From positions 19,343 to 73,922 of the forward strand of contig CABVRR010000004.1 of assembly GCA_902500705.1 (NCBI GenBank): a stretch of DNA of 54,580 bases, in the 5' to 3' direction. Shown here piece after piece: positions 1-54,580 of this stretch (its first letter is position 1; every line of letters begins with the position of its first letter). Source of the stretch: an uncultured Nitrospira sp. (GTDB taxonomy: Bacteria > Nitrospirota > Nitrospiria > Nitrospirales > Nitrospiraceae). The notes under the pieces were generated by a model. That model did no database searches. It saw nothing but the letters and a program-made list of their open reading frames with translations, and was not told the DNA's origin. The position numbers and the translations under genes were made by a program.

Positions 1-432
1 CTGGTCAAAGGCGAGCATCTGGAGGATTTTCCCTATCAATACCTTGATTGCCCGAAACACTTCTCCGGTGCCAGTAAGTGTACGTTCCGCACGTTGGTCT
101 GGTGGGGGCATCATGTCGCCTGTGCGCTCTTGCTGGAAGGTTCGGAGATCGGGCGATACAAGCGGCAGCTTCTCGGCCGATTTCACCAGCTTGCGGGAAA
201 CGACCTAGAGCTTTCTCTGGCACCGTCGTTATGGGAGTGGAAGCGCGGAGAGGGGTATACGCTACCGATCACCCATGACCGGAAAGCGCAGATTGCCGCC
301 GTCTTGGCCGAGCGGTCGTTCCTGAAGGTCATGCGGTGCATGCCTTTCGAGGATCCCCAAGTACGGGAGGGGCGGTTGGCTCAGCTGGCCCGTGACACCT
401 TTCGCTTGATGTCCCCGCTCCTCACCCCATAA
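1..432 (+). CDS. Partial conserved hypothetical protein (C-terminal part)
   Basis: An open frame enters from the left edge and ends at TAA 430-432, giving about 143 residues with no start in the window. It is soluble-looking and mixed in charge. Cys residues lie near the left edge in the contexts YLDCPKHF and SKCTF, followed by a Trp-rich stretch (VWWGHH). No signal peptide, membrane segment or family motif is recognisable in the visible part. The next gene begins about 80 bases downstream in the same direction and has its own ribosome binding site, so the two need not be functionally linked. I do not recognise the family. The reading frame itself is well supported because it stays open from the edge and its codon use matches the neighbours. 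Confidence 0.6.
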   Translation: MVKGEHLEDFPYQYLDCPKHFSGASKCTFRTLVWWGHHVACALLLEGSEIGRYKRQLLGRFHQLAGNDLELSLAPSLWEWKRGEGYTLPITHDRKAQIAAVLAERSFLKVMRCMPFEDPQVREGRLAQLARDTFRLMSPLLTP

Positions 433-514
433 CTTTTTTATCCTAATTGTCTCTGGGACCAAACTTGGGTAGACTGGGAAGCCACTCTTTTTGAACTTTG
501 CCAGGGAGGAGCCT

Positions 515-1171
515 GTGACGCAATCGTCATTACGAGTTCTGGGCGGTGCCATCATGATGGCGACCGTGCTGGCCGGCTGTAGGGGAACGGGAGAGATGCG
601 CTATCTGGATTTGCGCGAGAAGCCACCGATGGTGCAGGTGACCGACATCGAGCCGGTCAAGATCGCCATCGAGCCGTTTGAGGACAAACGGACGGACAAG
701 AGCCGTCTGGGGACACGCACGCATCTCTGGGGCGGAGCCACGCATTTCGACGTGTCGGGCGATCGCCTTGCGGGTGTGATCACCCAGCGACTTGCCGATC
801 GCTTACGAACTCGTGGATGGCGAGATCGGGTCTGGAATGTGCGCGTGGCCCCGGCCGGATCCGCTGCGGATGCTGACATTATCATCAGCGGGCAGATCCA
901 AGATTTCTCCGCGACCGTCAAGAGCCGCGCTTTTTCCTCCATCATTGATACGACCAGCCGGTTTACGATTCAGGCCAAGAATCTCGTCGACCGAAGCACC
1001 ACCATCCGCACCATTGAAGGTGGCCGGAGTCGGACCGTGTTTTGGCTGAGCGAGGATGATGTGCGAGAGCAATTGGCGGCGACTTTGAAAGACGGGCTTG
1101 ATCGACTCATCACTGACACGACGATCGACAGCAAGGCGTTACGCCCGGCCCGACGATCCCTGCAAGAGTGA
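515..1171 (+). CDS. Putative outer-membrane-type lipoprotein (YajG-like)
   Basis: The protein has 218 residues from GTG 515, which follows a GGAGGA ribosome binding site at 505-510. An upstream TTG at 491 lacks such a site. The N-terminus is a lipoprotein signal: a hydrophobic stretch ending in LAGC, with Cys about residue 22. The mature part begins with a segment reading VKIAIEPFEDKR and later ADIIISGQIQDF, a pattern seen in YajG-type and related lipoproteins that share an alpha/beta fold. The assignment to that family is by resemblance only. It probably sits in the cell envelope. The downstream gene starts 78 bases later, possibly in one transcript. No catalytic residues are apparent, and the function is unknown. 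Confidence 0.7.
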   Translation: MTQSSLRVLGGAIMMATVLAGCRGTGEMRYLDLREKPPMVQVTDIEPVKIAIEPFEDKRTDKSRLGTRTHLWGGATHFDVSGDRLAGVITQRLADRLRTRGWRDRVWNVRVAPAGSAADADIIISGQIQDFSATVKSRAFSSIIDTTSRFTIQAKNLVDRSTTIRTIEGGRSRTVFWLSEDDVREQLAATLKDGLDRLITDTTIDSKALRPARRSLQE

Positions 1172-1249
1172 CGGTCGACCAAGCAGGGAGAGGCCTTGAT
1201 ATTTTGCGTAGGGACGTCGACCACACCCTGTTTGTAAGGATGCCTCTCC

Positions 1250-2311
1250 GTGCGTGAACGGCGGTGGGAAACGACCACGCCCTTGAGCTTTAGCCAGGCG
1301 CTTGCCGTAGGGGATCGGCTTGCCGCACTCGGGTTAAAGCCTGTCTCGCCTGCCAGCGACGTCATCTGCTACGTGGAGGAATGGACGGTCGGGTCGATTG
1401 AGGATTTCGATCAACTTGCTCCTTGGGCCACGGAAGACGTGACGCTCGTGCAGGTGCGGGAACAATGGCGGGGCGACTTTTTCCTCCTCTCCGGCGCCTA
1501 CCATACGATCTATCAACGCCATCAAGATATCGGCACGTACTGCTCTATCAGCCATCCATGGCGTATTCGAGACGTATTGCGGTTGCATGACCAGCGAGCC
1601 ATGTTCTGGATCGGGTTTCGGCATGCCCATTCGTTCATCCGGATTCGACTGCAGACTCAGGATGTCATCACCCCTGGAGAAACGCGCGGTGACGGCGATC
1701 GGGTACGGTGGCTGGACGAGCGGCGAGCGGCCTTTCTCGACGCGATCAGTATTTTGGATCTGTCGATCGAGACTCATGTAGAGAAACAGGCCGTGACCCT
1801 TCGGCCTTCCGATGAGTCCATTCCATTCTTCTGCTCATGGCCCGATGCGTTTGGTCCCTGCCAGTTCGAGTACAATACGTCCGATGCGTTTGAGTTTCTC
1901 GTGCCGGCCAGCAAGCTCGCCGAGACGTTTCATCCGGAGCCGGCCGGAGTTCGCGCCTATCTGACCGGATTTTCAGAAACCGCATTGGCCGAATTCCAGG
2001 GAATTGAACCGAGGGCGAGGCTTGCCTATCGCTGTTCCGTCCATTGTCCGCTGGATGATCTCCCTGAAGTGCAAGAGGCGATTCGTCCGCATGGTCTCCT
2101 GTACGCGACGCTCTGTGAATTTCAGACGAAGACGGTCTTGCCTGACGCGGAGGATGCCTCGGCAATCATCGGCATTGTCGGAACCAATGGGCAGTTCAAG
2201 ATCGAAGCGCGTTTAAATCAGGCTCCGCTCCAGGAAGAGGCGATGGCCTCATGGCTGGAGCGGTTGATCGGACATCCCGTCGTGTATGCCCCATTACCGG
2301 CATTCGTGTGA
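1250..2311 (+). CDS. Hypothetical protein, 353 aa
   Basis: GTG 1250 is preceded by AAGGA at 1236-1240 with a 9-base gap, which supports this start. The product is soluble, acidic and rich in aromatic residues, without signal peptide or membrane helices. Repeated short aromatic/acidic stretches (CYVEEW, FFLLSGAYHTIYQRH, CSISHPWRIRD) suggest a globular alpha/beta protein. I do not recognise a family. The end of the gene, near residues 300-350, contains a compact hydrophobic segment (SAIIGIVGTNGQFKIEARL) that could be a beta sheet. It lies between a lipoprotein gene and a DUF2914 membrane protein gene, which gives no functional clue. Length and codon use argue that it is a real gene. Confidence 0.7.
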   Translation: MRERRWETTTPLSFSQALAVGDRLAALGLKPVSPASDVICYVEEWTVGSIEDFDQLAPWATEDVTLVQVREQWRGDFFLLSGAYHTIYQRHQDIGTYCSISHPWRIRDVLRLHDQRAMFWIGFRHAHSFIRIRLQTQDVITPGETRGDGDRVRWLDERRAAFLDAISILDLSIETHVEKQAVTLRPSDESIPFFCSWPDAFGPCQFEYNTSDAFEFLVPASKLAETFHPEPAGVRAYLTGFSETALAEFQGIEPRARLAYRCSVHCPLDDLPEVQEAIRPHGLLYATLCEFQTKTVLPDAEDASAIIGIVGTNGQFKIEARLNQAPLQEEAMASWLERLIGHPVVYAPLPAFV

Positions 2312-2441
2312 GGCAGGCGTGGATCGCGGCTCGGGGGAAGTGTGGATGAGCCTGCGACTTGATTCATCAGAGCCACGACTGCCGCCTTCTTGAAACTAAC
2401 TTTTCATTGATCAATCGTCGGTCATTAAGCACAGTGGCGGC

Positions 2442-3548
2442 ATGAGTCCACTCGCAAAAATCCAATCGGCCCTCACGAAGCCCTTCATGCCGGCGGTGTT
2501 TTTTTTGTCCGGTGTGACCTACGACACGCTGACGCTCTCGCGCATCGATCGACTTCTGGATAATCTGGTTTTGCTGTTGTATCTGGCAGTGTTGGGTACG
2601 TTGATTGTCCTCACGGGGCGGCTCGGTGTTGCACCCGCTGACGTTCATGAGCTGACGCACCCATCAAGGTTGATCCGATGGCTCGTCCGCACGAGACCCT
2701 ACTACCCCATGGCGATGCAATTTCTCCTGGGTGGTCTCTTCAGCGCCTATGCCGTGTTTTACTCCCGCAGCGCCACGCTGACCAGCTCAGCGATCTTCTT
2801 TGGACTGCTCATCCTGTTGCTGGTGGGGAACGAGTTCCTCCGTGATCGATTCTCGAATCTCCGGCTGCTCGTGTGTCTCTATGCAGTGGTCTGTTTCGCC
2901 TTTTTCACGTTTTTTCTGCCGGTCATGGCAGGCTACATGAATGTCGGCGTGTTCTTGATCGGCGCCGCTGTGAGCGTGGCAGTCATTCTGCGCGTGGTTC
3001 AGCTCATCTATCGGCAGAATCCTGATCGCTCCGCACGCGAAGCTCTGGGGGTCAGTGGTCCCGCCGTGGGACTTATCGCGGTGCTCATTGGATTTTATTT
3101 TCTTAATTGGATTCCGCCGGTTCCACTGTCGATGAAGTTCGGTGGGATGTATCATGAGATCACCAGAACGGGCGACCAGTTCGATCTCTCTTTTGAAAAG
3201 GAGTGGTATCAGGTGTGGAAACGGTCGGATACGACCTATCCCTCGAATACACCAATCTATTGCTTCACCGCCGTGTTTGCACCGGTTGATCTCAACACTA
3301 CGATCTATCATCATTGGTATTTCCGCCCGAACGACGCTAGGCCGTTCATGCATGCCGACCGAATTCCGTTGAAAATCTCTGGTGGGCGCGAGGGCGGATA
3401 TCGAGCCTACAGCCTCAAGCAGCGTCTCGATTCCGGCGAGTGGCGGGTCGATGTTGAATCTCAAGACGGGCGTATCATCGGGCGCGTCTCCGTGCAGGTT
3501 GTGAGTCCAGCAGAGACGCTACCGATACTGACAAGTATCTCCTATTGA
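2442..3548 (+). CDS. DUF2914 domain membrane protein
   Basis: The 368-residue protein has an N-terminal half made of several hydrophobic segments, consistent with six to eight membrane helices. Its C-terminal domain of about 100 residues matches the DUF2914 pattern. Visible there are FTAVFAPVDLNTTIYHHWYF, a later GGREGGYRAYSLK and GEWRVDVESQDGRIIGR. In that family the C-terminal domain is predicted to lie outside the membrane. The molecular role of DUF2914 proteins is not established. The ATG at 2442 has only a weak upstream purine stretch, but no better start gives the complete first helix. It stands alone, with 130 bases before it and about 100 after it. Confidence 0.8.
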   Translation: MSPLAKIQSALTKPFMPAVFFLSGVTYDTLTLSRIDRLLDNLVLLLYLAVLGTLIVLTGRLGVAPADVHELTHPSRLIRWLVRTRPYYPMAMQFLLGGLFSAYAVFYSRSATLTSSAIFFGLLILLLVGNEFLRDRFSNLRLLVCLYAVVCFAFFTFFLPVMAGYMNVGVFLIGAAVSVAVILRVVQLIYRQNPDRSAREALGVSGPAVGLIAVLIGFYFLNWIPPVPLSMKFGGMYHEITRTGDQFDLSFEKEWYQVWKRSDTTYPSNTPIYCFTAVFAPVDLNTTIYHHWYFRPNDARPFMHADRIPLKISGGREGGYRAYSLKQRLDSGEWRVDVESQDGRIIGRVSVQVVSPAETLPILTSISY

Positions 3549-3646
3549 TTCGTTTGTGTGTCGTAACGATCGAGCATCGTCTAGGGGTGAGCTACTCTCA
3601 TCGGCATGTCGATCGTTGGCGAGGTGTATAACCGGTTCGTGCCTCG

Positions 3647-4099
3647 TTGATCAAGATAAAGGTATTTCTGATTGTCTTTTCTTGTGGTAGCGATCTGGTT
3701 GCGAGCCATACTCGAAGAGAGTACAGTGACGGTCTCATGAGCCGACGAACGCTTTCTCCTTGCCCTTCCAGCCCCAATTGCGTCTCGACCCAGGCGACCG
3801 ATGAGGGGCATGCTATCCAGCCATTTTCATGCAAGAAACCCCGCGCAGAAGCGAAAGAAGCCTTAAAGGCTGTGGTTGCAGCCTTGCCTCGAACGAAGCT
3901 CGTTGAAGAAGACGAGTCATATCTTCACTATGAATTCACCTCTTTGTTACTTCGGTTCGTCGATGATGTGGAGTTTCTCTTCGACGCTGAGGACAAAACG
4001 ATTCATTTCCGTTCTGCCTCCCGTACCGGCTATAGCGATCTTGGCGTCAATCGCCAACGCATGGAACAGGTGCGAACCCTCGTGCAAGGCAAACTGTAG
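3647..4099 (+). CDS. DUF1499 family protein
   Basis: The core matches DUF1499 closely. CPSSPNCVSTQA opens the domain, then comes YLHYEFTSLLLRFVDDVEF, then RSASRTGYSDLGVNRQR near the C-terminus. The family is often exported or lipid-anchored and its biochemical function is unknown. The start is uncertain. TTG 3647 gives a short hydrophobic N-terminus with a Cys in the context VFSC that could be a poor lipobox. ATG 3737 would give a shorter cytosolic form beginning just before the domain. Neither has a convincing ribosome binding site. The following PilZ gene begins 68 bases later in the same direction. Confidence 0.75.
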   Translation: MIKIKVFLIVFSCGSDLVASHTRREYSDGLMSRRTLSPCPSSPNCVSTQATDEGHAIQPFSCKKPRAEAKEALKAVVAALPRTKLVEEDESYLHYEFTSLLLRFVDDVEFLFDAEDKTIHFRSASRTGYSDLGVNRQRMEQVRTLVQGKL

Positions 4100-4167
4100 C
4101 CGTTTCTCCAATTGTCTTTGGCCTGCCAGATCTGCCTGCTATGATTTCTGCAACGGGAGGCCTGGCC

Positions 4168-4494
4168 ATGGGATTTAAGCGGAAGCACTCGCGCATCACC
4201 GTCGGTCGTATCGGCCGGTTACAGCGAGGCGCACTCTCGGCGCCGTGCACGGTGCTCGATGTCAGTGAATCCGGAGTCCGCCTTGAGAGCCGTCTATTTG
4301 TGAAGAAGGGTGATGTCCTTCAGCTCGGGATAGAGCTGGAGCATGGTGGCGCACTGACCTGTCAGTTGGAAGTGGTGTACGTGCGGACGCCTCGATTAGG
4401 CGCAAAAATCGTGTCCATCAGTCCTGAGGATCGAGAGCGATTGGCTCATATTCTCGACGATCATGTCCAGAGCCGTTTCTCCCACGGCGATTAG
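4168..4494 (+). CDS. PilZ domain protein
   Basis: The protein has 108 residues and consists almost entirely of one PilZ domain. The two c-di-GMP-binding elements are present: RKHSR (RxxxR) at the N-terminus and DVSESG (D/N-x-S-x-x-G) about 28 residues later. It is therefore expected to bind cyclic di-GMP and to act as a small receptor or adaptor. The target is not evident from the sequence. I prefer ATG 4168 because CGGGAGG lies 7 bases upstream at 4154-4160. The ATG at 4141 in the same frame has no such site. This is the first of five single-domain PilZ genes in the window. Confidence 0.85.
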   Translation: MGFKRKHSRITVGRIGRLQRGALSAPCTVLDVSESGVRLESRLFVKKGDVLQLGIELEHGGALTCQLEVVYVRTPRLGAKIVSISPEDRERLAHILDDHVQSRFSHGD

Positions 4495-4826
4495 ATATAG
4501 GTACGGACCATAGCGCAGTCGGCTCACTCGCCTCTTGTTTCTTATCCGTACGAGCAAGTCAAAATCTGACAATAGCGGGTTGCTGCCACTTCTTGGGGCA
4601 TTGTCTATCGTTACAGAGCAGTCACTGTCCGAGGTTGCTCCCCGCATTCGTGCGATTGTGACGAGAAGCGGAATGGGCGCTTTTTGTCCTGGATAGAGAA
4701 TAGATGAGATGTGGATGACGGGTAATAATCCGGCAGGTGCGCTATGAGAAATAAGCCGTCGACGACTTTATCTGCAAGGGTGAGTCTGTTGAGTGGCGAG
4801 GATCAAGATCCAAATAAATCAGTGGG
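4495..4826. other. Intergenic region, no supported gene
   Basis: This stretch separates the PilZ gene from a convergent small zinc-ribbon gene. A 7-base inverted repeat (GTACGGA and TCCGTAC, about 4501-4550) has arms too far apart for a compact terminator. A 28-codon open frame from ATG 4744 ends at TAG near 4830. It has no good ribosome binding site and no recognisable motif, so I do not call it a gene. Nothing resembles a tRNA or a structured RNA. Confidence 0.4.
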
Positions 4827-5012
4827 TTAGGGATTGCTTCCCACTCGACGGGTATGCTGAAACACGCACTTGGGGCATGTGTAATGAACAAATTGGTCGC
4901 CGCCCACCAGCCGCTTTCTCATGAGTACATTGCACCAAGTACAAAGGCGATCAGGTAGTTCGATACGAGGTTTCTCTCGGATGATGTCTGGAGAAGAAGG
5001 CATAGAAAGCAT
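4827..5012 (-). CDS. Small zinc-ribbon protein
   Basis: This is a short, basic protein of about 60 residues. Two Cys pairs read CTWC and, about 23 residues later, CPKC, as in a zinc ribbon: CTWCNVLMRKR, then VHYTCPKCVF. It is probably cytosolic and may bind nucleic acid or act as a protein adaptor, but no partner is indicated. The start is uncertain. ATG at 5012 follows an AGGG element very closely, ATG 5003 is also possible, and a TTG at 5063 would add about 17 residues. It is transcribed toward the PilZ gene and divergently from the decarboxylase-like gene at 5174. The paired Cys motif is the main reason to believe it is real. Confidence 0.5.
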   Translation of the reverse strand: MLSMPSSPDIIREKPRIELPDRLCTWCNVLMRKRLVGGDQFVHYTCPKCVFQHTRRVGSNP

Positions 5013-5108
5013 TGTCCCTGAGAGTTGAAATCTTGTCAACCGATTGCCGGTGGTTTTTTGCAAGCGTGGAATTTTTTCTGTAGCATCGCGTGCGCATTGA
5101 AAAAATCA

Positions 5109-5117
5109 TGGTATAGT
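5109..5117 (+). promoter_or_regulatory. Extended -10 promoter element
   Basis: The sequence TGGTATAGT forms an extended -10 (TG, one base, TATAGT at 5112-5117). No convincing -35 box lies 16-18 bases upstream. Transcription would begin near 5124, about 50 bases before the preferred start of the decarboxylase-like gene at 5174. Confidence 0.4.
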
Positions 5118-5173
5118 TCACGCATAGTAGTCTCTATGTGCTCAACCTTCTTACAGAAAGGGAACCCCCCTCT

Positions 5174-5614
5174 ATGAGTACCTCGGCTAGTTCCGAGTCC
5201 ACAATCTTACCACCCAACGCCCCTGCGGCCGCTGTCCGACCGGTTCAAGAGATGGTCGGAAGTGGTAAGGCATGGGGGCTCTGCACCGCCGTCGATCTCC
5301 ACGATTGCAATCCCGAACTGATACGCGACGCTGAGTATATCAAGCGCTACGTCGTTGAACTCTGTGAGCTAATCGGCATGAAGCGTTACGGTGAATGCCA
5401 GGTCGTTAATTTTGGTGAAGGCCGTGTGGCTGGGTACTCTATGGTGCAGCTGATCTCGACCTCATTGATCAGCGGCCATTTTGCCAACGACACCAATTAC
5501 GCCTACCTCGACATTTTCAGCTGTAAGGGCTATGATCCGGCAGTTGTTGAGTCTTTTTCAAAAGACTTCTTCGGCGCCCGGCGCAGTCTAGCCACAGTTA
5601 CTCTCCGGTACTAG
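5174..5614 (+). CDS. S-adenosylmethionine decarboxylase-like pyruvoyl enzyme
   Basis: The protein has 146 residues from ATG 5174, which a purine-rich AAAGGGA precedes at a suitable distance. A GTG at 5138 lies too close to the predicted transcription start. About 35 flexible residues are followed by a domain like the short bacterial AdoMet decarboxylases (SpeD/SpeH). Relative to the Thermotoga enzyme, the pyruvoyl-forming Ser corresponds to Ser97, the His to His102 and the Cys to Cys117, with matching spacings of 5 and 15 residues. The Glu before the cleavage Ser is Thr96 here. The enzyme would self-cleave at Thr96-Ser97 and decarboxylate a substrate such as AdoMet for polyamine synthesis. 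The family also includes members reported to act on ornithine or arginine, so substrate is uncertain. No spermidine synthase gene is nearby. A terminator follows at 5639. Confidence 0.75.
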   Translation: MSTSASSESTILPPNAPAAAVRPVQEMVGSGKAWGLCTAVDLHDCNPELIRDAEYIKRYVVELCELIGMKRYGECQVVNFGEGRVAGYSMVQLISTSLISGHFANDTNYAYLDIFSCKGYDPAVVESFSKDFFGARRSLATVTLRY

Positions 5615-5638
5615 AGGGTTTCCGTCACCGCGCAATGA

Positions 5639-5680
5639 CTTCGGGGGTGTGTTGATGCACCCCCGAAGGTTTTATTTATT
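5639..5680 (+). terminator. Rho-independent terminator after the decarboxylase-like gene
   Basis: A perfect 11-bp stem (CTTCGGGGGTG at 5639-5649 pairing with 5658-5668) encloses an 8-base loop. A T-rich run GTTTTATTTATT follows. It lies 25 bases after the stop of the decarboxylase-like gene and before the SCP2 gene. Confidence 0.85.
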
Positions 5681-5701
5681 ACTGAGGGGATAGGTCTATT
5701 C

Positions 5702-6040
5702 ATGCAAGCTAAGACAATTAGAGAAGTGCTTGAGGCGCTTCCCGCAAAACTGGATAAGGATGCGGCTGAGGATCTTGATGCCATCTACCAGTTCAATCTT
5801 CGTGGAGACCAAGGCAGCCACTATCATCTGCTGGTGCAAAATGGGACCTGCGTTGTGAAGGATGGCATTCATGCCGATCCGCATGTGACTCTTTCAATGA
5901 CGGAAGCAGACTGTATTGGAATTCTGAATGGACGGCTCAGTGGGATGACGATGGCGATGTCGGGGCGTTTGCAGATCACCGGGGACATCGGATTGGCTAT
6001 GCAGCTGAAGTCGCTATTTCCGGACGTTGTTGAGCATTGA
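5702..6040 (+). CDS. SCP2 sterol-binding domain protein
   Basis: The protein has 112 residues, essentially one SCP2-type lipid-binding domain. Typical features are the N-terminal helix, a central YQFNLRGDQGSHYHLLVQNG strand pair, then DPHVTLSMTEADCIGILNGR, and the C-terminal GRLQITGDIGLAMQLKSLF. Bacterial SCP2 proteins bind hydrophobic ligands in a tunnel, but their in vivo ligand is usually unknown. It is a cytosolic protein with no signal peptide. A strong terminator separates it from the upstream gene, so it likely has its own promoter. It converges with the RND permease gene, leaving only 7 bases between the stop codons. Confidence 0.88.
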   Translation: MQAKTIREVLEALPAKLDKDAAEDLDAIYQFNLRGDQGSHYHLLVQNGTCVVKDGIHADPHVTLSMTEADCIGILNGRLSGMTMAMSGRLQITGDIGLAMQLKSLFPDVVEH

Positions 6041-6047
6041 GGAGAGC

Positions 6048-9000
6048 CTACTCTGGAGTAGAAAGCATGCCGGTAGCGGTGGTTCCGTGGTCGTTCGTCT
6101 CTTCTGTGAGTTGCCTCGGGAAATAGTCCTCTAGAATCAGATACATCGTTGGAATGAGAAACAGCGTGAGGAGGGTGGAAACACTCAACCCTCCGACGAC
6201 CGCTCTTGCGAGGGGCGCGTTCGTTTCGCCTCCGGTCCCGAGGCCGATCGCCATGGGAAGAAGCCCGAAGACCGTTGCGAGCGAGGTCATGACTATCGGG
6301 CGCAGTCTGGTTCGTGCGGCAGTCACGACGGCCCGATGAATGGGTTCGCCGCTACGGCGCAAGACGTTGGTGTAATCAACCAGTAAGATGCCGTTTGAGA
6401 CGACAATCCCAAACATCATGATGATTCCCATCATCGAAGTGGTGGACAGCGTGGTATTCGTAAGGAAGAGAATCAGGATTACGCCGGGAAAGCCCATCGG
6501 CACCGAAAACATGATGATGAAGGGATCGATGAGCGACTTAAATTGGGCGGCCATGACCATGTAGACCAGCAGGAGGGCTAGGATAATCGCAAACTGCAAT
6601 CCTTGGAAGGTTTCTCGTTGTTGCTGAATTTGACCGGCAAGTTTGATGCTAAACCCCGCCGGTAATTGGAGCGCGGCGAACGACGATTCGAGATCGTCGG
6701 CAATCTCGCCGAGGGGCCGAGTGGTCGGGTTGGCTGTGAGATGGATCACGCGTTGGAAATATTTCCGGTCGACTTTCACCGGCCCTGAATTCAACTTGAG
6801 TGACGCGATGTTTTTGAGCAAGACGGGCTCGCCTGCTTTGGTCGTGAGGAGAATATTGTCTAGATCAGTGAGATTCTTCCGGTGTGCTTCATCCAACCAG
6901 GCGCTGATGAAGTACTCATTGCCGCTTTGCGGGTCCGTGTAAATGATTGGATCGGTTTGACCGTTTCCGTTCAGAGAAAATAAGACGGTATTGGCTACGT
7001 CGGCCTCGCTGATGCCAAGCAGGGCCGCTTTTTCGCGATCGACGGTCACGTTCACTTCCGGATAGTTTTCCTCTCGACTCGGTTCAACGTCCGCCAGTCC
7101 GGGCGTCTGCTCCATGATTTCTTTGACTCGGGCAATTACCTCTCTCGCCTTTTCGAAGTCATAGCCGTAGATTTCTACATCAACAGATTTTTGAGAGCCG
7201 AAACTCGTGACGCGCTTGACGAGACCGCCGGGGTCAAAATACATCGAGACGCCGGGGAAGAGTTTGACGATCGTCGGGCGCACTTCATTCATGATCTCGA
7301 CTTGGGTTCTGGTCCGTTTGTCCGGTGAGACTAAGTACACTTGAATCGAGGAGGTATGAGGTCCTGTATTGGGATTGAAGAGCGATGCGCGGCCTTGCGA
7401 CAAGACTCCCGTACTTGAAACGATTGTCTCCAGTTCAGTCGCAGGAATATTGGCTCGGAGAACCCGCTCGACTTCCGAGACCTGTTGCTCGGTCTTTTCA
7501 ACTCGTTGACCGACCGGCGCGCGCAGGACGATGCGAAACTGGCTCTCATCCGAAACCGGCAGGAACTCCGTTCCGATCATCGGAACCAACATGAGAGATC
7601 CGACGAAGATCAGCAGCACCATCGTGATAAAGATTCGGCGGTGTTTTAGGACCCACTGCAACGACTCTTCGTAACTGTTGTCGAGAGACTCGTATCGGCG
7701 TCGACTCCAATCCATCAGTCCGGTAAACCAGTTTGGCATCGTTCGCCGGGCTTCCTGCTCAGGTTTGAGGAACTTATAACAGAGCGCCGGTGTCACGGTG
7801 CGGGAGATGATGAAGGAAGTAAAAAGTGCAATCGCGATCGTGACGGTCAATGGGATCAGCAACAGGCGCGCAATGCCGACGACGAAAAACATCGGGAGAA
7901 AGACCACTACGGTCGTGACTGTGGAGGCAAAAATCGGCATCGCGACTTCCCGAGCGGCATCCAGGATGGCGTTCCACCGACTGGGATTAACATTGATGTG
8001 ACGCTGAATATTTTCCAGCTCCACGATGGAGTCATCAACCAGTCGACCGATACCCAACGCAAGTCCGCCAAGCGTGAAGACGTTCAGGGTTTGACCGGTA
8101 AAATACAGAACGACAAACGTCACGAGCATGGAGAGCGGAATAGCCACGGAAATAATCAACGTACTGGTGAGGTTGCGCAAGAAGATGAGAATCACGGCTG
8201 CGGCCAATAGCGAGCCGTGTAGGGCTTGTTCAGTCAGATTGTGGATGGATTGACGGATATACAGCGATTGATCGAACGAAATGCCAAGCTTCACTCCCTC
8301 GGGAATCCCGAACAGTTTGGGAAGGGTTGCCCGCAAGGCATCCACGACTTCGACGGTGTTGGCGATCGGTTGCTTATTCACGCGAAGAAACACTGATTTG
8401 GCTCCGTCTGCATGAACGATATTGGTTTGGATATCAGATGAGTCCGTCACAGTCCCGATGTCGCGCACACGGACCGGATTGCCCTGCGGAGTCACTTTGA
8501 CTATGACGTCTTGGATCGGATCGACGGTTCGAAACTGGTTGTTCGTAAACACGTTGTAGTCAAAATTGCCGGCCTTAATGTCACCTGATGGCAGGATGAC
8601 ATTGGATGCCTTGACGGATTGCACGACGTCGAGGATCGAGAGTCCGCGGGCATTGAGGAGGGCCGGATCGAGGTTGATATTGATCTGGCGGATCTTCCCT
8701 CCCTCGACAGTGGCCGCCGCGACATTGGCAATCTGCTCAATTTGAGGGGCGATCGTGTTGTAGGCGATGTCATACAGCGCGCGTTCGTCTAACTCGTCGC
8801 TGGCTACGGACACGATGGAAACGGGTATGTTGGACACGTCAAATTTAACGATAAAGGGTTGCAAAATGCCCGGTGGGAGGCTGTTCAAAATCTGGGTGAT
8901 GCGTTGCATCACCTCCATTTGGCCGACGTTAATGTCGGCTCCCCAGTTGAACCAGATCTGTACGGCGCCAAGACCTTGCTTACTGAACGACTCAACATGT

Positions 9001-9233
9001 TCGACGTTGGACGCGGAACTGACGGCTTTTTCGATCGGGTAGACGACGCTCTGTTCGATATCGAGCGGAGGTGCGCCTTTGTAAATGACTCCGACGAAGG
9101 CAACCGGAACCTGAATCTGCGGGAAGAGATCAACCGGCAGGCGTTGGAGAGAGGTGAGTCCTAAGATCACCATCGCAAGGGACAGCATCAGGATGCCGAT
9201 GCGATTGCGTAATGCGAGTAGCGTCAACCACAT
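6048..9233 (-). CDS. RND family efflux permease
   Basis: The 1061-residue inner-membrane transporter has the full length of HAE-type RND pumps. An N-terminal helix is followed by the first periplasmic loop, helices 2-6, an internal helix, the second periplasmic loop and helices 8-12. The proton-relay pair VDDS is present in TM4 (context GIGRLVDDSIVELENI). In TM10, where AcrB has Lys940, the aligned residue is Ser (GIVVSNGILLVDY), a pattern also found in other RND subfamilies. ATG 9233 begins MWLTLLALRN, directly before the first helix. It lies 84 bases after the adaptor gene, so the two form an operon on this strand. No outer-membrane channel gene follows, so the pump probably uses a TolC-like protein encoded elsewhere. 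The substrate cannot be inferred. Confidence 0.95.
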   Translation of the reverse strand: MWLTLLALRNRIGILMLSLAMVILGLTSLQRLPVDLFPQIQVPVAFVGVIYKGAPPLDIEQSVVYPIEKAVSSASNVEHVESFSKQGLGAVQIWFNWGADINVGQMEVMQRITQILNSLPPGILQPFIVKFDVSNIPVSIVSVASDELDERALYDIAYNTIAPQIEQIANVAAATVEGGKIRQININLDPALLNARGLSILDVVQSVKASNVILPSGDIKAGNFDYNVFTNNQFRTVDPIQDVIVKVTPQGNPVRVRDIGTVTDSSDIQTNIVHADGAKSVFLRVNKQPIANTVEVVDALRATLPKLFGIPEGVKLGISFDQSLYIRQSIHNLTEQALHGSLLAAAVILIFLRNLTSTLIISVAIPLSMLVTFVVLYFTGQTLNVFTLGGLALGIGRLVDDSIVELENIQRHINVNPSRWNAILDAAREVAMPIFASTVTTVVVFLPMFFVVGIARLLLIPLTVTIAIALFTSFIISRTVTPALCYKFLKPEQEARRTMPNWFTGLMDWSRRRYESLDNSYEESLQWVLKHRRIFITMVLLIFVGSLMLVPMIGTEFLPVSDESQFRIVLRAPVGQRVEKTEQQVSEVERVLRANIPATELETIVSSTGVLSQGRASLFNPNTGPHTSSIQVYLVSPDKRTRTQVEIMNEVRPTIVKLFPGVSMYFDPGGLVKRVTSFGSQKSVDVEIYGYDFEKAREVIARVKEIMEQTPGLADVEPSREENYPEVNVTVDREKAALLGISEADVANTVLFSLNGNGQTDPIIYTDPQSGNEYFISAWLDEAHRKNLTDLDNILLTTKAGEPVLLKNIASLKLNSGPVKVDRKYFQRVIHLTANPTTRPLGEIADDLESSFAALQLPAGFSIKLAGQIQQQRETFQGLQFAIILALLLVYMVMAAQFKSLIDPFIIMFSVPMGFPGVILILFLTNTTLSTTSMMGIIMMFGIVVSNGILLVDYTNVLRRSGEPIHRAVVTAARTRLRPIVMTSLATVFGLLPMAIGLGTGGETNAPLARAVVGGLSVSTLLTLFLIPTMYLILEDYFPRQLTEETNDHGTTATGMLSTPE

Positions 9234-9317
9234 GTGGGAGATGGTCCGTAATGAGTACCGAGTGTTGAGCGAGAACTCATTCCAGTTAGGGATTCCATTG
9301 CAGAGAATTGGTCTTGT

Positions 9318-10520
9318 TCAACTTCTTGACTCAGCACTCACCGCTGAAGGCTGGAGAAGCGGTTGCGTGTGGACGGGGGTGCCGTTATGCACCAAGTCCT
9401 TGCCGGCAACGATGATCTGTTCATGCCCTCTTAACCCCTTGGTGACTTCTACCCAATTGCCGCTGCGCGCACCGAGCTCGACATCTACTCGCAGGGCTTT
9501 TCCCTCTTGGATGACGTAGATATATTGCATGTCCTCTAATCGACTGACGGCATCAATGGGAATCTGCAATGCTTGGTGATGGGTGCCCACCATCACTTCG
9601 ACTCGGGCAAACATCCCGCCTTTCAATCGACGATCCTGGTTAGGGAGGTCAATCTCGACCGTCATGGTGCGGGTTGCGCGATTTAAGGCCTGGACGATCC
9701 GCGTGACGGTTCCCTCGAATACCTGGCTTGGGTATGCTTCGGCACGCAGTTCGGCCTTTTGGCCGACTTGCACCAGCGGAATGTCTCGCTCGACGACGTC
9801 GATCAGTACGCGAACGGTTTTGATGTCGTGCAAGCTCATGATGCCTCGCGACATGGTCGAGGTGCTCGCAGTCGCGCTGCTGACGTAGGCACCGGTATCA
9901 AGATTTCGTTCTGCGACATAGCCGGAGAATGGGGCTCGGATATAGGAGTAGGCTAGGTTTGTTTCCGCCTGAGCCAGGGCAACTTCCATCTGTTTGCCTT
10001 GTGCCTGGAGGGATTCTTGCGCAGCTTCGGCGGCATCGAAGTTCACTTGGGCAGTATCCAGGTCTTGCTGAGAGACGAATTGATCTTTGATGAGAGTCTG
10101 CATGCGATCGAACGTAAGTTTCGCGTTGCGAACCACCGCATCCTGTTGAGAGACCTTCGCCTTAGCGGCTGCAAGGTTGGCCTTCGCCTGGTTCACGGCA
10201 TGTTGATAGTCGGTATGGTCAATTTCAAGGAGCAACTGATTTGCTCTGACGAAATCACCTTTATCGACATGCAGCTTAGAGATGTATCCATCGACCCGGG
10301 AAAAGATATTCACGACTTGATTAGGTGAGATATCGGCTGTGTAGGGCAGGTGAATATCGAGATCTTGGCGTAACGGAGACACAATACCGACCGTAATGAG
10401 GCGTGTCTTCTTTGTATCAGTTTTGGCGTCAGTGTTCAGGCGATAAACAATCAAAGCGCTGATCGCAACGGCAACGAGGATTCCAAGGGCTACAAACGGA
10501 TGTCGGATGAATCGACTCAT
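9318..10520 (-). CDS. RND efflux periplasmic adaptor subunit (membrane fusion protein)
   Basis: The 400-residue protein has an N-terminal anchor helix (about residues 9-27). A biotinyl-lipoyl half-motif follows around DGYISKLHVDKGDFVRANQ, then an Ala/Gln-rich alpha-helical hairpin (about 105-185). The second lipoyl half reads IRAPFSGYVAERNLDTGAYV. Beta-barrel and membrane-proximal domains (LKGGMFARVEV, AVSRLEDMQYIYVIQ) complete it. These are the hallmarks of HlyD/AcrA-type adaptors that link the inner-membrane pump to an outer-membrane channel. It is the first gene of the pump operon, and the permease gene follows 84 bases downstream. A short fragment that could be a regulator remnant ends 15 bases upstream of its start. 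Confidence 0.95.
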   Translation of the reverse strand: MSRFIRHPFVALGILVAVAISALIVYRLNTDAKTDTKKTRLITVGIVSPLRQDLDIHLPYTADISPNQVVNIFSRVDGYISKLHVDKGDFVRANQLLLEIDHTDYQHAVNQAKANLAAAKAKVSQQDAVVRNAKLTFDRMQTLIKDQFVSQQDLDTAQVNFDAAEAAQESLQAQGKQMEVALAQAETNLAYSYIRAPFSGYVAERNLDTGAYVSSATASTSTMSRGIMSLHDIKTVRVLIDVVERDIPLVQVGQKAELRAEAYPSQVFEGTVTRIVQALNRATRTMTVEIDLPNQDRRLKGGMFARVEVMVGTHHQALQIPIDAVSRLEDMQYIYVIQEGKALRVDVELGARSGNWVEVTKGLRGHEQIIVAGKDLVHNGTPVHTQPLLQPSAVSAESRS

Positions 10521-10974
10521 AATGACGCCTGTTATTTACACACCTGGCAGTTGCCGGATGAGCCCACTTATGAACAGAGCGACGTGCTCGATCGCCGTTG
10601 CTTCATGGAATACGTGCATGGGTAACCCGAAGATATTGTGAAGTAGCTGACTTCGATGCGTTGGCGAATGTAACCAGCGAGCAAGGTGAAGAATTGCTCA
10701 TTGTCTCCCTTGCTTCTTCGAGGGAATCAGGCTGACCTTCCGCGCATGACCGGTATTTGTATCGATTGATGTCGATGACGGGAAGAAGTTCTTACTCTAT
10801 TCATGGTGAGTAACGGCGTACTCACCATGAATTAGCATGATGCTTATATGGAAGACAAGCTATGATGGATCATTGTGGTTGAACGACTAAGAGCACAGAG
10901 AGTCGACACCGAGGCTACGGAATGTGAGACTTTGCATTCTCAGCCTGATTACGGTTGCCGATCTCCCGCTCCGA
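10521..10974. other. Region upstream of the RND operon: gene fragment and dyad
   Basis: No intact gene is supported here. On the minus strand an open frame at 10536-10697 encodes 53 residues ending HEATAIEHVALFISGLIRQL and a few more. It has no start codon, and an in-frame TGA precedes it. Its position 15 bases before the adaptor start is where a TetR-type repressor would be expected, so it could be the tail of a decayed regulator gene. No DNA-binding motif can be found upstream in any frame. A perfect inverted repeat lies at 10799-10832 and is listed separately. Predictions longer than the fragment are not supported. Confidence 0.35.
10799..10832. repeat. Perfect 14-bp inverted repeat
   Basis: Arms of 14 bases (10799-10812 and 10819-10832; core TTCATGGTGAGTA and its complement) enclose a 6-base ACGGCG spacer. 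No T-run follows on either side, so it does not look like a terminator. It lies about 280 bases upstream of the adaptor gene start. It could be an operator for the pump operon, or a remnant hairpin. The function is unproven. Confidence 0.6.
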
Positions 10975-11361
10975 TTACGCTTGTCCGACAGACTGGGCGT
11001 GGAGAAACGACCGCATCCGATCCCCATCGTGGAGACCGACTTCCTGAAGTTCTACACCAAACAGAGATCCTCTTGTCCAGGCAACCGTTGCTTCTGAAAC
11101 GAACAGGGGTTCTTCTTCATCCAGAAGATATAAGAATAAGGTCAACTCCATACCCACAGTGACAGGACAATTTCCCCGAATACCCAATCCACCCTCGGAG
11201 AGATCGACAGCATTGCCGTCTCCGATGAGGACATCGTCCCCATGGATGCCTGAGTACATAAGGCCAAAGGAAACACCGATTCTTTTCGCTCTGCGGTGCT
11301 CAATCGAATGGGCTGGGTAAGTGGTTTCCATTCCTTTTGCAGTTTTCATTTGCTTCATCAT
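10975..11361 (-). CDS. PilZ domain protein
   Basis: The protein has 128 residues. After about 20 residues the PilZ domain begins with RRAKR (RxxxR), and the second binding element DLSEGG follows about 30 residues later. Both c-di-GMP-contacting motifs are therefore intact. The start ATG 11361 is strongly supported by AAGGAGG just upstream (the complement of CCTCCTT near 11367), separated by about 5 bases. A second ATG follows immediately. It is a probable cytosolic c-di-GMP receptor without an attached output domain. Its nearest same-strand neighbour is the PilZ gene ending at 11719, 357 bases upstream, so the two may be separate transcripts. Confidence 0.88.
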   Translation of the reverse strand: MMKQMKTAKGMETTYPAHSIEHRRAKRIGVSFGLMYSGIHGDDVLIGDGNAVDLSEGGLGIRGNCPVTVGMELTLFLYLLDEEEPLFVSEATVAWTRGSLFGVELQEVGLHDGDRMRSFLHAQSVGQA

Positions 11362-11718
11362 GATACCTCCTTGGATGATGCCCGTTGAGAGTCGCTGGTT
11401 TTTTCAGTTTTGCCTGATCAAGTAGGTCGGCCCAAACGACTCTTTCTGTCTTGTTGCGCGTCCCGAATCGATCCCTTCGGAGATGTCGTATGAATGAAGC
11501 GTAGCGCTGAGAGGCAATCTTGCCTCCCCACTAGATGAGGGGTAGTGTTCAATCCTGAAGAGGGGGTGAATTAATTAGGCGGAAAATCGGCTCGATGTGT
11601 ATTCGTGTGAAAAGCGCTCTTCCTCTGAATCTGACCTACGAGGTCTTAGAGGTTAAAGAGTGCCTAAAGCTCATTCATGAAAGGGAGTATGGGAATATTT
11701 AGGAGGCGAGGCCGGGGA
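11362..11718. other. Intergenic region between two PilZ genes
   Basis: No open frame with support lies here. The stretch holds the strong ribosome binding site of the downstream PilZ gene and a 7-bp inverted repeat GAGGCAA-TC-TTGCCTC at 11511-11526, which could be a regulator site. I could not identify a convincing -35/-10 pair for the minus strand. Confidence 0.4.
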
Positions 11719-12126
11719 CTATATGAGTCGGAAACGAGTTCGTTGATCACTCACGGTATGGTGGGAGATGCTTTTCCAGATGAATGATTGGAGCCGTTTT
11801 CGATGATCTTGGTTCAGATCCATGAATCGGACAGAAAACTGACAACCTGAGACCCACACAACATGTGCCGATTTTAATAAAAGTTGGGGCAGCCCATCGG
11901 GAAGCGCAATGGTGAGGGTCAGTAATGTCCCACGCGTCACTGGGCGGTCACTAATGACGTGGCACCCGGAAACGGAGATATTTTTTGTGAGTCCTTCACC
12001 TTGGTGCGGCTGTGTGGGAACTTCTCCGACATAGCGGACACGACATGTAATCGCCACGCGCTCAGCATAGCGGTTATCCAAAGGTGCGTAGGATTTTCGA
12101 GTGCTCATCGTAGGTTGCATCATCAT
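11719..12126 (-). CDS. PilZ domain protein
   Basis: The protein has 135 residues and a single PilZ domain. The RxxxR motif is RYAER near residue 20, and the second motif is NISVSG about 30 residues later. Both key elements for cyclic di-GMP binding are thus present. The tail is long and basic (SDQRTRFRLI). Three consecutive Met codons at the 5' end make the exact start uncertain. ATG 12126 gives the longest form, without a strong ribosome binding site. No output domain is fused. It lies downstream of the PEP-mutase fusion gene on the same strand, separated by a probable terminator, so it is likely not part of that unit. Confidence 0.85.
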   Translation of the reverse strand: MMMQPTMSTRKSYAPLDNRYAERVAITCRVRYVGEVPTQPHQGEGLTKNISVSGCHVISDRPVTRGTLLTLTIALPDGLPQLLLKSAHVVWVSGCQFSVRFMDLNQDHRKRLQSFIWKSISHHTVSDQRTRFRLI

Positions 12127-12178
12127 AGCTTCGTCAGGAGCATTCTCCTAATCAATTTAGGAATGGTGCATAATCCTG

Positions 12179-12197
12179 AAAAACGGCTCCGCGAGCC
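12179..12197 (-). terminator. Probable terminator after the PEP-mutase fusion gene
   Basis: Read on the minus strand, GGCTC-GCG-GAGCC forms a 5-bp GC-rich stem with a 3-base loop, followed by G and five T. It lies 58 bases after the stop of the gene at 12255 and would end that minus-strand unit. The stem is short, so confidence is moderate. Confidence 0.5.
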
Positions 12198-12254
12198 ACT
12201 TTGACGGAATACTGGGGGTGAAGAAAGAAAATCTTATGTGTGGCGAAGAGCGTA

Positions 12255-13934
12255 TTATTGCCGAATCTTAGCCCAGGCTTTTTGGTACTCTTCGAAAGAA
12301 TCGACCTCCATCCAGCCCTTAAAAATCGGTACGGCTTGGATGCGATAACCCTGGTCGATCAGTTCCTGCAGCATATCGGTGAAAGAAGCCTTGGTAAGAC
12401 TTGCGGACTCGTGAAACGGGGATGACTGATGCTGCGCTTGAGCTTTGCGGTAGCACTCACGCAGAGCGTGAGTCCCCTTCTCTGAGAACATGGCCATGCC
12501 GATGAATTCGCCATGCGCCAGGTCATGTCCAAGTTGTTGGCCGATCTTGACCACCTGGTGCTCGCCTTCCGGCATCACAAATCGGGACAAGTAACTTTTG
12601 CCAGGTGAGACGGCCAGTGAGACAAGATCCGGGTTCAGATGGGTCGGTTGGGCATGCCGTTGCTCCTGATCAAACCAGGCCAGATCGACAACCAGGGCGA
12701 TATCGGCGGGACTCTTGAGCAACTTTTCGAGAATCGAGGTGTCAAAGATGATATCGCCGTACAGAACAATGGTTCGCCCTCGGAGCTCATTCTCAGCACA
12801 GAAAAGCGATGTAAGCTCTCCAGTTTCCTCGTAGCGATCGTTGTCGTAGTAGCGGATATTAGGAAGCGCGATCGCCTCTTTTTTATATCCACGCACCAAC
12901 GCAATATCTTTGATATCGCATTCGTTGAGTGCACTGATCTGGCGATCAAGGATCGTTTTCCCTTTAATGTCGAGTAGACATTTCGGCTTGTCTTCAATCA
13001 ACGGGAGAAGCTGCTTTTCAAACCCGGCCGCAGCGATAATCGCGGTGATTCGTTCACTTCCCACCGGAAGGAAGTGTTTTTCGTCTTGTTCCATTTGCGG
13101 AACGCCGACAATGTCGTACACCTCAGGTAGCGTGACGATTCGGTCGTTCGCGGCTCCAGGGCGGGTGTCCTGCTTGATGAGAGCCAGTGCGTCCGTCATC
13201 GCGCGAATGGCTGCTCGTACCGGCTGATTGGCATAGATGATGATCTTCGCGCCGGCCTCTTCCATTTCCGCTGCGGTGGTTTGGTCGAAAATCGTCGGGA
13301 CCACGACAAGCGGAACGCGCCCGGACCACAACTTGTACACGGCCTTCAGTTCATCGAATTTTTTCGATTTTGAATGGATGAGCACTGCGTCGGCACCCGC
13401 GTCCGCATAGGCTTCGGCCCGCTGCAGCGCTTCGTCTTGTCCCCACCCGGCAATGAGTGCTTCGGTTCTGGCGATGACCATGAATTCTGGGGAAGTCTGA
13501 GCTGCTTTCGCCGCTCGAATTTTACCGCAATGCTCTTCGATGGGGATCAATTCACGTCGCACGCCCGCATAGAAACTGCATCGCTTGGGGTAGACATTAT
13601 CCTCAATGCAAATAGCGGCCACGCCGGCTCGCTCACGGTCGGTGACGGTGCGCATGACATTCAGCGCGTTGCCGTATCCGGTGTCGCAATCAGCAATCAC
13701 GGGAATATTCACGGCTTCGACGATATTTCGCTCGACATCAAGCTGCTCGCTGGACGTGATAAAGCTGGCGTCGGGGATACATTTCAGAGAGGCTGAAATG
13801 GCGAAGCCGCTCGCCCAGACGCCATCGAAACCGGCGCGTTCGATGAGACGGGCGCTCAGCGCATCATGGGCCCCGACAATTTTCACGGCACCAGGGTTTT
13901 TTAAAGCGGCTCGGAGCTTTGCGGCGTTTGTCAT
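12255..13934 (-). CDS. Phosphoenolpyruvate mutase-like / nucleotidyltransferase fusion
   Basis: The protein has 559 residues. Residues 1-290 resemble PEP mutase (isocitrate lyase superfamily), which converts PEP to phosphonopyruvate. Visible are DCDTGYGN (82-89, with the metal-site Asp pair), ARTEALIAGWGQDEAL, the GADAVLIHSK stretch and a VVPT segment. The signature normally written EDK-x5-NS is EDN-x5-CS here (Glu111, Asn113, Lys117, Cys119, Ser120). Residues 296-559 are a nucleotidyltransferase of the LicC/PntC type: PKCLLDIKGK near 317, GDI at 393-395 and WMEVD near 541. Its nucleotide loop is AAGFEKQL rather than AAGxGxRL. I chose ATG 13934 because it begins the domain directly. An upstream ATG at 14021 would add 29 residues without similarity. 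It faces away from the phosphonate-type operon at 15242 and probably supplies its first step. Confidence 0.85.
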   Translation of the reverse strand: MTNAAKLRAALKNPGAVKIVGAHDALSARLIERAGFDGVWASGFAISASLKCIPDASFITSSEQLDVERNIVEAVNIPVIADCDTGYGNALNVMRTVTDRERAGVAAICIEDNVYPKRCSFYAGVRRELIPIEEHCGKIRAAKAAQTSPEFMVIARTEALIAGWGQDEALQRAEAYADAGADAVLIHSKSKKFDELKAVYKLWSGRVPLVVVPTIFDQTTAAEMEEAGAKIIIYANQPVRAAIRAMTDALALIKQDTRPGAANDRIVTLPEVYDIVGVPQMEQDEKHFLPVGSERITAIIAAAGFEKQLLPLIEDKPKCLLDIKGKTILDRQISALNECDIKDIALVRGYKKEAIALPNIRYYDNDRYEETGELTSLFCAENELRGRTIVLYGDIIFDTSILEKLLKSPADIALVVDLAWFDQEQRHAQPTHLNPDLVSLAVSPGKSYLSRFVMPEGEHQVVKIGQQLGHDLAHGEFIGMAMFSEKGTHALRECYRKAQAQHQSSPFHESASLTKASFTDMLQELIDQGYRIQAVPIFKGWMEVDSFEEYQKAWAKIRQ

Positions 13935-14017
13935 AGGGACAGCATGATGCGAAAGCGGACGACAGTTGTCAATCAAAACTTTTGCGTGACCAGAAGGTTG
14001 CCTGAGGCACCGGTGGA

Positions 14018-14521
14018 TCAAAAGGCCGTGGTGGAGGTCTCGTCAGTCAGTTTTTCCGGCAGTGTCCGGCTTTCAAAGAATATGATGCCGCGATCGGACC
14101 CAGCGTCGAATCGCAAGGTGACTTCCGTATGCATGCCGTGCCAGGCGTAAACCTTGACTGAGCCGACAGTGATTTGCCCTGGTGTTCGGTCCAGTGGACC
14201 GTATTGCGACTGAAGATACGTCAGGATTTCTTCGTGCGTCTCTTTGCCGCTGTAGCGAATGACCACTCGACCAAACTTTTTCTCAAAGGTCGTAAACCGT
14301 ATCGAATCGACGGTGGTACGGCCAAATCGAGGAGGTTGTCCTCTCTGCTCATAGGTCTGTATACGGCCGGAGTGCTCGATTTTCACAAAATGTTCGGTTT
14401 CGGACAGGATGGTTCCCCAGGCAATATCCTCAAATCCGTTGGGATCGTTCACGATGGGAACACCGAATGCGGACGATGATGAGTCGAGCAGGCACAGCAT
14501 GACGATCATCACGCGCATCAT
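14018..14521 (-). CDS. Secreted protein, paralogue A
   Basis: From ATG 14521 the protein has 167 residues, with a hydrophobic signal segment (MIVMLCLLDSSSSAFG) and a likely cleavage near SAFG-VPIVN. The mature part shares a pattern with the product of the next upstream gene: NDPxGFxDIxWG, VVIRYxG, PGQ, a WxGxxTE segment and RGxIFxxSRTL. The two are tandem paralogues of an exported family that I do not recognise. An earlier in-frame ATG at 14575 would overlap the upstream gene and give an N-terminus unlike a signal peptide. Only 28 bases separate it from the upstream paralogue, and the PEP-mutase fusion starts 83 bases downstream, so all three are probably cotranscribed. Confidence 0.72.
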   Translation of the reverse strand: MMRVMIVMLCLLDSSSSAFGVPIVNDPNGFEDIAWGTILSETEHFVKIEHSGRIQTYEQRGQPPRFGRTTVDSIRFTTFEKKFGRVVIRYSGKETHEEILTYLQSQYGPLDRTPGQITVGSVKVYAWHGMHTEVTLRFDAGSDRGIIFFESRTLPEKLTDETSTTAF

Positions 14522-14549
14522 CCGCGCTGCGCAATGTCTCTTCCTTGAC

Positions 14550-15083
14550 CTACTCTGCGGAATCGGTAATGTCATCGTTGAACCGTGGCGCAAGCGTGCG
14601 ACTATCGATGAAAATATAGCCACGCTCTGTACCGGCCTGATACGTGAGATTCATTTCGGTGTCGGTCCCACGCCAGTTGTATTGTTGGGTGAGTCCTCGT
14701 GCCATTTGTCCGGGAATGCGTTCCAGTCGACCAAAGTGGCTCTCCAAAAAGTCTATGACTTGTCGATGGGTGTGGCTCCCTTGATATCGAATAACGACGC
14801 GTGCGAATTGATCGTCTACCGAGATAAATACGATGCTGTTCATCTCGGTTTCCGCAAACGACGGAGGGTCTGCCTTACGCTGATATTCGATGATATGCGG
14901 ACCTGTCTGCGTTGCTTCAAGGTCTTGGCGAGAAGATAAGGAGTTTCCCCAAGGAATATCGTGAAATCCCTTCGGATCATTTGCCATGGGAACAGCCCAC
15001 GCCGGGGTAGCGCCGATCACGGCGATAAGTGTCAGGGGTAATACCCACGGAGGAGGTGCTGGTTCGGTGGGACCGTTCATCAT
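14550..15083 (-). CDS. Secreted protein, paralogue B
   Basis: The protein has 177 residues. The N-terminus is a standard signal peptide with a hydrophobic core (WVLPLTLIAVIGA) and cleavage predicted after TPAWA. The mature part begins VPMANDPKGFHDIPWGNSL. It shares the block order of paralogue A, including VVIRYQG, RIPGQ, YNWRGTDTEMNL and RGYIFIDSRTL. It is probably periplasmic or envelope-associated. No catalytic residues or Cys pairs stand out. It is the first gene of a minus-strand unit that ends with the PEP-mutase fusion, and it is divergent from the phosphonate-type operon across 158 bases. A role linked to that pathway is possible only on positional grounds. Confidence 0.75.
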   Translation of the reverse strand: MMNGPTEPAPPPWVLPLTLIAVIGATPAWAVPMANDPKGFHDIPWGNSLSSRQDLEATQTGPHIIEYQRKADPPSFAETEMNSIVFISVDDQFARVVIRYQGSHTHRQVIDFLESHFGRLERIPGQMARGLTQQYNWRGTDTEMNLTYQAGTERGYIFIDSRTLAPRFNDDITDSAE

Positions 15084-15161
15084 CAGTCTGTGGACCAGAT
15101 AGCAACGGTACTGCCACTAGCGCGAACATGTGCGGGAAGTCAACTCAGCTAAGGATCGTTC

Positions 15162-15191
15162 TTGAGAACCTCGCAAAGCGTATCTTATAAT
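15162..15191 (+). promoter_or_regulatory. Sigma70-type promoter of the phosphonate-type operon
   Basis: TTGAGA (15162-15167) and a perfect TATAAT (15186-15191) are separated by 18 bases. Transcription would begin near 15198, about 45 bases before the first gene of the operon. The hexamers are good matches at near-ideal spacing. Confidence 0.65.
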
Positions 15192-15241
15192 GCGCCGGTT
15201 TTCGGCGAGAGAGGAATCATTCTTTCAGGAGGAAGCGCTCA

Positions 15242-15739
15242 GTGATTGAAAGCGATGTGTTCGTGCAAGCCCTGCAGGACATGGGCGTCAACTTTTTTAC
15301 CGGCGTGCCGGATTCGATTCTGGGCGGGATCATCGCAGAACTCATGAATCGTCGGATCTACACCCCTGCGGTTCGAGAGGACGAAGCCGTCGGCATGGCT
15401 GCGGGCGCGTACATGGCGGGGAAGACCCCGGCTGTGTTGATGCAGAATTCAGGACTCGGTACCTCGCTCAATACGCTCATCTCTCTGAACATGATTTATA
15501 AGCAACCCTGCATCCTGATCGTGTCATGGCGCGGTCAAGGGGGGAAGGATGCCCCCGAGCATCTCGTGATGGGCGAGGTGATGCCACAGCTGCTGGAGAC
15601 CGTTAAAATCCCGCATCGGACCTTAACCGAAAAAACAGCCGTTGAGGATTTTAGGTGGGTGGCTCAGACGTTCATGACACAACAGATGCCTGTCGCGTTG
15701 TTCATCACCAAGGGCGTTGTAAAGGGGTTGCATCCATGA
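15242..15739 (+). CDS. Phosphonopyruvate decarboxylase-like, TPP-binding N-terminal subunit
   Basis: The protein has 165 residues from GTG 15242, which AGGAGG precedes. It is the pyrimidine-binding half of a TPP enzyme. FFTGVPDSILGG opens the domain, and VREDEAVGMAAGAYMAG carries the Glu (about 46) expected to activate the cofactor. Phosphonopyruvate decarboxylase makes phosphonoacetaldehyde and CO2, pulling the unfavourable PEP mutase equilibrium. The usual enzyme is one chain of about 380 residues, but here two genes overlap by ATGA. Split subunits also occur in sulfopyruvate decarboxylase (ComD/ComE), so that activity cannot be excluded from sequence alone. The neighbouring PEP-mutase-like and PhnW-like genes favour the phosphonate role. 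Confidence 0.82.
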   Translation: MIESDVFVQALQDMGVNFFTGVPDSILGGIIAELMNRRIYTPAVREDEAVGMAAGAYMAGKTPAVLMQNSGLGTSLNTLISLNMIYKQPCILIVSWRGQGGKDAPEHLVMGEVMPQLLETVKIPHRTLTEKTAVEDFRWVAQTFMTQQMPVALFITKGVVKGLHP

Positions 15740-16317
15740 GACCGGAACAAGGCACGTTAATCAGCCGGGCTCAGGCCATGGCGGCTTTACTGGAGTTGTT
15801 GACCGATCAACCGGTCATTATCTGCAACGGGTTTCCTTCGCGTGAGGCGCACAAGATTGCGGATCGGCCCACCCATTTTTATATGATTGGTTCCATGGGT
15901 AATGCCCCGGCCATCGCGCTTGGCGTGGCACTCGCAAAGCCGAACAAACAGGTGATTACCTTCGACGGCGACGGGAATGTGTTGATGGGGATGGGCACGC
16001 TCGCAACGGTCGGTGCGCTGAAGCCGAAAAACTTTATCCACGTCGTCTTCGATAATGAAGTGTACGGAACGACGGGGAACCAGCCCACGATTTCCAACGT
16101 GGTGCCGCTGGAGAAAGTGGCGAAGGCGGCAGGCTACGTGAACGTTGAACGGGTGCTTGATCGTGACGATCTCGTCTATGAGTTCAAAGCCATGCTGAAG
16201 CAGGATGGGCCCAGTATGTTGCTGATCAAGGTCAATGAATTTGTGGAGGATGCCGGGCGTGTCCTGCACGATCCGCCGGAGATCACCCGCCGGTTCATGA
16301 AAGCCATTCAAGGATAG
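15736..16317 (+). CDS. Phosphonopyruvate decarboxylase-like, TPP-binding C-terminal subunit
   Basis: The protein has 193 residues. ATG 15736 overlaps the stop of the preceding gene (ATGA), which implies translational coupling. It is the pyrophosphate-binding half of the TPP enzyme. The metal/TPP motif GDGN is at residues 78-81, and the paired Asn lies at about 107 (VVFDNEVYGTTG). MIGSMGNAPAIALGVALA is also typical of this family. It should form the active enzyme with the preceding subunit and decarboxylate phosphonopyruvate. An in-frame reading could begin further upstream inside the first subunit gene, but that region encodes the end of that subunit. The transaminase gene starts 36 bases downstream with its own AAGGAG site. 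Confidence 0.83.
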   Translation: MRPEQGTLISRAQAMAALLELLTDQPVIICNGFPSREAHKIADRPTHFYMIGSMGNAPAIALGVALAKPNKQVITFDGDGNVLMGMGTLATVGALKPKNFIHVVFDNEVYGTTGNQPTISNVVPLEKVAKAAGYVNVERVLDRDDLVYEFKAMLKQDGPSMLLIKVNEFVEDAGRVLHDPPEITRRFMKAIQG

Positions 16318-16353
16318 AACATTCGTCGCGTTTCCTGAGAAAAGGAGAGAACC

Positions 16354-17436
16354 GTGGTTCTCCTGAATCCTGGGCCGGTCAATGTTTCGGAACGGGTGCG
16401 GCAGGCGTTGCTGAAGCCTGATATCTGTCATCGAGAAGATGAGTTTTTCGAACTGCTTCACCGCATCCAAACGAAACTCCTGAAAGCCTTTGTTCCTGGT
16501 GCCGAATCCGAGTACGTCGCCGTCGTCATGACGGGATCAGGGACGGCTGCCGTCGAAGCCGCCTTGATGTCGTCGCTCCCTCACGGCCGTCGCATGCTCA
16601 TCCTCAACAACGGGGTCTATGGCGAGCGACTGTCTCAAATTGTGGCTCTCCATCGCCTGGGTGTCAGCGAATTGAAGTATGACTGGACGGTACGTCCTGA
16701 CCCGGAGAAACTATTGCTTGCCTTGCGGCAACATCAGGAGGTGCATGTCGTCGGCATGGTGCACCACGAGACCACGACGGGCCTGCTCAACCCGGTCCAT
16801 GAAATCGCCGAGATCGTCGATAATCAGAATCGCGTGTTTGTCCTCGATGCCGTCAGCGCACTGGCGGGAGAGACCATCGACATCGCTCGATCGCACATCT
16901 ACATGGTGACGGGGACGGCGGGTAAGTGTATTCAGGGGTTTCCCGGCGTCTCGTTCGTACTGGTGCGGAAGGGGTTCGTCGAAAAAATGCGCTCGTACCC
17001 GAAGCGTTCATGGTATCTCCATCTCACCCATTACATCGATAACGAAGGGCGAGGCACGATTCCCTTCACGCCTGCAGTACAGGTCTACTATGCCTTCGAT
17101 GAAGCCCTCAGCGAGCTGCTCGAAGAGGGCGTAGCCACCCGCATCCAACGGTACAAGAAGATGGCGACGCTGATCCGCGGCCGAATGGCCAGACTTGGAG
17201 TGAAGGCGCTATTACCGGCGGACCAACAGTCGAATACCATCACTGCCTACCACCTGCCTGAAGGGATCCCGTACCAGACGTTGCACGACCGCCTCAAGCA
17301 GCAGGGCTATGTCATTTATGCCGGTCAAGGCAACTTGGAAAACAAGATTTTTCGCGTAGCCAACATGGGCGCATTATCCGAAGCGCAGTTCGGCGGGTTT
17401 CTTGACGCCTTTGAACAGGTGTGTAAAACGGCATGA
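16354..17436 (+). CDS. 2-aminoethylphosphonate-pyruvate transaminase-like aminotransferase
   Basis: The protein has 360 residues from GTG 16354 with AAGGAG upstream. It is a fold-type I PLP enzyme of the PhnW / alanine-glyoxylate transaminase group. The N-terminus reads LLNPGPVNVSERV and then CHREDEF, the glycine-rich MTGSGTAAVEAA contacts PLP, and Asp165 lies in FVLDAVSAL. The Schiff-base Lys is about 191 in GTAGKCIQGFPG. PhnW interconverts phosphonoacetaldehyde and 2-aminoethylphosphonate with alanine/pyruvate. In a biosynthetic cluster it would run toward 2-aminoethylphosphonate. The gene follows the decarboxylase by 36 bases and overlaps the next nucleotidyltransferase gene by 4 bases. 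A plain alanine-glyoxylate role is possible but less likely in this context. Confidence 0.85.
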   Translation: MVLLNPGPVNVSERVRQALLKPDICHREDEFFELLHRIQTKLLKAFVPGAESEYVAVVMTGSGTAAVEAALMSSLPHGRRMLILNNGVYGERLSQIVALHRLGVSELKYDWTVRPDPEKLLLALRQHQEVHVVGMVHHETTTGLLNPVHEIAEIVDNQNRVFVLDAVSALAGETIDIARSHIYMVTGTAGKCIQGFPGVSFVLVRKGFVEKMRSYPKRSWYLHLTHYIDNEGRGTIPFTPAVQVYYAFDEALSELLEEGVATRIQRYKKMATLIRGRMARLGVKALLPADQQSNTITAYHLPEGIPYQTLHDRLKQQGYVIYAGQGNLENKIFRVANMGALSEAQFGGFLDAFEQVCKTA

Positions 17437-18152
17437 AGGCGGTCATCCTTGCAGCCGGAGTCGGAAAGCGTCTGTGGGAAATCACCCAACATCGCCCGAA
17501 ATGTCTCATCGAGATCGGTGGTCGGACGCTCCTGCATCGCTACTTAGAGTCGCTGGCCTCCGTCGGGATTCGTCGGGCAGAGATGGTCGTCGGGTATAAG
17601 CAGGAGATGATTCGTGCGGCGGTTGCACAGGATTCGTGCGGCGTCGATGTGACGTTTCTGGTCAACGAACAGTTTCATAAAGGCAGTATTTCTTCGCTGT
17701 GGATCGCACGAACCGCGCTTGACGACGATGTCGTCGTGATGGATGCCGACGTGCTGTTTCATCCGGAAATCCTCAGGCGTTTGGTGTCTTCCTCTGCTGA
17801 GAATGCGCTGCTGATGGATGAGACCGTAAAGCAGACCGGAGAGGAATGTATGGTCGTCGTGGCGGGCAGCCGGGTGATCGCCCTCACGAAGCAGATGCCG
17901 TCTCAGTACGATTATGCCGGGGAAGGGGTTGGATTTCTTCGAGTGCGGCATGCCGACGCGCCTCGCGTGGTCTCGTCGCTTCGTGACTGTCTCGACAAAA
18001 ACTTGTGGGAGATGGAGTACGAAGACGCGCTGCGACAGTATTTCCAGGATGTGCGGGTCGGGTATGAACGGATCGGGGGACTACCCTGGACCGAGATCGA
18101 TTTCATCGAAGACGTAAGAAAGGCAGAATTGGAAGTTTTGCCGAGATTGTGA
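17433..18152 (+). CDS. Nucleotidyltransferase, PntC/LicC-like
   Basis: The protein has 239 residues. ATG 17433 overlaps the transaminase stop codon. All signatures of a sugar-phosphate or phosphocholine-type nucleotidyltransferase are intact: AAGVGKRL at 7-14, PKCLIEIGGR with Lys23, the metal Asp pair in MDADV (104-106) and a C-terminal WTEIDFIED segment. PntC and LicC transfer CMP from CTP onto 2-aminoethylphosphonate or phosphocholine. The direct coupling to a PhnW-like gene fits CTP:2-aminoethylphosphonate cytidylyltransferase, as in the PntC-transaminase fusion of Treponema. The exact nucleotide and substrate are inferred. This is the only one of the three such domains in the region with a canonical loop. 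Confidence 0.82.
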   Translation: MKAVILAAGVGKRLWEITQHRPKCLIEIGGRTLLHRYLESLASVGIRRAEMVVGYKQEMIRAAVAQDSCGVDVTFLVNEQFHKGSISSLWIARTALDDDVVVMDADVLFHPEILRRLVSSSAENALLMDETVKQTGEECMVVVAGSRVIALTKQMPSQYDYAGEGVGFLRVRHADAPRVVSSLRDCLDKNLWEMEYEDALRQYFQDVRVGYERIGGLPWTEIDFIEDVRKAELEVLPRL

Positions 18153-18246
18153 GAGAGTCTTCATTGATGGGATGCCCGACAGAGAAGGCTTTCGTCCCAG
18201 AGCTTACAGGGGCTATTGGTGAGCGTGTTCCGTCGACGATAACGCC

Positions 18247-19683
18247 ATGAGTAAGGGGATCCTTCAAAGGAAAGCTGAAATCCAAGGATTGGCGACGGCT
18301 ATTTTGCTGCCGTCTGTCAGGTTGTTTGGCTACCCGATAGAGTCGCAGGTCGAGGATCTTGGACCGTTGACGCGGGTTGTGGGAATTGGGCTTTTTCAGC
18401 GGGCCGTGCTTACGCTGCAACGGGCCGGCATTCGTCAATTGATCGTCTTATCCGGTCCTGAAGAAGAGCAGCTCAAGCAGGAGCTCAGTAAGGGACCTCA
18501 TGTCACGATCCCTGTCCGATGGATGCCGATTCGTGAATTTCCCCTTGAGGATTCTCGAACCTGGGAAGCCCTGGCGGCCGAAGTACATGGCTTTGCATTG
18601 GTCGCGAGCGTCGATAGCGTGTTTTCCCGAGGGTTGATCGAACGGTTACGGCGCGACGTGCAGGACGGTCAGGCCATTGTGGTGTCTCAGGCTCCGCAGA
18701 GACAGGTCGATCAGCTCTTGGTGCAAGGCTTACGGTCGAACATCTCGTCAGGTCGTCCGGCGGTCTTCGCGACGCCGTATTTCAACGATCCGACCTTGCG
18801 TGTCGCTGAGTTGGTCGTCGTGCCCGCCAGTCTGATGAGTGCCACGAATCACGCGGTGGGTGAGAAGGGGAGTCCTCCGATCCGCCAGTGGCTCGAGCGA
18901 GCTGCGGCAGATGGTCGCATGCGTATCGTCTCGACCGATGAGAAGAGAGAGAATTGGTATCAGTCCGTTCGAACCCTCGCTGACGTCCAAGCAGCTGAAA
19001 AGAAGTTGTTCAATTCGCTCAAGGGAGAGTTTGAGGGGTTCGTCGATCGATATTTCAATCGTAAGATCTCACGCTGGTTCACACGTCTGTTTCTCGTCAT
19101 GGGGTTGTCGCCCAATTCGATCACGGTCCTTGCCGGGCTGATTGGCATGCTTGCAGCGGCCGGATTTGGGATGGGCACGTATGGCGCCGGGATTGTGGCC
19201 GCCCTCCTTTTTCAATTGGCAGCCATCATTGATTGCTGCGATGGTGAAGTTGCGCGGTTGACCTTTACCGAGTCCCCATTGGGAGCTTGGCTCGATATCG
19301 CCTTGGACAACCTTGTCCATATGGCGATTTTTGCTGGTATTGCGGTGGGACTCTACACGACTCACATCGGACAACCGGAGGACTGGATTCCTCTCGCGCT
19401 CGGCGTCGCCGCGGTATTCGGCAACGTTCTTTCATTCTTGCTCGTCGGCAAGGCACAAAAGATTAAAACGGTGAGTGGCTGGAGAGCCCCTACTCATGCG
19501 GCCTGGGCGGACGTCATGTTGAAAAATGTCGCCAGCCGCGATTTCTCAGCGGCCTTGCTGGGTTTTGCCCTATTCGATCAACTCTACTGGTTCCTTTTCT
19601 TTGCAGCGGCCGGTTCCTTGTTGTTTGCCGGCGCCATGATGTGGGTCACTCGTCCATCTGCCGTCTCGTCTGCTCGGCTGTAA
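18247..19683 (+). CDS. Nucleotidyltransferase-like / CDP-alcohol phosphotransferase fusion
   Basis: The protein has 478 residues. Residues 1-250 look like a nucleotidyltransferase fold that has lost its canonical glycine loop. Residues 260-470 form an integral-membrane CDP-alcohol phosphotransferase with several helices. The full signature is present: Asp329, Asp332-Gly333, Ala336-Arg337, Gly346, Asp350, Asp354 (spacing D-x2-DG-x2-AR-x8-G-x3-D-x3-D). Such enzymes transfer a phospho-alcohol from a CDP or CMP donor to a lipid or polyol acceptor at the membrane. The layout resembles the fused inositol-1-phosphate cytidylyltransferase / di-inositol phosphate synthase. In this cluster a CMP-phosphonate donor is a reasonable guess. 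It starts at ATG 18247, 94 bases after the preceding gene, with a weak ribosome binding site. Confidence 0.83.
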   Translation: MSKGILQRKAEIQGLATAILLPSVRLFGYPIESQVEDLGPLTRVVGIGLFQRAVLTLQRAGIRQLIVLSGPEEEQLKQELSKGPHVTIPVRWMPIREFPLEDSRTWEALAAEVHGFALVASVDSVFSRGLIERLRRDVQDGQAIVVSQAPQRQVDQLLVQGLRSNISSGRPAVFATPYFNDPTLRVAELVVVPASLMSATNHAVGEKGSPPIRQWLERAAADGRMRIVSTDEKRENWYQSVRTLADVQAAEKKLFNSLKGEFEGFVDRYFNRKISRWFTRLFLVMGLSPNSITVLAGLIGMLAAAGFGMGTYGAGIVAALLFQLAAIIDCCDGEVARLTFTESPLGAWLDIALDNLVHMAIFAGIAVGLYTTHIGQPEDWIPLALGVAAVFGNVLSFLLVGKAQKIKTVSGWRAPTHAAWADVMLKNVASRDFSAALLGFALFDQLYWFLFFAAAGSLLFAGAMMWVTRPSAVSSARL

Positions 19684-19708
19684 ATGCCGTGTTTGCCATC
19701 CGACTAAC

Positions 19709-20713
19709 GTGTTGCGCTATATCCTACTCGCCCTTGGTCTCATCGTTCTGAGCCTTCTTATCTGGCGTAGCGGTCCAGCCAATATCTACGAGGCTGCAAT
19801 CAGACTCGGTCCGACAGCCTTGCTCGCCATCCTGATCCCTTCCGTCATCATGTATTGCGTTGAAGCCTATGGATGGCATGTCGTACTGGGACGCGCGGCA
19901 CAAAGAGTTTCATTTTGGCGACTGCTGACGATTCGGACCGCCGGCGAGGTGGTGAATATGACGACACCGGCTTATCTGGCGGGAGAGCCGTTAAAGGCGT
20001 ATTTGCTTAAAAAATACGATGTTTCTCTGGCGGAGGGCGCGGCGTCCGTCGTGATTGCGAAGACGACCATGACGATTGCTGAAGTCTTCTATATCCTCAT
20101 AGGGATTGCCCTTACCTTTTGGATTCTTGGCACCGGGAGCTCAGCGGGGCAGACGATTACAGCAGCCCTGTTGAGCGTCGGACTGCTGGTGTGCTCAATC
20201 GTGGGGTTTGTATTGATCCAACAGCGTGGGCTGTTTGCCTCGATACTCTCAGTGGTCAAGAGATTGGGTGTGCGCATTCGGTTTTTGGAAGCACAGGAAG
20301 AGCAGCTGCACTCGATCGACCAAACGATTCGCAATTTCTACCGCCATCATCAAAAGGCCTTTTATGTGTCGATCGGGGTCTACTTTGTGGGCTGGTTGGC
20401 TGAATCGGTGGAAGTGTTTGGAATCATCTATATGCTCGGGGGTTCGGTGAGTGTGTGGTCTGCGTTCGCGATCGGGGCGCTCGCGGTGTTTATCAAAGGC
20501 GGATCCTCCTTTATTCCAGGCAGCGTGGGTGCTCAAGATGCCGGGAATCTTTTGTTGCTTCAAGCATTCGGCTACAGTGACCTGACGGGGATCACTTTTG
20601 CGCTGCTGCGGAGGTTTCGCGAGTTAGTCTGGATTGCGATCGGACTACTCTGCTTGGCCGTGGTGGGGAAACACGGAATAGACCAGGCTCAACGAACCGA
20701 GGGCCTTTCCTGA
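19709..20713 (+). CDS. LPG synthase TM / flippase-like membrane protein
   Basis: The protein has 334 residues with about seven or eight hydrophobic helices. It belongs by pattern to the lysylphosphatidylglycerol synthase transmembrane (UPF0104) family. It has an N-terminal helix pair and the conserved GEVVNMTTPAYLAGEPLKAYLL stretch (20 residues quoted as separate blocks GEVVNMTTP and AYLAGEPLKA). There is also GGSSFIPGSVGAQDAGNLLL near the C-terminus. Family members move lipid-linked substrates across the membrane, so it could flip the product of the preceding phosphotransferase. The start is GTG 19709, 25 bases after the preceding stop, without a clear ribosome binding site. Its 3' end overlaps the convergent PilZ gene by 25 bases. 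It is the last gene of the plus-strand operon. Confidence 0.8.
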   Translation: MLRYILLALGLIVLSLLIWRSGPANIYEAAIRLGPTALLAILIPSVIMYCVEAYGWHVVLGRAAQRVSFWRLLTIRTAGEVVNMTTPAYLAGEPLKAYLLKKYDVSLAEGAASVVIAKTTMTIAEVFYILIGIALTFWILGTGSSAGQTITAALLSVGLLVCSIVGFVLIQQRGLFASILSVVKRLGVRIRFLEAQEEQLHSIDQTIRNFYRHHQKAFYVSIGVYFVGWLAESVEVFGIIYMLGGSVSVWSAFAIGALAVFIKGGSSFIPGSVGAQDAGNLLLLQAFGYSDLTGITFALLRRFRELVWIAIGLLCLAVVGKHGIDQAQRTEGLS

Positions 20714-21060
20714 AGGATCTCCTGAAATCGCTCGACCATGCGATCCCACACAAACCCGTGGAGCCGAAAATCAGCAGCCCGCTCCACCTTGTGAAACTGA
20801 AGCCCTATCCGATTCCCTCGGATCCATCGGACCTCCGCTTCTTCGACCGAGAGCGACTGTGTTTGATCCGGGAGGATCAGCCGCACGCGGAGTGTGGTTC
20901 GCTGCGGTGCGGCATCGGCGCACTCGATCGCGCAACCGAACACTGTGAGGTTGGTTACTTTCCCTTCCGCGATCGTTTCCGTGTCAGAAAACATCACGGG
21001 ATACTGCACGGTAAGTGGAACCCGATAATGGTGTCGAAAATAGGGCCGTGTGGATTCCAT
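20689..21060 (-). CDS. PilZ domain protein, second motif altered
   Basis: From ATG 21060 the protein has 123 residues. RHHYR provides the RxxxR motif. The second element reads NLTVFG, with Thr in place of the usual Ser. Binding of c-di-GMP is therefore likely but less certain than for the other PilZ proteins. A longer form from GTG 21120 is possible and would add a charged N-terminal tail. Neither start has a good ribosome binding site. The gene is convergent with the flippase-like gene and overlaps its end. A second PilZ gene lies 49-108 bases upstream on the same strand, depending on the start used. Confidence 0.8.
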   Translation of the reverse strand: MESTRPYFRHHYRVPLTVQYPVMFSDTETIAEGKVTNLTVFGCAIECADAAPQRTTLRVRLILPDQTQSLSVEEAEVRWIRGNRIGLQFHKVERAADFRLHGFVWDRMVERFQEILQERPSVR

Positions 21061-21168
21061 GGAGGCCCAGTGTAGTCGGATTTCTGAGGTAGCTGAATCC
21101 CTCTTTCGCGGGGACAACACAAGTTCTCAACGTTGTCCGGATTCTCTCGCAATGAGAGCGATGCCTAT

Positions 21169-21567
21169 TCAGGCGGAGTAATACTTATTGAGGTGTTCAC
21201 GCTGGAATTGGATGATATGCCGGATCAACAGTTCTCGATCCTGATTGGCCATCCTGACGAAGCGACCGTGGAGGCGATACGTGTTGAGTGGGTAGGTAAT
21301 GGGATCAACATACAACACTTCCAGGCAGGCCTTAAAGTGCACCTGTTCGGGAAGGAGCAGGGTGCACGAGAGAATGTCGTTGGGTTGAAAAAGCTCGTGG
21401 ACCACCAAACCGATGCCGCCGGCGCTCAGATTGACGGATTGCTTGATCGGTATGATCTCCGCGCTGTCGCTCTCAGACTGAAGGCAGATGGGCAAGGTAA
21501 CGGTGATGCGATAAAACTCGCGGCGATCTGCCGGAGATGGCTGTGGGGTCGGGGTGTCTGCTGCCAT
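21169..21567 (-). CDS. PilZ domain protein
   Basis: The protein has 132 residues. A Pro-rich leader of about 14 residues is followed by RREFYR, containing RxxxR. NLSAGG supplies the second c-di-GMP-binding element. The domain then runs to about residue 115 and ends in a short basic tail. It is a single-domain cytosolic receptor without an output module. The start ATG 21567 lacks a ribosome binding site, but a TATACT-like element lies about 10 bases upstream on this strand, which could mean a nearly leaderless message. It sits in tandem with another PilZ gene, together forming a pair that ends the phosphonate-type region. Confidence 0.85.
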   Translation of the reverse strand: MAADTPTPQPSPADRREFYRITVTLPICLQSESDSAEIIPIKQSVNLSAGGIGLVVHELFQPNDILSCTLLLPEQVHFKACLEVLYVDPITYPLNTYRLHGRFVRMANQDRELLIRHIIQFQREHLNKYYSA

Positions 21568-21946
21568 GGTACGCAGGAGTATATCAAAAAAGGGGAAAGG
21601 ACAACTGAGACGGTCTTCAGTGCTCGCATGTCTGCATAGGTGTGGATGGATCTAGTAGATGGTCTGTACTGCATTTGCACATGCGAGGGGGTGGATTTGT
21701 CTTAACCGGTATGGGGTCTTATTGATTGTGAAATTAAGGTCGAACTCTAGACTGAGTCGGGCTGAATCCTATCTCCAAGCTAGGCTTCCTGACGGAAGGT
21801 TTTTGGGAGGCAGATACTGAGAGGATTATCAATATGCACGATGTTCGCGTTCATGCGATCTCCGGTGTGAGGCTACGTTGTCATCACACTATGGGCTGGA
21901 CACACAACAGGGCGCCTGATTTACAACCCCCAGGCAGGTTGTTAGG
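21568..21946. other. Intergenic region upstream of cstA
   Basis: No supported open frame lies here. A small hairpin (CTTCC-TGAC-GGAAG, 21785-21798) is followed by G and five T. It resembles a weak terminator on the plus strand, but no plus-strand gene precedes it closely, so it could also be an attenuator-like element in the cstA leader. No convincing -35/-10 pair or operator was found, and nothing resembles a tRNA. Confidence 0.35.
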
Positions 21947-23962
21947 ATGCCGCGCATGAAAACGGTGATGAATCTGCTCTGGGTTTTGTTCTCGCTTCTT
22001 GGCGCAGTGGCGCTGGCCCATGTGGTCGGTGCCATTAATCCCAACGAAAAAGTAAATGGCCTCTGGCTGGTCGTAGCGGCGGCCTGCATCTATGTACTGG
22101 CCTATCGGTTCTACGGCCGCTGGCTCGCTAGGCACGTCGTTGGATTGAATAACCAGTACGTGACGCCCGCGGTGCGACTCAATGACGGAGTCAATTTCCA
22201 CCCCACGAATAAAGTCGTCCTCTTCGGCCACCACTTCGCAGCGATAGCGGGGGCTGGACCGTTGCTTGGTCCGGTGTTGGCGGCGCAATTCGGCTTTGTG
22301 CCGGGGTTTCTTTGGCTGGTGATCGGTGCGGTGTTGGCCGGAGCGGTGCAGGACTTCATCATTCTGGTAGCCTCGATGAGACGCAACGGGCGCTCTCTCC
22401 CTGAGATTGCTCACGATGAACTCGGCTCTGTCACAGGGACTGCGACGGCAGTGGCGGTGCTTTTTATTGTCGTTGTCGCGCTCGCCGGGCTCGGGTTCGC
22501 CGTGGTGAACGCGCTCTTTCATAATGCTTGGGGCACGTTTACGATCGCGATGACCGTGCCGATCGGCTTCATGATGGGGTTTTATCTTCAAAAGTTTCGA
22601 CCAGGCGCGGTGGCAGAAGTGTCGGTACTTGGGGTTGTCCTCTTGATTACAGCAGTGCTGTTCGGCCGAGTAGTGGCGCAGTCACCATACGCGTGGCTTT
22701 TTGAGTTCGACAAACCGGCGCTGGTCTGGATTTTGGCCGGCTATGGTTTTCTCGCCTCGGTGTTGCCGGGCTGGATGTTGCTGGTCCCTCGTGGCTACCT
22801 CTCGACCTTCATGAAGCTTGGGGTCGTGCTTCTACTTGGGCTTGGCGTTATTCTGATGGCGCCGACGATCGAGATGCCGCGTGTGACGCAGTTCGTCAAT
22901 GGCGGCGGCCCAATCATTCCAGGCACGCTCTTCCCCTTTCTGTTCATCACGATTGCCTGCGGAGCCATCTCGGGATTCCACTCGTTGGTCTCATCCGGTA
23001 CGACGCCAAAAATGATTGAGCAGGAATCGCAAGCGGTGGTGGGGTACGCGGCGATGCTGCTAGAAAGTTTTGTTGGCGTGATGGCGCTGATCGCCGCCTC
23101 CGTGTTGATTCCAGGCGACTATTTGGCGATCAATACAACGTTGAGTGCTGAGACCTTAACGGCCATGGGCTTTGCACCGTCGCGAATTACTGAGTTGTCA
23201 CAGATGGTTGAAGCGGATGTGGCAGGGCGTCCCGGTGGAGCGGTATCACTGGCGGTCGGCATGGCGTCGATTTTTTCCGCATTGCCCGGCATGGCTGGTC
23301 TGATGGCCTATTGGTATCAATTTGCGTTGGTGTTTGAAGCATTATTTATCCTGACGACGATTGATACGGGAACACGCGTGGCACGGTATCTCATCCAAGA
23401 AATGGTGGGCAGAGTCTATGCGCCCTGTCGCCGAATGAATTGGATCCCAGGCGTGTTGGTCAGCAGCGGCGTTGTCGTGGGCGCGTGGGCCTATTTGGTC
23501 GGGACCGGGAATATTTCCACGATTTGGCCGATGTTCGGCGCGGCCAATCAGTTGCTTGGGATGTTGGCGCTCTGCATTGGAACAACGGTGCTGATCAAGA
23601 TGTGGAAATCGCCGTATCTCTGGGTGACTGTGCTGCCGATGTTCTTTGTGGGGGGGATTACGCTGACCGGGTCTTACGAGATGTTCTGGATGTTTTGGAA
23701 GAAAGCGTCGACGGCGGGGGCGGGGCAGGCGTTTGCCCTGTATCTGGATACGGTGTTGGTGACGCTGGTAGCGGTATTGGGCATAATCGTCTTGAGCGAC
23801 AGTCTTAGGCAGTGGTACGGCTATGTGGTTTTGAAGAAGCCATTTACATCAAGCGAAGTGGTTGTGATGGCAGGCGGTGGAACAGCTGGGCGGATGCAAA
23901 CGGCGATTCATTGTAATGAAGAGAAGCGGTTTAAGTTGCCGCATGGGACGGGGTGTTGCTGA
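21947..23962 (+). CDS. cstA: Carbon starvation protein A family transporter
   Basis: The 671-residue polytopic inner-membrane protein has at least fifteen hydrophobic segments. It carries the CstA signatures FHPTNKVVLFGHHFAAIAG (first third), GPLLGPVLAAQFG, GAVQDFIILV and GFHSLVSSGTTPK. CstA proteins import pyruvate and possibly peptides when cells are starved for carbon. The start is ambiguous: ATG 21947 or ATG 21956. The second has an AGGA element at a better distance, and both give the same first helix. The gene stands alone. In a chemolithoautotroph it may scavenge small organic acids, which is inference. Confidence 0.93.
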   Translation: MPRMKTVMNLLWVLFSLLGAVALAHVVGAINPNEKVNGLWLVVAAACIYVLAYRFYGRWLARHVVGLNNQYVTPAVRLNDGVNFHPTNKVVLFGHHFAAIAGAGPLLGPVLAAQFGFVPGFLWLVIGAVLAGAVQDFIILVASMRRNGRSLPEIAHDELGSVTGTATAVAVLFIVVVALAGLGFAVVNALFHNAWGTFTIAMTVPIGFMMGFYLQKFRPGAVAEVSVLGVVLLITAVLFGRVVAQSPYAWLFEFDKPALVWILAGYGFLASVLPGWMLLVPRGYLSTFMKLGVVLLLGLGVILMAPTIEMPRVTQFVNGGGPIIPGTLFPFLFITIACGAISGFHSLVSSGTTPKMIEQESQAVVGYAAMLLESFVGVMALIAASVLIPGDYLAINTTLSAETLTAMGFAPSRITELSQMVEADVAGRPGGAVSLAVGMASIFSALPGMAGLMAYWYQFALVFEALFILTTIDTGTRVARYLIQEMVGRVYAPCRRMNWIPGVLVSSGVVVGAWAYLVGTGNISTIWPMFGAANQLLGMLALCIGTTVLIKMWKSPYLWVTVLPMFFVGGITLTGSYEMFWMFWKKASTAGAGQAFALYLDTVLVTLVAVLGIIVLSDSLRQWYGYVVLKKPFTSSEVVVMAGGGTAGRMQTAIHCNEEKRFKLPHGTGCC

Positions 23963-24107
23963 GGGCAGCATGGTCAATCTCCCGTGCTCGTACGATGCAC
24001 ACAGGGGATCAATCGAATGATGCAATGCTGGGTGGCGCTCGATGCATACGTGCAGTGGGAGATTAACCGCGCTCCCTGTTTGAGTGAAAGAAAAGAAGGA
24101 GGAGGTC

Positions 24108-24605
24108 GTGGCTGATCAGTTTTCATTTGATGTCGTATCGGAAATAAATATGCAGGAGCTGAAGAACGCACTGGATCAAGCGACAAAAGAAGTCAAACAG
24201 CGGTTCGACTTCAAGGACACCAAGACCGAGATCACGCTGAAGGAGAAAGAAAAAGAATTGGTGGTGGTCTCGGACGATGAATACAAACTGAATGCGGTAC
24301 AGGAGATCATCAAAGGGAAGTGTGTGAAGCGCGGGGTGTCGCTGAAAGCGTTTACCCAAGGCACGATCGAACCGGCGTTGAGCGGGACGGTACGGCAGGT
24401 GGCCAAGATTCAGAGTGGACTTGCATCGGATAAGGCGAAGGAGATCACAAAAGCGGTCAAAGATTCAAAATTGAAAGTCCAAGCACAAATTCAAGGCGAG
24501 CAAGTGCGAGTACTGAGCAAGAGTAAAGACGAATTGCAATCAGCAATCACGTTCTTGAAGGGCAAAGATTTTGAGGTCGATTTGCAATTTACGAACTATC
24601 GGTAG
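24108..24605 (+). CDS. yajQ: YajQ family nucleotide-binding protein
   Basis: The protein has 165 residues and starts at GTG 24108, with AAGGAGGAGG immediately upstream. An upstream in-frame ATG at 24084 lies before this site and is unlikely. YajQ signatures are VADQFSFDVVSEIN at the N-terminus, RFDFKDTKTEI, KCVKRGVSLKA and QVRVLSKSKDELQ. The fold is two RRM/ferredoxin-like halves. YajQ proteins bind nucleotides, and a Xanthomonas homologue is reported to bind cyclic di-GMP, which is notable given the many PilZ genes here. It is cytosolic. It lies 145 bases after cstA and is probably transcribed separately. Confidence 0.93.
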   Translation: MADQFSFDVVSEINMQELKNALDQATKEVKQRFDFKDTKTEITLKEKEKELVVVSDDEYKLNAVQEIIKGKCVKRGVSLKAFTQGTIEPALSGTVRQVAKIQSGLASDKAKEITKAVKDSKLKVQAQIQGEQVRVLSKSKDELQSAITFLKGKDFEVDLQFTNYR

Positions 24606-24751
24606 GCACGATACAGAAACGGGTTATCAATGACCTACTCGGTTGATTGTCCATGCGCTATGTGGAATTGCACATGTGTTGGTAGCCGGTCTTTGCCGTG
24701 ATCTTGCCGGGTAGCCGGTTCGAACATTCCGAAGATTTTTGAACACCATTC

Positions 24752-25768
24752 ATGACAAACTTTCTCGCGGCCGTTGTCCTCGCCGCCTCTCTCGTCGGAT
24801 GTACTCGCAGCGATCCGATCGTCGTCATTCAACTCCATCCAAACAATCCGGATATCATCTATGTGGCGACGAACGACTATATTTATAAGACTCGTGACGG
24901 CGGGCGGACGTGGACGAACCTCTCGCGAGGCATGAGTCATTCCCGCGTGATTGCGATGGCAATCGATCCTATTTATCCCGCGACGGTTTATGCGGGCACG
25001 AAGGGAGATGCTGTTTACAAAAGTCATGACGGAGGGCAACGCTGGACCTCGATGCGATCCGGGCTTGATGATGCGACAATAACCTCGGTAGCGAACCAGT
25101 TTCTCTTCGATCCTGCCGATTCACAGCACATCTTTCTCGCCACAACGATGGGCGTATTCGAGACCAAAAACGGCGGCGAGCAATGGACCAAGAAAATGGA
25201 GGGCATGAAGGAAGTGTTGATGGTCGTGACGCTGGGCATGGACCCGACCAGGCCGTATATGTTGTATGCCGGAACCAGCGGCGGCGTCTATAAGTCCATC
25301 GATCGGGCCGATCATTGGGACAAAGTGAACAATGGACTGGTTCCTGCGGCCATGCTGAAAACGTCAAGGGCACTGAACGTTACATCAATTCTCGTTGATC
25401 CATTCGAGCCCGATACCGTCTATGCCGCGACGCTTGCGGGACTGTATAAAACAACGGATGCAGCCAAGTCTTGGACGCGAATCGGACAGGCACTTCCTGA
25501 TCAGATGATTGTCGGCATGGTGCTTGATCGAGCGCGTCGAGGCGTGATCTATATCACGGGGCGAGATGGTGTGCATCGAAGTGACGATGCCGGCGTGACA
25601 TGGAAGCTGATTAACAGTGGGTTTGTGACCACCAACATCAGATCCATCGCGCAAAGTGCAGTGGATCCAAAGGTGCTCTATGTCGGCACGAACGGCAGCG
25701 GCTTGTACCGCAGCGCAGATACAGGAGAGACGTGGGAACGGATGTCAGTGGTCGGCGGTAAGCCGTAA
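24752..25768 (+). CDS. Lipoprotein with BNR/Ycf48-like beta-propeller repeats
   Basis: The 338-residue protein begins with a lipoprotein signal: hydrophobic residues ending in LVGC with Cys about 17. The mature part contains seven Asp-box type repeats, each ending in a (S/T)-x-D-x-G-x-x-W pattern. Examples are YKTRDGGRTW, YKSHDGGQRW, FETKNGGEQW, YKSIDRADHW and YRSADTGETW. These suggest a seven-bladed beta-propeller anchored in the envelope. Relatives are annotated as photosystem assembly factor Ycf48-like or glycosyl-hydrolase BNR proteins, but no glycosidase residues are evident. It converges with the repeat protein gene at 25777, leaving 8 bases between stop codons. It may bind or assemble an envelope or respiratory complex, which is unproven. 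Confidence 0.85.
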   Translation: MTNFLAAVVLAASLVGCTRSDPIVVIQLHPNNPDIIYVATNDYIYKTRDGGRTWTNLSRGMSHSRVIAMAIDPIYPATVYAGTKGDAVYKSHDGGQRWTSMRSGLDDATITSVANQFLFDPADSQHIFLATTMGVFETKNGGEQWTKKMEGMKEVLMVVTLGMDPTRPYMLYAGTSGGVYKSIDRADHWDKVNNGLVPAAMLKTSRALNVTSILVDPFEPDTVYAATLAGLYKTTDAAKSWTRIGQALPDQMIVGMVLDRARRGVIYITGRDGVHRSDDAGVTWKLINSGFVTTNIRSIAQSAVDPKVLYVGTNGSGLYRSADTGETWERMSVVGGKP

Positions 25769-25776
25769 AGTTTGGA

Positions 25777-26889
25777 CTATCGTCTTTGATTGTTCAGGTC
25801 GGAATCGCCGATAGAGGCACCGACTCCTCGTCGTGAAAGTGTTGACGCTCCTTCACGATTTTGCGCGCTGTCGACTTCGAATCCCGTGCTGCTGGACATG
25901 GAGGTATCTTGTATCTCTGTTCCCGGTCGATGCGGGAGGTGACTGTCGTGCACATCATCCCCTCTCCGTGGGCGAAGAGATTCCCCCACATTGCTGTAGG
26001 GGGACACCGAGGCTCCGATGTCCGCACCGAACTGTGAATTTAACTTGGTGTCTTCGATATCTCCTCCAATCCGTGAGCGTAAGGTCGTATCGTGAATTTC
26101 CATCCCGGTCGGTGCCGAAGACGGAGGTTTTTTAGTTCGGAATTCGTTCTTGATCGCGTCCTCGTCTTCTTGGATCTGCACTTTGGTTCGACTACTGGTT
26201 TCGTAGTCGACATCGGCGAGACCTCGCTGGGCCTCATTCAATTTGTCCAGACGCGCTTTGAGGCGAAACAGGTCTTCACGCGCACGCGCGACCGTGCCGA
26301 CGATTTCGCTGAGCGTATATTGGCGTGCAAATGTGCCGAGTTTCGGAGCTGATCCTGGGCCGCCACCGAGGCCGCCGTTCCCAGTTCCATTGCCAGGGCT
26401 GGTCCCAGGAGTTCCGTCGGCACGGCTGCCGATACCGAATCCAGCGGAATTGTAGATGCCTTTTTGCTGAACTGCTTGAAGGACGTGATTCGCTTCATCA
26501 ATCAAATCAACGATTTGTTCAGGCGCATCGCTCGTGGTTAAGCAGCATGAGACGAATGTCCTATAGCGATCTGAAAATTTGGAAGCGGCATTCTGCAATT
26601 CCACGATCTTGATCAGATGACGATCTGAGAGATCAAAGCCCTGCTGGCGCGCATTTTCTCGGAAAGATTCTGCTGCTTGCTGGTCGTAAAGAGGTTCGCA
26701 ATCAGAGCTCTTTTTCGTCGAGATCTGCTGGTCTGGCGTCTTGCCTGAACACCAATAAACCGGTGCCGGTTGGTTGAGAGGGTTGTCGAGATTGAAATCC
26801 TTCGCGTCGACCTGTTCCATGCAGAGGAACGGAATGAAAAGGAATAGAAATAATCCTGAGCATGAGAAAGACGAATGGTATCGGGTCAT
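25777..26889 (-). CDS. Secreted protein with degenerate C-terminal repeats
   Basis: The 370-residue product begins with a signal peptide (hydrophobic core LFLFLFIPFLC, cleavage likely near VDA). Five Cys follow in the first 120 residues, including a CC pair. A helical region, a Gly-rich linker (about 158-181) and a charged coiled-coil-like segment (about 200-250) come next. The last 109 residues consist of imperfect units of about 13 residues with the pattern G-x-(D/E)-(I/V)-x-D-(S/T)-x-(L/M)-x4-G, for example IHDTTLRSRIG, IEDTKLNSQFG and IQDTSMSSSTG. I do not recognise the family. It is probably exported to the periplasm or outer membrane. It is convergent with the BNR lipoprotein gene. Codon use matches its neighbours. 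Confidence 0.78.
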   Translation of the reverse strand: MTRYHSSFSCSGLFLFLFIPFLCMEQVDAKDFNLDNPLNQPAPVYWCSGKTPDQQISTKKSSDCEPLYDQQAAESFRENARQQGFDLSDRHLIKIVELQNAASKFSDRYRTFVSCCLTTSDAPEQIVDLIDEANHVLQAVQQKGIYNSAGFGIGSRADGTPGTSPGNGTGNGGLGGGPGSAPKLGTFARQYTLSEIVGTVARAREDLFRLKARLDKLNEAQRGLADVDYETSSRTKVQIQEDEDAIKNEFRTKKPPSSAPTGMEIHDTTLRSRIGGDIEDTKLNSQFGADIGASVSPYSNVGESLRPRRGDDVHDSHLPHRPGTEIQDTSMSSSTGFEVDSAQNREGASTLSRRGVGASIGDSDLNNQRR

Positions 26890-27192
26890 AGATATATTCT
26901 CTAATTGTAATCCTTGGAAGTCAATGAAACTCTACGAGTTTGATGGGTGAAGAAAAAATCGAGGTTCGTCACAGGGGAGGTGGCATAACTTATTATCATT
27001 TCAAAGTAAATTGTTCGAATGTGGGCCTGCTCGACGTAACGTTAGACGTCTTTTTCTGCTGGCGAATTTAGCCAATATTCAGTTCCCGACAAGACTGTTG
27101 ACAACCAAAAATGCGAGAGTATACTTCGTCAGGTGGAGTGAAATCCCAAATAATGGGGGAGTAGAATTTTCGAGAAGTATTCACATGTTTCA
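26890..27192. other. Intergenic region before the dcw cluster
   Basis: Divergent leader region between the repeat protein gene and rsmH. It holds the strong promoter listed separately at 27098-27125. No mraZ gene is present in any frame. A small inverted repeat (GACGT with ACGTC, 27033-27050) followed by five T lies upstream of the promoter and has no gene to terminate on the plus strand. Confidence 0.6.
27098..27125 (+). promoter_or_regulatory. Promoter of the dcw cluster
   Basis: A perfect TTGACA (27098-27103) and TATACT (27120-27125) are 16 bases apart. Transcription would begin near 27132. This is the best sigma70-type promoter seen in the window and lies just before rsmH, the first gene of the division and cell-wall cluster. 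Confidence 0.75.
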
Positions 27193-28086
27193 GTGCTTAC
27201 TCAGGAAGTGCGTTTTTGGCTTGTTTTTGAGCGAGCGGCGACCATCCTCGATTGTACGGTGGGGTATGGTGGGCATGCTGAGATGATCTTAACATCTAGT
27301 CCAGCTGGCTCGATAGTCATAGGGCTGGACCGAGATGCGCAGGCCATTGATTTCTCACGGCGGCGATTGAGTCAATTTGGAGACCGCGTTGTGTTGCGAC
27401 ATGGAAACTATTGGGACCTGAAGTCGCACCTTGCTGAGGCAGGTATTGAGAAAGTCGATGGCGTGCTTTTGGATTTTGGGATTTCTTCTCCGCAGCTGGA
27501 TGATCCCTCGAGAGGGTTCAGCTTTCAGCGAGAGGGCCCGCTTGATATGCGCATGGACCAAACGGCTGGCCAAACGGCCGCGGATCTAGTGAACAGCAGC
27601 CCTGAGCACGAACTCGCGGACCTGATCTTTCAGTACGGCGAGGAACGATATGCTAGGCGGATTGCTCGGGCAATTGTGCAGGAAAGGGAGCATCGTCCGG
27701 TTGAGACTACGGGAGCGCTCGTGGCCATCATCGCTCGGTCCGTCCCGGCGCCGTATCGCCATGGACGGATCCATTGTGCGACGCGGACGTTTCAGGCGCT
27801 TCGCATCGCTGTGAATCATGAGCTGGAGTTTTTGGAGTCGTCGCTTCGAGATGCAGCGGAGGTATTAGCTGTAGGGGGAAGAGTCTGTGCAATTTCCTTT
27901 CATTCTCTCGAAGATCGTATTGTGAAGCATACGTTCCGTTCTTTATCGCAAGGGGAGGGGGCTCCCTTTGCGACGCTCACCAAAAAACCGGTCCTTTCTT
28001 CTCAGGAAGAGTGTGAGGCCAATCCCCGATCACGTAGTGCAAAATTACGAGTCACTGAACGTCAACCGACTATGAGGCTTGTATGA
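27193..28086 (+). CDS. rsmH: 16S rRNA (cytosine(1402)-N(4))-methyltransferase RsmH
   Basis: The enzyme methylates N4 of C1402 in 16S rRNA. The SAM-binding loop is CTVGYGGHAE, followed by GLDRDAQAI, DGVLLDFGISSPQLDDPSRGF, LDMRMD and, near the C-terminus, AISFHSLEDRIVKHTF. The conserved N-terminal motif of the family (H-x-P-V-L-x-x-E-V) is HVSVLTQEV here, and its first residues lie upstream of the GTG at 27193. The frame stays open back to 27154 but contains no ATG, GTG or TTG there. An ATT at 27166, five bases after GGGGGAG, could be the true start. It is the first gene of the dcw cluster and overlaps ftsL by 4 bases. Confidence 0.88.
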   Translation: MLTQEVRFWLVFERAATILDCTVGYGGHAEMILTSSPAGSIVIGLDRDAQAIDFSRRRLSQFGDRVVLRHGNYWDLKSHLAEAGIEKVDGVLLDFGISSPQLDDPSRGFSFQREGPLDMRMDQTAGQTAADLVNSSPEHELADLIFQYGEERYARRIARAIVQEREHRPVETTGALVAIIARSVPAPYRHGRIHCATRTFQALRIAVNHELEFLESSLRDAAEVLAVGGRVCAISFHSLEDRIVKHTFRSLSQGEGAPFATLTKKPVLSSQEECEANPRSRSAKLRVTERQPTMRLV

Positions 28087-28418
28087 AGACCGTTGCCGTT
28101 TTTGTAGGGCTCTGTCTCGTGTTTGTCTTTGTGTGGGAGCGCGTCGATGTGGTTCGAGTCGGTTATCAAATCGAACGATTGAAGCGCGATAAGATAGTGC
28201 TGGAACGTCAACGAGATGAGCTCCGCGTCAAGTTTTCTGCATTGAGTGCGTCCGACCGAATCGCAAAATTGGCGACCGAAAAACTTGGTATGAATCCGCC
28301 TCAGCAAGGGCAGATCGTTGTGGTGCAGTCCAGGCCTAATAATGATGTCTATCCTTCAGATGTTGTGCCGGTTGAATTGAAACTTGCCAAGAATGATCTT
28401 CCCATCGGGAGGTTCTAG
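28083..28418 (+). CDS. ftsL: Cell division protein FtsL
   Basis: The protein has 111 residues. It has an N-terminal membrane helix (about 3-20) and a short helical coiled-coil region with leucine-type spacing (YQIERLKRDKIVLERQRDEL). The sequence ASDRIAKLATEKLGMNPPQ, typical of FtsL and related division proteins, follows. FtsL forms a complex with FtsQ and FtsB in the divisome and helps to activate FtsW and FtsI. The assignment rests on size, topology and position between rsmH and the class B penicillin-binding protein gene. ATG 28083 overlaps the rsmH stop (ATGA), and its stop overlaps the next GTG start by one base. FtsL proteins are poorly conserved, so direct sequence support is moderate. 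Confidence 0.82.
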   Translation: MKTVAVFVGLCLVFVFVWERVDVVRVGYQIERLKRDKIVLERQRDELRVKFSALSASDRIAKLATEKLGMNPPQQGQIVVVQSRPNNDVYPSDVVPVELKLAKNDLPIGRF

Positions 28419-30136
28419 TGGCCGGTTCTTTTTCTCGTGGTCGTCGGTATGCCCTGCTGCTGTTGCTGTTGTGCGGCTTTGGAGTCGTGTTGTTCCGACT
28501 GGTTACGTTGCAAGTGTTGCGAGCAGATGAACTTTCGGTCAAGGCGGATCGGCAGCATCAGAAGACGGTATCGCTGGAAGGAGCTCGTGGCACGATTGTC
28601 GATCGACATGGCAAGATTTTAGCCGTGAATGTAGAAGTGCAGTCCGTATTCGGAGTCCCCAGCGAGGTTGATAATCCGCTCAAGACCGCTCGGCAGTTAT
28701 CGCCGATTCTGCACATGAAAACCGATGAGTTGGAGAAAAAGCTTCGACAGAATCGCAATTTCGTCTGGTTGGCCAGAAAGTTGGAGCCTGAGCAAGGGCA
28801 TCAGCTCGATCGTGTATCGCTTGATGGAGTCGGGGTAGTGATGGAGGGGAGACGCTTCTACCCCAAAGGGCCGCTTTTAGCCCATGTGTTGGGTTTTTCA
28901 GGAATGGACGGGGAAGGGTTGGAAGGTGTCGAACATCGCTACGAATCATATTTGCATGGTGAAAAGCAGAAAATGGTGCTGCAGGTGGATGGCCTGAGGC
29001 GTGCGGTATTCCCGAAGGAAATGACGGAGCGGAGCCCGACGCCTGGTCATAGCCTGACCCTGACGATCGATGAGGTTATTCAATATATTGTTGAGCGAGA
29101 GCTTGAGGATGCAGTCGTCCGTGCGCGGGCAAAGTCAGGAACAATGATTGTGCTTGATCCAAAGACCGGAGCGGTGTTGGCTATGGCGGTGAGCCCGCGG
29201 TTTGACCCGAATGCGATGTCCGCTCTCAGCCCTGATCGCTGGCGAAATAGGGCGCTGACGGATGCCTATGAGCCAGGGTCAACGATGAAGGTGATGATGG
29301 CCGCCGCCGCCATTGAGGAGCGGATCGTACGGCCGAATACGATGGTATTTGGAGAATATGGTCGCATGGCGATTGCGAACACCGTGATTCATGATCATGA
29401 GCGATTGGGGTGGGTCTCTTTTGCGCAGGTGATTCAGAAGTCCAGCAATATTGGGGCTGCAAAGACCGGTATGGCACTGGGAGAGCAGCGGCTCTATCGA
29501 TATCTTCAGTCATTCGGTTTCGGACAGCGAACGGAGATCGATCTTCCCGGGGAAGGGGTCGGGTTGGTGAGAAGTCCAAAAGACTGGGGTCGTCGTTCGG
29601 TTGCGTCAATTTCCATGGGGCAAGAGATCGGAGTGACTCCGTTGCAAATGGCATCTGCGATTGCAGCCATTGCCAATGGGGGTGTTTTGATGAAGCCGTA
29701 TGTGGTTTCAGAAATACGAGATGCGAACGGCCATATTTTGAAGCAGGTAACTCCCCAAGCCAAGCGGCAAGTCATCTCTTCAGAGACGGCTCGCAGCATA
29801 ACAAAGATTCTCGAAGGTGTCGTGACCGACGGTACGGGGGCAAAGGCGGCCATCCCGGGGTTTCGCGTGGCCGGGAAAACCGGGACGGCCCAAAAGATCG
29901 ACTCCAGAACCGGTGCCTATTCACCCTCTCAATATGTGGCGTCTTTTACAGGGTATGTGCCGGCAGAGAGCCCTCAACTTGCCATGATCGTGGTGATCGA
30001 TGAACCGCAAGGTGATCGGTTGGGTGGGACGATCGCCGCTCCGGTATTTAGCCGTGTCGGGGAGCAGGCGTTAGGCTACTTGGGTGTGCCGTCGAGTGCG
30101 CCGGTTACGCTGGCGATGCTTTCACAGAAACCATGA
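28418..30136 (+). CDS. ftsI: Peptidoglycan D,D-transpeptidase FtsI (class B PBP)
   Basis: The 572-residue protein has one N-terminal membrane helix (about 10-32), a non-catalytic dimerisation domain with RGTIVDRHG (57-65), and a transpeptidase domain. The catalytic triad motifs are SxxK at Ser288-Lys291 (EPGSTMKVM), SxN at 342-344 (KSSN) and KTG at 487-489 (AGKTGTAQ). It cross-links septal peptidoglycan during division. There are no C-terminal PASTA domains. It begins at GTG 28418, overlapping the ftsL stop by one base. The murE gene follows 19 bases later. Its length and motif order are normal for FtsI/PBP3. Confidence 0.95.
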   Translation: MAGSFSRGRRYALLLLLLCGFGVVLFRLVTLQVLRADELSVKADRQHQKTVSLEGARGTIVDRHGKILAVNVEVQSVFGVPSEVDNPLKTARQLSPILHMKTDELEKKLRQNRNFVWLARKLEPEQGHQLDRVSLDGVGVVMEGRRFYPKGPLLAHVLGFSGMDGEGLEGVEHRYESYLHGEKQKMVLQVDGLRRAVFPKEMTERSPTPGHSLTLTIDEVIQYIVERELEDAVVRARAKSGTMIVLDPKTGAVLAMAVSPRFDPNAMSALSPDRWRNRALTDAYEPGSTMKVMMAAAAIEERIVRPNTMVFGEYGRMAIANTVIHDHERLGWVSFAQVIQKSSNIGAAKTGMALGEQRLYRYLQSFGFGQRTEIDLPGEGVGLVRSPKDWGRRSVASISMGQEIGVTPLQMASAIAAIANGGVLMKPYVVSEIRDANGHILKQVTPQAKRQVISSETARSITKILEGVVTDGTGAKAAIPGFRVAGKTGTAQKIDSRTGAYSPSQYVASFTGYVPAESPQLAMIVVIDEPQGDRLGGTIAAPVFSRVGEQALGYLGVPSSAPVTLAMLSQKP

Positions 30137-30155
30137 TCCTGCATGAGAAATATCG

Positions 30156-31658
30156 ATGACTTTGGCGACGCTCCTTCAAGCGCTGGAAGGACAGGTGGCG
30201 ATCCTTGACCGTCATGGAAATTTAGACGTGCCTGTAAGCACGATCACCGATGATTCTCGGGCCGTCTTGCCCCACAGTCTTTTTGTGGCCGTGAAAGGCG
30301 AACGAGTCGATGGGCATGAATTTATTTCGGCGGCAATAAAAAAGGGAGTGGCTGCATTGATCACTCAGCAGCCGGTGAGCGAGCGGTCGCTTCCGTTCGT
30401 TCAAGTCGATGACTCTAGAAAGGCGCTGGGCTTGCTGGGAAGCCGCTTTCATGGAGATCCGTCGGCGCACATTCGGATGATCGGTGTGACCGGGACGAAC
30501 GGAAAAACCACGACAACGTATATCTGCAAAGCATTGTTGGAGGCCATGGAGAACCCAGTCGGGTTGATCGGAACCGTCGCCTATCAAATGGGCGAGCGCA
30601 CCATGCCGGCAACGCACACGACGCCTGGGTCCCTTGAGCTGCAGCAACTCCTTGTCGAGATGGTTGCCGGTGGGTGTTCCGCCGTCGTGATGGAAGTATC
30701 CTCTCACGCCTTGGCGCAGGATCGTACCAGCGGATGCGAATATGACGTCGCAGTCTTTTCGAACCTCACGCAGGATCATCTCGACTTTCACAAGACCATG
30801 GAAGAATACTTTCAGGCAAAACTGAAACTGTTTACCGGACTGAAGGGAGGACAGAAGGCGAACAAGCGAGCGATCATCAACATCGATGATCCCTATGGGC
30901 CTCGTATCGTTGAGCGTTGTCCTGTTCCGGTGTGGACCTATTCCGTAAAGAATAAGGCGGATCTGCGCGCTGAAACGGTACGGTTGTCTCTTCAAGGAAC
31001 AACCTTTACCGCCGTGACCCCAGCCGGGAGCTTCCCTGTCGAGAGTCACCTTGTGGGTGAGCACAACGTTTACAACCTGCTCGCTGCCATTGGGGTGGCC
31101 CTTCACGAAGGGGCCACTCTCCAGCACATTCGTCAGGCTGTCACGAGAGTCTTAAACGTGCCGGGACGGTTCGAGCGCGTAATGGCGGGCCAGTCGTTTA
31201 CAGTGGCTGTCGATTATGCCCATACCGAAGATGCCCTTATTCGATTGCTGACGGCGGCGCAAACACTACAAGCCGGACGTATCATTACAGTCTTTGGGTG
31301 CGGCGGAGATCGTGACCGAGGCAAGAGGCCGAAGATGGGAGCAGCGGCCGTGCGTTACAGCGACGTCGTGATCTTAACCTCGGACAATCCCAGAACTGAG
31401 GATCCACTCTCCATTCTGGAACAGGTCGAGGTGGGAGTGATCGAGGCGTTGCGACAACGGCCACAGGTTCGGTATCGAAAAGTGCCTGATCGACGGGAAG
31501 CCATCGAAGAAGCGGTGCGGGAGGCTCAGGGTGCGGACATGGTGTTGATCGCCGGTAAGGGACACGAAGACTACCAGATCCTCGGCACGAAGAAGATACA
31601 TTTCGACGATCGTGAGGTGGCGCGCGATGCCATCGAACGACTGGGGATTCGCGTCTAG
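30156..31658 (+). CDS. murE: UDP-N-acetylmuramoyl-L-alanyl-D-glutamate ligase (DAP-adding) MurE
   Basis: The 500-residue cytosolic Mur ligase has the ATP-binding loop GVTGTNGKTTT near residue 110, the Mur ligase central domain with MEVSSHAL and SNLTQDHLDFH, and the C-terminal domain. The amino-acid selectivity motif is DNPR (context SDNPRTEDP), as in enzymes that add meso-diaminopimelate rather than lysine. This fits a Gram-negative type cell wall. It forms UDP-MurNAc-tripeptide in the step before MurF. ATG 30156 follows ftsI by 19 bases without a strong ribosome binding site, so coupling to the upstream message is likely. Confidence 0.96.
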   Translation: MTLATLLQALEGQVAILDRHGNLDVPVSTITDDSRAVLPHSLFVAVKGERVDGHEFISAAIKKGVAALITQQPVSERSLPFVQVDDSRKALGLLGSRFHGDPSAHIRMIGVTGTNGKTTTTYICKALLEAMENPVGLIGTVAYQMGERTMPATHTTPGSLELQQLLVEMVAGGCSAVVMEVSSHALAQDRTSGCEYDVAVFSNLTQDHLDFHKTMEEYFQAKLKLFTGLKGGQKANKRAIINIDDPYGPRIVERCPVPVWTYSVKNKADLRAETVRLSLQGTTFTAVTPAGSFPVESHLVGEHNVYNLLAAIGVALHEGATLQHIRQAVTRVLNVPGRFERVMAGQSFTVAVDYAHTEDALIRLLTAAQTLQAGRIITVFGCGGDRDRGKRPKMGAAAVRYSDVVILTSDNPRTEDPLSILEQVEVGVIEALRQRPQVRYRKVPDRREAIEEAVREAQGADMVLIAGKGHEDYQILGTKKIHFDDREVARDAIERLGIRV

Positions 31659-31681
31659 CCAGCCGTACCAGGGGCTGGTCG

Positions 31682-33148
31682 ATGCACGGAAGCATCTATA
31701 TGACGCTGTGTACTGTCCAAGAATTGCGGGAAATCCTCGACGCGCGGGTCGTGGTCGGCGAAGGGATCGGTTGGGCAACGCACCGTATCCGGAGAATCTG
31801 TCTCGATACGCGGACTCTTCAACCCGGTGACCTTTTTCTGGCATTGCGAGGTGATCGATTTGACGGCCACGACTTCGTGACGACCGCATTGTCGCGCGGC
31901 GCGGTCGGGGCCATTGTCCTCGATTCCTATGACGTGTCAGGACTGACGTTGAAGCGTCGCTCAAAGCGGCCTCAACCATTTATCTTTGGCGTCAAGGATA
32001 CCCTCTATGCCTATCAACAGCTGGCCACATACCATAGAAACCGATTCCTTATTCCCATCGTGGCGGTCACGGGAAGCAACGGAAAGACGACGACGAAAGA
32101 CATGGTCGCCGGCGTCATGGCCCGTCGCTGGAAGATCCTCAAAACCGAAGGCAATCTGAACAATCGTGTGGGGGTTCCGCAGACACTGCTCCGTCTCAGC
32201 AACCACCATAAGGGGGCGGTCATCGAGATGGGGGTGGATAATGTCGGTCAGACTACCAGGTTGTGCGAAATAGTTCGTCCCACGATCGGAATTATTACGA
32301 ACATCGGCCCAGACCACTTGGAGTTTTTTGGAACCATGGAGAGATCGGCTCAAGCAAAAGCGGAGCTGCTCGATCTGTTGCCTTCCAATGGGACAGCAAT
32401 TCTGAACGCAGATGATTCGTACTATGAGTATCTCGCTGCGCGCGCTCGATGTCGGGTGATCTCGTTCGGCTTGTCATCCAAGGCCGACGTTCGTGCAATG
32501 GATGTGAAATCAGACGGACGGCATGGAACGACGTTTCGTCTTCTCCTCCCTGGAATGACACGGCGAACCACGGTTCGTATTCGAGTCCAGGGGGAGCACA
32601 ACGTCATGAATGCGTTGGCTGCCGGCGCAGTGGGTTCAGTGTTGGGTGTGCCTGGAGGAGTGATCGCGCAGGGACTGTCTCGTTTCCGACCTGCTGCCAT
32701 GCGGTCGCAGATGTTCGTCAGTCAAGGCGTGAAGCTGATTGTCGATTGTTACAATGCCAATCCGGCTTCCATGAAAGCAGCGGTCCAACTGCTTGCACAA
32801 ACAGGCGTCAAACGAAAGCGAATCGCTGTTCTCGGAGACATGCTGGAACTCGGCCCGAATGCCGTACAGATGCACGAGGACGTCGGGAAATTTCTGGCAG
32901 GTCAGGGCATCGATCAGCTCGTGGCTTGTGGTGCACTAGGGCGGAGTTTCGCCACTGGGGCGAAACAGGGGGGGGTCGATCAATCCCATATTCTCGAAGT
33001 GCCGGACGCACGAACTGCCGCCACGGTCGTCAAAACAGTCGTCAAGCCTGGCGATGCCGTGCTGATCAAAGCCTCGCGCGGCATGCAGTTGGAGCTGGTC
33101 GCCGATGCACTTCAGGGCACAACAGGGAAGGCACGCAAGGCTTCGTAA
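31682..33148 (+). CDS. murF: UDP-N-acetylmuramoyl-tripeptide-D-alanyl-D-alanine ligase MurF
   Basis: The 488-residue Mur ligase has the ATP loop VTGSNGKTTTKDM (near residue 125), a central GPDHLEFFGTMER segment and VDCYNANPASM in the C-terminal half. It adds D-Ala-D-Ala to the UDP-MurNAc-tripeptide. The start could be ATG 31682, which follows an AGGGGC stretch, or ATG 31700 (MTLCTVQEL), which begins the conserved N-terminal domain more directly. The gene lies 23 bases after murE and 15 bases before mraY, as expected for a continuous dcw message. Confidence 0.95.
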   Translation: MHGSIYMTLCTVQELREILDARVVVGEGIGWATHRIRRICLDTRTLQPGDLFLALRGDRFDGHDFVTTALSRGAVGAIVLDSYDVSGLTLKRRSKRPQPFIFGVKDTLYAYQQLATYHRNRFLIPIVAVTGSNGKTTTKDMVAGVMARRWKILKTEGNLNNRVGVPQTLLRLSNHHKGAVIEMGVDNVGQTTRLCEIVRPTIGIITNIGPDHLEFFGTMERSAQAKAELLDLLPSNGTAILNADDSYYEYLAARARCRVISFGLSSKADVRAMDVKSDGRHGTTFRLLLPGMTRRTTVRIRVQGEHNVMNALAAGAVGSVLGVPGGVIAQGLSRFRPAAMRSQMFVSQGVKLIVDCYNANPASMKAAVQLLAQTGVKRKRIAVLGDMLELGPNAVQMHEDVGKFLAGQGIDQLVACGALGRSFATGAKQGGVDQSHILEVPDARTAATVVKTVVKPGDAVLIKASRGMQLELVADALQGTTGKARKAS

Positions 33149-33163
33149 CGGATCTTCATAACT

Positions 33164-34240
33164 ATGCTGTATCTCTGGCTGTATCCGCTCCATACGGAAT
33201 TCTCGTTTTTGAACGTTTTTCGCTATCAAAGTTTTCGCATCATTTACGCTGCCGTGACGGCGTTTTTGATTGCCTTTGTGCTCGCGCCGTGGGTGATTCG
33301 TAAGCTCCAGGAAATCAAGCTGGGACAACGGATCCGTGACGACGGACCCAAACGGCATCTGGCCAAAAGCGGTACACCTACGATGGGCGGAATTCTCATT
33401 ATCTTCGCCGTGACGCTGTCCACGCTGCTGTGGGCCGACATCTCGCGGCCTCACGTCTGGCTGGTGTTGGCCGCGACCTTGGGATTTTGCGCCATCGGGT
33501 TTGCGGATGATTATCTCAAGTTCATCAAGGCTCGCTCAAAAGGACTGTCGGCCTCGCAAAAGTTCACCGCTCAAATACTGGTCGCGCTGATGGTCGCTCT
33601 GGTCCTGTACGCGTTGCCTGGCTACAACACGAAGCTCAGTGTACCGTTTTTCAAAAATTTCACGCCGGACTTAGGATGGTTTTATGTCGTGTTTGCCGTA
33701 CTGGTGATCGTCGGGAGTTCCAATGCCGTCAACCTCACGGATGGCCTTGATGGACTGGCCGTCGGCCCGGTGATGATTGCCGCGTTGGCGTACACCGTCG
33801 TCGCGTACATCACCGGTCACCGATTAATGTCGGAATATCTCCTGATCCAGCATATCGACGGAGCCGGAGAAATGGCGGTTTTTACGGCGGCCATCTTGGG
33901 TTCGAGTCTTGGCTTCTTGTGGTTTAACACCTATCCGGCCTCGGTCTTTATGGGAGATGTCGGCTCGCTGCCGCTTGGAGCGGCTCTCGGGACGGTTGCG
34001 GTCATCAGCAAACATGAGTTGTTGTTGCTGATGGTGGGCGGTGTCTTCGTGATCGAGGCGGTCTCAGTCATTTTTCAAGTCGCGTCATTCAAGTCTCGAG
34101 GCAAGCGGATTTTTCTCATGGCTCCTATCCATCATCACTTTGAGATGAAAGGCTGGGAAGAGCCGAAAGTCGTCGTGCGGCTGTGGATCATCGCGATTTT
34201 GTTGGCGCTGCTCAGCTTGAGCACGCTCAAGCTGAGGTAA
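33164..34240 (+). CDS. mraY: Phospho-N-acetylmuramoyl-pentapeptide transferase MraY
   Basis: The 358-residue polytopic membrane enzyme makes lipid I from UDP-MurNAc-pentapeptide and undecaprenyl phosphate. Family motifs in order are [22 protein letters not shown] (the Asp pair for metal), [33 protein letters not shown] and the C-terminal [12 protein letters not shown]. About ten helices are visible. It begins at ATG 33164, 15 bases after murF. The murD gene starts 5 bases after its stop, with the ribosome binding site embedded around the stop codon. Confidence 0.97.
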
Positions 34241-34245
34241 AGGGA

Positions 34246-35655
34246 ATGGTGGAGCTGGACACCGCACAATTGGAAGGGACTCGAGTCACAGTCGTCGGAC
34301 TGGCGCGGAGCGGCGTCGCTGCTGCGCGTCTCTTGCAAGAAGCCGGTGCGGTGGTGACGGTGGCGGACCGGAAGGAACGAGGAGAGCTGCTCGGTGTGCT
34401 GGGATCTTTGGATCAGACGGCAACCCGCATTGTGCTGGGCGGCGACTACGAGTCGGCTCTCGACTCAGCTGAGCTTGTCGTCATCAGCCCGGGAGTCCCC
34501 TATCGGTCGGAAGCGCTTGAGCGGGTTCGTCGCCGAGGGGTAAAGGTCATCAGTGAGCTCGATCTCGCATCGCGTTTTCTTTCTGCGCCGATTCTAGCGT
34601 TGACCGGTACCAATGGGAAAAGCACGACCGTCACGTTGATCGGGAAGATGTTGCAAGAAAGCGGAAAACGAGTTTTTGTCGGCGGGAATCTTGGCACGGC
34701 GATCAGCGAAGCCGCGGTCCGATCGCTGCAAGCCGTGAAGGCGAACGGTCCATCTCCGTACGACGCGTTGGTGGTGGAAGTGTCCAGTTTTCAGCTGGAA
34801 ACCGTCGAGCAGTTTCATCCATGGATTGCCGGGATCTTGAATGTGACGGTGGACCATCAGGATCGCTATCCGTCGATCGACGAATACATCGCGGCCAAAA
34901 CCAGAATATTCGAGAACCAAACGGCGTCCGACTACGCCCTCGTCAATTTGGATGATGACAGAGTGGCTCCTCTGCGACGGAATACGAAGGCTCGCGTGCT
35001 GGGTTTTACGAGGACCCAGACGTTGCCGTCCGATCTGGCCGGAGGGACCTATCTCGATCGAGATCGCATCATGACGACGCTAGAAGGTCGGACTGAGGAG
35101 ATCTGCGCACGGGCCGACATGAAGATCATCGGCAATCACAACGTAGAAAATGCAATGGTGGCTGCGACCTACGCGCTCGTGAGCGGGTGCCCTCTCGACG
35201 TGATTCGTCAAGTCCTGAGGGAGTTTCCGGGCTTGGAGCATGCGTTGGAGATCGTGCGGGAACGGCGGGGTGTACGATTCATCAATGACTCCAAAGGAAC
35301 CAATGTGGATGCGACGCTCAAGGCGTTGGAAAGTATCGATCAACCGATATGGCTGATCGCCGGTGGACGCGATAAGGGGGGAGATTTTTCTCGATTGGCC
35401 CCCATGATTCGTCGGAACGTGAAGCGGCTCATTCTGATCGGAGAGGCGGCGCCGGTGATTGCAAAGGCGGTGGAAGGCTATCAGGCGATTGAACGGGCCG
35501 ACACTTTGAAGCAAGCGGTTGAGTCAGCAGCCTCGGGAGCCGGTCGCGGCGAGGTGGTTCTGCTGTCGCCGGCTTGCGCGAGCTTCGACATGTTTGCTGA
35601 TTATCAAGATCGAGGACGGCAGTTTAAAGCGCTCGTGCACTCATTGTCGGCATGA
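34246..35655 (+). CDS. murD: UDP-N-acetylmuramoylalanine-D-glutamate ligase MurD
   Basis: The protein has 469 residues from ATG 34246. The frame is open further upstream inside mraY, but those residues have no similarity to MurD. The N-terminal nucleotide-binding-like loop reads [15 protein letters not shown], the ATP loop is [13 protein letters not shown] near residue 123, and the C-terminal half contains [13 protein letters not shown] and [11 protein letters not shown]. It adds D-glutamate to UDP-MurNAc-alanine. The start follows mraY by 5 bases, and ftsW starts 35 bases after the stop. Length and motifs are normal. Confidence 0.95.
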
Positions 35656-35690
35656 CGGACCGTACAACAGAGGAGCATTGACACAACACG

Positions 35691-36902
35691 ATGTCACAGC
35701 GATCGGAAGGGGCCTTGGCGTTGCCGTGGCCTACGGGCAACCCGCGCGCACCGAAGCAGGTGGAGCTGGATCATTTCTTATTGATCATCACGGTTGCGCT
35801 TGCGTTCGTCGGCTTGGTGATGGTGTACAGCGCAAGCGCCGTGATGGCGGGAGAAGACAAGGATTTGCGCGACTCCTGGCACTTCCTGAAGCGACAGCTG
35901 GCTTGGCTGACGCTCGGGCTTGTGCTGCTGCATGTGGTGTCTCGAATCGACTATATCTGGTGGAAGCGGTTGGCGCTCCCTCTTCTTGGTCTCATTACGG
36001 TGTTGCTGGTGATGGTGCTGATCCCGTCGATCGGGGTAGAGGTGAAGGGGGCACGACGATGGCTGCACCTTGGACCGATTTCAATTCAACCGGTCGAAAT
36101 GGTGAAGCTGATCGCTGTGATCTATCTCGCAGCCTATCTGACAAAAAAGGAAGGCCGACTTCAGAGCTTCGGCGATGGCCTGATGCCGGCGGTTGCGGTG
36201 ATCGGTCTTCTCAGCTGCTTGGTCTTGATGGAGCGGGATCTCGGGACTGTCGTGGTGATCGGAGTAGTTACCGCGGGTATGTTATTCCTTGGTGGGGCAC
36301 AGGTACTCCACCTCCTCAGACTTGTGCCGGTGGTGTTGGTCGTAGGGATGTTATCGATCTGGTTGTATCCTCATCGATGGCAACGAATCACAGCATTCTT
36401 CTATCCGGAGAAGGATCCGACTGGAGCAGGGTATCAGATCAGACAGTCGTTCTTGGCGTTTGGCAAAGGGGGATTATTCGGAGTCGGTTTAGGCGAGGGT
36501 CGGCAGAAACTGTTCTTTCTCCCGGAAGGGCATACCGATTTTGTCTTGGCGTTGATCGGCGAAGAACTTGGATTGCTCGGGACAGGGCTCATCATTCTGC
36601 TCTTTGCCGTCTTCGCGATTCGTGGATTTCAGATTGCGGCGCGCGCACGGATGCCGTTCGGGCGATATCTGGGCGTCGGGATCACGACGCTCATTGGGAT
36701 CCAGGCGTTGATCAATGCGTGTGTGGCCACAGGACTCTTGCCGACCAAAGGGTTGACCTTGCCGTTTGTGAGTTATGGGGGGTCTTCCTTGGTGATGAGC
36801 CTCGTGGGAGTGGGAATCTTGCTGAATATCTCGCGAGATCGACAGACCGGGCGAGAAGAGGTCGGACAGCGAAGCGGGCGTGGCTTGGTCAGTCGACGAT
36901 GA
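35691..36902 (+). CDS. ftsW: Septal peptidoglycan glycosyltransferase FtsW
   Basis: The 403-residue SEDS-family membrane protein has about ten helices. Signature segments are MVYSASAVMA in the first helix, KGARRWLHLGPISIQP with the following MVKLI, and GYQIRQSFLAFGKGGLFGVGLG. FLPEGHTDFVLALIGEELGL and LPFVSYGGSSL follow. FtsW polymerises lipid II into glycan strands at the septum together with FtsI. An N-terminal cytosolic stretch of about 25 residues precedes the first helix. The gene overlaps murG by 4 bases (ATGA), which suggests translational coupling of the two. Confidence 0.96.
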   Translation: MSQRSEGALALPWPTGNPRAPKQVELDHFLLIITVALAFVGLVMVYSASAVMAGEDKDLRDSWHFLKRQLAWLTLGLVLLHVVSRIDYIWWKRLALPLLGLITVLLVMVLIPSIGVEVKGARRWLHLGPISIQPVEMVKLIAVIYLAAYLTKKEGRLQSFGDGLMPAVAVIGLLSCLVLMERDLGTVVVIGVVTAGMLFLGGAQVLHLLRLVPVVLVVGMLSIWLYPHRWQRITAFFYPEKDPTGAGYQIRQSFLAFGKGGLFGVGLGEGRQKLFFLPEGHTDFVLALIGEELGLLGTGLIILLFAVFAIRGFQIAARARMPFGRYLGVGITTLIGIQALINACVATGLLPTKGLTLPFVSYGGSSLVMSLVGVGILLNISRDRQTGREEVGQRSGRGLVSRR

Positions 36903-38023
36903 CGATTGTGATTGCCGCAGGAGGCACCGGTGGGCATCTGTATCCGGCGGTCGCGCTGGCTCGAGAGTTCCTGCGCCGCGATCCGTCGACGACCATTCTC
37001 TTTGTCGGGACGGTGCGCGGGGTCGAGTCGCGGGTGCTCGCTCATGAGGGGTTTGAGTTGATCATGATCACCGCAAAGCCGATCATGGGGAAGGGACTAT
37101 TGGATGTCGTTCGGGGCGTGCTGTCTGTGCCCGTTGGGATCTGGCAATCTTTGAGAATTCTGAAGCAGCGGCATGCTGATCTTGTGATCGGAGTGGGAGG
37201 CTATACGAGTCCGACGATGCTGGTTGCCGCGGCGTTGAAAAGCATCGCCCGAGTGATTTTGGAGCCGAATGCGTATCCCGGATTGGCCAACAAAGTCGTC
37301 GCTCCTTTTGCGCAGCGGATCTTTTTGGCATTTGAATCGGCCGGGATCTCGTTTGATCGGCGGAAAGTGCGTGTCGTCGGAACGCCGATCCGGCAAGAAT
37401 TCTTCGTGCAATCAAGCGAGAACCGGACGTTGAACAAATCGAATCCTCGGCACCTACTGATTTTCGGCGGGAGCCAAGGGGCCATGGCCATCAACAGTGC
37501 GGTGCTGGACGGATTGTCTTTCTTGCGACAACGACTTCCGGATCTCGCGATCACGCATCAAACCGGGGAGAGTGATGTGGAGCGCGTCCGCGCGGCGTAT
37601 CGAGCGCAGGGGATCCAGGCCTCAGTCGTTCCATTTTTGTATGATATGCCTGCCGTGCTGCGGACGGCCGATCTCGTGATTGCTCGTGCCGGTGCGATGA
37701 CGATTGCTGAGTTGACGGCCTGCGGCAAGGCGGCCATTCTGATTCCTCTTCCGACGGCCATCTATGATCATCAGATGAAGAATGCGCGGGCCATGGAAGC
37801 CGCGGGAGGGGCCATTGTTGTGCCGCAGACGGATCTCACCGGAACCAAACTGGGTGAGATGGTCGACGCCCTCTTCTCGGATCCTCAGCGGTTGGAAGCG
37901 ATGCAGCGTAAAAGTTTGGAGATGAGGCGAATCGATGCCGGTGAAGTGATTGTCGGAGAATGTTACGCGCTCATAGGAGTGACACATGACATCGACCAAT
38001 CTACTCGAGCGACCGGAGGTTAG
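36899..38023 (+). CDS. murG: UDP-N-acetylglucosamine transferase MurG
   Basis: The protein has 374 residues from ATG 36899, which overlaps the ftsW stop. The reading frame continues far upstream through ftsW in a non-native frame, and that part is not coding. MurG motifs are IAAGGTGGHLYPAVALA near the N-terminus, VIGVGGYTSPTMLVAA, FGGSQGAMAIN, the acceptor/donor loop RAGAMTIAEL and PLPTAIYDHQMKNA. It attaches GlcNAc to lipid I, forming lipid II at the inner membrane face. Its end overlaps the murC start by 38 bases, if murC begins at 37986. Confidence 0.96.
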   Translation: MTIVIAAGGTGGHLYPAVALAREFLRRDPSTTILFVGTVRGVESRVLAHEGFELIMITAKPIMGKGLLDVVRGVLSVPVGIWQSLRILKQRHADLVIGVGGYTSPTMLVAAALKSIARVILEPNAYPGLANKVVAPFAQRIFLAFESAGISFDRRKVRVVGTPIRQEFFVQSSENRTLNKSNPRHLLIFGGSQGAMAINSAVLDGLSFLRQRLPDLAITHQTGESDVERVRAAYRAQGIQASVVPFLYDMPAVLRTADLVIARAGAMTIAELTACGKAAILIPLPTAIYDHQMKNARAMEAAGGAIVVPQTDLTGTKLGEMVDALFSDPQRLEAMQRKSLEMRRIDAGEVIVGECYALIGVTHDIDQSTRATGG

Positions 38024-39476
38024 CGTTGGTGGGGAACGAAGGATTCGATCACAGGTCTCAGCAGAACGGCAAAGGCAGGCTCGCATGACACTCTTTAGAA
38101 AAATACAGCAGATTCATCTCGTCGGAATCGGTGGGTCCGGTATGAGCGGCATCGCAGAGGTGTTACTCACGATGGGCTACAAAGTGACCGGTTCAGATCT
38201 GCACGTGTCGGAGACGACGCGACGACTGGAAGAACTCGGCGGGAACGTATTTATCGGCCACCAGGAGTCCAATGTGGGTGAGGCGCAAGTCGTCGTCATT
38301 TCCTCTGCCGTCGCGGCGAGTAATCCTGAAGTTGTCGCGGCGAAGGCCAAGCAGATCCCGGTGATTCCGAGAGCGGAGATGCTGGCCGAGCTGATGCGCC
38401 TGAAGTTTGGGGTAGCCATCGCCGGAGCTCATGGCAAGACGACGACGACATCACTGGTTGCGAACGTCTTGGCGCAAGGCGGCCTCGATCCCACAATGGT
38501 GATCGGAGGCAAGGTCAATGCGTTAGGCAGCCACGCTCGGCTTGGACGTGGTGACTTACTCGTGGCAGAGGCTGACGAAAGTGATGGGTCGTTTCTTCGT
38601 CTCTCTCCCACCATTGTTGCGGTCACCAACCTGGACCGTGAACATCTTGATCACTATGGGTCGATGGAACGCATCAGCGAGAGTTTCCTAGAGTTCATCA
38701 ATAAAATCCCGTTTTATGGGGTAGCGGTTCTGTGTGCCGACGACGATCGTCTGGCCGCACTTTTCCCCCGATTGGTCAAGCGGTATCACACCTATGGGCT
38801 TCACGATCGAGATGGGGCGGCGCCGGACTTTAAGGCGACGGATATCAGCCTTCGACAATGGGGGGCTGAATTTCGGGCACATTTCCGAGGAAAGAGCCTC
38901 GGCCCTTTCCGTCTGGCTGTGCCGGGGATTCACAATGTGTCAAATGCATTGGCTGCCATTGCCATCGGTACGGAGTTGGAGATTCCAGTGGACCTGATCC
39001 GTAAGGGGCTGGCGGCGTTCACGGGAGTCGAACGGCGATTCCATTTGCGGGGGGAAGTCGGAGATATCATGGTTGTCGATGACTATGGCCATCATCCCAC
39101 TGAGGTGAAAGCGACCCTTGCTGCCGCCAGACAGGGATGGGATCGCCGATTGGTCGTTCTGTTTCAGCCGCATCGATACAGTCGAACGCGAGATTGCATC
39201 GGAGAGTTCGCACATGCCTTTGATCACGCCGATCTCCTATTCATGACGGATATTTATGCCGCCGGTGAGCAGCCGATACCGGGTGTGTCCGGGGCCAGCC
39301 TCGCCGAAACGATCAAAGCTGCGGGTCATCCCTCGGTCACGTTTATCGAACAGAAGGAAACATTACCGGATCATGTCTTGCCGCATCTCAGGCCGGGTGA
39401 TCTGGTGCTCACGTTGGGCGCAGGTGATATCTGGAAGGCTGGGACAGGAATTTTGGCGCGGCTTGAGTCGGCTTGA
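37986..39476 (+). CDS. murC: UDP-N-acetylmuramate-L-alanine ligase MurC
   Basis: The 496-residue Mur ligase adds L-alanine to UDP-MurNAc. The N-terminal GIGGSGMSGIAEVLL loop, the ATP loop GAHGKTTTTSL near residue 145, TNLDREHLDHYGSM and the late VVDDYGHHPTEVKA are all in place. ATG 37986 follows TAGGAG and overlaps the 3' end of murG by 38 bases. A second ATG at 38085, just before the conserved GIGGSG domain, would avoid most of the overlap but has a weaker site. The murB gene begins 6 bases after the stop. Confidence 0.95.
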   Translation: MTSTNLLERPEVSVGGERRIRSQVSAERQRQARMTLFRKIQQIHLVGIGGSGMSGIAEVLLTMGYKVTGSDLHVSETTRRLEELGGNVFIGHQESNVGEAQVVVISSAVAASNPEVVAAKAKQIPVIPRAEMLAELMRLKFGVAIAGAHGKTTTTSLVANVLAQGGLDPTMVIGGKVNALGSHARLGRGDLLVAEADESDGSFLRLSPTIVAVTNLDREHLDHYGSMERISESFLEFINKIPFYGVAVLCADDDRLAALFPRLVKRYHTYGLHDRDGAAPDFKATDISLRQWGAEFRAHFRGKSLGPFRLAVPGIHNVSNALAAIAIGTELEIPVDLIRKGLAAFTGVERRFHLRGEVGDIMVVDDYGHHPTEVKATLAAARQGWDRRLVVLFQPHRYSRTRDCIGEFAHAFDHADLLFMTDIYAAGEQPIPGVSGASLAETIKAAGHPSVTFIEQKETLPDHVLPHLRPGDLVLTLGAGDIWKAGTGILARLESA

Positions 39477-39482
39477 TGACTC

Positions 39483-40424
39483 ATGAAGCCTAACGTGACG
39501 AATGGACCGAAAAGAAAATCGATACGAGCTGAACGTGGATTGGCGTCTGCCGTGGCCGGTCTTCGCGGCGTGGTTCGCTTCAACGCGCCGCTCAAAGAAT
39601 ATACGTCGTTCCGTATCGGCGGTCCGGCCGATGTGCTGGTGGAGCCGGCTGATGTGGACGATGTCGTCCGCCTTGTCACGCAGACGCGCACAGAGCGACT
39701 TCCGATTTTTGTATTGGGTGGCACCAATGTCCTCGTGCGGGACAAAGGCATTCGCGGCGTGGTGGTTAGCCTGGAAAAGCTACGAAGAATCAAGGAAGAG
39801 CCAGAATTCGTGTTGTATGCCGAAGCCGGTGTCGGCATGCCGACGCTGATCGGGCATGCCATCCGACGGTCCTTGGCGGGATTGGAGTGGGCGGCAGGTA
39901 TTCCCGGCACCGTCGCAGGCTGTGTCGTGATGAACGCGGGGACGCGACTCGGCGAGATGAAGGATTCCGTGAAAGCCGTTCGAGTGGTGTCGCCGAAAGG
40001 CGCACTGATTGATTGTCCGGCGGAGGCGATTACCTTCGGGTATCGTCGAGCGGCATTGCCTCCTGGGATTGTGGTCGGAGTCTGGCTCCAGTTGAGGCCG
40101 GGTGTGAAAGCAGAGATCGAAAAGGTCGTGAAAGATTATCTCCACTATCGCCGTGAGACGCAGCCACTCACGTTGCCGAGCGCCGGCTGTGTCTTCAAGA
40201 ATCCGCTGAACGATTCGGCAGGGCGAGTCGTTGACGCGGCAGGACTCAAAGGAGCATCGGTCGGTGATGCGCAGGTTTCGACGAAACATGCCAACTTCAT
40301 CGTGAATCAGGGCCATGCTAGTTCCAAGGATGTGCTCTCGCTCATCAAGAAAGTACGCACGCAGGTGGCTCGAACGATTGGGATCACATTGGAGTTGGAG
40401 TTGAAAGTCGTGGGTGAAGCCTAG
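39483..40424 (+). CDS. murB: UDP-N-acetylenolpyruvoylglucosamine reductase MurB
   Basis: The 313-residue FAD enzyme reduces UDP-GlcNAc-enolpyruvate to UDP-MurNAc. FAD-binding and active-site segments are present: YTSFRIGGPADVLV, VLGGTNVLVRD, GLEWAAGIPGTVAGCVVMNAG, a GYRRA loop and AGCVFKNP. In the last motif the residue that serves as the proton donor in E. coli (Ser in AGSxFKNP) is Cys236 here. Such Ser-to-Cys changes occur in some MurB lineages. The gene starts 6 bases after murC and precedes ddl by 21 bases. Confidence 0.95.
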   Translation: MKPNVTNGPKRKSIRAERGLASAVAGLRGVVRFNAPLKEYTSFRIGGPADVLVEPADVDDVVRLVTQTRTERLPIFVLGGTNVLVRDKGIRGVVVSLEKLRRIKEEPEFVLYAEAGVGMPTLIGHAIRRSLAGLEWAAGIPGTVAGCVVMNAGTRLGEMKDSVKAVRVVSPKGALIDCPAEAITFGYRRAALPPGIVVGVWLQLRPGVKAEIEKVVKDYLHYRRETQPLTLPSAGCVFKNPLNDSAGRVVDAAGLKGASVGDAQVSTKHANFIVNQGHASSKDVLSLIKKVRTQVARTIGITLELELKVVGEA

Positions 40425-40445
40425 CGAAAGGGACGCGGTGCAGCG

Positions 40446-41423
40446 ATGGCTCGATTGACCGATATGCGGATCGGCGTCCTCATGGGGGGACGATCTTCCG
40501 AACGAGATATTTCGATGAAGACCGGTCAGGCCGTCCATCAGTCGCTGATTCGTCGAGGCTACGACGCCGTAGCCATCGACGTCACGGATCGTCTGTATGA
40601 CGATTTGAAGGATCTGAAAGTCGCCATGGCGTTTCTCGCGCTGCATGGGCCGGGCGGTGAAGACGGAATGATCCAGGGATTTCTCGAAACCATGGGAATC
40701 CCCTATACCGGGTCCGGTGTCCTCGCGAGTGCGGTGGGCATGCACAAGTCTACGGCAAAGACACTCCTGCTCGCACATGGTATTCCGCTACCTGCCGGCA
40801 CCGTTGTGAGGGAATCCGACAGGCCGTCATTGGCAACAATCCTACGGCAGGTCAAACTAAAACTGCCGATCGTCGTCAAGCCGGTTTCACAGGGCTCCAC
40901 GATCGGAGTGACGATCGTTCGTCGCAGCAACCAATGGAAAGACGCGCTGACCCTTGCGCATCGTTATGATTCAGAGGTGATGGTTGAAAGCTATATCCCA
41001 GGGCATGAAGCAACCGTGTCGCTTCTGGGAACGGCAGCAGACGGTCCCATCGTGCTGCCCGCCATTGAGATCGTGGCGCCCGAAGGGTTTTACGATTTTT
41101 CGGCAAAGTATCAGAAGGGCAAGACCCGATATCTCTGTCCCGCTCCGTTCCCTCCCAAGGTCGTTCGCCACGTCAGTGAGTTGGCAAGGCGAACCTACGA
41201 AGTGTTGGGGTGCGAAGGGGCTGCTCGCGTCGATTTCCGTATCACGCCGAGGGGGCGTCCGTATGTGCTGGAGATCAATACGGCTCCCGGTATGACGGAG
41301 ACGAGTCTTCTCCCCATGGCTGCCACACAAGTGGGAATTACGTACGACGACTTGGTCGAACGGATACTGCAGTCGGCGCTCGATCGTGCGCATCGTGTTG
41401 CTTGGGGCATCCCGAAGGAGTGA
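40446..41423 (+). CDS. ddl: D-alanine-D-alanine ligase
   Basis: The 325-residue ATP-grasp enzyme joins two D-alanines for the MurF substrate. It begins with MRIGVLMGGRSSERDIS, contains LALHGPGGEDGMIQGFLE and the ATP-binding PIVVKPVSQGSTIGV stretch. It ends with the metal-binding ARVDFRI and LEINTAPGMTETSLLP segments. All family motifs are intact. The start ATG 40446 lies 21 bases after murB. The stop overlaps the region of the ftsQ start (TGATG), consistent with coupled translation. Confidence 0.96.
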   Translation: MARLTDMRIGVLMGGRSSERDISMKTGQAVHQSLIRRGYDAVAIDVTDRLYDDLKDLKVAMAFLALHGPGGEDGMIQGFLETMGIPYTGSGVLASAVGMHKSTAKTLLLAHGIPLPAGTVVRESDRPSLATILRQVKLKLPIVVKPVSQGSTIGVTIVRRSNQWKDALTLAHRYDSEVMVESYIPGHEATVSLLGTAADGPIVLPAIEIVAPEGFYDFSAKYQKGKTRYLCPAPFPPKVVRHVSELARRTYEVLGCEGAARVDFRITPRGRPYVLEINTAPGMTETSLLPMAATQVGITYDDLVERILQSALDRAHRVAWGIPKE

Positions 41424-41428
41424 TGCTG

Positions 41429-42286
41429 ATGCGATTCTTGAGCAGAACGCGGCGACCTTCTTCCGTAGAGCCACGAAGAAATCAGTGGAAGGATTCGCAG
41501 GGAGAGAAGGTCACGAAGGAAGCTGGCCGGGCGCAAACAGTCAGACGAAAAACTCTTGTGCGATGGGTCGGTGCAACGATCGGTGCGGCACTTGTGATAG
41601 GGCTGATCATGATGAGCGTGCACTATTCCGGTCCCGCGCTCCGGGCGGTGCTGGAGATCAAGACGGTCACGGTTGAAGGAAGCAAGCACCTCGATAAACA
41701 GCACGTCCTTGATCTGGCACACGTGACGCCTGGCACCGGACTCCATCATATTGCGACGAGCGTCATTGAGGAACAGCTGAAATCACATCCGTGGATCAAA
41801 GAGGCCGAAGTAACTCGGGTTCCGTTTCATGAGTTGCGCATATTCTTAGTCGAACGTATTCCTGCGGCGGTTATCCGTACCGATTCTCAGAACTTTCTGG
41901 CTGATGCCGAGGGGCATGTCCTGAGTAAGCTCGGTCAGACCGATGATGATGCGCTGCCGCTTGTGACGGGTATTGATTCCAAAGGCTTATTGGAGGGAAC
42001 TGAATCGGTGCGGCAGGTCATTGCGTCAGGCATCGAGCTTGCAAAACTGATCGGACATACGTTTGAGGGCCGGTTGCAGGTGAATGCCGAAAATCCGGCA
42101 AATCTCGTTGCACTTGTGCAGGGAGTGCGGTTTCAGTTCGGAGAGCAAGCGGTCGGAGAACAGTGGGAACGGTTCAAACGCGTCAAACCGACATTGAAAA
42201 CACTGAATTTTGACGGTCGCGGCCGCAGAGCGAACGAAGTCGACCTCCGGTACGAGAATCGGATCGTCGTACGGGAAGGGGGGTGA
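41429..42286 (+). CDS. ftsQ: Cell division protein FtsQ
   Basis: From ATG 41429 the protein has 285 residues. The GAAGGAG site at 41414-41420 lies 8 bases upstream. A nearer ATG at 41423, overlapping the ddl stop, leaves too little room. The order is a basic cytosolic tail of about 40 residues, one membrane helix (about 47-67), then a POTRA domain starting IKTVTVEGSKHLDKQHVL. A beta domain with HPWIKEAEVTRVPFHELRI and ERIPAAVIRT completes it. FtsQ recruits FtsB and FtsL to the divisome. Its stop overlaps the ftsA GTG start by 4 bases. Confidence 0.93.
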   Translation: MRFLSRTRRPSSVEPRRNQWKDSQGEKVTKEAGRAQTVRRKTLVRWVGATIGAALVIGLIMMSVHYSGPALRAVLEIKTVTVEGSKHLDKQHVLDLAHVTPGTGLHHIATSVIEEQLKSHPWIKEAEVTRVPFHELRIFLVERIPAAVIRTDSQNFLADAEGHVLSKLGQTDDDALPLVTGIDSKGLLEGTESVRQVIASGIELAKLIGHTFEGRLQVNAENPANLVALVQGVRFQFGEQAVGEQWERFKRVKPTLKTLNFDGRGRRANEVDLRYENRIVVREGG

Positions 42287-43524
42287 TTGGGGTGCCGAAA
42301 CGGGATCACATTTTGGTGGGACTCGACATCGGAACCACAAAGATCTGTGCGATCGTGGCGGAGATCAACGATGGCGGAGGGCTCAGCATTATCGGTGTCG
42401 GGTCGAGTCCTTCCCGAGGCCTACGCAAAGGAGTCGTCGTTGATATCGAAAGCACGGTCGAGTCCATCAAAAAATCGGTCGAAGAAGCGGAGTTGATGGC
42501 AGCGGTTCAGATCAACTCGGTTTATACCGGCATTGCGGGTAGTCACATTTCTGCAGAAAACTGTAAGGGCGTCGTGGCGCTGAAACGGGCGGAAGTGACC
42601 CGTGAGGATATTCAGCGAGCCATTGAAAGCGCACGTACTCTCGCCGTCATCCCCCATGAGCGCCGAATTCTTCACGTATTACCTCGGGAGTTTATGGTCG
42701 ATGGGCAGGAGGGGGTTCGTGAACCGTTAGGCCTGTCCGGGAATCGTTTGGAAGTGAATGTGCATGTCATCACCGGTGCAGTTACCTCGGCGCAGAATAT
42801 CGTGAAGTGCGTGAATCGAGCCGGACTCGATGTCGTGGACATCATTCTGCAGCCGCTGGCATCCAGTGAAGCCGTATTGGGTCAAGAAGAGCGCGATTTG
42901 GGTGTGGTGATGGTGGATTTGGGAGGAGGGACTACAGACCTGGCTGTTTTTCTGGACGGCAGCATCCGTCACTCAGCAGTCCTTCCCATCGGCGGCCAAA
43001 ATTTGACGAGAGACTTGGCCTACGGCCTTCATACGTCACAGACCGAGGCGGAGAAGATCAAGACCCAGTACGGTGTTGCGCGGACTGACTTGGTGATTGG
43101 GCATCAGAACGTCGAAGTGTCGTCTGTGGGAGATCGTCCGGCGCGAACGTTTTCCCGGCGGGATATCGCCGAGATCTTGGAACCGCGCGTTGAGGAAATG
43201 TTTGAGCTCGTCCGAAGAGAAATTGTGCGCGCCGGCTATGAAGGCATGCTGGGTGCCGGTGTCGTGCTTACCGGCGGTACCTCCTTGTTGGAGGGCATGC
43301 CTGATGCCGCTGAGAGGGTCTTGAATTTGCCGGCACGTCGAGGCATCCCGTCCGGTGTCGGAGGCTTGCGTGATATTGTCGGTCATCCCAGTCATTCAAC
43401 CGGAGTCGGTCTCTTGTTGCACGGCAGGCGACATGTCGATGAATTAGAAACGGCAGGGCTGCGTAATGGAGGGCCTTGGGCCAAAATGCGTGGCTGGACG
43501 AAGCGGGTGTTGGAGGTCTTTTAA
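42283..43524 (+). CDS. ftsA: Cell division protein FtsA
   Basis: The 413-residue actin-like ATPase tethers FtsZ to the membrane. Phosphate-binding and actin-fold segments are LVGLDIGTTKICAIVAE near the N-terminus, VMVDLGGGTTDLAVF (about 210-225) and GVVLTGGTSLLEGM. The C-terminal end is an amphipathic sequence (WTKRVLEVF) as needed for membrane binding. The start is GTG 42283, overlapping the ftsQ stop. GTG 42292 in the same frame is an alternative. The ftsZ gene begins 64 bases after the stop, behind its own ribosome binding site. Confidence 0.96.
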   Translation: MIGVPKRDHILVGLDIGTTKICAIVAEINDGGGLSIIGVGSSPSRGLRKGVVVDIESTVESIKKSVEEAELMAAVQINSVYTGIAGSHISAENCKGVVALKRAEVTREDIQRAIESARTLAVIPHERRILHVLPREFMVDGQEGVREPLGLSGNRLEVNVHVITGAVTSAQNIVKCVNRAGLDVVDIILQPLASSEAVLGQEERDLGVVMVDLGGGTTDLAVFLDGSIRHSAVLPIGGQNLTRDLAYGLHTSQTEAEKIKTQYGVARTDLVIGHQNVEVSSVGDRPARTFSRRDIAEILEPRVEEMFELVRREIVRAGYEGMLGAGVVLTGGTSLLEGMPDAAERVLNLPARRGIPSGVGGLRDIVGHPSHSTGVGLLLHGRRHVDELETAGLRNGGPWAKMRGWTKRVLEVF

Positions 43525-43588
43525 CCTGTAAACCCTTCGCGGGCGGCAGGTGGGTCGTCATGCGAGGCGATGTGAGGGAGGTGCTCCC

Positions 43589-44782
43589 ATGTTCTCATTT
43601 CAGGAAGATCTACTGTCGCCGGTCCGCATTAAGGTGATCGGAGTCGGCGGTGCCGGGTGTAACGCGATCAACACCATGATCACCTCCGGCCTCGCGCGCG
43701 TTGATTTTATCGCGGGGAACACTGATCTTCAGGCCCTTGATCGGTCATTGGCGCCGTATAAAATCCAACTCGGCCCGGAACGAACCCGGGGGTTGGGAGC
43801 GGGAGCAAAGCCGGAGATCGGCAGGGATGCGGCGCTTGAAAGCAAGGAGCATATCCGAGAATGTCTCGAAGGAGCCGACATGGTCTTCGTCACGGCCGGA
43901 ATGGGGGGGGGGACCGGGACCGGAGCCGCTCCCATCGTCGCGAGCATCGCCCGTGAAATGGGAATCCTCACGGTCGGCGTTGTCACGAAGCCGTTCCAGT
44001 ACGAAGGTCAACGACGCCACAAACACGCGGAAGAAGGAATCCGCGACTTGCGGCGCCATGTCGATACCTTGCTCGTGATTCCAAACCAGCGGCTGCTGGG
44101 AATCGTCGATAAATCGACTCCGCTTCTGGAAGCGTTCAAAGTCGCGGACGATGTTTTGCGGCAAGCGATTCAGGGCATCGCCGACGTCATTACGACGACG
44201 GGACATGTGAACGTCGACTTTGCCGATGTTCGGACCGTCATGTCGCACACCGGACGTGCGGTCATGGGCATGGGGGTCTCCTATGGGCCGAATCGGGCGA
44301 TCGAAGCGGCGCAAAAGGCGATGTGCAGTCCTCTCCTCGAAGAGGGAAGCGTCGAAGGGGCTCGCGGCGTTCTGCTCAACATCACGGGAGGCCCCAGCAT
44401 GTCGTTGCATGAGATCGAGGAAGCTGCCTCGATCATCCAGCAAACGGCAGATTCAGAGGCCAATATCATTGTCGGGCAGGTCATCAACCCGGACATGGGT
44501 GAAGAGCTGATCATTACGGTGATTGCGACCGGGTTTGAACGAGAAGAGGACTTATCCGCCGCTGCGATCGGAGCTGATCGGGGAGCGCGGCCGGTCAAAG
44601 CCGCTCCGGCCATGTTAGCCGGCATGGGTGCGTCCCTGGCAGTCGATCGACCGATCAAAGACCTCGATCGCCCCACGTTTTTGAGAAGGATGAATGATGC
44701 ACGAGAGTCGATGGATCGAGCCGTGCTGACGGCCGAAGATGAATGGGATGTGCCGACCTTTCTTCGTAAGCAAACAGACTGA
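43589..44782 (+). CDS. ftsZ: Cell division GTPase FtsZ
   Basis: The protein has 397 residues. ATG 43589 lies 8 bases after GGGAGG. An earlier in-frame GTG at 43550 adds residues with no FtsZ similarity. The GTP-binding loops are intact: [35 protein letters not shown] and the catalytic T7 loop with [11 protein letters not shown]. The flexible linker is short, and the C-terminal tail [15 protein letters not shown] is the conserved peptide that binds FtsA. It forms the division ring. It is the last classical gene of the dcw cluster, and pgeF follows 42 bases later. Confidence 0.97.
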
Positions 44783-44824
44783 TCGCACGCCTAGCCTCAA
44801 TATGATGCGCGAGGGAAGATAACT

Positions 44825-45568
44825 ATGGCACACCCATCGGTTATTACCGTGCCGGCGTTTGGGAATGCTGGGAGTCACGTCCGCCATTTTTTCGGCACTC
44901 GTCGGCATGCGATGGGGCTCGGCCTGGAAGTAGGGATTCCGAAGAAAGGCATGACCGGTGCGTCATCATCTTCATGGACGCTCTCAGTGAAGCAAGTGCA
45001 TGGAACAGAGGCGCTGGTGGTGGACCGTGCCCTAGCACAGACTGACCGGTTTATGGGTGGTTGGGATGCGTTGGTGACGGATCAACCAGGAGTCATGGTG
45101 GCGGTGCGGACAGCCGATTGTGTGCCGATTCTAATGCATGACCCCATACGCGGAGTCGTGGCCGCCGTCCATGCCGGTTGGCGGGGTGCCGTAGCGGGCA
45201 TTGTTCCTAAAACATTGGCGTTGCTGAAGTCCCGTTTTGGCTCAAGCCCAGAACATGTGCGGGTCAGTATTGGTCCCTCAGCGGGGGCTTGCTGTTATGA
45301 AGTAGATGAGCCGGTCCTGAACCGTCTGTGTCAGGAGTTTCCCGATTGGAAGAATGTCGTTCGAATGAGCGAAGAGGGGAAAGCACATCTTGATCTGAAA
45401 ATGCTTGTCAAAGAACAGGCGCAGGGTGTGGGGGTGGCTCCGCGATTCATCACAACCGTCAATCTCTGTACGATTTGCCATGAAGACCTCTTTTTTTCTT
45501 ATCGGCGTGAGGGGAAAGTCAACGGGACCATGGTGAGTGCCATCGGATTACCGGTGAAACGAGGATAA
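44825..45568 (+). CDS. pgeF: Peptidoglycan editing factor PgeF (YfiH/LACC1 family)
   Basis: The 247-residue protein is a member of the multicopper-oxidase-like YfiH family. Metal-site segments are VKQVHGTEALVV, RTADCVPILM, AAVHAGWRG and, near the C-terminus, NLCTICHEDLFFSYRR. YfiH/PgeF of E. coli is reported to prevent faulty incorporation of L-Ser-containing peptides in peptidoglycan precursors, and related proteins act on purine nucleosides. Its place right after ftsZ is common and fits the cell-wall role. It starts at ATG 44825 with a modest purine stretch upstream. A promoter for the next gene lies just beyond its stop. Confidence 0.93.
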   Translation: MAHPSVITVPAFGNAGSHVRHFFGTRRHAMGLGLEVGIPKKGMTGASSSSWTLSVKQVHGTEALVVDRALAQTDRFMGGWDALVTDQPGVMVAVRTADCVPILMHDPIRGVVAAVHAGWRGAVAGIVPKTLALLKSRFGSSPEHVRVSIGPSAGACCYEVDEPVLNRLCQEFPDWKNVVRMSEEGKAHLDLKMLVKEQAQGVGVAPRFITTVNLCTICHEDLFFSYRREGKVNGTMVSAIGLPVKRG

Positions 45569-45576
45569 ATCAGGCT

Positions 45577-45606
45577 CTGCCAATTCCGAAGAGCTTTCGC
45601 TAGAAT
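45577..45606 (+). promoter_or_regulatory. Putative promoter upstream of yggS
   Basis: CTGCCA (45577-45582) and TAGAAT (45601-45606) are spaced by 18 bases. Transcription would begin about 38 bases before the yggS start. It suggests that yggS, proC, yggT and the DivIVA gene may be transcribed apart from the dcw message. Confidence 0.45.
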
Positions 45607-45650
45607 AAGGACGGTTCGCTGAATGAGAGCCAGATTTACGCGAGAGGACA

Positions 45651-46361
45651 ATGGAAACGCTCATCCCAGACGTGATTGCACAACGTGTTCACACAATTCT
45701 GACGAAGATTCGGTTGGCCGAAGAACGAGCCGGACGCCCCGCCGGCAGTGTACGGCTCGTGGCTGTGACGAAAACCGTGAAGGTTGAAGATATTGCGGAA
45801 GGTGTGGGCGCGGGCTTGTCGATCTTGGGCGAAAATCGCGTGCAGGACGCGCTTGGTAAAATCCCCTCGTTCACCCAGGCTCCGGTTCAGTGGCATTTTA
45901 TCGGACAGTTGCAACGACGGAAGGTACGGTCTGTGATCGGTTCGTTTGAACTGATTCATTCAGTGGATACGGTCGATTTGGCGCATGAAATCGATCGTCG
46001 GGCGGGAGAGGCCGGTCGTCGGCAAAATGTTTTGCTGGAAGTGAACATCGGGGGGGAGCCGACAAAAGCAGGGTTTCATCCGGATGACATTGTCCACTCG
46101 ATAGCAAGGCTGGCTCAGCTCCCGCATATGTGTATCAAAGGGTTAATGACGATCCCCCCACCGACGGCTGACCCTGATTCGGCCAGGCCCTACTTCCGCA
46201 AACTTCATGATCTCGCTCGGCAGCTCGCAGCCTTAGCCTTGCCGACCGTGAGCATGGATGAACTGTCGATGGGCATGTCGAACGATTATGAAGTCGCGAT
46301 CGAGGAAGGGGCGACGCTGGTTCGTGTCGGGACCGCCATTTTTGGAGCGCGTCATGTTTAG
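45651..46361 (+). CDS. yggS: YggS family PLP homeostasis protein
   Basis: The 236-residue protein is a single-domain TIM-barrel PLP-binding protein like YggS/PROSC. Typical segments are VRLVAVTKTVKVEDIAEG with the PLP Lys, LGENRVQDAL, WHFIGQLQRRKVRSVIG, GLMTIPPP, and the C-terminal MDELSMGMSNDYEVAIEEG stretch followed by VRVGTAIFGAR. These proteins buffer free PLP and affect amino-acid balance without known catalysis. The stop overlaps the proC start by 8 bases. The yggS-proC-yggT order is frequent in bacteria, often next to division genes. Confidence 0.95.
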   Translation: METLIPDVIAQRVHTILTKIRLAEERAGRPAGSVRLVAVTKTVKVEDIAEGVGAGLSILGENRVQDALGKIPSFTQAPVQWHFIGQLQRRKVRSVIGSFELIHSVDTVDLAHEIDRRAGEAGRRQNVLLEVNIGGEPTKAGFHPDDIVHSIARLAQLPHMCIKGLMTIPPPTADPDSARPYFRKLHDLARQLAALALPTVSMDELSMGMSNDYEVAIEEGATLVRVGTAIFGARHV

Positions 46362-47172
46362 CCCAGCGCTCACGCACACCATCGCGTTTGTGGGTGGTGG
46401 CCGGATGGCAGAAGCGTTGATCAGCGGCGTGCTTTCGTCTAAGTGCTATAAGGCTGAGCAGATCCATGTCGCGGATCCGGACACCGCCCGGCTGGATCAT
46501 CTCACAAAACGGTATGGCGTTCAGGTCGGTCGTACGAATCATGAGGTGGTCGCCTCGGGAGAGGTCGTTGTGCTGGCTGTGAAACCGCAGGTCACGGCCG
46601 ATGTTCTCAAAGAGATCGGAGGTGTGCTCGCGAAGCGACTGGTGATCTCAGTCGTTGCAGGCATACCGCTCAGGCGAATTCTTGAAACCTGTGGGGCACA
46701 GACTCACGCCATTCGCGCGATGCCGAATACGCCCGCAATGGTCGGCGAAGGGATGACCGCCTTGGCGACCGGCCCTGGAGTGGAGGCGCAGGAGATCGCG
46801 TGTGCGCGGCAGATCTTTGAATCAGTCGGCAGAGTCGTGTCCGTCGACGAGCGTGTCATGGATGCCGTGACTGGATTGAGTGGAAGCGGGCCAGCCTATG
46901 TTTTTCTCATGATTGAGGCCATGGCCGATGGTGGAGTGAAGATGGGGTTGTCGCGGGAGACGGCCGGTCTGCTTGCAGCGCAGACCGTGTTGGGTGCGGC
47001 GCGAATGGTTCTGGAAACCGGACAACATCCGGCGCAGCTCAAAGATCAAGTGGCGTCCCCGAGTGGAACGACGATGGCCGGTTTGCATAGGTTGGAGCAA
47101 GGCGGTCTCAGAGGCTTGTTGATCGATGCCGTTGAGGCTGCAACAAAACGTTCTCAGGAGCTTGGAGGCTGA
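46354..47172 (+). CDS. proC: Pyrroline-5-carboxylate reductase
   Basis: The protein has 272 residues from ATG 46354. The same frame is open upstream within yggS, but only the part from 46354 is ProC-like. The NAD(P)-binding loop is FVGGGRMAEALISG. VVLAVKPQV, MPNTPAMVGEG, SGSGPAYVFLMIEAMAD and the C-terminal SPSGTTMAGLHRLE are family hallmarks. It reduces pyrroline-5-carboxylate to proline with NAD(P)H in the cytosol. It overlaps yggS by 8 bases and the yggT start by one base, so the three genes are coupled. Confidence 0.95.
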   Translation: MFSPALTHTIAFVGGGRMAEALISGVLSSKCYKAEQIHVADPDTARLDHLTKRYGVQVGRTNHEVVASGEVVVLAVKPQVTADVLKEIGGVLAKRLVISVVAGIPLRRILETCGAQTHAIRAMPNTPAMVGEGMTALATGPGVEAQEIACARQIFESVGRVVSVDERVMDAVTGLSGSGPAYVFLMIEAMADGGVKMGLSRETAGLLAAQTVLGAARMVLETGQHPAQLKDQVASPSGTTMAGLHRLEQGGLRGLLIDAVEAATKRSQELGG

Positions 47173-47468
47173 TGTTTGTAGTAGGCAATACGCTGTTAGG
47201 GGTCGCCACGGTACTGGACTATATCCTGACGTTCTATAGCTGGATCATCATCGCTCGAGCGTTGATTTCCTGGGTGAACCCGGATCCATGGAATCCGATC
47301 GTCCAATTTCTTACGCGTGCTACCGAACCGGTCTTAGCCCCGATCCGGCGGCGAATGGGCTGGGCGATGGGCATAGATTTGTCGCCGCTGATCGTCATCG
47401 CAGCCATCTGGTTTTTGCAGATCGCGGTCGTGCAATCGATAAAGGACCTCGCGGGGCAAATGAATTGA
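47172..47468 (+). CDS. yggT: YggT family membrane protein
   Basis: The protein has 98 residues with two hydrophobic segments. The family pattern is SWIIIARALISWVNPDPWNP, then ATEPVLAPIRRRM, then DLSPLIVIAAIWFLQ. YggT proteins are small inner-membrane proteins. A role in osmotic stress or, in cyanobacteria, chloroplast-type division has been proposed. Here it lies between proC and a DivIVA-family gene close to the division cluster, which fits a role at the cell envelope. It starts at ATG 47172, overlapping the proC stop by one base. Confidence 0.92.
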   Translation: MFVVGNTLLGVATVLDYILTFYSWIIIARALISWVNPDPWNPIVQFLTRATEPVLAPIRRRMGWAMGIDLSPLIVIAAIWFLQIAVVQSIKDLAGQMN

Positions 47469-47488
47469 TTCAAGCAATGGGGGATGCC

Positions 47489-48001
47489 ATGAAGATGACA
47501 CCGCTCGACATTCAACAGATGGTTTTTCAAGTCAAGCTTCGTGGCTATGACCGAGAAGAGGTCAACCGTTTTTTAGAAGAGATTGCGCAAACCGTCGAAT
47601 TTCTGAACCGGGACAATGCCGCGTTGCGTGACCGGATTGGGTTGCTTGAACAGCAAGTCTCGGAGTTGAAGCGGACAGAAACGACGTTGTCGAGCACGTT
47701 GATCTCGGCACAGTCCTTGGCCGAGGATGTCAAGCGAAGCGCGCAACGGGATGCGGAGTTGATCGTCAAAGAAGCGGAGCTGAAAGCCAGCGAACTGTTC
47801 CGACAAGCTCGAGTCGAACTGGCTAACACACAACGAGACGTCTCCATTTTACAGAAGCAGCGATTGCTGATGGTGGAGCGGATGCGGGCGACGCTGCACA
47901 CCTTTGAGCGAATGTTGGATGTGGAATCCAGTGAGGCGTACCAAGATCATGGTGCCGTACAGGAAGAAAAGCTGGAAGGAGAGTCAAGTCCTACCCGGTG
48001 A
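47489..48001 (+). CDS. divIVA: DivIVA domain protein
   Basis: From ATG 47489 the protein has 170 residues. ATG 47477 and ATG 47495 are in the same frame and also possible. The N-terminus MTPLDIQQMVFQVKLRGYD followed by REEVNRFLEEI is the DivIVA membrane-binding domain. The rest is a long coiled coil (about 45-150) rich in Glu, Arg and Ala. DivIVA proteins bind curved membrane and place division or growth machinery. Here it closes the yggS-proC-yggT set. No tail motif beyond the coiled coil is recognisable. Role in an organism with an outer membrane is not established. Confidence 0.9.
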   Translation: MKMTPLDIQQMVFQVKLRGYDREEVNRFLEEIAQTVEFLNRDNAALRDRIGLLEQQVSELKRTETTLSSTLISAQSLAEDVKRSAQRDAELIVKEAELKASELFRQARVELANTQRDVSILQKQRLLMVERMRATLHTFERMLDVESSEAYQDHGAVQEEKLEGESSPTR

Positions 48002-48077
48002 TCGTTTCGGTTGATGGTGCCGACCCTGCTGGGCACCCGGTCGTTTTCCTCAGCATCTCTCGTCGATCGTCACCCCA

Positions 48078-49214
48078 ATGCCTGATTTCGGCGTAATCCA
48101 AACCGTACTCGATCGAGCTGTTGCCGATGGGGTGTTTCCAGGGGCCGTATTGGGGGTGCGGTACGAAGGCAGATCGGTCTCTCACTTTGCCGCCGGTCAC
48201 CTGTCAACGGTTCCTCCCGGGCCTCTTGTCGACATCTCCACAATCTATGACCTGGCTTCGTTGACAAAACCATTGGCCACCGTCACGGCGCTCGTTCTGC
48301 TGATGCAGAGAGACGAGTGTCAACTTGATGACCATGTGGCCGATCATCTTCCAGAATGTGCCGATGTCTCCATCGGATCGGCGACCATGCGAGACCTCCT
48401 GACACATTCATCCGGATTGCCTGGCTGGCGAGGGTTCTACGAACGGCTCAGTCCAGATGGAACCATTCCGTCGTCGGCCGAAGAACGAGAACAGGCCAAA
48501 CAGTCGATGCTCAGCCTCATTCTGGCTGAGGCTCCGGTCTATGAGCGGGGCACGCGCAGCCTCTACAGTGATCTCGGTTTCATCGTGCTCGGCATGATTG
48601 TCGAACGAATCAGTGGCCAATCGATGAACGACTACTTTCTTGAACATATCGTGCGCCAGTTAGGGAGGCTACGAATCGGATTCATCTTGTCTGGGAAAAG
48701 CGATCTATTCTCAGGTAGCGGAGATGGCAACCTCGGCGGGGTGGCACCGACGGAGATGGATCACTGGCGAGGGCATCTGTTATGTGGAGAAGTGCACGAT
48801 CAGAATGCGGCGGCGTTGGGTGGCGAAGCCGGCCATGCTGGGCTATTCGGAAGCATCGATACGGTCTTAGCGATCACGGGCGAATGGCTACAAGCGTATC
48901 ACGGGCAAGCGAGTTTTCTTGAACGGAACATGGTTCAGGAATTTACGAGACGACAGATGTCAGGAGAGTCTTCCAGCTGGGCTCTTGGGTGGGATACTCC
49001 ATCCGGACGTTCATCGGCTGGGCGCTATTTCTCAGCTCGATCGTTCGGACACCTGGGTTACACGGGAACGTCGATCTGGATCGACCCTGAGCGGAGACTC
49101 GAGGTGGTATTGCTCTCAAATCGCGTACATCCTTCGAGCAAGAATGAGGCGATCCGAGCATTCCGTCCGGTGATTCATGATCTGGTCTATCACGAATTCA
49201 TCGGTTCAGATTAA
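48078..49214 (+). CDS. Serine hydrolase, beta-lactamase / class C family
   Basis: The 378-residue protein has the penicillin-binding fold of class C beta-lactamases and esterases. SxxK is Ser61-Leu-Thr-Lys64 (LASLTKPLA), and the second element is Tyr163-Ser-Asp165 (YSDLGF). HSSGLPGW, GEAGHAGLFGS and, in place of a KTG motif, LGYTGTSIWIDP follow. No signal peptide is seen, so the protein may be cytosolic or use another route. Substrate could be a peptide, an ester or a peptidoglycan fragment. Position next to the dcw genes makes a cell-wall role possible but not shown. Its stop codon overlaps that of the convergent gene on the other strand. Confidence 0.87.
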   Translation: MPDFGVIQTVLDRAVADGVFPGAVLGVRYEGRSVSHFAAGHLSTVPPGPLVDISTIYDLASLTKPLATVTALVLLMQRDECQLDDHVADHLPECADVSIGSATMRDLLTHSSGLPGWRGFYERLSPDGTIPSSAEEREQAKQSMLSLILAEAPVYERGTRSLYSDLGFIVLGMIVERISGQSMNDYFLEHIVRQLGRLRIGFILSGKSDLFSGSGDGNLGGVAPTEMDHWRGHLLCGEVHDQNAAALGGEAGHAGLFGSIDTVLAITGEWLQAYHGQASFLERNMVQEFTRRQMSGESSSWALGWDTPSGRSSAGRYFSARSFGHLGYTGTSIWIDPERRLEVVLLSNRVHPSSKNEAIRAFRPVIHDLVYHEFIGSD

Positions 49215-49528
49215 GGCAGGTCGGGGTAGTCGATCCACGTTTCTTTTTCGGCAAGATACCGTGTCCCCTTGAAATTGGCTCGTGTTCGTATACGGGTGAA
49301 CCCGAACCCTTGAAGTTTGTCGACTAATTCCTTTACCGCCGCTGCGATGGTGGAGTGTGGCTGACTCTCAACCACGAAGGCTTCATACATGATCTTCGTT
49401 GAGTATCCCGACGGGACCCGATTGACCAGCACGGTGCGGTTGAAATAGCGGTCGCTCGGATCAACCCCTTCAAGCTGATGTTTCTCAACCAATCCTTCCT
49501 TCTTGAACATCAGTGGCAATGTACTCAT
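49211..49528 (-). CDS. Small hypothetical protein, 105 aa
   Basis: This is a soluble protein without signal peptide or helices. Sequence features include DRYFNRTVLVNRVPSGYSTK and a C-terminal part reading FTRIRTRANFKGTRYLAEKE. The predicted character is alpha/beta with a central helix (AAAVKELVDKLQGFG). I do not recognise the family. It starts at ATG 49528. The TAA stop overlaps the TAA of the convergent serine hydrolase gene on the plus strand (shared TTAA at 49211-49214). Codon use resembles the neighbours, so it is probably real. Confidence 0.6.
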   Translation of the reverse strand: MSTLPLMFKKEGLVEKHQLEGVDPSDRYFNRTVLVNRVPSGYSTKIMYEAFVVESQPHSTIAAAVKELVDKLQGFGFTRIRTRANFKGTRYLAEKETWIDYPDLP

Positions 49529-49612
49529 GCGTCCTCATCCCTCCGAAATAACAGTTGACGATCGCCCTAGACCTATCGATTATAGAAGGTCATCCGTGTA
49601 ACCCGCAACTCG

Positions 49613-49641
49613 TTGACAAGCGATGTCGTGCTTACTAAGAT
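49613..49641 (+). promoter_or_regulatory. Promoter upstream of pgsA
   Basis: A perfect TTGACA (49613-49618) and TAAGAT (49636-49641) lie 17 bases apart. Transcription would begin near 49648, about 40 bases before the pgsA start. Confidence 0.6.
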
Positions 49642-49689
49642 GCCTCCCTTCATCCAGCCAGAGGCCTGTCCAACTCCATTCTCCAGCTC

Positions 49690-50232
49690 ATGAATATTCC
49701 TAATAGTCTTACGATTCTTCGTATTCTCCTGATTCCCGTCTACATCGGGTTCCTGACGTACGGCTCCTATGGGTTTGCGCTTCTGACACTCCTCGTCGCA
49801 GGACTGACGGATGCCGTTGACGGCTATCTTGCCCGTAAGCTGAATCAGCGGACACGGTTAGGAACGTTATTGGATCCCCTTGCGGACAAGTTGTTGCTGA
49901 CGTCGAGTTTCATCTCGCTGGCGATGCTGCATCTGGTCCCGTCTTGGCTTGTTATTTTAGTCGTGAGCCGGGACCTTATTCTTTTACTGGGTACCGTGGT
50001 CGCTCACGTGACGAGTACGCCGATTAATGTGACGCCGACGTTCTTGGGAAAAGGCACGACCCTGTTTCAGTTGAGCTATGTGCTGTTGATCGTGCTGTTG
50101 ACATGGCGAGGGCTCGACCGCGCCATCCTCAACCCACTCGTCGTGCTGATGGTCGGATTCACCTTTTCCTCAGGCCTGCATTATTTGTATCGAGGGTATC
50201 GTGACACGAATGCGGCACCCCCTCTTGCCTAG
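49690..50232 (+). CDS. pgsA: CDP-diacylglycerol-glycerol-3-phosphate 3-phosphatidyltransferase
   Basis: The 180-residue inner-membrane enzyme makes phosphatidylglycerol phosphate. The N-terminus MNIPNSLTILRILLIPVYI is typical of PgsA. The catalytic signature D-x2-DG-x2-AR-x8-G-x3-D-x3-D is complete in the segment from DAVDGYLARKL to LLDPLADK. About five helices are visible. It uses the same chemistry as the fusion protein at 18247, so it is a useful comparison for that gene. It starts at ATG 49690 behind a good promoter. The pilC gene 148 bases further on has its own promoter. Confidence 0.93.
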   Translation: MNIPNSLTILRILLIPVYIGFLTYGSYGFALLTLLVAGLTDAVDGYLARKLNQRTRLGTLLDPLADKLLLTSSFISLAMLHLVPSWLVILVVSRDLILLLGTVVAHVTSTPINVTPTFLGKGTTLFQLSYVLLIVLLTWRGLDRAILNPLVVLMVGFTFSSGLHYLYRGYRDTNAAPPLA

Positions 50233-50288
50233 CCTCTAGGGACATGCCGACGACTATTTTCTCTGCTCGGCGAATATTTCAATTATTT

Positions 50289-50317
50289 TTGACAGGTTTC
50301 AGACTCACCAGTAGACT
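50289..50317 (+). promoter_or_regulatory. Promoter upstream of pilC
   Basis: TTGACA (50289-50294) and TAGACT (50312-50317) are spaced by 17 bases. Transcription would begin near 50324, about 56 bases before the pilC start. Confidence 0.55.
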
Positions 50318-50379
50318 CGCTTCATAGTCCAAATTTCCCCGTACAATCGGCTCAGGCGGCCACAACAGGACGAGAATCT

Positions 50380-51597
50380 ATGGCGACGTTTGCATATGTC
50401 GGACGGAGCAGATCCGGGGCGGTAAAAAAAGGCGAGCTCGTCGCGAAGTCACGTGATGAAGCCGTGGAACAACTACGTAAGCAAAGCGTGGTCGTCACGA
50501 GTCTTGAGGAAAAAGCGGCCAAAGAGGGGTTCAGCTTTAAGCTGGGAAGCGGGGTCAGCGAAAAAGATTTGGTCGTGTTCACCAGACAATTCGGAACCAT
50601 GATCAACGCGGGGTTGCCCTTGATTCAGTGCCTGGAAATCTTATCCACGCAATCGGAGAATGCGGCTCTCAGGAAGTCAGTGGGTGAGATCAAAGTCCAA
50701 GTCGAGGGAGGGGCGACGTTTTCAGACGCGCTCCGCAGGCACCCCAAAGTGTTTGACGATCTGTATGTCAACATGGTGCATGCGGGAGAAGTCGGCGGGT
50801 TGCTCGATACCATTCTGGGCCGGCTTTCCAAGTATATCGAAAAAGCGATGAAGTTGAAGGGGCAAATCAAAAGCGCCATGGTCTATCCGGCGTCGATTTT
50901 AGGTATCGCGTTTATCGTCATCGCGGTATTGATGATCTTCGTGATTCCGGTGTTCGAGAAGATGTTCAAGGACATGTCCGGCGGAAAAGTGGCACTCCCC
51001 GCGCCGACTCAACTCGTGATTGACCTCAGTAATTTCGCCCAGTCGAGCTGGTACATCATTCTTGGCGGGGTAATTCTTGCCGTCATGGGCTTCAAGAAGT
51101 ACAACGCAACCCCTCGCGGGAAGTACCAAATCGACAAGGTGCTCCTCAAACTGCCGGTTTTTGGAGATTTGATACGAAAAGCATCGGTGGCGAAATTCAC
51201 CCGAACATTGGGGACGCTTATTACCAGCGGTGTTCCTCTGTTGGATGCCTTGACGATTTGCGCAAAGACCTCAGGCAATAAAATTGTCGAAGAAGCCCTG
51301 GTCAATGCCAGGGTGAGCATCAGCGGGGGCAAGACGATTTCTGAGCCGCTTGCCAAAAGCCAGGTGTTTCCCAAGATGGTGACACACATGATCGCCGTCG
51401 GCGAATCAACGGGCGCGCTCGATACTATGCTGGGGAAAGTCGCCGACTTTTACGAGGACGAGGTGGATCAGGCGGTCGCCTCCCTGACCGCATTGTTAGA
51501 GCCGATCATGATGGTCTTTCTGGGAGTCGTCATCGGATTCATCGTAGTAGCCATGTATTTGCCTATCTTCACCATGGCCCAGGCGATCAGCTCCTGA
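50380..51597 (+). CDS. pilC: Type IV pilus inner-membrane platform protein PilC
   Basis: The 405-residue protein has the two-domain GspF/PilC architecture. The N-terminal stretch MATFAYVGRSRSGAVKKGEL precedes the first cytosolic domain (FTRQFGTMINAGLPLIQCLE), then a helix pair. The second homologous domain (FTRTLGTLITSGVPLLDAL) and a terminal helix with PIMMVFLGVVIGFIVVAMYL complete it. PilC anchors the pilus motor ATPases in the inner membrane. It begins at ATG 50380 and is followed 141 bases later by the PilS-like kinase gene, forming a type IV pilus locus. Confidence 0.94.
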   Translation: MATFAYVGRSRSGAVKKGELVAKSRDEAVEQLRKQSVVVTSLEEKAAKEGFSFKLGSGVSEKDLVVFTRQFGTMINAGLPLIQCLEILSTQSENAALRKSVGEIKVQVEGGATFSDALRRHPKVFDDLYVNMVHAGEVGGLLDTILGRLSKYIEKAMKLKGQIKSAMVYPASILGIAFIVIAVLMIFVIPVFEKMFKDMSGGKVALPAPTQLVIDLSNFAQSSWYIILGGVILAVMGFKKYNATPRGKYQIDKVLLKLPVFGDLIRKASVAKFTRTLGTLITSGVPLLDALTICAKTSGNKIVEEALVNARVSISGGKTISEPLAKSQVFPKMVTHMIAVGESTGALDTMLGKVADFYEDEVDQAVASLTALLEPIMMVFLGVVIGFIVVAMYLPIFTMAQAISS

Positions 51598-51738
51598 CAG
51601 CGGACACGCGCGATTCGTGGGAGTGTATTCCTTGGGAAGGACTGACGCCGGCCGTGAGGATCTGCATAGGCCCCACCATGCTGTCATTCAAGCAGGTACT
51701 TTCTCGATGAACGTGGGTATGGGACTGATCGCGTCGCG

Positions 51739-53448
51739 ATGACGCATGAGCCCATGGACGAGAGTAAGACGAGAATCTACTGGTTGATGAGGTGGCGAGT
51801 CATTCTCGTCACCGCACTGTTGGGACTGTCCCTCCTCTTTCAAGTCACCAAAGGCGAACGGGTTGAAACATTCTATGCCCTGATCATCTTTACCTATGCC
51901 GTCACGATCCTCTACGCTCTCCTGTTTCGGTGGCTCACCACGCCCCATGGCCTGGTACAGTTCGCGTGGGCGCAGATTGTTGTCGATTTCTTGATCGAGA
52001 CGGTCTTGATTGCAAGGACGGGGGGAATTGAAAGCCCGTTTGTCGTCCTCTATGTCATCAGTGTGACGGTTGCAAGTTTAGTCCCGCGTCGTCGAGTGGG
52101 TCTTTTAACAGCCAGCCTCTGCATCATCCTGTTCGGCGTTCTGACCAATGTGCAACTCTATGGTCTTGCGGAGGTCTGGGGATGGTTGCCTCGCGCGGAC
52201 CTCAGCGCCGCTGAAACGCTCCACGCGTTCGGTGTCTACAGTTTGGCGTTCCTGGTCGTCGGGTTTTTAAGCGGAGCCCTTGCGGACCAGCTTCGATTAG
52301 CCGATCAATCGATCCGTGAAAAAGACCAAGGGCTGAACCGTCTCCAAGTATTTCATGAAAATATTGTCCATAGTATCAGCAGCGGCGTCTTTACCACGGA
52401 TGAGAACGGTGGAATTACCTCATTCAATCCCGCGGCACAGGAAGCCATAGGTCACAGTTTTGAGCAGGTACGAGGGCGCCCATGGCGGGACGTGTTTAAT
52501 TGGCACCCCGCCCAGCACGATGGCGACGGCGTGCAAGATGCGTCTGCCAACATGCGGTTCGAAGTGGAGTGCAAGCGATCCGACGGCAATCGATTGATTC
52601 TCGGCATGACGCTCGCGCCGTTGCATGAGCGAGGTGAAACAACGGGACTGGTTGGGGTGTTCAAAGACCTCACGCAGATCCGCGACCTCGAAGAAGAAAT
52701 GCAGCGGAAAGAGTGGCTGGCTAGTCTGGGGGAGATGTCGGCGGGGATGGCGCACGAAATCAGGAATCCCCTAGGCGCGCTGGCCGGAGCGATGCAAATA
52801 CTTCGAAAAGATCTCCAGGCCGACGACACCAGCCAGCGCCTGATGGACATCGCGGTTCGGGAGGCAACGCGGTTGAATACCATCATCACGGAATTTCTTC
52901 AGTATGCCAGACCGCCGGCCCTGAATTTAGCGGAACATGATTTAAACAAAGTCCTTGCTGAGACCCTTGATCTGGTACACCATGAAGCACGAAGCCGAAC
53001 AAACATCACCATCGTGGCCGTTCCATGCACCGGGGCGCTGCCTGCGCAAGTCGATCAGGATCAGATGAAACAAGTGTTCTGGAATCTGGCGGTGAATGCC
53101 TTCGATGCCATGCCTGAGGGCGGGCAACTCACGATTACGACGGGGTGTAGGCAAGTCGATGCCGCCGGAAGGAAAGCTGAGGTGGTCGAGGTCTCATTCC
53201 AGGATACCGGGGAAGGCATCTCGAAGAAAAATCTCGGCAAAATATTCCTCCCGTTCTTCACCACCAAAAGGCGAGGATCGGGCTTGGGATTGGCGGCTGT
53301 TCATCGCATCGTCGATCTTCATGGCGGATGGATCAAAGTCGAGAGCGAGGAAGGGCAAGGGACACGATTTGGGGTCTGTTTGTCGCGCACGGCGGACTCA
53401 GGGGTGCGACTTTGGCACGAAGGTAGAGAACCGTGGAAAAGATTCTAG
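51739..53448 (+). CDS. pilS: PilS-like sensor histidine kinase
   Basis: The 569-residue membrane sensor kinase has six hydrophobic segments in about residues 18-185. A PAS domain (about 205-315; VFTTDENGGITSFNPAAQEAIG) and a dimerisation/phosphoacceptor helix with His339 (GMAHEIRNPLGAL) follow. An ATPase domain ends it: N box FWNLAVNAFDAMPEGG, DTGEGI and GSGLGLAAVHRI. It autophosphorylates on His and passes the phosphate to the adjacent regulator. By similarity of layout and position beside pilC it is PilS, which controls pilin transcription. Its stop overlaps the regulator start by 16 bases. Confidence 0.92.
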   Translation: MTHEPMDESKTRIYWLMRWRVILVTALLGLSLLFQVTKGERVETFYALIIFTYAVTILYALLFRWLTTPHGLVQFAWAQIVVDFLIETVLIARTGGIESPFVVLYVISVTVASLVPRRRVGLLTASLCIILFGVLTNVQLYGLAEVWGWLPRADLSAAETLHAFGVYSLAFLVVGFLSGALADQLRLADQSIREKDQGLNRLQVFHENIVHSISSGVFTTDENGGITSFNPAAQEAIGHSFEQVRGRPWRDVFNWHPAQHDGDGVQDASANMRFEVECKRSDGNRLILGMTLAPLHERGETTGLVGVFKDLTQIRDLEEEMQRKEWLASLGEMSAGMAHEIRNPLGALAGAMQILRKDLQADDTSQRLMDIAVREATRLNTIITEFLQYARPPALNLAEHDLNKVLAETLDLVHHEARSRTNITIVAVPCTGALPAQVDQDQMKQVFWNLAVNAFDAMPEGGQLTITTGCRQVDAAGRKAEVVEVSFQDTGEGISKKNLGKIFLPFFTTKRRGSGLGLAAVHRIVDLHGGWIKVESEEGQGTRFGVCLSRTADSGVRLWHEGREPWKRF

Positions 53449-54580
53449 TCGTTGATGACGAGCAAAGTTTGCGCGATGTCTTGAGCATCATGCTCAAACG
53501 CGCTGGGTACGTGGTGACCACTGCCGAGGACGGTGAAGAAGCCATTGAGCTTCTCAATAAAGAAATCTTTGATTTGGTCATCACCGATTTGCGAATGCCG
53601 AAGAGTGACGGTATGGAGGTTCTGAAAGCCGTCAAGGCCACCTCGCCGGAAACGGTCGTCTTGATCATCACGGCCTTCGCCACCGCGGATTCCGCCGTGG
53701 AGGCGATGAAACAAGGTGCGTACGATTATCTGACGAAACCGTTCCAGGTCGATGAAGTCCAGCTGATCATCCGGAATGCGTTGGAGAAGCGGCGGCTCAC
53801 GACCGAGAACATGCTTCTCAAGCGAGAGATGGCGAGCCAGTCGTCGTTCTCGCAGCTGGTCGGCCAAAGCGAGGCTATGCAGAAAGTATTCGACGTCGTT
53901 CGGAAAGTCGCCGATTCAAAAAGCAATGTTCTCATCTGCGGCGAAAGTGGAACGGGCAAAGAGTTGGTCGCCCGTGCAATTCATTACAACAGCGCCAGAA
54001 GTCCCCTGCCGTTTGTAGCCGTCAATTGCAGCGCCGTGCCGGAAACCTTGTTGGAGAGCGAGCTGTTTGGGCACATGAAGGGATCGTTCACCGGGGCGAT
54101 TGCCAATAAAGCCGGGTTATTCGAAATCGCCGACGGAGGGACCATCTTTCTCGATGAAATCGGCGATACGACCCCGACGATTCAAGTCAAGCTGCTGCGT
54201 GTCATCCAGGAGCGAGAGTTTCGGCGGGTGGGCGGCAGTCAAGATGTCAAAGTCGACGTACGAGTGGTGGCCGCTACCAATAAGGATCTTGAAAAAGCTG
54301 TTGCAGACGGTTCGTTCCGGGAAGACCTTTATTATCGGTTGGACGTGATCCCTATCCGACTCCCACCTTTGCGCATGCGCACCGGCGACATTCCGTTATT
54401 GGTCAGTCACTTTCTGGAGCGGTTTTCGAAGGAAAGCGGGAAGCCAAAGCCTGTGATCAGCCCGGAAGCGATGCATGTCTTGCTGGAACACGAATGGCGC
54501 GGCAACGTCCGGGAGCTGGAGAATCTGATCGAACGAGTCGTCGCGTTCTCGGCGGAAGGGCCGGTCACCGACGTCGAGGC
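53433..54580 (+). CDS. pilR: PilR-like sigma54-dependent response regulator (partial, 3' end beyond window)
   Basis: The frame opens at GTG 53433, overlapping pilS, and stays open to the right edge, giving about 382 residues without a stop. The receiver domain contains the acidic pair VVDDE, phosphoacceptor Asp52 (TDLRMP) and Lys102 (TKPF). The AAA+ domain has Walker A GESGTGKE (about 170-177), the sigma54-contact loop GSFTGA (217-222, a variant of GAFTGA), [11 protein letters not shown] and, at the edge, a [11 protein letters not shown] segment. The C-terminal DNA-binding domain is not visible. It should activate sigma54 promoters such as the pilin gene after phosphorylation by PilS. Confidence 0.93.

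Follow-up and report, generated by a model that had tools for sequence, protein, structure and literature searches.

The window analysed here, a stretch of 54,580 nucleotides from an uncultured Nitrospira sp., a nitrite oxidiser, very probably encodes a working PEP mutase of a variant type, in which the signature EDK-x5-NS is replaced by EDN-x5-CS (hereafter EDN-CS, as opposed to the canonical EDK-NS), fused to a cytidylyltransferase; sequence, family placement, gene cluster and natural exchange with the canonical enzyme are shown, whereas what it catalyses, what Cys119 does and how the pathway continues are inferred. The gene and its parts are as follows.

12255..13934, minus strand: fusion of a PEP mutase (EDN-x5-CS type) and a MobA/LicC-like nucleotidyltransferase, 559 aa (translation, PF13714, PF12804, TIGR02320)
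13575..13604, minus strand: variant motif E111-D-N113-V-Y-P-K117-R-C119-S120 (translation, alignment)
13065..13934, minus strand: PEP mutase domain, residues 1-290 (AlphaFold2 model and PDB fold matches)
12255..13049, minus strand: nucleotidyltransferase domain, approximately residues 296-559, probable AEP cytidylyltransferase, PntC-like, its specificity being deduced (PF12804, LicC 1jyk)

Motif, fold and family placement

The 559-residue open reading frame starts with the ATG at 13934, with the Cys119 codon (TGC) at 13578-13580 and the Asn113 codon (AAT) at 13596-13598, all on the minus strand. A sequence-only reading had proposed that the Asn of PEP mutase (Asn122 of the mussel enzyme) is Cys119 here, within KRCS, that Lys116 in mussel numbering is Asn, and that the Glu, Asp, second Lys and Ser of the motif are retained; alignment bears out each point, with mussel E114 D115 K116 ... 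K120 T121 N122 S123 paired with E111 D112 N113 ... K117 R118 C119 S120. Sequencing error, pseudogene formation and chance were considered as origins of the motif and rejected, the motif being constant across the matches from 50 Nitrospiraceae genomes and in all sequences read. Both the fusion to a nucleotidyltransferase and the opposite-strand phosphonate cluster at 15242-20713 were absent from that reading.

Residues 9-252 match PF13714 (PEP_mutase; 196.7 bits) and residues 316-433 match PF12804 (40.6 bits), with the C-terminal domain also matching LicC (1jyk). Among NCBIfam models, PEP mutase ranks first (271 bits), followed by phosphonopyruvate hydrolase (PPH; 261) and methylisocitrate lyase (202), each score lying below the respective cut-off (271.3 bits against the TIGR02320 equivalog cut-off of 319.55; 261 against 374.4 for TIGR02321; 202 against 354 for prpB); other EDN-CS members score 240-286 bits on TIGR02320, versus 380-405 for canonical PEP mutases. 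The sub-cut-off TIGR02320 score and the nearly equal PPH score count against the mutase reading, as does the function attributed to mussel Asn122, named in the sequence-only reading and reviewed in PMC7916636, on which its replacement should inactivate the enzyme. Comparison with solved structures returned Streptomyces PEP mutase 5unc as the top match, and the AlphaFold2 model of the PEP mutase domain (pLDDT 94, pTM 0.92; confidence lower near the lid, residues 111-130) matches 5unc (TM 0.97) and mussel 1pym (0.96) more closely than PPH (0.93) or lyases (0.87-0.91). The protein thus resembles canonical PEP mutase (PepM/Ppm/AepX; 1pym/1s2v, 5unc; TIGR02320) in fold, Mg2+- and phosphoryl-site residues, PF12804 fusion and phosphonate context, and departs from it in the motif, in F44, R127 and Q237, where the canonical enzyme has L, Q and H, and in its score under the equivalog cut-off, at 37-52% identity to the solved enzymes.

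Diagnostic columns were compared across 21 EDN-CS, 27 EDK-NS, 9 PPH-like and 11 lyase-like sequences. Seven of the eight two-way columns are PEP-mutase-like in EDN-CS (S120, E158, L185, H187, S188, V212 and A235) and C119 alone is lyase-like; N113 and R127 are specific to EDN-CS, which also departs from PEP mutase at F44 and Q237. The Mg2+- and phosphoryl-site residues D55, D82, D84, E111, R156, H187 and S120 are present, corresponding to mussel D58, D85, D87, E114, R159, H190 and S123 (roles reviewed in PMC7916636), and are invariant at 50-100% identity.

A maximum-likelihood tree built without the motif columns, with 11 lyases included, joins EDN-CS, PEP mutase and PPH at 100/100, apart from the lyases; the alignment and tree that the sequence-only reading had proposed place EDN-CS with the mutases and hydrolases. 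All EDK rows, mutases and hydrolases together, form one clade (99/96), with the EDN-CS rows branching basal to it. A tree with EDN-CS forced into a single clade was not rejected (AU p = 0.259); on these sequences EDN-CS may be a sister clade of the EDK enzymes or a grade ancestral to them, and the long branches of several basal rows add to the doubt. The earlier description of the rest of the domain as PEP-mutase-like agrees with the columns, the tree grouping and the closest folds.

It is highly improbable that the protein is a methylisocitrate- or oxaloacetate-type lyase, with Cys119 as general acid, lying beside phosphonate genes by accident. 2-Methylisocitrate lyase PrpB and its relatives (EDQ..K[KR]CGH) share with EDN-CS the superfamily and the loop Cys, and Cys119 is invariant, equals the lyase residue at its column and stands in a K-[KR]-C run common to lyases, so the resemblance to KRCGH noted earlier holds at that column but does not extend to the other seven. 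There, EDN-CS carries the PEP-mutase residues H187, E158, S188, V212, A235 and S120, whose lyase counterparts are E, D, A, N, P and G, and N113 contrasts with the EDQ of the lyases; the tree separation, the prpB score and the mutual exclusion with canonical PEP mutase described below also argue against a lyase. EDN-CS genomes hold, in addition, separate family members of ~300 aa, and the two that were read (L143 and L144) are both EDQ..KKCGH lyases.

PPH (Variovorax 2dua; TIGR02321) is closer, resembling EDN-CS in fold, Mg2+ site, F44 and the lack of Asn at the 122 position, where it has Thr or Ser, and its model scores near that of PEP mutase. A PPH-like enzyme degrading phosphonopyruvate is nonetheless very unlikely: PPH enzymes are standalone proteins with EDK-x5-TS and make up a separate EDK-x5-[TS]S clade within the EDK group, with EDN-CS outside it, and a hydrolase would destroy the substrate of the adjoining decarboxylase (Ppd) and transaminase, for which EDN-CS-only genomes have no other source.

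The divergent phosphonate cluster

The preferred reading, a working mutase, is consistent with the genes beside it, which are transcribed divergently from the EDN-CS gene, with two short minus-strand open reading frames between.

15242..15739, plus strand: PpdA, phosphonopyruvate/sulfopyruvate decarboxylase N-terminal half (TIGR03297 130.6 bits, TIGR03845 117.3 bits)
15736..16317, plus strand: PpdB, decarboxylase C-terminal (TPP-binding) half (TIGR03297 176.3 bits, TIGR03846 183.4 bits), start codon assigned from the frame
16354..17436, plus strand: 2-aminoethylphosphonate transaminase, AEPT (TIGR03301 354.2 bits, cut-off 360.8)
17433..18152, plus strand: second nucleotidyltransferase, PntC-like (PF12804, PF00483)
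18247..19683, plus strand: CDP-alcohol phosphatidyltransferase with an N-terminal nucleotidyltransferase-like part (PF01066 43.4 bits, NF041135 97 bits)
19709..20713, plus strand: HpnL/LPG-synthase-TM flippase-like membrane protein (PF03706 122 bits; TIGR00374 73.8 bits, above cut-off)

By gene content this is a phosphonolipid-type cluster, as judged from sequence, in which the CDP-alcohol phosphatidyltransferase probably transfers the phosphonate head group to lipid; Ppd and AEPT of the window score below their family cut-offs. Nearly all Nitrospiraceae EDN-CS loci with sufficient flank share this arrangement, with PpdA/B and AEPT next to the mutase gene, and in Acidobacteria and Planctomycetes the Ppd genes directly follow the PEP mutase gene where both share one gene run. 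A Mycetohabitans locus (L213) carries a cluster of the same six functions (aepX-aepY-AEPT-cytidylyltransferase-CDP-alcohol transferase-LPG-synthase protein), likewise of AEP phosphonolipid type, but with a canonical EDK-NS mutase, a single-chain Ppd and another gene order. According to PMC6697681, AEP is activated by fusions of PEP mutase with a nucleotidyltransferase, and CMP-AEP is the product of pathway cytidylyltransferases, which are often joined to PEP mutase; Treponema Tde1415 and other PEP mutase-PntC fusions resemble the window protein in that the cytidylyltransferase for AEP is encoded alongside pathway enzymes or in one chain with them, although those fusions were selected by EDKX5NS and the proteins tested did not include EDN-CS.

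The interval separating PpdA from the PEP mutase gene contains two tandem, similar and probably secreted proteins (14018-14623 and 14550-15083, minus strand), which share an NDPxGFxDIxWG start and matched no Pfam family. On either side of the cluster are PilZ proteins, four in all, each separately encoded and of a single domain, which may read c-di-GMP (10975-11361, 11719-12126, 20689-21120 and 21169-21567, minus strand).

Exchange of mutase types in Nitrospiraceae

PEP mutase was found in 151 of 175 Nitrospiraceae genomes, 50 with EDN-CS and 101 with EDK-NS, types being assigned by identity to the query (>=79% for EDN-CS, 40-44% for EDK-NS) and motifs read in fetched examples. Both types together occurred in none of the 175, against ~29 expected under independence; second PEP-mutase-family matches in three genomes (G311, G312 and G289) are ~300-aa relatives. 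The complete chromosome of N. moscoviensis and genome G204 have EDN-CS as their sole PEP mutase, and the genome of the window itself (86% complete) contains one full PF13714 match and one weak. A second, canonical PEP mutase doing the real work was rejected as an explanation, given the single full match in that genome and the absence of both types together.

Orthologous Ppd and CDP-alcohol transferase occur in 50/50 EDN-CS genomes. For PEP mutase of either type and CDP-alcohol transferase, 147 genomes have both, 11 lack both, and 4 and 13 have a single one (Fisher p = 3e-8, without correction for ancestry); the 13 with the transferase and without PEP mutase are mostly incomplete, as are many of the single cases overall. 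The orthologous cluster is also retained in most of the 101 EDK-NS genomes. Two Nitrospiraceae EDK-NS fusions that were checked pass the TIGR02320 cut-off (380 and 397 bits). EDK-NS genes in Nitrospira have variable surroundings, with the PpdA-PpdB-AEPT-NTP-CDP-alcohol transferase-flippase cluster elsewhere in the genome; the possibility that the canonical Nitrospira mutase has its own phosphonate operon was rejected on account of these variable neighbours, with no Ppd found adjoining.

Six EDK-NS genomes contain a broken EDN-CS remnant, with deletions and stops, upstream of PpdA, divergent as before and beside an intact cluster; on the PpdA-PpdB-AEPT tree these six make up a single clade, not far from the EDN-CS clade that lies closest to the window, and mutase type changes at least 6 times across the tree. 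The mutual exclusion, the switches and the remnants beside intact clusters together indicate that conversion of PEP to phosphonopyruvate is the most likely reaction of EDN-CS; on the simplest reading of these sequences, both mutase types perform the same reaction for the same pathway. That the PEP mutase domain is inactive, with only the fused nucleotidyltransferase in use, could be argued from the two altered signature residues, yet is scarcely credible given the invariant metal- and phosphoryl-site residues, the status of EDN-CS as the only PEP mutase in its genomes, and the loss of both domains in the decayed genes, with an EDK-NS fusion elsewhere in the genome. The sequence-only reading had left two options, a mutase with altered residues or an enzyme with a different reaction; the columns, tree, cluster and swap favour the former, and the methylisocitrate lyase form of the latter finds no support.

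The transaminase and decarboxylase are not themselves diagnostic of substrate. Seven genomes (L151-L157, in G060, G220, G295, G143, G397, G393 and G395, the first five complete) carry PpdAB and AEPT orthologues of 63-70% identity without PEP mutase and without CDP-alcohol transferase, so that Ppd-AEPT alone is no proof of substrate and PpdAB-AEPT may have another use in such genomes; a Pfam search of 10 open reading frames neighbouring the mutase-less PpdAB-AEPT found nothing metabolic. On one Nitrospirota chromosome (L158, G298), EDN-CS and PpdAB are present, but a genome-wide search for AEP transaminase at E 1e-30 found none, and a 30-residue match is all that is left after PpdB; the end product there may therefore differ.

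These mutase-less genera, the sub-cut-off family scores and the roughly equal scores of PpdA/B on sulfopyruvate decarboxylase models are compatible with a mutase or transferase acting on a related but different substrate, in a cluster making another head group (sulfonate or phosphinate) and not AEP. This is very unlikely, as in 101 Nitrospiraceae genomes the mutase is EDK-NS, most with the orthologous cluster, and the two examples scored lie well above the TIGR02320 cut-off; the phosphinate route, moreover, itself needs phosphonopyruvate first, as in the bialaphos pathway.

Proposed mechanism, motif spread and implications

For the variant PEP mutase, the following course is proposed. Mg2+ would be bound by D82, D84, E111 and D55 and the phosphoryl group held by R156, H187 and S120, as in known PEP mutases, and the phosphoryl of PEP would move from oxygen to C3 via a metaphosphate-like state, with phosphonopyruvate as the product. 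PpdA and PpdB, encoded by genes of their own, would pull this unfavourable equilibrium towards phosphonoacetaldehyde, in keeping with the known role of Ppd in driving the reversible mutase reaction toward phosphonates (PMC11066067); AEPT would then yield 2-aminoethylphosphonate, the cytidylyltransferase CMP-AEP, and the CDP-alcohol transferase would place AEP on lipid, which the flippase-like protein would handle. In the mobile active-site lid, Cys119, with Asn113, Arg118 and the family-specific Arg127, would replace Asn122 and Lys116. Cys119 may act as a lid filler like Asn122, or may be catalytic; that Asn113 or Arg127 takes over the contact of Asn122 is speculation.

Relatives' loci were drawn from the phylum Nitrospirota and the GTDB collection. 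EDN-[VIL][YF]-PKRCSFY is constant in every intact Nitrospirota EDN-CS fusion recovered (62-100% identity), and Acidobacteria and Planctomycetes fusions (54-56% identity) mostly have EDN-[VLM][YF]-PKRCSFY; a standalone Acidobacteria protein (L088) has EDN-QYPKRCSLY and L209 has EDS-AFPKRCSFF. In a DPANN archaeon bin (L093, 892-1746), a standalone PEP-mutase-like protein adjoining Ppd halves bears EDN-PFPKRNS, and its Asn at both signature positions makes it, by sequence, a possible evolutionary intermediate; a Streptomyces protein (L099) with EDK-VFPKRNS is also listed as having an intermediate motif.

Further departures from EDKX5NS were observed inside the PEP mutase clade (L104, EDQ..KINS; L215, EDS..KMNS; L080 and L081, EEK..NS), so the opening three residues of the motif vary more than surveys take for granted.

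A tentative proposal, which we rate as possible without favouring it, is that EDN-KRCS enzymes are a surviving ancestral PEP mutase grade: C-P bond formation would have arisen in a lyase-like enzyme that still had the loop Cys, with Cys to Asn and Asn to Lys following later (EDQ-KRCG, EDN-KRCS, EDN-KRNS, EDK-KxNS), and Cys119 would possibly be catalytic.

The EDKX5NS motif was required in three surveys (PMC6697681, PMC8931226 and PMC12723261), in the first of which the filter removed 22 domain-fused family members; since EDN-x5-CS fails this requirement, all three exclude EDN-CS enzymes. By that criterion some Acidobacteria, a part of Nitrospira that includes N. moscoviensis, and other organisms would be counted as non-producers despite having the whole pathway. 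The open-access literature yielded no earlier description of the EDN-x5-CS variant or of Nitrospira phosphonates, and no EDN-CS protein with a biochemical assay. The interest of the EDN-CS enzymes lies mainly in signature-residue chemistry, family evolution and phosphonate inventories: as a natural variant swapped with the canonical enzyme several times, they allow the part played by Asn122 in forming the C-P bond to be tested, and they offer possible intermediates between lyases and mutases.
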